This document shows, piece by piece, positions 1 to 36,502 of a stretch of 36,502 nucleotides of DNA. The notes under the pieces were generated by a model. The model saw only the letters and a list, made by a program, of their open reading frames with translations, ran no database searches and had not been told where the DNA came from. Both the position numbers and the translations under genes were made by a program. Within the stretch, counting starts at the first letter, position 1; each line of letters starts with the position of its first letter. Origin of the DNA: Actinomycetota bacterium (GTDB taxonomy: Bacteria; Actinomycetota; Acidimicrobiia; Acidimicrobiales; AC-9); the NCBI GenBank assembly GCA_005888295.1, contig VAWP01000071.1, positions 1 to 36,502 of the forward strand, read 5' to 3'.

Positions 1-963
1 CAGGACCCAGGCCGTCCGGTACAACGCCAGCAGATCGTTGTCGCTGAGGTGGCCGGGCAGCGTCAGCCATCCGGCGGCGCCCGCGGCGCGGACGCGGGCC
101 TCGAGGGCGGGGCGCTCGTAGCCCTCACCGACGATCACCGCCTCGAGGCCGGGGTGGCGTTCCCGCAGCTTCACGAGTATGTCGATGAGCATCTCGAAGC
201 GCTTGACCGGCACGAGCCGTCCGGCGGCCACGACGAGCGGGTGGGGCGAACGGACTCCGCCCGGCGAGAAGCGAGGGGCGACGCCCGGTGAGACCACCGA
301 GATGTTGCGCTCTGGAAGCCCGAGCATCTCGACGATCTCCTGCTTCGATGATGACGACAGCGTGACGATGCGGCTCCGGCGGTAGACGGGTGGCGCCACC
401 GTGAACTCGACCATCTCCCCGAGGCGGGCGAGGATCTCGGGCTTGAGCACCATCCGCCACATCTCGGCGTGCACGTGGTGCAGGAACACCACGCGTGGAC
501 ACCGGGCCCACGCCGGCGAGAAGAAGGGCATGCCGTTCCAGACCTCGACCAGCGCGTCCCGCTGACCGGTCCGGCCCACGAGACCGCTGAGGGCGGTGCG
601 AGGGAACACCGCGTACCGTCCCGATTTGCGGACCACCCGGTACCCGTCACGGTGGGCGTGGGTGGGGTGCCCGGCCGCAGCCGAGCTGCGCATGGTGACG
701 TCGAGCCCGGCTCGTGCCCAGAGACGGGCGATCGTTGAGGCATGCAGCTCGGAGCCGCCAGCCTCCGGATCGTCGAGGTCGCGCCACGCGAGGATGTGAA
801 TGCGGTGTAGGCCGGCCTCGCCGGCGATGGCGGCGATGTCGTCGTCCTGGATGCTCGCCCTGGTACGCAGCGGAGCATCGGCCCGGGAGGCGGCATCGGC
901 GGTGTCTCGTCGGGAGCCGGGTCCAGGCGTGGCCGAGCCCGCCTCGAAATCCATCTGCCTCAT
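1..963 (-). CDS. GT4-family glycosyltransferase (3' end beyond window)
   Basis: The reading frame is open from the start at 963 to the left edge, so 321 codons are visible and the C-terminus is missing. An ATG at 963 follows GACGAGGAGC, a good ribosome site; a second in-frame ATG is at 954. After about 50 residues of low-complexity leader it reads as a GT-B, family-4 transferase. The N-terminal Rossmann half contains an ILAWRDLDDPEAGGSELH stretch, with the glycine-rich acceptor loop. Then comes VFLHHVHAEMW, and the start of the donor half has VVSPGV, VVAAGRLVPVKRF and AVIVGEGYER. The final E-x7-E motif lies outside the window. It probably transfers a nucleotide-sugar residue to a lipid-linked or surface glycan at the cytoplasmic face of the membrane. 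It lies 52 nt downstream of the flippase gene on the same strand, so the two are likely cotranscribed. Donor and acceptor cannot be told from sequence. Confidence 0.85.
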   Translation of the reverse strand, partial: MRQMDFEAGSATPGPGSRRDTADAASRADAPLRTRASIQDDDIAAIAGEAGLHRIHILAWRDLDDPEAGGSELHASTIARLWARAGLDVTMRSSAAAGHPTHAHRDGYRVVRKSGRYAVFPRTALSGLVGRTGQRDALVEVWNGMPFFSPAWARCPRVVFLHHVHAEMWRMVLKPEILARLGEMVEFTVAPPVYRRSRIVTLSSSSKQEIVEMLGLPERNISVVSPGVAPRFSPGGVRSPHPLVVAAGRLVPVKRFEMLIDILVKLRERHPGLEAVIVGEGYERPALEARVRAAGAAGWLTLPGHLSDNDLLALYRTAWVL

Positions 964-1015
964 GCTCCTCGTCAACGTCTCGCGACCGGGCGCTGCCCGC
1001 TGCCAGGCCGCCGTG

Positions 1016-2539
1016 TCACGGACGAGTCAGGCTACCGGATCGGATGCGCCTGGGAGCTGACACCACCAGCACGCCCAGGATGAGGGCCAGGACGCCCTGA
1101 CAGGCGAGCTCGGTCCGAGCGGTCGAGACGGCGTGCCCGTGGGCGGCGTTCACGAGCACCACGGTGAGGAGGGTCGCCAGGGCCAGGACGCCGACGACCC
1201 ACCGGCGTCCGATTCCCAGGAGGTAGTAGGTGAACAGCGTGCTGGCGGCGAGACAGCCCATGGCGAGGGCAAGGGTGGCAAAGGCGGACGCGGCACCAAC
1301 CTTGTCGGGCCCGAAGAGGATCCGCAGCATCTCCACGGGAGCGGCGGCGGCCAGGATGGCGAGGATGACGACGGGCAGCGCCACCAGGCCGAGGGCCACG
1401 CCGAGCTGGCTCAGCGCGTGGCCCCCTCGGCGCCAGCGGACGATCGCCTCGGGCAGGAGGTAGCCGCTGAGGACGATCGCCAGGAAGACAACCGCTTTGC
1501 ACGCCACGGAGATGGCGTTGTACGACCCCACTGAGCCCGGGGCATCACGTCCGACGATCTCGACGTCGAGCCCCTGCAGGCAGGCGAGGAAGAACAGGGC
1601 CAGGAGGGCCGCAGACAGATCGACGGCGAGGTGGCGGGCCCGGACTCCCCGATCGTGGACAGCGGCGGCTGGAGCAGCGGCGACAAGGTCGTCCGGTCGG
1701 TCCGACCAGCCTCCCGGGCCGGCTCCTCCGTCCGACCAGCCTCCCGGGCCGGCTCCTCCCCCCGACCAGCCTCCCGGGCCGGTCTCGGCCTCGTCCTCGG
1801 TGGGCAGGACCGGAGGGCCGGCGTCGGGCTCGAGCTCGGGCTCGGCCGCCGGTAGGGACGCCGGGCGGGCCCGCACCTCCGCCCAGCGTGCATGCCCGAT
1901 GGCAGCCCCCATGGCGGCGAGCAGGGCGAGGGCGGCTCCCTCGACGCCGAGCCCGGCGGCGATGAGGACGACGGTGAGGGTCGTTCGGACGCCGGCCTCG
2001 ACACTCAGGTTCCATGCCAGGCCCGTGTAGTTGCGATCGGCCTGGATGAGCCCCCGCTCGAACGAGAGCAGGCCCCACGCCCCGCCTGCGATCAGGAACT
2101 CAGCCACGCCGTCGGGGTTCGGGAGCGAGAGAAGCGAGGCGAGCCCGGACCGGCTCAGCCAGGCCAGCGCGGCGAGCAGAACGAGGCCGACGATCCCCGA
2201 GCGTCGCATCTTGGCGACCCAGGGCTTGATCCGTTCGGCCTGGCCTGCCATCGACCACGCCGTCACCCTGTGCACCACCGCGACCAACAGGGCCGACCCC
2301 GGCATCGACAACAAGAGGAACAGCACCAGCAGCTGCCCGAGGGACCCGTAGTCGCGGGAGCTGAGCAGATGGGCGATGGTGATGGTGACGATGACGTTGG
2401 CCGCGTTGGCGGCCACACCGGCCAGCGCCAGTGGTGTAGCCGTCCGCAGAGCGGCGCCAGAGGGACGATGGCCTTCTGCCGCGTTGACGGCGGATCTCGC
2501 TCTGTCGGCTAGCGAACTGGCCGGACGGAACGTTGCCAC
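1016..2539 (-). CDS. Polysaccharide/lipid-linked oligosaccharide flippase-like membrane protein
   Basis: This 507-residue polytopic protein resembles the Wzx/MATE-like polysaccharide exporters (MOP superfamily), which flip undecaprenyl-linked glycans across the membrane. I choose GTG at 2539 because GAGGAG lies 4 nt upstream; the frame is open to a TTG at 2593 without a ribosome site. About 12 hydrophobic segments are visible, in an N-terminal half (TPLALAGVAANAANVIVTI onward) and a C-terminal half (LAVDLSAALLALFFLACLQ onward). Between the halves is a roughly 70-residue hydrophilic linker rich in Glu, Pro and Gly, with three tandem GPGGWS-type decapeptides. That linker is not typical of the family and looks like a minisatellite insertion in the central cytoplasmic loop. 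The gene is upstream of and cotranscribed with the GT4 gene, and divergent from the acyltransferase. Confidence 0.75.
   Translation of the reverse strand: MATFRPASSLADRARSAVNAAEGHRPSGAALRTATPLALAGVAANAANVIVTITIAHLLSSRDYGSLGQLLVLFLLLSMPGSALLVAVVHRVTAWSMAGQAERIKPWVAKMRRSGIVGLVLLAALAWLSRSGLASLLSLPNPDGVAEFLIAGGAWGLLSFERGLIQADRNYTGLAWNLSVEAGVRTTLTVVLIAAGLGVEGAALALLAAMGAAIGHARWAEVRARPASLPAAEPELEPDAGPPVLPTEDEAETGPGGWSGGGAGPGGWSDGGAGPGGWSDRPDDLVAAAPAAAVHDRGVRARHLAVDLSAALLALFFLACLQGLDVEIVGRDAPGSVGSYNAISVACKAVVFLAIVLSGYLLPEAIVRWRRGGHALSQLGVALGLVALPVVILAILAAAAPVEMLRILFGPDKVGAASAFATLALAMGCLAASTLFTYYLLGIGRRWVVGVLALATLLTVVLVNAAHGHAVSTARTELACQGVLALILGVLVVSAPRRIRSGSLTRP
1701..1782 (-). repeat. In-frame 30-bp tandem repeat (about 2.8 copies) in flippase gene
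   Basis: Units at 1701-1730 and 1731-1760 are nearly identical and a partial third covers 1761-1782. Each encodes ten residues of the type GPGGWSDGGA on the minus strand. The period is a multiple of three, so copy-number change would not break the frame. The core CCTCCCGGGCCGG is shared with the repeat at 25149-25238. Confidence 0.9.
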
Positions 2540-2967
2540 TTGTCTCCTCGATGGCGCGGCATACTCATGGAGCGCCGCCGGCGAGTAGCACAACCGTAGA
2601 CCGGGGTACGAAGTGGCCTAACCGCGTCTCGGCCCCGTCCGCCGTATGCCAATCCACTCCGTCATGCTAACGAACTGCGATCTCGGAAAGGGTACCCCTG
2701 CGTGCCGCCCCACAAGCCGAGCGGACCCCGCCACCGCCGACACGGCGCCAGGACGCCGGCGGGGCCGGACCGCAGGAAGCGAACGAGGCCAAGGGGCCGC
2801 TACAACCACGGGCCCGTCGGCTACCCTCGGACAGCTGTACGCGAGCGGTATGCCCAGGGCAGGATGCCACCGTTCCTTTGGGGGGTCGATGGGCCAAACT
2901 TGGCGGGGGAGATGCCGCGGGTCTGACGGCTCCTCCTCGGAGAACTAGAGGATTCCGCAGAACCAGC
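2540..2967. other. Divergent intergenic region, no gene seen
   Basis: This stretch of about 430 bp separates the divergent flippase and acyltransferase genes and must hold both promoters. Short open frames inside it have no ribosome site and implausible composition. I found no clear -35/-10 pair. The + strand part from about 2830 to 2945 is G-rich and could form RNA structure, but I recognise no known element. Confidence 0.5.
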
Positions 2968-5610
2968 ATGGTCACGACCCCCACACGCACGCCGATCGCG
3001 CCGAGTCCCCGGCCCGCATCCCAGCAGCAGCAGGGGCGCGGCGCGGCGTACATGCCCGCCCTCGACGGTTTGCGGGCGTTCGCGGTCACGGCGGTCATCG
3101 CCTACCACCTGAACCTGAGCCGGGCCGGTGGTGGCTACCTGGGAGTCGACGTCTTCTTCGTCCTGTCCGGGTTCTTGATCACCGGTCTGCTGGTAGGTGA
3201 GCGGGCGCGCACCGGGGGGATCGCGTTCCGTGCCTTCTGGGCCAGGCGGGCGCGGCGACTGCTACCCGCGTTGCTGGTCGTGCTGGCTGCGCTGTCCATC
3301 TATGCCGGTCTCGGCGGACCTGGCTTGGACCGGTCGAGCCTGCGCCCGGATGCGCTCGCCACGCTCTTCTACAGCGCCAACTGGCATCTGATCTTCGGAC
3401 ACCAGTCCTACTTCGCCCAGTTCTCGGCCCCCTCGCCACTCAAGCACACCTGGTCGCTCGCCATCGAAGAGCAGTTCTACCTGCTGTGGCCGCTCATCGT
3501 CGTCGTGCTCTGGAAGGTAACCCGTGGCTCACGGCGTCTGCTCTTTGGTGCCATCACGGCGATGGCAGGGGCGTCCGTCGCCTTGATGGCGGTCCTCTAC
3601 CACCCAGGCGTCGACCCCAGCCGCATCTACTACGGGACTGACACCCGGGCCTTCGAGCTGCTGATCGGCGCCGCGTTGGCGGTGGCTGCGACCAGGCGAT
3701 CGCGGTCCACGCCGACCCGACGGGCCCAGCGGCTACTCCACGGCGCCGGCATCATCGCCATGGGGTTGCTCGTCTACTTCTGCGTGAGCGCTGCCGGTCC
3801 CCCAGGGTGGATGTGGCAGGGGGGACTGTTCGCAGTGGGGGTGGTCACCGCCGTGGTCATCGCCAGTGTGAGTGGTGCGCGCACGGGGCCCCTCGGTGCC
3901 GTGCTCTCACTTCCGCCGCTTCGTTGGATAGGGATCATCTCGTACGGGCTCTACCTGTGGCACTGGCCGGTGATCGTGCTGATGACCGATGCGAACACCG
4001 GGCTATCGGGTTGGCCGTTGAAGGGCGCCCAGGTCGGGACGATGCTGGCCCTGGCCACGGCGAGCTATGTGCTCGTCGAGCGACCCATTCGGAGGGCCCG
4101 TCTCAAATCATGGCGGGCATGGGTCGCCGCCCCTCTCGGACTGGCCGCGACGGCAGTCGCGGTGCTGTTCGCCACGATCGCACCCGGCTCGGTCGCCACG
4201 GCCGCCGCTCCGGTTCCGCCTCCGCCCGCCCCCGCGGCGTCGGGTTCCCCCAGTCTGCTCGTGCTCGGTGACAGCACGGCACTCACGCTCGCGTGGGGCA
4301 TGGCCGAGCAAGGGAACGCTCACGGCCTGGCCGTGCACAACGGCGCCTTCCTCGGGTGCAGCATCGTCGAGGGCTACACGGCGGACAACGCGAACGGTGC
4401 CACCGCGCCAACCACGCCACCCCCGGATTGTCGGTGGCGCTCACAGTGGCCTCGGCTGCTCGACCAAACGAAGCCGAAGGTCGCCCTGCTGTGGTTCGGT
4501 CCGTGGGAGACCGCAGATCACCTCGTCGGTGGCCGATGGCTGACCCAGATGACCTCGTTGCTCGAATCAGAGGGCGCTCACGTCGTCATCGGGACCGTGC
4601 CCTTGGACCATCCGCAGTCGCAGCCCGATCGAGGGACGCCCACCATGTCGCAACCGGCCAGGGTCGATGCAGTCAACGGGGTGTACCGGTCGTTCGTCGC
4701 CGCCCACCCCGACGTCACCCTTTACGACATGGCATCACGACTGACGCCGGGCGACCTCAGGGACGGCGTCCACCTCAGCGACAGAGGAGAGAGGCGCGTC
4801 GGCGACCTGGTGGACAGCGACATGTCTCTCCTGGCCAAGCCGACGATAGCTCTCCCGCCGGGTAGGGTCCTGTCACCCGCCGACCCTCTGCGGGTGATGA
4901 TCATCGGCGACAGCCTGATGCACGACGCCTCTCCGGGAGTGACGGCGGCGCTGGAGGCAACCGGCGTCGTGAAGGTGGTCTCCGACAACTCGGTTGTCGG
5001 ATGGGGGCTCACGGCGACCTCGAGCTGGGTCACCCAGTGGCCCCGAGTCATCAGCCAGTACCGGCCGGAGGTGGTCCTGGGCATGTGGAGCTGGGACGAC
5101 GACGCAGCCAAGGCCAATCCAGTTGGTTACAGCCGCCTGGTCGAGCAGGCCATGGGCGAGCTGATGGCTCCTGGGAACGGGGTGGACGGCGTGAGCATCA
5201 TGCAGACTCCTCGGACGGGCCCGAGCATCGCCGACATCGATCCCGCCAAGCGCGCCCAGGACGTCGCCAAAGCAGAGGACCAGCGGGAGACTTGGAACTC
5301 CCTGATGGGTTCGCTGTCGGCGCAGTGGCCCGGCCACTACATGTACCTGCCGGTCGCTGATGCGCTCGACGTGAACGGACAGTTCTCGACATGGTTGCCC
5401 GGGCCGGGTGGGACGTGGAGCCGAGCCCGCAAGCTCGACAACGCCCACTTCTGTCCCACGGGAGCGGCGACCCTCGGCCAGTCCGTCGTGCAGGCGTTGA
5501 CTCCGGTGTTCCAACTGCCACCCGCGGCGAACGGCTGGTGGGCGGGTTCGTGGACGAAGAATGCCACCTTCGACAATCCGTCAGGAGCCTGTCCGGACGA
5601 CAAGCCATGA
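2968..5610 (+). CDS. Membrane acyltransferase (AT3) fused to two tandem SGNH domains
   Basis: The 880-residue product starts at ATG 2968; the frame is open to 2878, but the upstream part looks non-coding. Residues about 28-385 are an acyltransferase-3 domain: MPALDGLRAFAV, the catalytic-type YHL histidine at 47, DVFFVLSGFLI at 61-71, then about ten membrane helices. It is like OatA/OafA enzymes, which acylate peptidoglycan or surface sugars. After a Pro/Ala linker there is a first SGNH-like domain (GDST, Ser436; D599-x-x-H602) and then a second (GDSL, Ser649; D824-x-x-H827). Each has its own nucleophile block and terminal D-x-x-H pair. Known relatives usually carry one SGNH domain. These domains would face outside and pass or remove acyl groups. 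The GT2 gene follows after 70 nt on the same strand. The ribosome site is weak (AGAGGA 15 nt upstream), so the start is moderately certain. Confidence 0.88.
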   Translation: MVTTPTRTPIAPSPRPASQQQQGRGAAYMPALDGLRAFAVTAVIAYHLNLSRAGGGYLGVDVFFVLSGFLITGLLVGERARTGGIAFRAFWARRARRLLPALLVVLAALSIYAGLGGPGLDRSSLRPDALATLFYSANWHLIFGHQSYFAQFSAPSPLKHTWSLAIEEQFYLLWPLIVVVLWKVTRGSRRLLFGAITAMAGASVALMAVLYHPGVDPSRIYYGTDTRAFELLIGAALAVAATRRSRSTPTRRAQRLLHGAGIIAMGLLVYFCVSAAGPPGWMWQGGLFAVGVVTAVVIASVSGARTGPLGAVLSLPPLRWIGIISYGLYLWHWPVIVLMTDANTGLSGWPLKGAQVGTMLALATASYVLVERPIRRARLKSWRAWVAAPLGLAATAVAVLFATIAPGSVATAAAPVPPPPAPAASGSPSLLVLGDSTALTLAWGMAEQGNAHGLAVHNGAFLGCSIVEGYTADNANGATAPTTPPPDCRWRSQWPRLLDQTKPKVALLWFGPWETADHLVGGRWLTQMTSLLESEGAHVVIGTVPLDHPQSQPDRGTPTMSQPARVDAVNGVYRSFVAAHPDVTLYDMASRLTPGDLRDGVHLSDRGERRVGDLVDSDMSLLAKPTIALPPGRVLSPADPLRVMIIGDSLMHDASPGVTAALEATGVVKVVSDNSVVGWGLTATSSWVTQWPRVISQYRPEVVLGMWSWDDDAAKANPVGYSRLVEQAMGELMAPGNGVDGVSIMQTPRTGPSIADIDPAKRAQDVAKAEDQRETWNSLMGSLSAQWPGHYMYLPVADALDVNGQFSTWLPGPGGTWSRARKLDNAHFCPTGAATLGQSVVQALTPVFQLPPAANGWWAGSWTKNATFDNPSGACPDDKP

Positions 5611-5680
5611 GGAGGCTGGCGACGTCACTGGGTCGGTCCCTGATTGTCGAGGTCGAATTGACGTCTATGGAGGTTCATCG

Positions 5681-6628
5681 ATGAGTGGCGAGTCGACCGA
5701 CCAACTGCTCGGGGAGGCCTGTCTGTCGGTGGTCATGGCCTGTTTCAACGAGGCGGACACCGTGGGCCAGGTGACAGAGCGCGTGTTGTCCTCGCCCTAC
5801 ACGCGTGAGCTCATCGCTGTCGACGACGGCTCCACCGACGAAACCCTGAGTGTCCTCAAGGCCATCTCGGATCCTCGTCTCGTGGTGATCGCACAGCCGA
5901 TCAACCGTGGAAAGGGCGCCGCTCTGCGTCGAGGCTTTGCTCGGGCCCGCGGTCCGTTGGTGATCGTCCAGGATGCCGACCTCGAGTACGACCCCGTCGA
6001 TTACCCCAGCATTCTGGCGCCTCTACTGGAGAACAAGGCGGACGTCGTCTACGGCTCCCGGTTCCATACGGCACAGCCACACCGCGTCTTGTACTTCTGG
6101 CACAGCGTCGGCAACAAGTTCCTGACAACGGTCTCGAATATGTCGACGAACCTCAACCTGACCGATATGGAAACGTGTTACAAGGCCTTCCGACGAGAGG
6201 TCTTCGAGCACATCGAGCTGCGGGAGGACCGCTTCGGCTTCGAGGCCGAGGTGACGGCCAAGGTCGCCAGCGGGCGCTGGCGCATCTACGAGGTGGGCAT
6301 CTCGTACTCGGGCCGCACCTACTCACAGGGCAAGAAGATCGGGTGGCGGGACGGGCTGTGGGCTCTCTACTGCATCGTTCGCTACTCCCCGCTGTGGGCG
6401 GCACTGAAGGAGCGCGGGGGCGCGCCGGAATGGCATCAAAGTGAGCTGACGGCCGACCGGCAAAACGCTTCAGCTGGGCTCGGATCAACAGACGGCCAGG
6501 CAATTGCGAGCGGCGGCTCTTCGGGAAACAGCGATAGAGAGCCACCCAGGAGGCTCAACCCCTTCGAGACCAACGCCACGCCGACCCGCGAGTCGTCTAC
6601 TCCTCGCTCGAGTCGGCCTCGACGCTGA
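5681..6628 (+). CDS. GT2 family polyprenyl-phosphate glycosyltransferase (DPM1-like)
   Basis: The start is ATG 5681, with GGAGG seven bases upstream; the open frame extends further 5' but overlaps the acyltransferase gene. The 315-residue product has a GT-A fold: LSVVMACFNEADTV, IAVDDGSTDET, RGKGAALRRGF, and the metal-binding VIVQDADLEYDP. It then has DVVYGSRF and a RFGFEAEVTAKV acceptor motif. This pattern matches bacterial dolichyl/undecaprenyl-phosphate hexose synthases, which charge a polyprenyl phosphate with a sugar on the inner membrane face for use by GT-C enzymes outside. No C-terminal membrane helices are present. Residues from about 265 are a Ser/Pro/Arg-rich tail of unknown role. 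The two GT-C genes nearby are plausible users of its product. It is convergent with the FAD protein gene. Confidence 0.88.
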   Translation: MSGESTDQLLGEACLSVVMACFNEADTVGQVTERVLSSPYTRELIAVDDGSTDETLSVLKAISDPRLVVIAQPINRGKGAALRRGFARARGPLVIVQDADLEYDPVDYPSILAPLLENKADVVYGSRFHTAQPHRVLYFWHSVGNKFLTTVSNMSTNLNLTDMETCYKAFRREVFEHIELREDRFGFEAEVTAKVASGRWRIYEVGISYSGRTYSQGKKIGWRDGLWALYCIVRYSPLWAALKERGGAPEWHQSELTADRQNASAGLGSTDGQAIASGGSSGNSDREPPRRLNPFETNATPTRESSTPRSSRPRR

Positions 6629-6673
6629 AGTCCGATTCCATTCTCGTGCCGGGTGGTGTTCGAGCCAGCGGGC

Positions 6674-6690
6674 CGGACTCGGTCCGTTTC
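6674..6690. terminator. Weak hairpin between convergent genes
   Basis: CGGAC (6674-6678) pairs with GTCCG (6682-6686) over a three-base loop, and TTTC follows on the + strand. It sits between the ends of the GT2 gene and the FAD protein gene. The stem is only five pairs, so this is a tentative call. Confidence 0.25.
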
Positions 6691-6694
6691 GCGG

Positions 6695-8221
6695 CTAGCG
6701 GCGAGCGGCGTCGAGGTACTCACGGCGGAGCACCGGGGCATCTCGGCCCGTTCCCGACCGACCCTGCCCGGGCCCGTCGGCTGACTTCTCCTCGTGGTAG
6801 TCGGCCTCGACGTTGACGCTCCAGATGTCGTGGTCGGCCCCGAGGATGTTCTCGACACTCAGCATGGCCGTGTACATCGAGTGGTCCTGGTTGTTGTAGC
6901 GGTGCATGCCGTTGCGACCGACGGGATAGACGTTGACGGCGTTGGCATCCAGCCAGCTCCGCAGCACCTCCACGTTGGCCCGGTAGTGCTCGTCGTAGAT
7001 GGGGTAGGCCTTGGGCATCCGCACCACGTAGCCCGCCTCGACGTCGGCGGCCTCCATGAGTCCCAGCTGCTCGAGCTCCTGCTTGCCCCGTTCGATCAGC
7101 TCCTCGTCGCTCGCCGTCCATGACTGATCACCCTCGAACACGGTGTACTCGAGGCCCAGGACGTTGCGGCCGTCCTTGACGAGGAAGGGCGACCAGGATC
7201 CGAAGTTCTGGATGCGCATCGTCCGCACGTCGGGAGCGTGGATGTAGATCCAGTTGTCGTCCCAGGCCACGCGCTCGGCGGGTACCACCAGGGCGACGGT
7301 GAGAAAGTCCCGGTAGCCGAGCCCGGCGGCGGCGCGACGAACCTCGTCCGGCGCCGGCGGGTCCATCGCCTCGACCAGGGCCCCGAACGGCATGGAGGAG
7401 ATCACCTCGCTGACCGGATACGTCGTCGTCCCGCCCCCCGCCGCGGTCGCTTCCACCTCGACGGCGCGATCTCCCTGCCGCCGGATGCGCGTCACCTTCG
7501 TCCCGAAGACGATCTTGGAGCCTCGCGCCTCGACCTTCTCGCGACAGACCTCCCACATCATTCCCGGCCCGAACTTGGGGTACTGGAACTCCTCGATGAG
7601 CGAGGTGATGTCCTTCTGGTTGCGCTTGGGGGTGAGGGAGTTGACGATCGCCTTGCCGAGTGACAGGCCTTTGACCCGTTGCGCCGCCCAGTCCGCCGGC
7701 ATCTGGCTCACCGGGATGCCCCACACCTTCTCGGTGTAGGTCTTGAAGAACGTCCGGTAGAGGCGCCATCCGAAGCGCGCCACCAACCAACCCTCGTAGT
7801 TGTCCTGGTCCTTCGGCGGGTGCACCCGGGCCCATGCGTACGAGCCGACGCATCGCACCGCCTCGACGGGACCGAGGTTGCGCAGCGCGTTGCCGCCGCG
7901 AATCGGATAGTCGAAGTACTTGCCGTCGTAGAAGATGCGGCTCTTGCGGGGCCGGAGCAGGAAGTCCCCCTCAGGCAGGATCTCGTGCCAGAGTTGCTCG
8001 ACGGCGGGCACCTTGGTGAAGAACCGGTGACCACCCATGTCGAAGCGCCAACCGTCGCGCTCGGTGGTCCTGCTGATCCCGCCGACGACCGAGTCGGCTT
8101 CCAGCAGGGTGGACGTCCGGCCGGACTTGGCCAGCTGGTACGCGGCCGTGAGCCCCGCCGGGCCTGCGCCGATGATGACCGCCTCGCGAGGGTCTCCGGT
8201 CGCCTCTGAGGGGGGCTCCAT
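6695..8221 (-). CDS. FAD-dependent UDP-galactopyranose mutase-like oxidoreductase
   Basis: The 508-residue protein begins at ATG 8221 with AAGGAG four bases upstream. An N-terminal ADP-binding fold (AVIIGAGPAGLTAAYQL, then a glutamate in LLEADSVVGG) shows FAD binding. GGHRFFTKVPAVEQLW and the later NGMHRYNNQDHSMYTAM are typical of the NAD(P)/FAD-dependent amine-oxidase/UGM-like group that sits in glycan clusters. Those proteins interconvert or oxidise nucleotide-sugar or lipid-linked substrates; the true substrate is not known here. A C-terminal tail of about 35 residues is polar and low in complexity. It is the last gene of a leftward group with two GT-C genes, separated from them by a 129-bp spacer that holds a large hairpin. 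Confidence 0.8.
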   Translation of the reverse strand: MEPPSEATGDPREAVIIGAGPAGLTAAYQLAKSGRTSTLLEADSVVGGISRTTERDGWRFDMGGHRFFTKVPAVEQLWHEILPEGDFLLRPRKSRIFYDGKYFDYPIRGGNALRNLGPVEAVRCVGSYAWARVHPPKDQDNYEGWLVARFGWRLYRTFFKTYTEKVWGIPVSQMPADWAAQRVKGLSLGKAIVNSLTPKRNQKDITSLIEEFQYPKFGPGMMWEVCREKVEARGSKIVFGTKVTRIRRQGDRAVEVEATAAGGGTTTYPVSEVISSMPFGALVEAMDPPAPDEVRRAAAGLGYRDFLTVALVVPAERVAWDDNWIYIHAPDVRTMRIQNFGSWSPFLVKDGRNVLGLEYTVFEGDQSWTASDEELIERGKQELEQLGLMEAADVEAGYVVRMPKAYPIYDEHYRANVEVLRSWLDANAVNVYPVGRNGMHRYNNQDHSMYTAMLSVENILGADHDIWSVNVEADYHEEKSADGPGQGRSGTGRDAPVLRREYLDAARR

Positions 8222-8231
8222 GTTCTCCTTA

Positions 8232-8284
8232 CCGTCCCTGGTTCGACTGTGCCGCGTGCCCAGGCCTGGGCAGCACAGGGACGG
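8232..8284 (-). promoter_or_regulatory. Long hairpin directly in front of the FAD gene ribosome site
   Basis: CCGTCCCTG (8232-8240) is perfectly complementary to CAGGGACGG (8276-8284). Inside lies the perfect 16-bp palindrome TGCCCAGGCCTGGGCA (8257-8272). An alternative pairing is CTGTGC (8247-8252) with GCACAG (8273-8278). On the transcript the structure ends next to TAAGGAG, the ribosome site of the gene starting at 8221. No U-run follows. It could be an attenuator, RNA-stability element or protein site. Confidence 0.55.
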
Positions 8285-8350
8285 GCCATCCCACGATACC
8301 GTCCCCGCTCAGGGTGACGGCGACGACGGGCATGGCCAGGCGGTGTGGCC

Positions 8351-9580
8351 TCACGGCACGTAGGCGTTGAGAAAGGCCAGGGTGGCGTAGCCTGCCATCC
8401 CCGCAGCGCTGAGTGCGAGCACGCCCCGCTCCACCCGGCCGCTCGCGGTGAGCGTGGCGCCGGCCAGGACGAGCGGGAACGCGCTCAGGGCGTACCGCTC
8501 GAGGGAGTCGAGGTTGCGCGAGCTGAGGGCGAGGATCAGCGTGGCGGCGGCAAAGGCGGTGTACGAGGCGGGCCACCGAAAGGCGCACACCACCAGGAGC
8601 ACCACCAGGCCGAGCGCCCAGGGATCGTGGAGCCCGCTGCCGATGTGGCCGTGGACGAACAGTCGAGCCTCGTGACCGAGGGAAGTGACCGGGTCGACGA
8701 AGCCGCCGCGTTGGCCTACCGCCTGTTGAGCGTGCACCGGAACCAGCGGATCGCCGTACGCCAGCCACGACCAGAGGAGGAAGATAGCGCCCCCGACCGC
8801 AGGCGCGACCACGGCGCTGACGCGGGATATCCCGTCGCGTCGCGAGACCCCGGACCAGCCCCGCGCCGCCTCCAGGGCCGCGGGCACGACGAGAAGCACG
8901 CCGAGAGGCCGGGCCAGCCCGGCCAGCAGCCCGGCCGCGGCCGCCCATTCCCACCGGCGGGTGCGCAGGGCCAGGAAGGCGGCCACCGCCAGGGCGATCG
9001 CCGTGGCCTCGGCGTAGCCCATCACGAGCACGAAGGCGGGCGGCACGAGCGCGATCAGCCAGGCGGCCCGCCGAGCCAGCGCCCGGTCGCCGGTCTCGAC
9101 GATCACGAGGCGGTGCAGGAGCGCACCGAGGGCGAGCGCCGAGGCGTTGGCGACGATCAGCAAGGTGACCCCCGTGGCGCCGGCGATGCCGAGGGCGAGG
9201 TATCGCGCCACCAGCGGGACGAGCGGCCAGAAACGCGCCGCGGCGTGCCCCAGTGGGGCGTAGCCATGTGAGGCGATGGCCCGATAGAAGCCGGCGTCCC
9301 AGCCGAGCAGGCCCTGGTCGACCCGGAAGGTGACCCCCGACGCCGTCGGGTGCAGGTGGTTGACCAGGAAGTGCGACAGGGCGAGGGCCGCGACCACGAT
9401 CAACCGGGCCGTGACCCATCCCGGCAGGGCGGCGACGACGTCGGCTCGCATCCCGCCGGCACCACCGGGGGACCCGGTCCACGCCGCCCGCAGCCGGCCC
9501 GACACGTTGGCCCGAGCCAGTGTGGACGACCGACCCGAGGTCGCCCGCCGGGACGGTCCGGCCTCGTGTCGATGCAGCAC
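8351..9580 (-). CDS. PIG-V-like GT-C mannosyltransferase family membrane protein
   Basis: About ten hydrophobic helices and a first extracytoplasmic loop with the acidic motif LLGWDAGFYRAIASHGYAP place this 409-residue protein in the GT-C superfamily, near bacterial PIG-V/GPI-mannosyltransferase-2-like proteins. These use polyprenyl-phosphate sugars outside the cytoplasm. The aspartate in WDAGFY is the expected catalytic base. The frame opens at GTG 9580, ten bases after the upstream GT-C gene. No strong ribosome site is seen there, and residues 1-43 are basic and low in complexity. ATG 9451, just before the first helix, is an equally plausible start. Tight spacing with the upstream gene argues for one operon and a shared pathway. 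Confidence 0.78.
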   Translation of the reverse strand: MLHRHEAGPSRRATSGRSSTLARANVSGRLRAAWTGSPGGAGGMRADVVAALPGWVTARLIVVAALALSHFLVNHLHPTASGVTFRVDQGLLGWDAGFYRAIASHGYAPLGHAAARFWPLVPLVARYLALGIAGATGVTLLIVANASALALGALLHRLVIVETGDRALARRAAWLIALVPPAFVLVMGYAEATAIALAVAAFLALRTRRWEWAAAAGLLAGLARPLGVLLVVPAALEAARGWSGVSRRDGISRVSAVVAPAVGGAIFLLWSWLAYGDPLVPVHAQQAVGQRGGFVDPVTSLGHEARLFVHGHIGSGLHDPWALGLVVLLVVCAFRWPASYTAFAAATLILALSSRNLDSLERYALSAFPLVLAGATLTASGRVERGVLALSAAGMAGYATLAFLNAYVP

Positions 9581-9590
9581 GGCAGTGGGG

Positions 9591-11204
9591 CTACGGCGTC
9601 GCCGGGAAGCGGAACAGGGCCTGCTGCTCGAAGACGCCGGTGAGGTCGTCGTGGGCCTTGGTGTCGGGTCGCACGACCTGGGTTCCCCCCGGTCGCAGGG
9701 TGCCGAGCTGGTTGCTCACGGCTTCGCACTTGAAGTCGAGGGTGAGGTAGCCACTGATCCACACCAACCAGACCGCGTGTCCGGGTCCGGCCCGAGCGAC
9801 GAGGCTCTGGGCGTAGGCCGCTGGTTGTCCTGCGGCATTCCTGGTCGAGTAGTCGTACCAGTCCACCCGCTGCGGCGGTTGGCCGGTAGGGAAGGCGAGC
9901 TGGACCAGGTTGGACGGCAGCAGCCGGCTGACCGAGGGGCCGAGCTGATCGGGGCAGTAGCCGACGACGTCGCCCGGCTTGGCTCCCGCCCTGATCGCCG
10001 CCGCCACCTGTCCCGCCTGGGTTCGGTTCGTCGTGACGTTGCTCGCCGCCGCGGCCAGCCCCAGGGCCACGGCCACCGCGAGCACCCCGAGCCTGACCCG
10101 TCTGTCGGCCAGGGTCGCCATGCCGAGAACGACGAGGAGCAGGAAGGTGGGAAGGACCACCGCCGCGTAGCGGCCCTGGAACGCGCTCCTCGTGACGAAG
10201 CCCACGGCGATGGCGAGTGCCAGGGTGCCGGCGGTGGCGATGGCGAGGGCCCGGCTCGGCCGGCGGGTGCGGAGGTCGAGCTCGATGCGGTGACCGTCGA
10301 GCGCCAGGCCGAAGAGGGCGAGAAACGTCAGGGCGAAGAACGTGAGCCCGAGGCCGCGCCCGACGCTGGACTTGCCGCCGGCGAACTCGCCGACGGCGTT
10401 GACCATGGCGCTGAAGCTGGCCGGCTCGGCCCACGGCGTGCCCGTGTGCCGGAGCTGGGTCAGGAAGATCGGCACCCAGGGCAGGAAGAGGATGCACCCG
10501 CCGGCGATGGCGCCCAGCGCCCACACCGGCGCCCGACGATCGGCCGGCCTGGTCCGAATGCGCCAGGCGAGCAGGGCGACGACGATGACGAGCAGATAGA
10601 CCGACCAGTAGTGCGTGTACAGGAGCAGGGCGGTGACGATCGTCACGGCGGCGAGGTCGAGTGGTCGCGGCTTGGCCCGCTCCAGCACCCGGACCAGAGC
10701 GAGGAAGCCGCACACGACGAGGAAGATGACCAGCGAGTACATCCGGGCCTCGGTGGCGTACCGCACGGCGAATGGTGAGCTGGCGAGCAGCAACAGGGCG
10801 ACCCACGCCCCGGGCCGGCCCCCGATGCGGCGCCCGGCAAGCCATATCAGCGGGAAGGTCGCAACGGCGATGATCCCGCCCAGCGACCGCACGGCGAGGT
10901 CGCTGGTGCCGAACAATCGGATCCACCCGTGGAGCAGCAGGTAGTAGAGCGGGGGAGCGCCGTCGTGGCGGAGGGCGTCAGGGATCCGGGAGACGGGGAG
11001 CCCGGCGATGCTGACCGTGTTGGCCTCGTCCAGCCACAGCGGCGATCGAGCCCAGAACCGCAGCACGATGGCGGCGATCAGCACGGCGACGCCGGCCAGA
11101 CCCACCCACGTCATGGGCTGGAACAACCAGCGGCCCGGCGCGCGCTCGCTCGGAACGACGGGCTCGGGGCGCTCCGGGGGTGCCTCGACGGAGCGACTCG
11201 TCAC
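9591..11204 (-). CDS. GT-C glycosyltransferase (PMT/ArnT-like membrane protein)
   Basis: The 537-residue polytopic protein has the GT-C signature in its first outer loop, SPLWLDEANTVSIA, followed by DGAPPLYYLLLHGWIRLFG. The Asp-Glu pair is the family's catalytic/metal site. About eleven membrane helices follow, with RYATEARMYSLVIFL as a conserved second loop. A soluble extracytoplasmic domain of about 160 residues closes the protein. It should transfer a sugar from a lipid carrier, such as the product of the GT2 enzyme at 5681-6628, to an unknown acceptor. The start is GTG 11204 with only a weak ribosome site (GGCGGG); TACCCT about 8 nt upstream might be a -10 box of a nearly leaderless transcript. 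It heads a leftward operon with the PIG-V-like gene. Confidence 0.8.
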   Translation of the reverse strand: MTSRSVEAPPERPEPVVPSERAPGRWLFQPMTWVGLAGVAVLIAAIVLRFWARSPLWLDEANTVSIAGLPVSRIPDALRHDGAPPLYYLLLHGWIRLFGTSDLAVRSLGGIIAVATFPLIWLAGRRIGGRPGAWVALLLLASSPFAVRYATEARMYSLVIFLVVCGFLALVRVLERAKPRPLDLAAVTIVTALLLYTHYWSVYLLVIVVALLAWRIRTRPADRRAPVWALGAIAGGCILFLPWVPIFLTQLRHTGTPWAEPASFSAMVNAVGEFAGGKSSVGRGLGLTFFALTFLALFGLALDGHRIELDLRTRRPSRALAIATAGTLALAIAVGFVTRSAFQGRYAAVVLPTFLLLVVLGMATLADRRVRLGVLAVAVALGLAAAASNVTTNRTQAGQVAAAIRAGAKPGDVVGYCPDQLGPSVSRLLPSNLVQLAFPTGQPPQRVDWYDYSTRNAAGQPAAYAQSLVARAGPGHAVWLVWISGYLTLDFKCEAVSNQLGTLRPGGTQVVRPDTKAHDDLTGVFEQQALFRFPATP

Positions 11205-11276
11205 GGCCCGCCAGGGTAGTCACCGAGGCTCTGCCGGGGATGCCACAGGGGTCTGCCCGCGGTCACCACCTCTCGG

Positions 11277-11702
11277 TCAGCGTGGCTGCGTCGGCTCCTC
11301 GCCGCCCGTGCGGGGATCGAGGTCGAGGGCAACTGAGTTGATGCAGTAGCGCTGGCCCGTGGGGCGAGGACCGTCGTCGAAGACATGGCCCAGGTGCCCG
11401 CCGCAGCGCCGGCACGTCACCTCGGTGCGGACCATCCCGTGGCTGTGGTCGCGGTGGAGCTCGACGTTGGCTGCCACCGCCGGCTCGGTGAAGCTCGGCC
11501 AGCCCGTGCCGGACTCGAACTTGGCCGCGGAGTCGAACAGCACGGCGCCGCATCCGGCGCACCGAAAGGTGCCGTCCTCCTTGGCGTCGAGGTACTTGCC
11601 GGTGAAGGGACGTTCGGTGTCCTTCTCCCGCAGGACCCGGTACTGCTCGGGCGTCAGTGCTTCACGCCACTGCTCGTCGGTCTTGTCGACTTCGCTTGCC
11701 AT
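11277..11702 (-). CDS. msrB: Peptide methionine-(R)-S-oxide reductase MsrB
   Basis: This is a full-length MsrB of 141 residues, which reduces methionine-R-sulfoxide in oxidised proteins using thioredoxin or a similar thiol. The two zinc pairs are visible as CAGC and [12 protein letters not shown]. The SGTGWPSF block and the catalytic RYCINS motif near the C-terminus are intact, with the sulfoxide-attacking cysteine in RYC. The N-terminus ([23 protein letters not shown]) matches the family, which supports ATG 11702 as the start. It is a single gene between the GT-C operon and the divergent ABC importer. The importer may handle sulfur compounds, but MsrB is a common housekeeping gene and the link is weak. 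Confidence 0.95.
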
Positions 11703-11825
11703 GCTCCCCCTCTGTGCTCGCCGCAGACGGCCCGCAGATCTGTCACCTGGAGCGTACTGCGGCGCCGGGGCGGACCAGGCCCGCCCAGGAGGGGCTCCCG
11801 GGCCGTTTGACAGTCGTCGGGTCCC

Positions 11826-11860
11826 TAGTTAAGTATCTTGATCAAGTTGATCTAGTTTCC
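11826..11860 (+). promoter_or_regulatory. AT-rich dyad element upstream of ABC importer operon
   Basis: The perfect palindrome CTTGATCAAG (11837-11846) is followed by a second TTGATC at 11847-11852, in a short AT-rich island within GC-rich DNA. It lies about 45 bp before the importer start codon. It is a good place for a repressor or activator site with the promoter; no regulator for it is encoded beside the operon. Confidence 0.45.
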
Positions 11861-11892
11861 CTCCTCCTGCTGGGGTGAAGAAGGACGTCGCC

Positions 11893-12972
11893 GTGCCCAT
11901 CCGACCTGCCCGCCCACTCCTCCTCCTCGCCCCGCTGGCGTTGGCCGCCCTCGTCATGTCGGCGTGCGGTGGCGGCGGGTCCGGCAGCGCCAATGCCGGG
12001 ACGACGGCGCCTGCCTCGAGCTCCAGCGGCACGCCGGTCACGGTCAAGCTGGGGTACTTCCCCAATCTCACCCACGCCACCGCCATCGTGGGCGTGCAGC
12101 AGGGCATCTTCGCCCAGGCCCTGGGCCCGGACAAGCTCCAGACGTCGACCTTCAACGCGGGGCCGGCGGCGGTCGAGGCGCTCTTCTCGGGAGCCGTCGA
12201 CGCCAGTTATCTCGGTCCCAACCCTGCGATCAACGCCTACCAGCAGTCCCACGGCCAGGCCATCCGCATCGTCTCCGGGGCAACCTCGGGGGGCGCCGCC
12301 CTCGTGGTCAAGCCGACCATCAACGCCGCATCCGACCTGCGGGGCAAGAAGGTCGCCACGCCCCAGCTCGGGAACACCCAGGACGTCGCCCTCCGGTACT
12401 GGCTGCTCGGCAAGGGTCTGACGACCGATCCCCAGGGTGGGGGAGACGTGTCGATCCTGCCCCAGGACAACGCGACCGCCCTCCAGGCCTTTCGGACCGG
12501 GCAGATCGACGCCGCCTGGGAGCCGGAGCCGTGGGTCAGCCAGATGGTCGCCGCCGGCGGCAAGGTGCTCGTGAACGAGAAGACCCTGTGGCCCGGCGGC
12601 CGCTTCGTCACCACCGAGCTGGCGGTCCGTACGGACTTCCTCAAGCAGCACCCCGACGCGGTGGCTCGGCTCGTGCAGGGCCAGGTGCGAGCCAACGACT
12701 TCGTGAACCAGCACCCCGACGAGGCCCAGCAGGCGGTGAACCAGGGCCTGACCCAGCTGACGGGCAAGCCGTTGCCAGCGGCGGTCATCAAGGCGGCGTG
12801 GCCGGACCTCACCTTCACCGACGACCCCGTGGCGTCCTCCCTCGCCGGGTCGGCCCAGCACGCCCAGAAGGTCGGCCTGCTCCCACCGATCGACCTCAAG
12901 GGCATCTACAACCTGGCCCCGCTCGACAAGGCGCTGGCGCAGGCGAACGAACCACAGGTCAAGGCGGCGTGA
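11893..12972 (+). CDS. ABC importer substrate-binding lipoprotein (SsuA/NrtA/TauA type)
   Basis: I choose GTG 11893, which has AAGGA seven bases upstream; the frame is open to another GTG at 11875. The 359-residue product begins with a lipoprotein signal peptide: basic head, hydrophobic Leu/Ala stretch and the lipobox LVMSAC. The mature part has a type-2 periplasmic-binding fold: VKLGYFPNLTHATAIVGVQQGIF, FNAGPAAVEALFSGAVDASYLGPNP and LRGKKVATPQLGNTQD. This is the NMT1/SsuA-like pattern of binders for alkanesulfonates, taurine, nitrate or related organic anions. It is tethered outside the membrane and delivers ligand to the permease encoded two genes downstream. The stop overlaps the ATPase start (GTGA), so the genes are translationally coupled. 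The ligand cannot be assigned from sequence. Confidence 0.9.
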   Translation: MPIRPARPLLLLAPLALAALVMSACGGGGSGSANAGTTAPASSSSGTPVTVKLGYFPNLTHATAIVGVQQGIFAQALGPDKLQTSTFNAGPAAVEALFSGAVDASYLGPNPAINAYQQSHGQAIRIVSGATSGGAALVVKPTINAASDLRGKKVATPQLGNTQDVALRYWLLGKGLTTDPQGGGDVSILPQDNATALQAFRTGQIDAAWEPEPWVSQMVAAGGKVLVNEKTLWPGGRFVTTELAVRTDFLKQHPDAVARLVQGQVRANDFVNQHPDEAQQAVNQGLTQLTGKPLPAAVIKAAWPDLTFTDDPVASSLAGSAQHAQKVGLLPPIDLKGIYNLAPLDKALAQANEPQVKAA

Positions 12973-13781
12973 CCGCCATCGCCCGCCAGCTGGTGACCGG
13001 GGTTGCCGGGGCGGAGCCGGCGGTCGTCGCCGAGGCTCCTCCCGCCGTGTCGCTGCACGAGGTCTCCCGGGCGTTCGGTGAGGGTACCGGCGCCGTGCTG
13101 GCCCTCGACCGGGTCAGCCTCGACGTGCGGCCCGGCGAGTTCGTCTGCCTGGTCGGCGCGTCCGGCTGTGGCAAGACCACGCTGTTGAACCTGGTCGCCG
13201 GGCTCGACCGTCCGAGCGCGGGCGAGGTGGACGCGGGCACTGGACGCCCGGCCCTGATGTTCCAGGACGCGGCGCTGTTCCCCTGGCTCACCGTGGCCGG
13301 CAACGTGGAGCTGGCGCTGCGGCTCAACGGTGTCCCGAAGGGCGAGCGCCGAACGCGGACCGCGGAGCTGCTCGAGACGGTCCACCTCGGTGGCATGGAA
13401 CGGCGGCGGCCACACGAGCTCTCGGGCGGGATGCGCCAGCGTGTCGCCCTGGCCCGGGCGCTCGCCCAGGACGCGCGGGTGTTGCTGATGGACGAACCGT
13501 TCGGGGCCGTCGACGCCATCACACGGGACCTGCTGCACGACGAGGTCGAGCACATCTGGCAGGCGAGGGACGTCACCGTTCTCTTCGTGACGCACAATGT
13601 CCGCGAGGCCGCCCGCCTGGGCGATCGCATCGTGCTGTTGACCAGCCGACCCGGTCGGGTCGCAGCCACGTTCGACGTGGCCATCCCGCGGCCGCGGCGC
13701 ATCGAGTCGCCCGAGGTATCCGAGCTGGCGGGACGGGTGACGGCGCGGCTTCGTGAGGAGGTGGGGCGTCATGGCCGTTGA
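12969..13781 (+). CDS. ABC importer ATPase (SsuB/TauB type)
   Basis: GTG 12969 overlaps the stop of the binding-protein gene in the sequence GTGA. The 270-residue ATPase has Walker A GASGCGKTT, a Q-loop (LMFQDAALFPWLTV), the ABC signature LSGGMRQRVALARAL, Walker B VLLMDEPFGAVD and the switch histidine in VLFVTHNVREA. FPWLTV after the Q-loop is typical of the nitrate/sulfonate/taurine importer group. It energises uptake from the cytoplasmic side with the permease that follows. An N-terminal extension of about 25 residues precedes the domain. The last 11 bases overlap the permease gene. A longer 605-codon open frame that starts inside the binding-protein gene is only this gene plus an out-of-frame shadow. 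Confidence 0.93.
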   Translation: MTAIARQLVTGVAGAEPAVVAEAPPAVSLHEVSRAFGEGTGAVLALDRVSLDVRPGEFVCLVGASGCGKTTLLNLVAGLDRPSAGEVDAGTGRPALMFQDAALFPWLTVAGNVELALRLNGVPKGERRTRTAELLETVHLGGMERRRPHELSGGMRQRVALARALAQDARVLLMDEPFGAVDAITRDLLHDEVEHIWQARDVTVLFVTHNVREAARLGDRIVLLTSRPGRVAATFDVAIPRPRRIESPEVSELAGRVTARLREEVGRHGR

Positions 13782-14601
13782 TGCGCCAATCACGCCAGGC
13801 GCGTCCAGTCTCGATCGGGAGCTGGCGGGCCTCGGCGCCCTGTGGCCCAAGCTGGCGGCGATCGGCGTCGGCCTGCTGGTGTGGCAGATCGTCGTGTGGT
13901 CGCAGTGGCGGCCCGACTACGTGCTGCCCGGACCCGTGCCGGTGTTCAAGGAGCTCGGCAACCAGCTCGAGCAGGCCAGCTTCTGGCATGCCATCGGGAT
14001 CACCCTCCAGCGGGCCGCGATCGGCTACGCCCTCGCTGTGCTCATCGGCTCGCTGCTGGGAGCGGCAGTGGCGCGCGTCCGGCCGCTGCGGCGGGCGATC
14101 GGCTCGTTGATCACGGGGCTGCAGACGATGCCCTCGATCGTGTGGTTCCCCCTCGCCATCCTGCTGTTCAAGCTGGGGGAGGGGGCGATCTTGTTCGTCG
14201 TCGTCCTCGGCGCCGCGCCGTCGGTCGCCAACGGCCTCATCTCCGGCATCGACCACATCCCACCCCTCATGCTGCGCTCGGGGCGGGTGCTCGGGGCTCG
14301 CGGCCTCGGGCTGTTCCGCTTCGTCATCCTGCCCGCCGCCCTGCCGGCCTTCGTCGGTGGCCTCAAGCAGGGGTGGGCGTTCGCCTGGCGCAGCCTCATG
14401 GCCGGCGAGCTGCTCGTCATCGTGGCCAACCGGCCGTCCATCGGCGCCCGGCTCGAGTTCGCGCGGCAGTTCTCGCAGGCGGAAGCTCTGCTTGCCCTCA
14501 TGATCGTCGTCCTCGTGATCGGGATCCTGGCCGACTCGGTGTTCTCCGCCGCCGACCGGTCGATCCGCCGGCGGTGGGGCCTCATCGAGCCCACTAGCTG
14601 A
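13771..14601 (+). CDS. ABC importer permease (SsuC/TauC type)
   Basis: ATG 13771 lies after GAGGAGG with a nine-base gap and overlaps the ATPase gene by 11 bp; the in-frame GTG at 13753 is less likely. The 276-residue protein has about six membrane helices. It carries the binding-protein-dependent permease loop that docks on the ATPase (ISGIDHIPPLMLRSGRVLGARGLGLF), with the conserved glycine region. YVLPGPVPVFKELGNQL near the N-terminus and LQTMPSIVWFPLAILLFKLGE match the sulfonate/nitrate/taurine permease group. With the two genes upstream it forms a complete high-affinity importer in one operon. No desulfonating monooxygenase is cotranscribed, so sulfonate use is not demonstrated. Confidence 0.93.
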   Translation: MAVDAPITPGASSLDRELAGLGALWPKLAAIGVGLLVWQIVVWSQWRPDYVLPGPVPVFKELGNQLEQASFWHAIGITLQRAAIGYALAVLIGSLLGAAVARVRPLRRAIGSLITGLQTMPSIVWFPLAILLFKLGEGAILFVVVLGAAPSVANGLISGIDHIPPLMLRSGRVLGARGLGLFRFVILPAALPAFVGGLKQGWAFAWRSLMAGELLVIVANRPSIGARLEFARQFSQAEALLALMIVVLVIGILADSVFSAADRSIRRRWGLIEPTS

Positions 14602-14614
14602 GCCACCCGAGCGC

Positions 14615-14631
14615 AGCGGCGGACAGCCGCT
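14615..14631 (+). terminator. Hairpin after ABC importer operon
   Basis: AGCGGC (14615-14620) and GCCGCT (14626-14631) form a perfect six-pair stem over GGACA, 14 bases after the permease stop. No U-tract follows, so it is only a possible terminator. Confidence 0.3.
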
Positions 14632-14743
14632 CGAACGTGGGCGCGGCACGTATGGCGGCGACGGCCACTTTTGATCTCGGGGACCACCCACCTGAGGCCG
14701 GTCCCGCCAGGCGTCCCGAGCGCCTACGATGAGAACAGGCTCT

Positions 14744-16081
14744 ATGAGCGCGCTCGACACCCGAACTGGTCGGCGCGCTGCGCAGTCGTCGGCACCGTCC
14801 GGGGACAGCGTGGCGCGCTCGTGGTCCGCCGCCCCGCCCGGGGGGGAGGACGGGGATCGGCTTCGGCAGCTCCGGGCCAAGAAGCGCCAGGCCACGGGGC
14901 TGCTCGTGGCCATGTTCGCCGTGTTCGTCATCGTCACCCTCGTCGGCAGCGACCGAGGAGCGTTGGCCTACGTGCGAGCGGCGGTGGAGGGCTCCCTGGT
15001 CGGAGGTCTCGCCGACTGGTTCGCCGTGGTGGCCATCTTCCGCCACCCGCTCGGGTTGCCCATCCCGCACACCGCCGTGATCGTCGAGCGCAAGGACCAG
15101 TTCGGTGCGGCCCTCGGTGGCTTCGTGCAGGAGAACTTCCTGAGCTCCGACACGATAACCGAGCGGATCCGGTCGGGTGGCCAGGTGACGAGGACGGCGG
15201 ACTGGCTCGCCGTGCGCGCCAACGCGGAGACGACCGCAGGGCACGCGGCGACCCTCGTCGTCGGTTTCGCGGACGCCGTCCGCGACGAAGACGTCCACCG
15301 GTTGATCGAGGAGGAGATCGCCGGCGGCCTCGACAGGCTGGCCCTGGCGCCGCTTGCGGCGCGGGCGCTGCGCACCATCACTGCGCAAGGGCGTCATCAG
15401 GAGCTGCTCGACTCGGTCCTTCGGGGCCTGGAGCGGTTCCTCAACGACAATCGCGACGCGTTACGGACGCGGTACGCGCGCGAGTCGCCGTGGTGGCTGC
15501 CGCGGGTCGTGGACGAGCGGATCTTCGATCGCATCCTCGACGGGGTGCACGATCTCCTGCGGGACATCAACGCCGATCCGAAGCACGAGATCCGTTCTCA
15601 GCTGGACAAGTGGGTGGCAGCGCTGGCGGACAACCTCGAGACGGCTCCCGAGTACCGCGAGCGAGGCGAGCAGCTCAAGCGCGATCTGCTCGGGCACGCC
15701 GAGCTGCGGAAGTGGACCTCCTCTCTGTGGGGAGAGGTCAAGACGTCCCTGCGATCGCAGGCGGCCGATCCCGAGTCGGAGCTGCGCCGCCGCCTCGCCG
15801 ATGCCCTGATGGGCGCGGCACGGCGCCTTCGCGACGACCCGGCGCTGGCCGACAAGGTGGAGCAGCTCGTCGAGTCCGGCATCCGCTACGTGGCCGAGCA
15901 CTTCCACGACGAGATCGTCGACCTGGTCAGCGGCACCATCGCCCGCTGGGATGCGGCCGAGACGTCCAGCAAGCTCGAGATCCTCCTCGGCCGCGACCTC
16001 CAGTTCATCCGCATCAACGGCACCGTCGTGGGCGGCCTGGCGGGCCTGGTGATCTTCTCCGTCGGCCAGGCGATCGGCTGA
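14744..16081 (+). CDS. DUF445 domain membrane-anchored protein
   Basis: The product of about 445 residues matches the DUF445/YjiN-type family. After a polar leader it has one hydrophobic helix (ATGLLVAMFAVFVIVTLVGS). Then comes the hallmark block AAVEGSLVGGLADWFAVVAIFRHPLGLPIPHTAVI, followed by a long charged, mostly helical region, and it ends with a second hydrophobic segment (INGTVVGGLAGLVIFSVGQAIG). The family's biochemical role is unknown; the topology suggests two anchors flanking a helical domain. ATG 14744 has a weak ribosome site (ACAGG); ATG 14729 is the alternative. TACGAT at 14725-14730 could be a -10 box giving a very short leader. It is convergent with the next gene, with a perfect hairpin in between. 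Confidence 0.85.
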   Translation: MSALDTRTGRRAAQSSAPSGDSVARSWSAAPPGGEDGDRLRQLRAKKRQATGLLVAMFAVFVIVTLVGSDRGALAYVRAAVEGSLVGGLADWFAVVAIFRHPLGLPIPHTAVIVERKDQFGAALGGFVQENFLSSDTITERIRSGGQVTRTADWLAVRANAETTAGHAATLVVGFADAVRDEDVHRLIEEEIAGGLDRLALAPLAARALRTITAQGRHQELLDSVLRGLERFLNDNRDALRTRYARESPWWLPRVVDERIFDRILDGVHDLLRDINADPKHEIRSQLDKWVAALADNLETAPEYRERGEQLKRDLLGHAELRKWTSSLWGEVKTSLRSQAADPESELRRRLADALMGAARRLRDDPALADKVEQLVESGIRYVAEHFHDEIVDLVSGTIARWDAAETSSKLEILLGRDLQFIRINGTVVGGLAGLVIFSVGQAIG

Positions 16082-16083
16082 GC

Positions 16084-16106
16084 CGTCAGGCCGGCCCAGC
16101 CTGACG
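16084..16106. terminator. Bidirectional hairpin terminator candidate
   Basis: CGTCAGGC (16084-16091) and GCCTGACG (16099-16106) form a perfect eight-pair stem with a seven-base loop, three bases after the DUF445 stop codon. It lies in the 62-bp gap between two convergent genes, so it may end transcription from both sides. There is no U-tract. Confidence 0.55.
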
Positions 16107-16143
16107 CCAGCGCAACTCCTCGAGATTCATCACCGGCGCTCCT

Positions 16144-16809
16144 TCACGCGTAGACGTTGACGCTGCCATCGAGTCCCATGACGTGTGCATCCTGCCGGCC
16201 GGTGGCCACCAGGATGAACGTGAGGGGATCGCCCGTGACACGCTGACCCCCGCCACCGCTCACCGGGATCTCCTCGAGCCCGTCGAGAGCGAGGACCGCG
16301 GGTCCCCACCCCCGCTGTCCCAGCAGGTCGGCCAGGTGGGATACCGACACCCGGACGCCGGGACCGCGCTCGGACCGACGGTCGAGCGCGGCACGAATGT
16401 CCTCGGCGTGCACGTAGGCGTCGTACCAGATTGCCTCGACGCCCTCGCCCAGGGTGCCGGGTATACCCGCCGGGGCGGGACCGGCCCAGGCGGCGTCGTC
16501 GAAAGCGGCGCCGATGTCGGCCACGACCTTCGTCGCCTGGTGCAGCTCGTCGGCCACCTCTCGCGCCGACTTTCCCCGCCGCTCTGCGACCTGGCGGGAC
16601 GGAGCGTCGGGAGCGGCCAGCTCGGCGAACCGGCCGGTGGCGATGTCGGCGATGGTGCCGGCGACGTGCTTGGCCACGTCCCCGGTGGCCCACCCCGCGC
16701 ACCGTGTCGGGGTCTTCCACTCGGCCACGCTCAGGGGCCTGATCAGCTCCTCGAACCGGGCAAGCTCGGCCGCGCTACCGCTCACGACCTCTTCTCGGGG
16801 CAACCCCAT
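16144..16809 (-). CDS. DinB/maleylpyruvate-isomerase-fold protein
   Basis: The 221-residue protein begins at ATG 16809 with GGAGG six bases upstream. The N-terminal helical bundle reads like the mycothiol-dependent maleylpyruvate isomerase/DinB group: RFEELIRPLSVAEWKTPTRCAGWATGDVAKHVAG, a W-x5-C-x-GW-x5-H arrangement, and a second block AIWYDAYVHAEDIRAAL. The histidines at KHVAG and YVHAED fit the family's metal site. A C-terminal domain of about 80 residues follows. In actinobacteria such proteins use mycothiol as a cofactor, but most have no known substrate. The promoter region carries two dyads (16821-16834 and 16866-16884). Its neighbour upstream, the alpha/beta hydrolase, carries a similar operator, so the two may belong to one regulon. 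Confidence 0.8.
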   Translation of the reverse strand: MGLPREEVVSGSAAELARFEELIRPLSVAEWKTPTRCAGWATGDVAKHVAGTIADIATGRFAELAAPDAPSRQVAERRGKSAREVADELHQATKVVADIGAAFDDAAWAGPAPAGIPGTLGEGVEAIWYDAYVHAEDIRAALDRRSERGPGVRVSVSHLADLLGQRGWGPAVLALDGLEEIPVSGGGGQRVTGDPLTFILVATGRQDAHVMGLDGSVNVYA

Positions 16810-16820
16810 CTCCCACCTCC

Positions 16821-16834
16821 TGACGGGCCCGTCA
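16821..16834. promoter_or_regulatory. Perfect 14-bp palindrome in 5' leader of MPI-fold gene
   Basis: TGACGGGCCCGTCA is a perfect palindrome that ends next to the GGAGG ribosome site of the gene starting at 16809. It could be an operator, or an RNA hairpin limiting ribosome access. Confidence 0.4.
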
Positions 16835-16855
16835 CAGACCCCCGACGACTAGTCA

Positions 16856-16886
16856 ATCGTAAACAGACATACAGTTGGTATGTCAA
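16856..16886 (-). promoter_or_regulatory. Promoter with overlapping 19-bp operator, MPI-fold gene
   Basis: On the minus strand TTGACA (16886-16881) and TACGAT (16861-16856) form a -35/-10 pair with a 19-bp spacer. The perfect dyad GACATAC-N5-GTATGTC (16866-16884) overlaps the -35 box and most of the spacer, as expected of a TetR-type repressor site. A similar dyad lies before the alpha/beta hydrolase gene. Confidence 0.6.
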
Positions 16887-16924
16887 GGCGCCGCCGCCTG
16901 GTCAGGCGTCACGTTCGGTCGGGG

Positions 16925-17785
16925 TCAGAGCTTGGACGCGAAGGCCGCGACGAGCTCGGCGAGCCGCCCGGGCTGGTCCTCGGGCGTGAACGTGTAGGAG
17001 TCCTCGATCAGCTCGAGGTGTCCCTGGGGCAGATCGGCCAGAAGGCGCTCGGCGTCGCCAACGGGAAAGACGCGGTCCTCGGATGCCCAGGCGAGGAGGA
17101 CGGGGCGGTCGAAGGAGCGGAGCTGCTCGGCCGCCGCGACCGTGTAGCGGGACGAGATGCCTCGGAGCACCTTGGCCGTGTCCCTGCGCACGTCCGGGTT
17201 CGACCGGCACGGCTCGAAGTAGGAGTCGATCACGTCAGCGTCGATGTCGTGCTTGATGAGCCGACCGAAGGCGATCGGGAGCCGCCACATGGCGCGCAGG
17301 CGCATCCCTTGGGCGAGCACGAGCACGCCGCCGGGTACGCGTCCGGCGACCTGCAGAGGGCGGAAGAGCCGCGGGAGGAAGTTCTCGTACGTGTCGCAGT
17401 CGCTCAGGACCATCGCCCCGATCCGCTCCGGATGAGCGGCGGCCGCCAACTGGCACACGGCCCCGCCGGTGTCGTTGCCGACGAGCGTCGCGCTCTCGAG
17501 GTCGAGCGAGCCGAGGACCTCGGCGACCGTCCGCGCCAATCCCGGAGGACTGAGGTCGGCTGCCGACGACATCGGCACGTGGTGGGAGCCGAGCGGCCAG
17601 TCGGGGACGATGCACCGGAAGCGGTCGGAGAGAAGGGGGACGACCTTGCGCCACAGTGCCCCGTTGACGAGCAGGCCGTGGACGAAGACCAGAGCGGGCC
17701 CCTGACCGACCTCGTAGTAGCGGACGGGACCGGCCGACGTGCGGATCTCCAGCGTCGGCGGCCCGACTCCCGCGGTCCCGGTCAT
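16925..17785 (-). CDS. Alpha/beta hydrolase with Asp nucleophile position
   Basis: ATG 17785 has GGAGG six bases upstream; the frame is open to 17824 without a ribosome site. The 286-residue protein has an alpha/beta-hydrolase fold: the oxyanion-hole block LVFVHGLL, DWPLGSHHVP, and a nucleophile elbow GNDTGG (Asp105). Asp at that position is typical of haloalkane dehalogenase/epoxide hydrolase relatives rather than Ser esterases. A second acidic residue is in ASEDRVFP. The expected C-terminal histidine is absent: where dehalogenase-like proteins have GHF before EDQP, this reads SYTFTPEDQPGRL. Without that base the usual two-step hydrolysis is doubtful. The substrate is unknown. It is transcribed leftward toward the MPI-fold gene, with a shared-type operator at each promoter. 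Confidence 0.82.
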   Translation of the reverse strand: MTGTAGVGPPTLEIRTSAGPVRYYEVGQGPALVFVHGLLVNGALWRKVVPLLSDRFRCIVPDWPLGSHHVPMSSAADLSPPGLARTVAEVLGSLDLESATLVGNDTGGAVCQLAAAAHPERIGAMVLSDCDTYENFLPRLFRPLQVAGRVPGGVLVLAQGMRLRAMWRLPIAFGRLIKHDIDADVIDSYFEPCRSNPDVRRDTAKVLRGISSRYTVAAAEQLRSFDRPVLLAWASEDRVFPVGDAERLLADLPQGHLELIEDSYTFTPEDQPGRLAELVAAFASKL

Positions 17786-17812
17786 CGTGCACCTCCGCAA
17801 CCCTTGCTGAAA

Positions 17813-17855
17813 TACAGACTGCAAGTATGTATCTTGTCCGGCGAGCGGCCGTCAA
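17813..17855 (-). promoter_or_regulatory. Promoter and 19-bp operator of alpha/beta hydrolase gene
   Basis: TACAGAC-N5-GTATGTA (17813-17831) is an inverted repeat with six of seven arm positions matching. It has the same spacing and half-site as the perfect dyad at 16866-16884. On the minus strand TTGACG (17855-17850) is a possible -35, and TACATA (17831-17826), inside the dyad, a possible -10 after an 18-bp spacer. Confidence 0.5.
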
Positions 17856-17944
17856 AACGGCTGGCGTGCCAGTGCCAGCGATGTCGGACCGGTGTCAGGC
17901 GGAGGTGGTGTCCGACCTCTGGGCGTGATGGTCCTGAACGGACT

Positions 17945-19045
17945 TCATGATGGCGGCGCCGGCGGCGCCGATGAACTGCGGTCGGTTGGAGGCCGCCCAG
18001 TCCCGGGATGCCACCGTGTGGGTGACCGAGCCCTGGAACAGGGGCATGACCTCCTTGGCGAACAGCTCGTAGGAGCGAAGTGTCGCGCCATGAACAGGTA
18101 GGTGCCGAACCCGCCCGACTGGTCGATGAGCCTCTGGATCTGGGCGATCGCCATGTCAGGTGTGCCGACGATGGCGATGCCCGAGGCGTTGAGGGCGTCG
18201 ACGAGCTCGGTGGAGTCGTCGGTCTCGGGCGCCAGGGAGAGCGCTGCGACCCGTCGGAAGTAGTCGACCCAGTCGCTCACGCCGTAGGCGACCTCGGCGC
18301 GCGCCTGTTCCTCGGTGGGAGCGAGATGCATGGGCCCGACGAGTCGCCACTTCCGACGGTCGACGCTCGTGCCGAACTCGGCTGCCCGCTCTTCCATGAC
18401 ACCCCAGTGCGCTCCCAGCACGTCGAACCCGCCGAGTGACGTGGCGCCCAGAGAGAGGAGGGAGAGCCCGAAGCGGCCGGCGGCTCGGGGGCCGGAGGGG
18501 GAGACCTGCGCCGCCACCGCCACCTCGAAACAGGGATGGGTGTAGGGGCGGAGCTGGAGACGGGCGTCGTTCAGGGTGAACCAGTCGGTGGTGCGGTTGA
18601 CGAGCTCGTCGCCAGCGAGGAGGGCGAGGATCGCTTCGAGAGACTCCTCCATCATCTCCCGCTGCCGCATCGGGTCGATCCCCATCATGAACGCGTCGGA
18701 TGGCAGCGCTCCCGGACCGACGCCGAGCATCACCCGACCGCGGGTGAGGTGGTCGAGCAGGACCATCCGGTCGGCCAGCATGAGCGGATGGTGGTACGGG
18801 AGCGAGCTGACGCCGGTACCGAGGCGGATGTGGCGGGTCCGCTGGGCCGCCGCCGCGATGAACACCTCGGGGGAGGCGATGATCTCGAAACCGGCCGAGT
18901 GGTGCTCGCCGATCCACGCCTCGTCGAAGCCGAGCTCGTCCAGACGGGTGATGAGCTCGAGGTCGCGCTCGAGCGCCGCCGTTGGGTTCTGACCGGCGGG
19001 GTGGAAGGGGGCGAGGAACACACCGAAGCGGAGAGGCCAATCCAT
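17945..19045 (-). CDS. LLM-class flavin oxidoreductase, C-terminus frameshifted
   Basis: The frame encodes 366 residues. About the first 316 match luciferase-like monooxygenases (FMN or F420 dependent, TIM barrel): RFGVFLAPFHP, FDEAWIGEHHSAGFEIIASPEVFIAAAAQRT, RLGTGVSSLPYHHPL and GRVMLGVGPGALPSDAF. Near 18080 the frame leaves the family: the in-frame tail is Arg/Ser/Pro-rich junk, while another minus-strand frame reads TLRSYELFAKEVMPLFQ and continues to a TGA at 17895. A short deletion of roughly 8 codons plus one or two bases would explain this, since the usual residues between FMA and TLRSYELFA are missing. The core barrel is mostly present, so activity may survive, be lost, or this may be an assembly error. 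ATG 19045 lies six bases after TAGAAC, so the mRNA is probably leaderless. Confidence 0.8.
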   Translation of the reverse strand: MDWPLRFGVFLAPFHPAGQNPTAALERDLELITRLDELGFDEAWIGEHHSAGFEIIASPEVFIAAAAQRTRHIRLGTGVSSLPYHHPLMLADRMVLLDHLTRGRVMLGVGPGALPSDAFMMGIDPMRQREMMEESLEAILALLAGDELVNRTTDWFTLNDARLQLRPYTHPCFEVAVAAQVSPSGPRAAGRFGLSLLSLGATSLGGFDVLGAHWGVMEERAAEFGTSVDRRKWRLVGPMHLAPTEEQARAEVAYGVSDWVDYFRRVAALSLAPETDDSTELVDALNASGIAIVGTPDMAIAQIQRLIDQSGGFGTYLFMARHFAPTSCSPRRSCPCSRARSPTRWHPGTGRPPTDRSSSAPPAPPS

Positions 19046-19051
19046 GGCGTC

Positions 19052-19080
19052 GTTCTAACCGCTCTTGACCGCGCGGTCAA
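19052..19080 (-). promoter_or_regulatory. LLM gene promoter with perfect 16-bp palindrome
   Basis: On the minus strand TTGACC (19080-19075), a 17-bp spacer and TAGAAC (19057-19052) make a good promoter that would start RNA at or near the ATG at 19045. The perfect palindrome TTGACCGCGCGGTCAA (19065-19080) covers the -35 box. This is the TTGACCG-N2-CGGTCAA type used by many TetR-family repressors of lipid or xenobiotic genes. A half-site TTGACCG recurs at about 19129, in front of the divergent ligase gene. Confidence 0.65.
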
Positions 19081-19154
19081 TGTTGCCCGACGAGTGCCCG
19101 CGAGCGGGGCAGGGTAGGGAAACATTGACCGCTGGGCCCACCGACGCACCCGTG

Positions 19155-20168
19155 ATGAGCGACCTCCTCGACGCCCTGCCAGCCGCCGGCCGCGCCGCGT
19201 TGCGGTCGTCGCCGCCACAGGACTGGGCGCCGCCCACGCTGGCCACGCTGACCGCCCGGCGCTTCTCGGATCCAGAGTGGCTGTTCGAGCGCAAGTTCGA
19301 CGGCGAGCGCTGTCTCGGCTACCGGCGGGGCGGTGAGGTCCGCCTCCTGTCACGCAACCGCAAGCGCCTCGACGGCACCTACCCGGAGGTGGCCGAGGCC
19401 CTCGGCCGCGAGAGCGAGGCAGACCTCGTCGTGGACGGCGAGATCGTCGCTTTCGAGCGCGGCCGGACCAGCTTCGCCCGCCTCCAGCGGCGCATGCAGG
19501 TGCGAGACCGCGAGGCTGCCCGCCGCAGCGGGATCGCCGTGTTCTACTACGTCTTCGACCTGGTGCACCTGGGCGGTTACGACACGACGGACCTACCGCT
19601 GCGTCTGCGCAAGAGGCTCCTGCGGCGTGCCCTCACCTACCGTGAGCCGCTGCGCTACAGCGTGCACCGCAATACCGACGGTGAGGCGTTCCACCGTGAG
19701 GCGTGTCGGCGGGGCTGGGAAGGAGTGATCGCCAAGCGGGCCGACAGCCGTTACGTCGGTCGCCGTAGCGCCGACTGGCTCAAGTTCAAGTGCACCAACC
19801 AGCAGGAGGTGGTCATCGGTGGTTTCACCGAGCCTGCTGGAACCCGGGTCGGGTTCGGTGCCCTCCTCATCGGGTTCCACGCCGGCGAGGACCTCGTCTA
19901 CGCCGGGAAGGTGGGCACGGGGTACGACACCGAGACGCTGCTCGACCTCCGGCGCCGCCTCGACGGGCTCAGGCAGGACGAGCCGCCATTCGTGGGGGTT
20001 CGACCCAGACAGGGTGGCGTCCATTGGGTGCGGCCCGAGCTGGTCGCCCAGGTGGCGTTTACCGAATGGACCGAGGATGCCAAGCTCCGCCATCCACGCT
20101 TTGTCGGGCTCCGCCGCGACAAGGCGCCCGGTGAGGTCGTCCGCGTGCTACCAGTCAGAGAGCCGTGA
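19155..20168 (+). CDS. ATP-dependent DNA ligase, LigC/LigD ligase-domain type
   Basis: The 337-residue protein is a stand-alone ATP-dependent ligase like LigC or the ligase domain of LigD. It seals nicks and, with Ku, acts in non-homologous end joining and repair. Motif I ERKFDGER holds the adenylated lysine (Lys47). Motif III-type LVVDGEIVAF, motif IV EGVIAKRADSRY and motif V WLKFKC are all present. An OB-fold domain follows, with VVIGGFTEPAGTRVGFGALLIG and LRHPRFVGLRRDK. No primase or nuclease domain is attached and no Ku gene is in the window. ATG 19155 is in a GTGATG pair (GTG 19152); neither has a clear ribosome site and the open frame runs back to 19065. It is divergent from the LLM gene. 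Confidence 0.92.
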   Translation: MSDLLDALPAAGRAALRSSPPQDWAPPTLATLTARRFSDPEWLFERKFDGERCLGYRRGGEVRLLSRNRKRLDGTYPEVAEALGRESEADLVVDGEIVAFERGRTSFARLQRRMQVRDREAARRSGIAVFYYVFDLVHLGGYDTTDLPLRLRKRLLRRALTYREPLRYSVHRNTDGEAFHREACRRGWEGVIAKRADSRYVGRRSADWLKFKCTNQQEVVIGGFTEPAGTRVGFGALLIGFHAGEDLVYAGKVGTGYDTETLLDLRRRLDGLRQDEPPFVGVRPRQGGVHWVRPELVAQVAFTEWTEDAKLRHPRFVGLRRDKAPGEVVRVLPVREP

Positions 20169-20231
20169 CCCCGCGGTGTGCATCGAGGTGAACCGGGCGT
20201 CTTGCGGTCCACCATTTCGGGTGGGGTTCAC

Positions 20232-20366
20232 TTGACCATTATCGTCAAAGCGGCGTCCGCAGGCCGCCTGCGTGTTGCGGAGCCCCAGGTCTTCCGGTAT
20301 ACGTGGCAAAGGGCGGAGCAAAGACCTCGGGTCAGCGCGCCGAAACACCGGGGTAACAGGGTGGTC
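20232..20366 (+). other. Structured intergenic region upstream of M23-like gene
   Basis: This part of the 305-bp gap (20169-20473) holds several dyads. TTGAC (20232-20236) matches GTCAA (20244-20248). AGGTCTT (20287-20293) pairs with AAGACCT (20321-20327), with flanking CC/GG pairs. From GGAGCAAAG to about 20366 (GGGTAACAGGGTGG...CGAA) the order of short motifs loosely resembles the 3' part of class-I cyclic-di-GMP (GEMM) riboswitches. The usual 5' half is not convincing. A promoter predicted at 20384-20412 lies downstream, so this could be upstream regulatory DNA instead. Confidence 0.3.
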
Positions 20367-20383
20367 GAATTGTAGATATCCCC

Positions 20384-20412
20384 TTGGCAGGTATGCCTCG
20401 CTTGTCTACAGT
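20384..20412 (+). promoter_or_regulatory. Sigma-70-like promoter for M23-like gene
   Basis: TTGGCA (20384-20389) and TACAGT (20407-20412) are separated by exactly 17 bp, a good primary-sigma promoter, giving a leader of about 55 nt before GTG 20474. The pair TGTAGA (20371-20376)/TCTACA (20405-20410), with GGCA-N4-TGCC between, makes a dyad over the promoter. Confidence 0.55.
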
Positions 20413-20473
20413 TTGCTCGGAGTGGTGGCCTGTCGGCACACGGCGGTCTGGTCACGCAAATGAGTAAAGGGCG

Positions 20474-21679
20474 GTGAGGCAGTTGCGAGTCTCGACCCGG
20501 CGCTGGACCGGCCTCTTCCTGGCAGTCGTCATGTTCGTACCTGCGGTCGTGAGCGTCGTCATGTCGGTCATCTACAACGCCCTGGCCAAGCAGTACCGGG
20601 CCCACACGCCGAGCGGCCTGCCGCTGCCCGGAGCCCCGAAGAGCCAGCGCGTCGAGGACCAGGCCCGGCTGGCGAGCGCGGTCCACGGGCAGCCCGCACC
20701 CATCCACGTTCTCGAGGCCAGCTTCCACGCCCAGGCGAGCACGGCGCACGTCGTCGCCAGCCCGCTGCACAACCTGGCCGCCGAGCCCGTCGGTCACCAC
20801 GGCAGCCTCCTGGCGGCAGCGCCATCACAGCACCGCGCCTGGGGACGAGCGTTCGTCGTGGCGCACGGGGCGGGGACGACCACGGCGCTCAGGGCCCGGC
20901 CGACGACCGTGGCCAGCCAACGGGATCGCCTCGAGGACCAGCTGAAGGCCCTCGCCGCCCAGCGGGCGCAGGCGGCCAGGCTGGCTCAGCAGCGGGAGCG
21001 ACAGGAGGAGGCGCAGGCGCTGCAGGTGTTGGCTGCGGCGAAGCATCGCCAGCAGGTGCAGCAGTACCTGGAGGCGGCGGCGGCGAACGCGCAACGGGAG
21101 CGTGCGGCCCTCCAGTCCCTCGCCGCTGCGCGACATCGCCAGCAGGTCGAGCGCTTCCTGGTGGCGGCCGCTGCGGCGCACCGGGTCGAGCTGGCGAGGG
21201 CACCCACGACGGGCCATGCCACCCTGCCCCCGCCGCCTCCCGTGACGCGCACGGCCTTCCACACGGGGGTCGTGACGCCGCCCCAGCAACCGACGCTGCC
21301 CGCACCGGTCACCAGCGTCCCCGGCCAGGGCGGTCTGCCGCTGCCGGCCCAGTACCTGCAGAACGGCACGGTCGACCAGGGAGTCGACTATGCGGCCCCG
21401 GGTGGCACGCCGCTCTTCGCCATGGGTCCGGGCACGATCGTCCGGGCGGGCATGGCCGGATTCGGGCCCAACGCCCCCGTACTGCAGATCGGAGGTGGAC
21501 CGCTGGCCGGCCGGGCCGTCTACTACGGCCACGCCGGTCCGAACCTCGTTCCCGTCGGCGCCCGCGTCGCCCAGGGCCAGCAGATCTCCATCGTCGGCTA
21601 TGGCAGGGTCGGGATCTCCACCGGCCAGGCGATGCTCCACTACGTCAACTCTGTCGTCGGCCACAACACCGGCCGCTGA
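20474..21679 (+). CDS. Exported coiled-coil protein with degenerate M23 peptidase-like domain
   Basis: GTG 20474 has AAAGG just upstream. The 401-residue product starts with a basic head and a hydrophobic segment (WTGLFLAVVMFVPAVVSVVMSVIY), a signal anchor. Residues about 140-240 are Gln/Ala/Arg-rich with repeated HRQQV blocks and should form a coiled coil. A Pro-rich linker leads to a lysostaphin/M23-like beta domain from about 290: GVDYAAPGGTPLFAMGPGTIV and YYGHAGPNLVPVGARVAQGQQI. In active M23 enzymes zinc is held by H-x3-D and HxH. Here the first position is Asp301 (DQGVD), and of HxH only His389 (MLHY) is present, while His353 in YYGH is kept. It is therefore probably a non-catalytic, EnvC/NlpD-like wall-binding or activator protein. 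It is convergent with the carboxylase gene. Confidence 0.78.
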   Translation: MRQLRVSTRRWTGLFLAVVMFVPAVVSVVMSVIYNALAKQYRAHTPSGLPLPGAPKSQRVEDQARLASAVHGQPAPIHVLEASFHAQASTAHVVASPLHNLAAEPVGHHGSLLAAAPSQHRAWGRAFVVAHGAGTTTALRARPTTVASQRDRLEDQLKALAAQRAQAARLAQQRERQEEAQALQVLAAAKHRQQVQQYLEAAAANAQRERAALQSLAAARHRQQVERFLVAAAAAHRVELARAPTTGHATLPPPPPVTRTAFHTGVVTPPQQPTLPAPVTSVPGQGGLPLPAQYLQNGTVDQGVDYAAPGGTPLFAMGPGTIVRAGMAGFGPNAPVLQIGGGPLAGRAVYYGHAGPNLVPVGARVAQGQQISIVGYGRVGISTGQAMLHYVNSVVGHNTGR

Positions 21680-21699
21680 GGATCACCCGGGGGGAGCCA

Positions 21700-21780
21700 G
21701 CGACGACCGCGCGGGCTCGTCTTCCGCCTGAGGGCAGCGGAAGGCAGCCCGCAGCGGTCCACGGGCTGGGCGGTCGTCGC
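21700..21780. terminator. 81-nt nested hairpin between convergent genes
   Basis: Three perfect stems nest inside each other: GCGACGACCGC (21700-21710) with GCGGTCGTCGC (21770-21780), GCGGGCT (21711-21717) with AGCCCGC (21746-21752), and CTTCCGC (21721-21727) with GCGGAAG (21737-21743). The element fills the gap between the ends of the M23-like gene and the carboxylase gene. It has no U-tract. It may be a two-way terminator, a 3' stability element or a dispersed palindromic repeat. Confidence 0.6.
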
Positions 21781-21788
21781 CTCTGCCT

Positions 21789-23591
21789 CTACCAGGTGTC
21801 GATGCAGGGACGCTTCTTGCCCGTGCGAGGCTGAGGCGGCGGAGCCGAGTCGAGGGCGGCCGTGATCCACCGCCGCGACTCGGCGGGGTCGATCACGTCA
21901 TCGATCTCGAAGTAGGAGGCCGTGTTGAGCGCCTTCCCGTGCCGGTACATGGCCGCGACCATCTCCTGGAACGCCTGCTCGCGGCGCTCGGGATCGTCGA
22001 TGGCGTCGAGCTCGCGGCGGTAACCGAGCCTCACCGCTCCCTCGAGACCCATACCGCCGAACTCGCCGGTGGGCCAGGCCACGGTGAAGATCGGCGACTT
22101 GAAGCTGCCTCCCGCCATTGCCTGGGCGCCGAGCCCGTAGCCCTTGCGAAGCACGATGGTGAGAAGAGGGACCGTGAGCGTGGAGCCGACGACGAACATG
22201 CGGGCGCAGTGACGCACGCTCGCCTGCTGCTCGGACTCGGGGCCCACCATGATGCCCGGCGTGTCGCACAGAGAGACGATCGGCAGGTCGAAGGCGTCGC
22301 ACAGCTGCATGAAACGGGCCGCCTTGTCCGCGGCGGCGGCGTCGATCGCCCCGCCCAGGTGAGCGGGATTGTTGGCGATGATGCCCACAGGCCGGCCGCC
22401 GACGCGCGCCAGCGCGGTGATCATGCCGGTGCCGAAGCCCGCCCGCAGCTCGAGCACCGAGCCCAGATCTGCCATCGCGTCCAGCACCCGCCTGACGTCG
22501 TAGGTGCGCAGCCGGTCCTGTGGCACGATGTGACGCAGGTGGTGCTGGTCCGCCTCGTCCCACGCACCCACGCTTCCCCGGAAATAGGACAGGTACCGCC
22601 GCGCCGTCTCGACCGCGCTCGCCTCGTCCTCCACGGCGATGTCGACCACGCCGTTGGGGACCTGGACCTCCATGGGGCCTATGTCCTCGGGCGGGTGGAC
22701 GCCCAACCCGCCTCCTTCGATCATCGCCGGGCCCCCCATCCCGATGTTGGAGTTGGCCGTGGCGATGACCACGTCGCACGACCCGAGGATGGCCGCGTTG
22801 CCGGCAAAGCAGTACCCGGAGTTGACGCCGACCAGGGGTACCAGTCCGCTCAGCCCGGCGAAGAGGCTGAACGCCATGCAGTCGAGCCCGCTGACGCCGA
22901 CGCCGTCGGTGTCTCCAGGTCGTCCGCCGCCTCCCTCGGTGAAGAACACGATCGGCAGCCGGAGCGTCTCGGCCAGCTCGAACAGGCGATCCTTCTTGCG
23001 GTGGTTCTGGAGCCCCTGGGTACCGGCCAACACCGTGTAGTCGTAGGACATGACGATGGTGCGATGACCGTCGACCGTGCCGATGCCTCCGACGAGCCCG
23101 TCCGCCGGCGTGCGCCTGATCAGCTCGTCGACGTCGCGGCGACGGCGCTGGGCAGCGATGACGAGCGCCCCGTACTCGACGAAGCTTCCGTCGTCGCAGA
23201 GGTCGTCAACGTTCTCTCTCGCCGTGCGCTGCCCAGTTCGGCGGCGTCGCTCGACAGCGTCCGGGCGCGCCTCGTCGTACCCGAGGGCGTGCCGCTCGAG
23301 GACCTCGGCCAGGTCGGACCTCAGGTGATCGGGAGCCCGGGTGTCCTCGGGTCGCTCGCCTTCCTCCGCGACCGGGCTCTCCTCGAGAACGACCAGGGCC
23401 TGGCCCGGCACCACGGTGTCGGTCACGGACACGTCGATCTTGCGTACGAAGCCGGCGGCGGTCGCCTCGACGGGATGCTGCATCTTCATCGACTCGATGA
23501 CGACCACCTGTTGCCCGGCGCGCACGAGATCGCCCTCGCCGACATCGATGCTGACGATCGTCCCGTGCAGTGGCGACCCGACGGTGAGCAT
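21789..23591 (-). CDS. Biotinyl domain-carboxyltransferase fusion (acyl-CoA carboxylase beta type)
   Basis: The 600-residue protein begins with a biotinyl domain (residues 1-70): GTIVSIDVGEGDLVRAGQQVVVIESMKMQ, where Lys36 in ESMKM is the expected biotin site. From about 85 it is a full carboxyltransferase of the PccB/AccD5 type. It has N-half motifs (ARENVDDLCDDGSFVEYGAL, VMSYDYTVLAGTQG, FFTEGGGGRPGD, NSNIGMGGPAMIEGGGLG) and C-half motifs (RPVGIIANNPAHLGGAIDAAAADKAARF, SLCDTPGIMVGPESE). It would move carboxylate from biotin to an acyl-CoA. In the usual layout biotinyl and biotin-carboxylase domains are fused and the transferase is separate; here biotinyl is on the transferase and no carboxylase is in the window. 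It lies 42 bp after the TetR gene, so it is probably controlled by it. Confidence 0.88.
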   Translation of the reverse strand: MLTVGSPLHGTIVSIDVGEGDLVRAGQQVVVIESMKMQHPVEATAAGFVRKIDVSVTDTVVPGQALVVLEESPVAEEGERPEDTRAPDHLRSDLAEVLERHALGYDEARPDAVERRRRTGQRTARENVDDLCDDGSFVEYGALVIAAQRRRRDVDELIRRTPADGLVGGIGTVDGHRTIVMSYDYTVLAGTQGLQNHRKKDRLFELAETLRLPIVFFTEGGGGRPGDTDGVGVSGLDCMAFSLFAGLSGLVPLVGVNSGYCFAGNAAILGSCDVVIATANSNIGMGGPAMIEGGGLGVHPPEDIGPMEVQVPNGVVDIAVEDEASAVETARRYLSYFRGSVGAWDEADQHHLRHIVPQDRLRTYDVRRVLDAMADLGSVLELRAGFGTGMITALARVGGRPVGIIANNPAHLGGAIDAAAADKAARFMQLCDAFDLPIVSLCDTPGIMVGPESEQQASVRHCARMFVVGSTLTVPLLTIVLRKGYGLGAQAMAGGSFKSPIFTVAWPTGEFGGMGLEGAVRLGYRRELDAIDDPERREQAFQEMVAAMYRHGKALNTASYFEIDDVIDPAESRRWITAALDSAPPPQPRTGKKRPCIDTW

Positions 23592-23633
23592 CAGGCACTT
23601 GTCTAGCAGTTGGCCTGGCGGGCCCAGGGCTCG

Positions 23634-24257
23634 CTAGTCGCCCGGTCGGATGATCGCCCCCTCCTCGATCATCCTGATGAACAGCTCGAAGACGCGCCCC
23701 TGTCGGGGATCGAGCAGCGCCTGCTCCATCAGTCCCCAGGAGGCCCCGTCGATCACGGCGACAAGGTCCTCAGGCGGGAACTTGAACGATACGCCGGCCT
23801 TCTCGTTGATGTCGACGACGAACCGGGTCATGGTGTCGCGCATCTTCCCCTCCTGGGCGGCCAGGCGCGCCCGGACATCAGGGTTGCGCAGGGCGTAGAG
23901 GCGGAACTCGAGCGTGAGGGCTGCCCACTGCTCGTCTCCCATCATCTCCTGCCACGCCTTGGCGACGGACGACGCGTCGACGGCCCACGGGCCGCCGCTC
24001 TGCTCGAAGAAGCGTGAGAAGGTCTCGAGCTGTGTCTTCACGTGGCGGTCGAGGACGGCGAAGAAGAGCTCCTCCTTGTTCTCGAAGTTCGAGTAGATGG
24101 CGCCCCGGGTGAACCCGGCCCGCTCGGCGATCTCGTCCAGGGAGGCGGCATGGAACCCACGGGTGGCGAAGAGCTCCGCCGCCGAGTCAACCAGGGCGGA
24201 GCGCGTCAGCTCCCGGCGTCGCTCGGGCGTCCACTTCTCGGCTGCCATGGGCTCCAT
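23634..24257 (-). CDS. TetR-family transcriptional regulator
   Basis: The 207-residue protein has a TetR N-terminal DNA-binding domain: RSALVDSAAELFATRGFHAASLDEIAERAGFTRGAIYSNFENKEELFFAVL. This helix-turn-helix is followed by a helical ligand-binding/dimer domain. ATG 24257 and ATG 24248 are both possible; the second has GGAG close by. It is first in a leftward pair with the biotinyl-carboxyltransferase gene, so an acyl-CoA ligand is a reasonable guess. Upstream dyads at 24281-24290 and 24311-24329 could be its operators. The second shares the ATAC-N5-GTAT core with sites before the MPI-fold and hydrolase genes. Confidence 0.92.
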   Translation of the reverse strand: MEPMAAEKWTPERRRELTRSALVDSAAELFATRGFHAASLDEIAERAGFTRGAIYSNFENKEELFFAVLDRHVKTQLETFSRFFEQSGGPWAVDASSVAKAWQEMMGDEQWAALTLEFRLYALRNPDVRARLAAQEGKMRDTMTRFVVDINEKAGVSFKFPPEDLVAVIDGASWGLMEQALLDPRQGRVFELFIRMIEEGAIIRPGD

Positions 24258-24280
24258 CCTGCCAGCACCTCGTCACCTCG

Positions 24281-24329
24281 ACATGCATGTTGACCTCCGA
24301 GATACGGAGACGTATACTACATGTATGAG
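24281..24329. promoter_or_regulatory. Divergent regulatory region with palindromes and leaderless promoter
   Basis: ACATGCATGT (24281-24290) is a perfect palindrome. On the + strand TTGACC (24290-24295), a 17-bp spacer and TATACT (24313-24318) form a near-consensus promoter whose predicted start (about 24325) is the A of an ATG. CGTATAC-TACAT-GTATGAG (24311-24329) carries the ATAC-N5-GTAT core across the -10 and start. ATACG-N4-CGTAT (24302-24315) is a further dyad. A repressor bound here would silence the + strand gene and probably tetR. Confidence 0.6.
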
Positions 24330-24552
24330 CGTATCCACAGTACGACCGGGTCTGGCGGCCGAGCGTCTGGAACGCCCGGAACGCCCGGAGCGTCCCCGGT
24401 TGGCTCCGCCGCCCGGGGGCTCCGCCGCCGGAGACGGCCCGGGCGGCAGTGGCCGCGACGAGGCCGTGGAGTGGGTGCGCCGACAGCTGGCGTGGGAGCA
24501 CCGCCTGGCGGGTCTCCGGGAGCAGGCGATGTCGGCCGACGTCGCCGGGTGA
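24325..24552 (+). CDS. Small leaderless-type protein with ERP repeats
   Basis: The start is ATG 24325, seven bases after the -10 box TATACT, so the transcript would begin at the start codon, a common arrangement in actinobacteria. The 75-residue product has an N-terminal part with LERPERPERPR, a Pro/Gly-rich linker and an amphipathic C-terminal helix (DEAVEWVRRQLAWEHRLAGLREQAM). No family is recognised. The open frame extends further upstream, but that part overlaps tetR antisense and lacks a start signal. It is divergent from tetR, sharing its control region. The promoter quality and the helical tail make it likely to be a real gene; its function is unknown. Confidence 0.6.
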   Translation: MSVSTVRPGLAAERLERPERPERPRLAPPPGGSAAGDGPGGSGRDEAVEWVRRQLAWEHRLAGLREQAMSADVAG

Positions 24553-24606
24553 GTGAGGGTTTGGACGCGATTTCCCCTGGCCGAGTGAAGCGCCCCTCTT
24601 GCACGA

Positions 24607-24647
24607 GGGACATCCGGGCCTGATACCCCCAAAGTGTCGGATGTCTC
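24607..24647. promoter_or_regulatory. Inverted repeat upstream of STAS gene
   Basis: GACATCCG (24609-24616) and CGGATGTC (24638-24645) are a perfect inverted repeat with a 21-base loop, extendable by two outer pairs (one G-U). ACATCCGGG occurs again at 24691-24699, just before the STAS start. With no U-run this looks more like a protein site or 5' leader structure than a terminator. Confidence 0.4.
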
Positions 24648-24714
24648 ATGACCACGGCTTGGTCTTGGAGCTCGAGGAGGTTGGTGAAGCACATCCGGGT
24701 TTGGCGGTGAGAAC

Positions 24715-25032
24715 GTGATCCCATTCGAGGTCAGGACGAACGTGTGCGATGGTCTCGCCACCGTGGCGGTGGCGGGGGACCTCGACTGCGCCACGGCCCC
24801 GCGGCTTCGAGCGACGCTGGAGGGGATGGCCCCCGGCCAGAACGTCGTGGTTGACCTCAGCGGCACCGACTTCTTGGATTGCGCGGGGGTCGGGGTGCTC
24901 CTCAGCTCGCAGCGGCGTCTGCGTCAGCTGGGCGGAGACCTCGTCGTGGGCTCGCCCAGGAGCGCCGTGCTCAGAGTGCTCGACATCACCGGGGTGCTCG
25001 GCGTGATCACGGTGGCGGGCGCAGAGAGCTAG
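24715..25032 (+). CDS. STAS-domain protein (anti-sigma antagonist-like)
   Basis: The 105-residue single-domain protein starts at GTG 24715. It follows the STAS fold: GLATVAVAGDLDCATAPRLRATL, then VVVDLSGTDFLDCAGVGVLLSSQRRL and GDLVVGSPRSAVLRVLDITGV. Such proteins bind anti-sigma kinases or other partners, and are switched by phosphorylation of a Ser in a DSSG-type loop. Here that loop is D55-C56-A57-G58, so there is no Ser or Thr to phosphorylate. It may be constitutively active or work by another signal such as thiol chemistry. No anti-sigma kinase or sigma factor gene lies beside it. It is convergent with the repeat-containing protein at 25064. Confidence 0.85.
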   Translation: MIPFEVRTNVCDGLATVAVAGDLDCATAPRLRATLEGMAPGQNVVVDLSGTDFLDCAGVGVLLSSQRRLRQLGGDLVVGSPRSAVLRVLDITGVLGVITVAGAES

Positions 25033-25063
25033 CAACCTGGCGGGGGCGTGGTGGTCGCGCCGC

Positions 25064-25510
25064 CTACGGGGACTTCGGAGCTCGGCGCGACTTGCTGGTC
25101 GTCGGGCGCTTGGCGGGCTGGGCGCCGGTCGTCTTGGCGCCGGCCTTCTTGGCTGGCCGGCCTCCTGGGCCGGCGGTGTTGGCTGGCCGGCCTCCCGGGC
25201 CGGCGGTGTTGGCTGGCCGGCCTCCCGGGCCGGCGGTGTCGGGAGCCGGGCGTGCCGGTGCCGCTCGGCTGACGGCGTGGGACCGACCGGTGGCCACGTT
25301 GGCCAGCGTCACCGCCCCGTCGGCCACCAAGCTCGCTCCACCCACGACGATCGAGCCGGTGACAGAGACGGCCGTTCCGGCGAGGGATCCCGCCTGCTTC
25401 GCCGCCTGCTCGGTGGCGGCGGCGACACCGACCGACACGTCGGTGCCGACGCGATTGACCGTCGCGCCCAAGGGGGACCGGCCCCCGCGCCACCGCCGGA
25501 CGAGGCCCAA
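25064..25510 (-). CDS. Small membrane-linked protein with basic GPGG repeat tail
   Basis: The frame gives 148 residues from TTG 25510, but coding-like sequence continues upstream to about 25564 (RIDELLTIAIGVGLAGLG), forming a likely membrane helix. No ATG, GTG or TTG is in frame there before a TAG at 25565-25567. The true start may be a rare codon, or a sequence error may hide it. After the helix come Gly/Val/Ala-rich segments (GSLAGTAVSVTGSIVVGGASLVADGAVTLANVATG). Then there are three decapeptide repeats of the TAGPGGRPAN type and a Lys/Arg-rich tail ending in SKSRRAPKSP. No family is recognised. The tail might bind nucleic acid or the inner membrane surface. Confidence 0.55.
   Translation of the reverse strand: MGLVRRWRGGRSPLGATVNRVGTDVSVGVAAATEQAAKQAGSLAGTAVSVTGSIVVGGASLVADGAVTLANVATGRSHAVSRAAPARPAPDTAGPGGRPANTAGPGGRPANTAGPGGRPAKKAGAKTTGAQPAKRPTTSKSRRAPKSP
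25149..25238 (-). repeat. Three in-frame 30-bp tandem repeats
   Basis: Units at 25149-25178, 25179-25208 and 25209-25238 are almost identical (one base differs in the first). They encode TAGPGGRPAN-like decapeptides. The core CCTCCCGGGCCGG recurs in the 30-bp repeat of the flippase gene. Confidence 0.95.
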
Positions 25511-25751
25511 ACCCGCCAGCCCGACCCCGATGGCGATCGTCAGCAGCTCGTCGATGCGAAGAGCCTACCGCCACCCCTCGACTCGACTGGTCCCCGATGC
25601 GTCCAAGGCTCCAGTTGTCCTTCGGCGAAGCGGAGGATCGACTCCTTCGCGCCGTGGTTCGTGACACCCCCTGCCGGATGTTCGTCGAGGGTTCATCCGT
25701 CCTGTCGGTCGCGTTCATCGAGGCGCAACTGGCCCAACGCACACTGGCGAC

Positions 25752-26459
25752 ATGGCGGCACTCGCGGCGCCCGAGCAGAGCCGGCTTCTTCCCACGACGG
25801 CCCCCTCCAGCACCCTCGCCATCTTCGATCTGGACCGAACCCTCATCCCCGGTTCCAGCCTCGTCCACCTCGGGCGGGCGCTGGCGCGGCGAGGGCTGCT
25901 CAGCCCGTGGACCCTGCCGACGCACGTCGCTCGCAACCTCGTGTTCCAGCGCTGCGGGGCCAGCGAGTCCAAGGCAGAGCGTGTGCGGGACAGCATGCTG
26001 CGGGCATTCTCGGGTACCGCACAGGCCCCCCTGTTGTCCGCTGTCACGGAGGTCGCCGCGGACGTGGCCCGAGACGTCTACTCCGGCGCCGGGTGGCTCC
26101 TCGAGCAGCACCTCGACCGGGGCGATTTCTGCGTGGTGCTGTCCGCGAGTCCCCACGAGCTCGTGTCGGCGGTCAGCGGCCTCCTCGGCGCCCACCGTGG
26201 TGTGGGCACCGTCGCCGAGGTGGTCGACGGTTGCTACACGGGTCGACTGTCCGGGCCCTTCTGTCAGGGCCGGGGCAAGCTCGATCGGCTGGCCCAAGAG
26301 GTCGGACCGGTGCAGCTCTCCGAGGCCGCGGCCTACTCCGACTCTGGCTCAGACCTCGCGCTGTTGCGTTCCTGCCGCCGCCCCGTGGCCGTGAACCCTG
26401 ACCGGGCGTTGCGGGCTGCGGCGCGGGCGTCGGGCTGGCCGATCCTGCGTTTCAGCTGA
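25752..26459 (+). CDS. HAD-IB family phosphatase (SerB/CicA-like)
   Basis: All four HAD motifs are visible in this 235-residue protein: motif I IFDLDRTLIPGS (nucleophile Asp and acid Asp), motif II VVLSASP, motif III with Lys in GRGKLDRL, and motif IV YSDSGSDLALL. The helical cap between motifs I and II fits subfamily IB, which includes phosphoserine phosphatases and CicA-like enzymes that often sit near lipid metabolism genes. The natural substrate, a small phosphomonoester or a lipid phosphate, is not clear. ATG 25752 has only a weak ribosome site. It is convergent with uppP; CTGAGC (26456-26461) and GCTCAG (26479-26484) form a stem over the junction. Confidence 0.87.
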   Translation: MAALAAPEQSRLLPTTAPSSTLAIFDLDRTLIPGSSLVHLGRALARRGLLSPWTLPTHVARNLVFQRCGASESKAERVRDSMLRAFSGTAQAPLLSAVTEVAADVARDVYSGAGWLLEQHLDRGDFCVVLSASPHELVSAVSGLLGAHRGVGTVAEVVDGCYTGRLSGPFCQGRGKLDRLAQEVGPVQLSEAAAYSDSGSDLALLRSCRRPVAVNPDRALRAAARASGWPILRFS

Positions 26460-26480
26460 GCTCAGGCGCGGGCCGGGCGC

Positions 26481-27362
26481 TCAGTGGAACCGGATGATCA
26501 TGGCCCCGCCGAAGAGGATGCAGTAGACGGCGAACGGCCAGAGCTTGCGGGTCTCGAAGTACCGCATGAGGAAGCGCACCGCCAGGTATGCGGCCACGCC
26601 CGCCGCGATGCTGCCCACGAGGATCTGACTGCGCACCCCGTCGCCGTTGTGACCCAGTAGATCGGGGAGCTTGTAGATGCCGGCTGCGAGGATCACGGGG
26701 GTGGCCAACAGGAACGAGAAACGCGCCGCGTCCTCGTAGTCGAGACCGCGCACGAGCCCGGCCACCATGGTGATGCCCGAGCGACTGATCCCGGCGAACA
26801 AGGCGAAGACCTGGGCGACGCCGATCACCCCGGATTCTCGGAAATCGAGGGTGTCCAGCCGCCGGGCCGGCGCCCTCGCCGCGCCCGGAGCACCGACGGG
26901 CTGGTACGCCTCGGCCCGTCGGCGGGCTGCGTCGCCGACGAAGAGGATGAGGCCGTTGATCACGAGGAAGGTCGCTGCGGCCAGCGGCTTGGCGAACACG
27001 GTCCGAAAGACGTGCTCGAAGGCCAACCCGACGATGCCGGCGGGGATGGTGGCGACGATCAGGAGCCAGGCCAGGCGCTGGTCCGACGTCTCGATGCGCC
27101 GTGTCCGCAGCGTCACGAAGAAGCCCCGGATGATCCGGATCCACAGGTCGCGGAAGTACAGGAGCAGGGCGAGGGCCGTGGCCACGTGCATGCCGACGAG
27201 GAAGGCCAGGAAGAACGACTCCGACTGCGACTGGGCCGCGACCACGTCGCGCCAGCCGAAGAGCGCCGGGAAGATCACGGTGTGGCCCAGGCTGGAGATC
27301 GGGAACAGCTCGGTGATCCCCTGGAGCAGCCCCAGAATGACGGCCTGAAGATAGCTCAGCAC
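26481..27362 (-). CDS. uppP: Undecaprenyl-diphosphatase UppP/BacA
   Basis: The 293-residue integral membrane enzyme removes a phosphate from undecaprenyl diphosphate, recycling the lipid carrier for peptidoglycan and surface glycans. The two catalytic motifs are intact: GLLQGITELFPISSLGH near the N-terminus and FAGISRSGITM in the second half. About eight helices are present. An insertion of about 25 residues (ARRRAEAYQPVGAPGAARAPARR) in a loop before the second motif is Ala/Arg/Pro-rich. GTG 27362 follows AAGGGA by eight bases. A 42-codon open frame with a good ribosome site ends 22 bp upstream and may be a leader gene. The glycan enzymes at the left of the window would depend on such recycling. 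Confidence 0.95.
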   Translation of the reverse strand: MLSYLQAVILGLLQGITELFPISSLGHTVIFPALFGWRDVVAAQSQSESFFLAFLVGMHVATALALLLYFRDLWIRIIRGFFVTLRTRRIETSDQRLAWLLIVATIPAGIVGLAFEHVFRTVFAKPLAAATFLVINGLILFVGDAARRRAEAYQPVGAPGAARAPARRLDTLDFRESGVIGVAQVFALFAGISRSGITMVAGLVRGLDYEDAARFSFLLATPVILAAGIYKLPDLLGHNGDGVRSQILVGSIAAGVAAYLAVRFLMRYFETRKLWPFAVYCILFGGAMIIRFH

Positions 27363-27384
27363 GATCGCGGTCCCTTGCTCCTCG

Positions 27385-27513
27385 TCACCCGGCGCCGGCG
27401 ATCGGGCCAGCGCTCTCGGCGGGTGATCGAACGGGAAGATCGTAGGCCAAGATGCTGGTTCGACGGCCCACCGACACCGCTCTCGCGGTGGCTGGCGTCC
27501 TGTCGGTCGTCAT
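27385..27513 (-). CDS. Small ORF (42 aa) upstream of uppP
   Basis: ATG 27513 has GAAGGAAAC directly upstream, a good ribosome site, and the frame ends 22 bp before the uppP start. The peptide (MTTDRTPATARAVSVGRRTS... ending AGPIAGAG) has no membrane helix, no known domain and no clear bias beyond the local composition. It could be a small protein cotranscribed with uppP or a translated leader. I recognise no homologue. Confidence 0.35.
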   Translation of the reverse strand: MTTDRTPATARAVSVGRRTSILAYDLPVRSPAESAGPIAGAG

Positions 27514-27685
27514 GTTTCCTTCGGCGGCGCTCAGCTCGCCCGGCGGCACGCAGACCCGAATCCCGGCCGGGCCGACACTGCTCGCGGCGCAGCACCCGTC
27601 CACGACGGGGCGTACGACGCGACGCGCGAAGAAGCGCTCCGGCTCGGTCGAGTTGTGCGCGACAGCGCCTGGTGACGCCGAGGGC

Positions 27686-28114
27686 TCAGCGCCTGGCGGT
27701 CTTCCTGGCGCCGGCCTTCTTCTTCGCCGTCTTCTTCGCCGCCGGCCGCTTGGTGGTGGACTTCTTGGCGGCGGCCTTCTTCTTCGCCGGGCCCGCCGAT
27801 CCGTCCAGCACCCCGCGACCGAGCTTGGGCGCCCGCGATGGGTTGAGCACGGCGTCCTTGAAGCCCTTGAGCGCGGTGATGCGGGCCCGCTTGGACGCCT
27901 TGATCCGGATCTGTTCGCCGGTCGCAGGATTGCGGCCCATGCGGGCCGCCCGCTCCACCTTGGCGAACTTGGCGAACCCGGAGATCGATACCGGCTCCCC
28001 CTTGGACACCGCGGCCGTCACCACGTCGGTAAAGCCCCGAAGGGCGGAGTCGATGCTCTTCGTCTCCTGGCCGGTCTCGGCCGCTACAGCTCGCACGAGG
28101 TCTCTGCGGTTCAT
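27686..28114 (-). CDS. hup: HU-family nucleoid protein with Lys/Ala-rich tail
   Basis: Residues 1-90 are a complete HU domain: MNRRDLVRAVAAETGQETKSIDSALRGFTDVV, VSISGFAKFAKVERAARMGRNPATGEQIRI and AITALKGFKDAVL-type ends. The GRNPATGE arm inserts in the DNA minor groove. Residues from about 105 are PAKK/AKK repeats like the histone-H1-like tail of mycobacterial HupB, which strengthens DNA compaction. ATG 28114 has AAGGAGG a few bases upstream. It bends and packages DNA as a dimer. It is a single gene; its leader to about 28180 is AT-richer and probably holds the promoter. Confidence 0.95.
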   Translation of the reverse strand: MNRRDLVRAVAAETGQETKSIDSALRGFTDVVTAAVSKGEPVSISGFAKFAKVERAARMGRNPATGEQIRIKASKRARITALKGFKDAVLNPSRAPKLGRGVLDGSAGPAKKKAAAKKSTTKRPAAKKTAKKKAGARKTARR

Positions 28115-28198
28115 CCTCGCCTCCTTCGTCCTCAGCGCCCGCCCATTCTGCGATATCTGGCGAGAGAAGGCGAGGATAGTCCTACAACGGGGCTGGGA

Positions 28199-28951
28199 TC
28201 AGAGCTCCACGGGTTGCCCGACGTCGACGCGACCACCACGGGTCACCCGCGCCAGGACGCCGAGATCGGCCGAGTGCGCGGCGCTCAGATGGCGCATGAT
28301 GTCGAGCTCCCGCGGGAGGCCGCCGGGCTGTGGACGCGTGGTCATCACGCAGCGCCCGCACGGCCGCAGCACGTCGAGCTCCACCTGACCGAGCACGACC
28401 CGCCGGCCCATCCAAGCGGCCTCGACGAGCTCGGTCCCCTCGGCCTCGATGAGCACGTTGGGCCGGAAGCGCAGCACATCCCACCGCAGGTCGGGACGTT
28501 CGGCGGCCACCGCCCGGAGGCTGGCCGTGGTGAGGAGATGGACCGGGCTCGAGTCCACGAACGAGCCGTACGGGCCCTGCCACCGCACCGGCTCGGACCC
28601 GTCGTCCTCGAAATCGGCCGGACGCTCGAACGTCCCCCGCCCGCCTGCCCTGGCCTCGACGAGGTGCACGGTTCGCCCCAGCCACGCACCGAGGGCGGCG
28701 TCGACCGCAGGGCCCGTACCGAGGGCCGTCTCCCCGGTGGGAAGCCGCACGGTGAGCTCGACGCCGACCAGCATGGCCCGAGCCTCGAGCAGGCGCCCGT
28801 CCTTCTTGGCCGACACGATCGTTCCCGATGCGGGGTCGAGCACGCCGAAGCGGCGGTCGCCGTCGACACCGTGCTCGTCGAACCGCAGGCTGTCTCTGGC
28901 CTCGCCCTGCATGGACTTGACGGGGTAGCGCCAGAGCCCAGCCACCTTCAT
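28199..28951 (-). CDS. MOSC-domain protein with N-terminal MOSC_N (YcbX/mARC-like)
   Basis: I start at ATG 28951 (MKVAGLWRYPVKSMQGE), which matches the usual beginning of MOSC_N beta-barrel proteins; the frame is open to 29101 but the upstream residues are not family-like. The 250-residue product has GDRRFGVLD, VSAKKDGRLLEARAML, and the MOSC half with SFVDSSPVHLLTTASL, RFRPNVLIEAEG and the molybdenum-cofactor cysteine block LRPCGRCVMTTRPQPG. Relatives bind a sulfurated molybdenum cofactor and reduce N-hydroxylated compounds. No ribosome site is seen; TAGCGT seven bases before ATG could be a -10 box of a leaderless mRNA. No cofactor biosynthesis genes are nearby. Confidence 0.85.
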   Translation of the reverse strand: MKVAGLWRYPVKSMQGEARDSLRFDEHGVDGDRRFGVLDPASGTIVSAKKDGRLLEARAMLVGVELTVRLPTGETALGTGPAVDAALGAWLGRTVHLVEARAGGRGTFERPADFEDDGSEPVRWQGPYGSFVDSSPVHLLTTASLRAVAAERPDLRWDVLRFRPNVLIEAEGTELVEAAWMGRRVVLGQVELDVLRPCGRCVMTTRPQPGGLPRELDIMRHLSAAHSADLGVLARVTRGGRVDVGQPVEL

Positions 28952-29022
28952 GCCCGCGACGCTAGTGGCCTGGTTCGCGGCTCCCTCGTACGGGTACCTA
29001 CAGGTAGGAGAAGGGGTGCGCG

Positions 29023-29277
29023 ATGGCGAACTCTGATCACATGCCGGATGCCCCCAGGGCACCGTCGTCGACGTCGGAAGAGCCGACCTCGGAGAGCCCA
29101 TCCGAGCCCTTCCAGCCCCTGCCTGCCGGTCATCCTGGCATCGGCTTTCTGATCATGCGGGCCCGTCGCCGGCGGTCACGGGAGACGGCGGAGCTCCTCG
29201 CCGGGGTCGACATGCACCGGCGGTCGTCAGGGCCTCGTCCGCCTGCGGGTGGCGACGACAAGGACCGGAAGGCCTGA
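29023..29277 (+). CDS. Hypothetical small protein
   Basis: ATG 29023 follows GGAGAAGGGG with a six-base gap, a good ribosome site, and is divergent from the MOSC gene. The 84-residue product has a Ser/Pro/Glu-rich N-terminal half and then a short conserved-looking stretch, GHPGIGFLIMRARRRRSRETAELLAGVDMHRR, which should be a basic helix. It ends with a polar tail. There is no membrane helix or signal peptide. I do not recognise a family. Confidence 0.5.
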   Translation: MANSDHMPDAPRAPSSTSEEPTSESPSEPFQPLPAGHPGIGFLIMRARRRRSRETAELLAGVDMHRRSSGPRPPAGGDDKDRKA

Positions 29278-29405
29278 CTCGGCGAGCCTGACGTAGCTGC
29301 TCACGGGGGCGCCGCGCGCACGCCGCATCGCCGGTGGACGGCCGCGACATGGACCGGATGCACGACCCGTAGAATGAACGCGGCGGCCTCGAGGCGGATG
29401 GCTCC

Positions 29406-29439
29406 CTGGCGGATGACGTGATCTGGCGGATGGCGTGAT
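29406..29439. repeat. Two copies of a 17-bp tandem repeat
   Basis: CTGGCGGATGACGTGAT (29406-29422) is followed at once by CTGGCGGATGGCGTGAT (29423-29439); a decayed third copy (CTGCGGGTGA) begins at 29440. Confidence 0.8.
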
Positions 29440-29550
29440 CTGCGGGTGAGGCCGGTCGCCGGTGGTGGCGCTGCACGCCGGGTGGCTCGTCGACCGCGAC
29501 ACCCGCGGCGGGCGGCTGATCGGCGGCGCCAGCGGGATCACGCCCCCCGT

Positions 29551-29684
29551 GCGTCAACGCTGCAGGTTCGCCCCCGCCCTACCTGAACGACCGTTCCTGT
29601 CGTGAGCAGACCCCGTTTCTGCGGCATGCACGCTGCAGGGTCGCGCCCAGCGGCCTCCCGAGGCCGTTCCTGCAGCGTTGACGC
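29551..29684. repeat. 134-bp element with 16-bp terminal inverted repeats (REP/MITE-like)
   Basis: GCGTCAACGCTGCAGG (29551-29566) and CCTGCAGCGTTGACGC (29669-29684) are perfect inverted copies. Inside, ACGCTGCAGG recurs at 29630-29639 and forms a ten-pair stem with 29669-29678 around GGCCT-N4-AGGCC. CCGTTCCTG occurs at 29591-29599 and 29665-29673, so the element looks like two related blocks of about 60-75 bp. No clear target-site duplication is seen. It could be a mobile miniature element, a palindromic dispersed repeat or a transcription-ending structure. Confidence 0.6.
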
Positions 29685-29693
29685 CCGCGGCCG

Positions 29694-29903
29694 TCACCGC
29701 TCACCCAGGCGACGGAACGTGTTGAGCGAGAACTCCTCGAGCGTCCGGGGCAGGTCGGCGCGGTCGGGATGGGCGTTCTCCCACCACGTGGCGCGCAGCG
29801 CTCCGCGCCGGGAGAGGACCTCAGGCACCCGGGTGGCCTCGTAGGCGTCGGGCGGGGAGTCGGACATCTCGAGGTACAGACCAGCGGTGATGCGGTCCTC
29901 CAT
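29694..29903 (-). CDS. Short hypothetical protein, possibly truncated
   Basis: ATG 29903 has GGGGAGGGGGGA upstream at about 11 bases. The 69-residue product (YLEMSDSPPDAYEATRVPEVLSRRGALRATWWENAH...RADLPRTLEEF) looks truly coding. It recalls the first part of larger EthD/stress-response-like ferredoxin-fold proteins, though I am not certain of that. The last ten residues look unrelated to such a fold. The stop lies ten bases from the palindromic repeat at 29551-29684, so the original 3' part may have been lost when that element arose. It is divergent from the small MOSC gene. Confidence 0.45.
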   Translation of the reverse strand: MEDRITAGLYLEMSDSPPDAYEATRVPEVLSRRGALRATWWENAHPDRADLPRTLEEFSLNTFRRLGER

Positions 29904-29972
29904 CGACGTAACGTCCCCCCTCCCCGTGCAAAAGGCGTTGACGAAGCTAGCAGCGGCCTCGAAGCTCTACCC

Positions 29973-30488
29973 ATGGACGGCGTCGTCGCGGGCATCTACC
30001 TCAGCGCTGTCGCCGGCGGCGCCATGCAGCACCGGGACGAGGTGGAGGTGGGCCCTGGAGGCGTGGTGGGCGATCGCTACTCCTCCGGGAACGGGAGCTG
30101 GTCGTCGAAGCCCGCGTCGGGGCGGGCGTTGACCCTCATCGAGGAGGAGGCCATCGAGGCCGTCCGCCGGGACTACGGGGTCGAACTGGCGCCGGGAGCG
30201 ACGCGGCGCAACGTCGTGACCCGAGGCGTCGCCCTCAATCACCTCGTGGGCCGGACGTTCCGTGTCGGCGAGGCCGAAGTCGTCGGAGTGCGGCTGGCCG
30301 AGCCGTGCGCGCACCTGGAGGCCCTCACCGCGGCGGGCGTCCGCCGCGCCCTGGTGCACCGGGGCGGGCTGCGGGGTGAAGTGGTGTCCGGTGGCTGCGT
30401 GCGGGTCGGCGACCCGGTGCGGCTCCTCGAGCGCCCGGAGCGCCCCGAGCGCCCCGAGCGCCCCGAGCGCCACGTGGCCAACGAGTAG
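29973..30488 (+). CDS. Small MOSC-domain protein
   Basis: The 171-residue product starts at ATG 29973, where family-like sequence begins (MDGVVAGIYLSAVAGGAMQHRDEVEV); the ribosome site is weak and the frame is open further upstream. MOSC features are GPGGVVGDRYS, ALTLIEEEAIEAV, TRRNVVTRGVALNHLVGRTFRVGEAEVVGVRLAEPCAHL, with the cofactor-binding-type cysteine in EPCAHL, and LRGEVVSGG. This is a stand-alone MOSC domain, unlike the longer MOSC_N protein at 28199-28951. Such proteins are thought to carry or use a sulfurated molybdenum cofactor. The C-terminus ends in four ERP tripeptides encoded by 9-bp repeats. Confidence 0.83.
   Translation: MDGVVAGIYLSAVAGGAMQHRDEVEVGPGGVVGDRYSSGNGSWSSKPASGRALTLIEEEAIEAVRRDYGVELAPGATRRNVVTRGVALNHLVGRTFRVGEAEVVGVRLAEPCAHLEALTAAGVRRALVHRGGLRGEVVSGGCVRVGDPVRLLERPERPERPERPERHVANE
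30430..30468 (+). repeat. 9-bp repeats encoding ERP tripeptides
   Basis: GAGCGCCC(C/G)-type units are repeated four to five times at the 3' end of the small MOSC gene, giving ERPERPERPERPER. A shorter run of the same tripeptide occurs at about 24371-24395 in the small protein at 24325. Confidence 0.85.
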
Positions 30489-30575
30489 GCCACCCCGCTA
30501 GCCCACCCCGCCGAAGCACACCCCGCACGCACGACCCGGGGCCCCGGCCCCCTCGCCGGCCCCTTCCGGTTGTAC

Positions 30576-30621
30576 ACGCGATATATCTTGACTTCGGCGC
30601 AGTCGCGACATATCGTGTCGC
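30576..30621 (+). promoter_or_regulatory. Promoter with PadR-type dyad, DUF4097-padR operon
   Basis: TTGACT (30588-30593), a 17-bp spacer and TATCGT (30611-30616) form a good promoter. The arms ACGCGATATATC (30576-30587) and GACATATCGTGT (30607-30618) match as inverted repeats at 10 of 12 positions and flank or cover the promoter boxes. GCGACA-N5-TGTCGC (30605-30621) is a second, tighter dyad. AT-rich ATAT-centred dyads like this are typical of PadR-family operators, and a padR gene is in the operon. Confidence 0.65.
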
Positions 30622-30656
30622 CGGCGAGGAACGGGTGCCGAAGCGGGAGGGTCAGC

Positions 30657-31640
30657 ATGGACTACATCGTCGAGCCGGGGAGCGACGGCCTGCTGTTGGA
30701 CCTCGAGCCACTCGACGAGGCTGAGCTGCGCCTCGTCGGCGGCGAGGTCTCCCTGGCGGGCACCTCCTCGCCCGCCCGCCTGGAGATCGACGGCGTGACC
30801 GGCGCGCCCGTCACCGTGTGGCTCGACGACGGTGTCCTCACCGTCGAGCAGCCGGGGCCCTTGTCGAGCGGGCTCGTGCGTCCCCGTGCGACCGTGGCCC
30901 TCACCGTGCCGCCGGCTGCCCGGGCGACCGTCCGCACCGAGTCGGCTGCGCTCGTCGCTGCCGGACTGGCCGGGGAGATGTCGTTCTCCACGGTCTCCGG
31001 TGAGCTCACCGGCACCTGCCTGTCGGGCGACGTGAGGGCCCGCACGGTCTCGGGCGAGGTTGCCCTCGACGGGGTCGCGGGGCGCCTCCGCACCGACTCC
31101 GTCTCGGGTCACGTCACGATCGTCGGCGGCCTCCTGCAGGAGCTGGCCGTCGGCACCGTCACGGGCGAGGTCGTCGCCGATCTGGATCCCCGACCGGGCG
31201 CCCGCTGCTCGTGCCGCACGACATCGGGTCCGGTGACGGTGCGACTGCCCGCCGATGCCAGCGTCGAGTTCGAGGCGGAGTCGCTGTCGGGCCACGTCGA
31301 CGTTCCCGAGCAGGCCGAGACATCCGAGGACCGCACACCCCCGTGGGGCAAGGCCTGGTCGGGCACGGCGCAGGCGTGGGCGGAGACGGCCCAGGCCTGG
31401 GCCGGCCGAGCCGGCGAGTGGGCCGGGCGCGCCGGCGAATGGGTCGACACGCTGGCGGGTGCGGGAGCGCGGCTTCTGGGCGACGCTCCGTCGACGTGGG
31501 CCAGCGGCTGCCTCCCTCTCGGCGGTGTCGGGCGCGTCGTGCGCGGCCGACTCGGCCATGGGGACGCCACGTTGCGCCTGGCCAGCCTGGTCGGGAACAT
31601 CTCCGTGGTGAGCGGTGCACCGGTCGAGGCCGTGGCGTGA
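30657..31640 (+). CDS. DUF4097-family beta-strand repeat protein with Trp heptad segment
   Basis: ATG 30657 has GGAGG six bases upstream. The 327-residue product has the repeated short beta-strand pattern of DUF4097-type (right-handed beta-helix-like) proteins between about 85 and 215: FSTVSGELTG, VRARTVSGEVAL, RTDSVSGHVTI and VGTVTGEVVADL. No signal peptide or membrane helix is evident. Residues 230-262 are unusual: Trp at 234, 241, 248, 255 and 262, exactly every seven residues, in an Ala/Gly-rich helix. The strand pattern resumes at 300-320 (ATLRLASLVGNISVVSG). The gene overlaps padR by a GTGA, so the two are translationally coupled. In many bacteria DUF4097 proteins are cotranscribed with PadR or anti-sigma-like genes; the molecular role is unknown. 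Confidence 0.8.
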   Translation: MDYIVEPGSDGLLLDLEPLDEAELRLVGGEVSLAGTSSPARLEIDGVTGAPVTVWLDDGVLTVEQPGPLSSGLVRPRATVALTVPPAARATVRTESAALVAAGLAGEMSFSTVSGELTGTCLSGDVRARTVSGEVALDGVAGRLRTDSVSGHVTIVGGLLQELAVGTVTGEVVADLDPRPGARCSCRTTSGPVTVRLPADASVEFEAESLSGHVDVPEQAETSEDRTPPWGKAWSGTAQAWAETAQAWAGRAGEWAGRAGEWVDTLAGAGARLLGDAPSTWASGCLPLGGVGRVVRGRLGHGDATLRLASLVGNISVVSGAPVEAVA

Positions 31641-32440
31641 ACCGGGTGTTCTCCCACGGCCGCCTGCGGCTGTTCCTGCTCCTGCTGCTGGCCGAGCACC
31701 CCCGTCACGGCTACGAGCTGATCAGGCACATGGAGGACCGTTTCCTCGGTCTCTACACGCCGTCAGCGGGCACGATCTATCCGCGCCTGGCTGCGCTCGA
31801 GGAAGAGGGCCTCGTGGAGCACGAGGAGGCCGAAGGCCGCAAGGTCTACCGCCTCACCGACGCAGGGCGGGCGGAGCTCGATGCACACAGGCACGAGCTG
31901 CGCGATCTCGAGGCACGGGCCGCCGAGTCCGCCCGCCATCTGGCACACGAGATCCGCCACGAGGTGAAGGCATCCGTCCGGGAGCTCCGTCAGGAGCTCG
32001 GTGCCGCCATGCGCGACGTTCGCAGAGAGGATCGGCGGACCGCCCGTGAGGCGGCGAAGCAGCGCCACGACCGGATCCGTGACGCGGCTCGGAACCGTTG
32101 GGGAAGAGAAGACCGGTGGGACGAGCCCTGGCGCGGCGCACGACCCGGCGGCAGAGGCATGGATAGCGAGCACCGGCACGCTGGTGACCCGGGGGCTGCT
32201 GACCGTGACGAGCACGACGGCGACGAGCGTCGGCCCGAGGAGGGGGGCACGGCGGCGGATTCCCCGGATCGGCTCGTGCTGCGGTCGCTCGGCGGCGACC
32301 TCGAGGCGTTCGTCACCGACGTGATGACGGCCGCTCGTCGCCGACCCATGGATGGCGAGCAGCTGCGTGCGGTCAGGGAAGCGCTCCTCGCCGCCCGTGA
32401 GGCCGTCATCGGCGCACTGAGCGCCGACGGCTCGACCTGA
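31637..32440 (+). CDS. PadR-family transcriptional regulator with long charged C-terminus
   Basis: GTG 31637 overlaps the DUF4097 stop. Residues 1-80 are the PadR winged helix: FLLLLLAEHPRHGYELIRHMEDRFLGLYTPSAGTIYPRLAALEEEGLVEHEEAEGRKVYRLTDAG. The product is 267 residues, longer than typical PadR proteins. An Arg/Glu-rich helical region (about 85-165) follows, then a disordered Asp/Gly/Arg stretch. The last helical segment (LVLRSLGGDLEAFVTDVMTAARRRPMDGEQLRAVREALLAAREAVIGAL) may bind a partner or ligand. It probably represses its own operon through the dyad at 30576-30621. The nature of the inducing signal cannot be read from sequence. Confidence 0.9.
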   Translation: MNRVFSHGRLRLFLLLLLAEHPRHGYELIRHMEDRFLGLYTPSAGTIYPRLAALEEEGLVEHEEAEGRKVYRLTDAGRAELDAHRHELRDLEARAAESARHLAHEIRHEVKASVRELRQELGAAMRDVRREDRRTAREAAKQRHDRIRDAARNRWGREDRWDEPWRGARPGGRGMDSEHRHAGDPGAADRDEHDGDERRPEEGGTAADSPDRLVLRSLGGDLEAFVTDVMTAARRRPMDGEQLRAVREALLAAREAVIGALSADGST

Positions 32441-32755
32441 GCCCCGTCGTTTCAGGTAGTCACAGCGGTCTGGACCATCGCGACCAGTCCCGGCTGCAAC
32501 CGCCGGAGCCCGTTGCGGACACTCCAGAAAACGCGCCGCTGGTTCATGATCTTTCAGTCGGGATTCATCAGCGCCTTAGCCAGCAGGAGGAGGGGAAGCG
32601 ATTACCCCATAGGGGTGGAGCAGGATTTCCCCTCGCACGAGGAGGCAGGACGTCCTATGGTCGGGGTCGGGCCGTAGGACGCTGTCGACAGGGGGGCGCC
32701 GGGTCCGATGGTTCACGGACGGGTCCTGCGTCGTTGGGATCCGGAGGGGGGAGAC
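32441..32755. other. Intergenic region with hairpins, no gene seen
   Basis: About 315 bp follow padR. CGTCCTATGG (32651-32660) pairs with CCGTAGGACG (32672-32681), ten pairs with one G-U, over an 11-base loop. ACCCC-ATA-GGGGT lies near 32604-32616. Open frames across it have unlikely composition. The DNA should include the promoter of the small gene at 32756. Confidence 0.5.
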
Positions 32756-33052
32756 GTGGGGAACGAAGGGCGGATCTGCAAGGCCAAGACGGGCAACGGG
32801 CGGGCGTGTCGCAATCCGGTTGCGCCCGGGAGCCAACTGTGCGGGCGCCACGATCGAGGCGACAAGCTGTCGCCATGGTGGTGGACGAACGCACCCGAGC
32901 TGTTGCGAGCATGGGACGAGGAGTCGCTCGAGGCTGACGACAGACAGACGATGGAGCTGAAGCGGTTGTTCGGGCCACCTCGCCGTCGGAGCAGGCGCAC
33001 GGGCAGGAGCGGGAGCGACCACAGAACGACGAGTCGTCCGCCAACGGTCTAG
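32756..33052 (+). CDS. Small Cys/His zinc-knuckle-like protein
   Basis: GTG 32756 comes straight after GGAGGGGGGAGAC, a strong ribosome site; an upstream ATG at 32708 is less likely. The 98-residue product has the pattern C-x2-KT-x2-G-x2-C-x6-G-x3-C-x2-H (ICKAKTGNGRACRNPVAPG, then SQLCGRHD). This pattern is found in many short, otherwise unrelated proteins, where Cys3-His probably binds zinc. A Trp-rich segment (LSPWWWTNAPELLRAWDEE) and an Arg/Ser tail follow. The function is unknown. Its stop codon overlaps the stop of the convergent 40-residue gene: the four bases CTAG at 33049-33052 give TAG on both strands. Confidence 0.65.
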   Translation: MGNEGRICKAKTGNGRACRNPVAPGSQLCGRHDRGDKLSPWWWTNAPELLRAWDEESLEADDRQTMELKRLFGPPRRRSRRTGRSGSDHRTTSRPPTV

Positions 33053-33171
33053 CGCCGGCGCGACTCGGCCAATAAAGCGCGGTAGACGCACTCGGTCAGC
33101 ACCTGGCCGCGGAGGTCGAGCGCGCCGTCGTCCGCACAGTCGTCCACCGCACGAGGCGTCGAACACCTCAT
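33049..33171 (-). CDS. Tiny protein (40 aa) coupled to zinc-ribbon gene
   Basis: ATG 33171 overlaps the stop of the upstream zinc-ribbon gene in an ATGA arrangement typical of translational coupling. The 40-residue product (MRCSTPRAVDDCADDGALDL, then RGQVLTECVYRALLAESRRR) has three cysteines and a basic amphipathic C-terminal helix. No family is recognised. The coupling is the main reason to accept it. Confidence 0.5.
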   Translation of the reverse strand: MRCSTPRAVDDCADDGALDLRGQVLTECVYRALLAESRRR

Positions 33172-33320
33172 TTGAACACGCCCCTCGGCGAGTCGCAGTT
33201 GGGGCAGATGACGACCTCCTGTCCGTCGCGGCTGGCGACGAACCGCAGTTGCTCGCGGCAGTGCTGGCATATGTTTCGCTTGAGGAACGGCCACGGGTTG
33301 GGACCGATCGGTACGCTCAC
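33168..33320 (-). CDS. Small zinc-ribbon protein (50 aa)
   Basis: GTG 33320 is preceded by GGAGGGCTCC, a strong ribosome site, although the frame is open to 33491. The 50-residue product has two CxxC pairs, ICQHCREQLRF and VVICPNCDSPRGVFK, a classic zinc ribbon. It ends in a TGA that overlaps the next ATG by four bases. Small zinc ribbons of this kind can bind nucleic acid or other proteins; no specific role can be named. It is transcribed away from the SDR gene. Confidence 0.65.
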   Translation of the reverse strand: MSVPIGPNPWPFLKRNICQHCREQLRFVASRDGQEVVICPNCDSPRGVFK

Positions 33321-33575
33321 GGAGCCCTCCAGACACGCCGAGAGCAGGCGTTTCGATGACAGCAGCGTCGATCTGACGGCCACACTCTCTCTCCGACGCA
33401 CTGAACGCCGGACTTGGTCTGTATGCCCATGGCGCCCCCCCTCGCCTAGGGCACAAAGGGCGACCGGGAGTCCCCCCCAGATAAGGCTCACGCCCGTCCC
33501 TTATGCTGGTCCATCAAGGGTAGCTGTCGGTCGCCGTTTTCGCTTCCGATTTCGTCCGGGCAGTAGCCTGACGAC

Positions 33576-34454
33576 GTGGCGAGGTCGAACAAGACAGCGG
33601 TCCTGATCACCGGATGCTCCAGTGGTATCGGGCGCGCCACGGCCGAGCGGCTGGCCCGAGGCGGCCACGCGGTGTACGCCACGGCCCGGCGTCCCGAGGC
33701 GATCGAGGACCTGGCCCGGTCGGGCTGCAAGCTCCTGCCGCTGGACGTGTGCGATGACGAGTCGATGGCCGCAGCCGTGAAGGAGGTCGAGTCAGCCGAG
33801 GGCGCGGTGGGCGTGCTGGTCAACAACGCCGGCTACGGGCAGGACGGCGCGGTCGAGGCCGTTCCGATAGGGGAGGCCCGTCGCCAGCTCGAGACCAACG
33901 TCCTCGGTCCGCTGCGGCTCACACAGCTGGCCCTGCCGGGCATGCGCCGAGCGGGCAGGGGGCGCATCGTCAACGTCAGCTCGATGGGCGGGCGCGTCAC
34001 GATCCCCGGCGGTGGTGTGTACCACGCCTCCAAGTACGCGCTGGAGGCGCTCAGCGACGCACTGCGTTTCGAGGTGCGGGGCTTCGGCGTCGATGTCGTG
34101 CTGATCGAGCCCGGGCTCATTCGTACCCGCTTCGGTGACACCGTGATCGGTGGTCTCCCGGGCGGCGAGGACGGCGGGCCGTACGCGGAGTTCAACGAGG
34201 CGCTGACCAAGCAGGTCCAGAGCGCGTACTCCGGCCTCGTCGGCAAGCTCGTGGCCGCGGGACCCGACCGGGTTGCCAGGGCCATCGAGAAGGCCATCTC
34301 GGTCGAGCGGCCGCGGGCGCGTTACGTCGTGACGCCCACCGCGAGGCTGATGATCGAGATGCACCGCCTCCTGCCCGGTCGAGCGTTCGACCTCCTCATG
34401 CGGACGCAGTTCCCGACACCCCGTCAGCGGAACGCCGAGACCACCGCGATCTGA
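33576..34454 (+). CDS. Short-chain dehydrogenase/reductase (SDR)
   Basis: The 292-residue protein is a classical SDR: cofactor loop TGCSSGIGRAT, structural LVNNAGYG, catalytic serine in IVNVSSMGG and the Y-x3-K pair in YHASKYALEAL. The arginine-rich block VYATARRP after strand two suggests NADP(H). The extended C-terminus (from about 195) resembles SDRs acting on lipids or steroids, such as 17-beta-hydroxysteroid or retinol dehydrogenase-like members. The exact substrate is unknown. GTG 33576 has no ribosome site, but TAGCCT six bases upstream looks like a -10 box, so a leaderless transcript is likely. Confidence 0.9.
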   Translation: MARSNKTAVLITGCSSGIGRATAERLARGGHAVYATARRPEAIEDLARSGCKLLPLDVCDDESMAAAVKEVESAEGAVGVLVNNAGYGQDGAVEAVPIGEARRQLETNVLGPLRLTQLALPGMRRAGRGRIVNVSSMGGRVTIPGGGVYHASKYALEALSDALRFEVRGFGVDVVLIEPGLIRTRFGDTVIGGLPGGEDGGPYAEFNEALTKQVQSAYSGLVGKLVAAGPDRVARAIEKAISVERPRARYVVTPTARLMIEMHRLLPGRAFDLLMRTQFPTPRQRNAETTAI

Positions 34455-34552
34455 GCACGTCCTCGGGGCGCAGACCCTTCCGTTAGCCAGTTCATCGGGC
34501 GTTCACACCGGGGCAATAGGCGCGTGACGACTCGCGGGTTGAATGAGTCAAG

Positions 34553-34571
34553 ACCGGCACGGGAGGCCGGT
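34553..34571 (+). other. Small hairpin in 5' leader of 82-aa protein gene
   Basis: ACCGGC (34553-34558) and GCCGGT (34566-34571) form a six-pair stem with a seven-base loop, about 26 bases before the start at 34598. Two GACGGTGA copies lie between it and the ribosome site. Confidence 0.35.
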
Positions 34572-34597
34572 GTGACGGTGAGACGGTGAGGAGAACC

Positions 34598-34846
34598 ATG
34601 GATCAGTTTGCGGCGCCGAACGGAGACGGCTACCCGGTCGTTGGGCCGGAGGTCGGCGAGCTCGTGGAGGTGGCGACTCGTTTCACCGGGAGCTGGAGCC
34701 GGGGCTTCGTCGTTGCCGACGTCGAGCAGCAGGCCTACCGCTTGCGACGGCTGTCGGACGGCCAGCTGCTCCCGATCGCCTTCGCCGCCCACGAGCTTCG
34801 TGCCGACCCGCGGCGTCGCGACGCTCCCCGCGTCGGGGCGGCGTAG
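34598..34846 (+). CDS. Hypothetical small beta-barrel-like protein
   Basis: ATG 34598 has GAGGAGAACC directly upstream. The 82-residue product has alternating hydrophobic strands (GELVEVATRFTGSWSRGFVV, AYRLRRLSDGQLLPIAFAAHELR) that suggest a small SH3/Tudor-like barrel, such as found in short actinobacterial proteins of unknown role. There is no signal peptide, membrane helix or cysteine pair. It is convergent with the winged-helix regulator, and a perfect hairpin follows its stop. Confidence 0.65.
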   Translation: MDQFAAPNGDGYPVVGPEVGELVEVATRFTGSWSRGFVVADVEQQAYRLRRLSDGQLLPIAFAAHELRADPRRRDAPRVGAA

Positions 34847-34847
34847 C

Positions 34848-34887
34848 CCGCCTGGCAGCGGCACCCACGACCACCACTGCCAGGCGG
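34848..34887. terminator. 11-bp perfect hairpin between convergent genes
   Basis: CCGCCTGGCAG (34848-34858) is perfectly complementary to CTGCCAGGCGG (34877-34887) with an 18-base loop. It starts two bases after the stop of the 82-residue gene, in the gap to the convergent regulator gene. A second stem, GGCGCG (34904-34909)/CGCGCC (34919-34924), lies closer to the regulator. There is no U-tract. Confidence 0.6.
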
Positions 34888-34973
34888 CATCGACCCGCCG
34901 AGGGGCGCGAGATCGGCCCGCGCCGGGCCCCTTCTCCCGTAGCGGCGTGAACGGTTTCAGCGGGTCAGGTGGC

Positions 34974-35582
34974 TCAACGAGCCTCTTTCGGGGGCATCTG
35001 GCGAAGGTCACTGAGCACGTGGCCGCCGTTGACGTACAGGATCCCCAGGCCGAGAGGCTTGATGCGTCGACGCAACCGGGTGAGCTGGACGCGGAGGGTG
35101 TCCCGCTGCCCGCCGCCATCGGGCCAGCCGAAGGTGAGCAGCTCGGCATCCTCGACCACCTGTCCGAACGCCTCCACCAGTGCGCCCGCAAGCCGGGCCG
35201 TCACCCCCGACAGGGCCACCCAGCGCCCGCCGTGGAACAACCGACCGTTCTCGTCGAGCTGGGGCACCGTCGCCACGCGTCGACGGTCCGCCACCCTCCG
35301 GGCCAGCGCGGCGAGACGGGCCTGGGTCTCGCCGAGGTGCACAGGTGTACGCACCCAGTCCTGGAGAGGATCGTCGAGCCACGGCACTGGCTCGTCCCCA
35401 CGGGCGAGCACGAGCCGTGCCGTCGACGACTCTGCCAGCCAATGCAGAAGCTCTTCGTCCTCGGGCCAGTGCACGACGGCCACGATCACCGGCTCGGAGT
35501 CGGCGTGCGCCGATGGGGCTGCCCCGTACGAATGCCCCTGGAAGGCCCCGTACGAGGACGTCGCTCGGTCCAGTTCCCGCAA
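34974..35582 (-). CDS. OmpR-type winged-helix regulator with degenerate receiver
   Basis: I choose TTG 35582 because GGAGG lies seven bases upstream (35590-35594); the frame is open much further but that part covers the control region. The 202-residue product has an N-terminal alpha/beta segment (VIVAVVHWPEDEELLHWLAESSTARLVLARGDE) that looks like a shortened receiver without the phosphorylated Asp. Its C-terminal winged helix resembles OmpR/PhoB-type domains: GRWVALSGVTARLAGALVEAFGQVVEDAELL, RDTLRVQLTRLRRRIKPLGLGILYVNGGHVL. Lack of a phospho-acceptor suggests control by protein level or ligand, as in orphan or GlnR-like regulators. Two 20-bp boxes with 11-bp-spaced repeats lie just upstream, so autoregulation and control of the divergent membrane protein are likely. 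Confidence 0.75.
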   Translation of the reverse strand: MRELDRATSSYGAFQGHSYGAAPSAHADSEPVIVAVVHWPEDEELLHWLAESSTARLVLARGDEPVPWLDDPLQDWVRTPVHLGETQARLAALARRVADRRRVATVPQLDENGRLFHGGRWVALSGVTARLAGALVEAFGQVVEDAELLTFGWPDGGGQRDTLRVQLTRLRRRIKPLGLGILYVNGGHVLSDLRQMPPKEAR

Positions 35583-35645
35583 GTGGACACCTCCTCGGTC
35601 GTGAGCGGATCGTACGACTCGGCTGTTTCGTGCCTCTTCAGTGCA

Positions 35646-35720
35646 TGTAAACGGCGCGTTAATCAGAGGGCCCCTTTGTTTCAGTTCCGAGCGCCAGGCT
35701 GTTAACGCGCTGTTAATCAG
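35646..35720. promoter_or_regulatory. Two 20-bp direct-repeat boxes for an OmpR-type regulator
   Basis: GTAAACGGCGCGTTAATCAG (35647-35666) and GTTAACGCGCTGTTAATCAG (35701-35720) match at 16 of 20 positions. Each contains two GTWAA half-sites exactly 11 bp apart, the geometry used by OmpR/PhoB/GlnR-family dimers. They are 54 bp apart, between the regulator (starting at 35582, leftward) and the membrane protein gene (starting at 35788, rightward). Confidence 0.7.
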
Positions 35721-35787
35721 CCTGTCGAACGCCTGTGACGTACGAGCCTTACCTTCTCCGCCATGCCTAACGGAAGGGTTGGCTGAC

Positions 35788-36333
35788 GTGGCAACGAAGA
35801 CATCGCATGCAGTTCTCGACCGATCTCGGTCCGGGGGACGCGAACGCAGCGAACGCCCTGGGCCCCTGACGATCCGCCTGGCCGACCGGCACCGGTGGGT
35901 CGGCTTCCTTGCGGCGCTCACCGCTGCTGGAGGTTTCGCGTTCCTCTGGGTGCCGAATCTCGGCAACCGGGTGGCGACCGGCGCCACCGGGACCAGCTAC
36001 CTGCTCATCGGCCTGGCGCTCTCCGGTCTTCTCGTCGCTGCGAGCGTCACTCGTCGCGGCGTGCTCATGGCCGGAGGCGCGCTGCTGGTGGCCGTCGGGC
36101 CGTGGGGGCCAGAGTTCGCCATCCAGATCATCTTCTTCGTGTACGCGGTCTTCCTCATGGTGATGGTGGCCCGCCAGACACGAGATACCAGCAGGGGAGA
36201 CAACCGCATTTCCTCGTGGCTGTCGGGGCTGCGGCTCAGGTTCGCTCCTTCACCCGCACCGGCTGCTGGGGCCGTGCGCCCACGACCGGCGAGCTCGGCG
36301 CGCTACACCGCGCCCCAGCGCCGGAGGAGGTGA
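35788..36333 (+). CDS. Hypothetical four-helix membrane protein
   Basis: GTG 35788 has GGAAGG upstream at about 12 bases; the frame is open further 5' through the regulatory boxes. The 181-residue product has a polar, Arg/Ser-rich N-terminus and then four hydrophobic helices (WVGFLAALTAAGGFAFLWVP, SYLLIGLALSGLLVAASV, VLMAGGALLVAVG, FAIQIIFFVYAVFLMVMV). A basic, Pro/Arg-rich cytoplasmic tail follows. No family is recognised. Its position opposite the orphan winged-helix regulator, with shared boxes between, suggests they work together, perhaps as an envelope or stress response pair. Confidence 0.65.
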   Translation: MATKTSHAVLDRSRSGGRERSERPGPLTIRLADRHRWVGFLAALTAAGGFAFLWVPNLGNRVATGATGTSYLLIGLALSGLLVAASVTRRGVLMAGGALLVAVGPWGPEFAIQIIFFVYAVFLMVMVARQTRDTSRGDNRISSWLSGLRLRFAPSPAPAAGAVRPRPASSARYTAPQRRRR

Positions 36334-36385
36334 GGAGCTCTGGCGCACTGTCCCGACCTGGTCTGGAACCTCACGTGAGTCGAGA

Positions 36386-36434
36386 CGCCGGCGCTGCCGG
36401 CGGGCAATCGGTGCTCGGGCGATCGTCCTGAGCA
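36386..36434. terminator. Two consecutive hairpins after the membrane protein gene
   Basis: CGCCGGC (36386-36392) pairs with GCCGGCG (36396-36402) over three bases. TGCTC (36412-36416) pairs with GAGCA (36430-36434), extendable by further pairs. They follow the membrane protein gene by about 50 bases and precede a possible new gene. Confidence 0.35.
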
Positions 36435-36469
36435 AGCGTCCAGAACGACAGCCCTAGGAGGTGGCTGGT

Positions 36470-36502
36470 TTGCTGCACGGGTATCCAACCTATTTGAACG
36501 CC
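36470..36502 (+). CDS. Possible start of a further gene, cut by window edge
   Basis: GGAGG (36457-36461) stands eight bases before TTG 36470, which opens a stop-free frame (LLHGYPTYLNA) to the right edge. Only 11 codons are visible, so no product can be named and the call may be chance. Confidence 0.3.
   Translation, partial: MLHGYPTYLNA

Follow-up and report, generated by a model that had tools for sequence, protein, structure and literature searches.

The far end of the analysed stretch of DNA (36,502 nucleotides from an Acidimicrobiales bacterium, hereafter the window) looks like the control centre of an ammonium-uptake operon, in which the gene of a membrane protein is followed by amtB and glnK, and like a local, re-wired offshoot of the GlnR nitrogen control of actinobacteria. 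The reading favoured here, with reasonable but not high confidence, is drawn from sequence comparison and assumes a dedicated activator for nitrogen limitation with a re-specified operator, so that control would pass from GlnR to a mini-regulator and from there to amtB-glnK. Such a cascade is likely because the gene of the mini-regulator has a GlnR-type promoter. The features are collected in Table 1.

An earlier note on this DNA had described an orphan winged-helix regulator with a receiver remnant lacking the phospho-acceptor Asp, two 20-bp boxes with GTWAA half-sites 11 bp apart, and a four-helix membrane protein, which together were taken as a complete regulator-operator-target unit of undescribed signal and role. 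All of these elements were recovered and the unit is present; its target, however, is not the membrane protein alone, as the operon runs on into amtB and glnK, and we infer that the regulator binds the boxes. The view that signal and role are not described did not hold, since synteny ties the unit to amtB-glnK, and both the atypical receiver and the class of operator are reminiscent of GlnR nitrogen control.

Table 1 Features of the regulator-amtB region, in coordinates of the window
Feature	Positions	Strand	Remarks
Mini-regulator	34974..35582	-	202 aa, TTG start; truncated receiver (~33-100) and OmpR/PhoB winged helix (~104-195)
Regulator Shine-Dalgarno sequence, GAGGAGG	35590..35596	-	Sequence kept in all four orthologues
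Regulator promoter	35609..35651	-	GlnR-type three-half-site box TTTAC-N6-TGAAG-N6-GAAAC, N10, -10 TACGAT; best match of the window to the order-wide box matrix
Box 1, GTAAACGGCGCGTTAATCAG	35647..35666	+	Overlap between its first half-site and the outer half-site of the GlnR-type box at the regulator
Box 2, GTTAACGCGCTGTTAATCAG	35701..35720	+	Centre ~52 bp ahead of the inferred transcript start of the amtB operon
Conserved block, GTCGAAC-N4-GTGAC	35724..35739	+	GTGAC 10 bp ahead of the -10, as is the innermost half-site of GlnR-type promoters in the order
Putative -10 (TACCTT) of the membrane protein-amtB-glnK operon	35750..35755	+	
Membrane protein	35788..36333	+	GTG start at 35788; 181 aa with about four hydrophobic segments; leads the amtB operon
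amtB start (ammonium transporter, first 11 codons)	36470..36502	+	TTG at 36470; Shine-Dalgarno AGGAGG at 36456-36461; cut by the contig end; C85 runs on into complete amtB and glnK

The ammonium-uptake operon

The window ends 11 codons into amtB, and the full operon (membrane protein, amtB and glnK) is seen on contig C85 (3945 bp), which begins within the regulator and continues through the two boxes and the membrane gene into a complete amtB (Pfam Ammonium_transp, E 1e-78), followed by a P-II gene. In two further genomes of the genus, the whole set of regulator, two boxes, membrane gene, amtB and glnK occurs once each, and a single amtB match was found in each of the three genus genomes. C85 probably represents the orthologous locus in a co-binned relative and not a duplicate, because both of its flanks match the sister genomes and its divergence from the window (12%, i.e. 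88% identity) equals the distance between species. A paralogous second copy was considered and found less likely; the downstream sequence matches the single locus of the sister genomes and the identity is at species level. In the membrane gene of C85 (L006:241-885), about 76 bp are missing near the 3' end, by which the frame is shifted and the basic C-terminal tail replaced; this is either a real variant or an assembly fault.

The association extends beyond the genus. Among 40 loci with regulator homologues from other families, amtB and/or glnK was present in the retrieved stretch of about 30, in most cases adjoining the regulator. On account of this synteny, the unit can be assigned a role in ammonium uptake, in the genus and across the order.

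The membrane protein gave no convincing match in Pfam or NCBIfam, and its structure model is weak (pLDDT 50). In genome G050, which belongs to another family and is the nearest AmtB plus membrane-protein relative without the regulator, a homologue with 42% identity lies directly upstream of an amtB with 71% identity (L265:1468-3404); this locus has neither the regulator nor GTWAA boxes, and a TTCAC-N6-GAAAC box is located between its membrane gene and amtB. Since a homologue is paired there with a similar amtB in a locus free of regulator and boxes, the membrane protein seems to track the type of AmtB and not the regulator. It is perhaps an accessory of the transporter.

The mini-regulator and the genuine GlnR

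The best start of the regulator is the TTG at 35580-35582 behind the Shine-Dalgarno sequence; in three orthologues this start codon is GTG. Homologues of the protein (P0001) were found in 73 of the 198 Acidimicrobiales genomes, with 86% identity within the genus and about 40% outside it, and they also occur elsewhere in the class. The Pfam Trans_reg_C score of 21.3 bits is below the gathering score of 26.2, but the OmpR/PhoB fold is nonetheless clear from the structure model, in which residues 104-195 mostly have a pLDDT above 90 and the winged helix matches the DNA-binding domains of NsrR, VanR, PhoP, PhoB and GlnR with VIA Z 10-12 at 2-3 Å. The complete five-stranded receiver with its phospho-acceptor Asp is absent: the model shows strand-helix-strand-strand-helix before the linker, and in a profile alignment with GlnR only the second half of the GlnR receiver is covered. 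The residue aligned with Asp50 of GlnR is His, and it is His or Arg across the family. According to a published account, GlnR dimerises via α4-β5-α5 and is not phosphorylated on Asp50 (PMC10704036). As the retained half of the receiver includes this dimer face, it can fairly be supposed that the regulator forms phosphorylation-independent dimers as well.

The mini-regulator is not the GlnR orthologue, either by best match in the genome or by a glnA/glnR context. The orthologue (G000:C176:21862-22518, a 245-codon frame) is encoded between two glnA genes and has 47% identity to GlnR of M. tuberculosis; its recognition helix, TVDVHVRRLRAKL, is the same as in the M. tuberculosis protein and is unchanged in the genus. 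The glnA intergenic region carries a GlnR-type box, TTCACACTGGGGCAACAGGCGGGAAAT, which is conserved in the sister genomes. In the family of the mini-regulator, the recognition helix reads (R)N(A/V)LDVH(V/M/I) in about 105 of 117 sequences. All three members from the genus have RDTLRVQLTR, a change from LDVHV to LRVQL, and among the 117 sequences LRVQLTR was found only in this genus.

A single-domain cyclic-nucleotide-binding protein (Pfam cNMP_binding, E 1e-17) is encoded divergently from the mini-regulator at L051:4898-5332 on the reverse strand, and the upstream sequences of several other loci resemble that of L051.

Boxes and promoters

The two boxes are 20 bp each and lie 54 bp apart, with GTAAA/GTTAA half-sites at 35647/35658 and 35701/35712. 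They share with GlnR operators the tandem arrangement with an 11-bp period; the half-sites, however, are GTWAA and GTTAATC, and not those of gTnAc-n6-GaAAc. Box 1 faces away from the regulator promoter. With up to two mismatches, 0.02 occurrences of the box pattern were expected by chance in the window and two were observed. In the 3.7-Mb genome, with at most one mismatch, only the pair in the window and two sites at the orthologous C85 locus, also 54 bp apart, were found; when three mismatches were allowed, matches were only about 2-3 times as frequent as with a reversed-pattern control. The boxes are confined to a single locus in three genomes, and a GTWAA regulon beyond this promoter, which had been considered, was not found in the scan of the organism's own genome.

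The boxes were present in every relative of the same genus examined that has both genes. They are unchanged in two more species, and four orthologues with about 88% nucleotide identity have retained both boxes and spacing. In the alignment of these four loci, all half-site columns are invariant (26/26), and invariant columns make up 37 of the 40 in the boxes as against 67 of 92 in the remaining intergenic sequence (Fisher p = 0.0075). The block spanning box 2 to the -10 is nearly invariant as well. Conservation of the first half-site of box 1 is not independent, since this sequence also serves as a GlnR half-site.

An order-wide matrix was built from 80 sites of the form TTCAC-N6-GAAAC-N6-GAAAC-N10-TACSGT. 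Scored as a 43-mer, the regulator promoter reaches 24.0 bits, the top of all window positions (99.99% quantile, -3.2), and the glnA promoters reach 15-18, whereas the promoter of the amtB operon, which has no clear -35, reaches only 2.7. Hence, in the genus, the GlnR-type box is kept at the regulator and at glnA, and none of comparable score is present at the amtB operon, where the GTWAA boxes are found instead. In other families, a looser form of the box occurs in 31 of 40 upstream regions of the regulator, compared with 0.8% of random windows. The strict box, TTCAC-N6-GAAAC-N6-GAAAC, gave about 76 matches in the 198 genomes, compared with 4 in the control. The order-wide box equals the GlnR box of the literature, gTnAc-n6-GaAAc (PMC10704036; PMC5826061). 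GlnR is likely its reader, because the order-wide box also precedes amtB in genomes that lack the mini-regulator; for the same reason, the mini-regulator is unlikely to be the sole reader of TTCAC-N6-GAAAC-N6-GNAAC.

Another motif was observed near the GlnR-type box of amtB, between regulator and amtB, namely GTCAG-N6-GTCAG direct repeats 11 bp apart (L049, L051, L055, L057, L058, L060, L064, L082, L151, L152 and others). These precede amtB in 15 of 27 loci with the mini-regulator and in 1 of 30 amtB loci without it, against a background of 0.3%; most copies overlap the 3' end of the regulator gene, and the amtB types differ between the two sets of loci compared. The distribution is suggestive of a candidate ancestral site of the mini-regulator.

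Proposed circuit and comparable systems

In the favoured cascade, the regulator would be a dedicated, phosphorylation-independent factor of the OmpR family. GlnR, or its nitrogen signal, would switch on the mini-regulator via the GlnR-type promoter, and the mini-regulator would then bind boxes 1 and 2 as head-to-tail dimers on the GTWAA half-sites. From box 2, at about -52, it would activate the membrane protein-amtB-glnK operon under nitrogen limitation. On box 1, which shares bases with the outer GlnR half-site at the promoter of the regulator, it may damp its own synthesis.

As the strongest rival, the two boxes could be degenerate GlnR sites, bound by GlnR itself, from which amtB would be activated directly as it is in Streptomyces; the mini-regulator would then bind elsewhere or be accessory. 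GlnR sites are variable (PMC10704036) and GTTAAC resembles tTAAC; moreover, amtB of S. coelicolor is a direct GlnR target with six half-sites (PMC5826061), and in the present genome GlnR is encoded and a GTGAC half-site lies 10 bp from the -10. This reading is rather unlikely in view of the low matrix score at the amtB promoter next to those of the regulator and glnA promoters, obtained with the same 43-mer, and of the GlnR helix, which is unchanged in the genus and gives no reason for a site change at one promoter only.

It is also unlikely that the mini-regulator is a repressor, which would bind the boxes and shut the operon and itself in nitrogen excess, perhaps being released through GlnK. 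The overlap of box 1 with the GlnR-type box of the regulator would suit such a role, and a local amtB regulator under GlnK control is known from the AmtR-GlnK system of Corynebacterium. Box 2, however, lies upstream of the -35/-10 of the operon and not over them, and OmpR-family factors bound to tandem 11-bp sites at such a distance from the promoter mostly activate. That the boxes are read by another OmpR-type regulator (e.g. PhoP/RegX3- or MtrA-like) is very improbable: tandem 11-bp sites are common in the superfamily and several further OmpR-type proteins are encoded in the genome, but in three genomes the boxes are restricted to this promoter, which fits a local and not a global regulator, and they always stand beside the mini-regulator and are missing in the relative that lacks it.

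Returning to the cascade through the mini-regulator, the operator and the base-reading helix differ together in the genus, although this is a single evolutionary event (n = 1) and no proof. Box 2 could descend from a GlnR half-site, as the half-site at the corresponding position in the order's amtB promoters is sometimes GTAAT. It may tentatively be proposed that the genus moved its ammonium-uptake operon from direct GlnR control to a GlnR-driven mini-regulator, helix and operator changing together, to give two non-cross-reacting nitrogen circuits per cell. If true, this would be a natural example of a regulator and its operator co-evolving, with dozens of relatives still in the ancestral state. 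The genus offers a compact test case for joint shifts of specificity in a winged-helix factor and its operator. With a half-receiver OmpR family next to amtB-glnK, a further level of control would be placed below GlnR. There seems to be hardly any description of nitrogen control in Acidimicrobiia, and none of the papers searched joins GlnR, ammonium transporters and Acidimicrobiia.

Dedicated local control of amtB-glnK, as proposed here, is known from the AmtR-GlnK-amtB system of Corynebacterium, in which AmtR is a TetR-type repressor with sites unrelated to those described above. GlnR of Actinomycetota (S. coelicolor, M. tuberculosis; 8hih, 8hig, 8hml, 4o1h) is likewise an OmpR-type winged-helix protein with a receiver that is not Asp-phosphorylated and with no partner kinase; its half-sites also stand in tandem 11 bp apart, and amtB-glnK is a main target. 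It differs in being a global regulator with a complete receiver and GTnAC/GAAAC half-sites, whereas the mini-regulator has half a receiver and is located next to GTWAA/GTTAATC half-sites at a single promoter, in a genome that also encodes a true GlnR. Two further systems are comparable from their published descriptions. GlnRII of Streptomyces is a second OmpR-type regulator without phosphorylation residues that binds nitrogen promoters (PMC10704036); it shares the targets of GlnR, whereas the mini-regulator sits beside amtB and would have its own operator if the boxes are its sites. NnaR of mycobacteria is an orphan regulator that acts together with GlnR at some of the nitrogen genes (PMC6277429), but it controls the use of nitrate and nitrite.

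Two observations were made elsewhere in the window. The second-best match to the GlnR-type matrix, GTCAG-N6-GAAAC-N6-GTAAC at 20331-20357 on the forward strand, lies about 120 bp before an open reading frame with a Peptidase_M23 domain (20474-21679), and we take it to be possibly an MtrA-type rather than a nitrogen site. The open reading frame at 29769-30488 has a C-terminal short tandem repeat, PERPERPERPERP.
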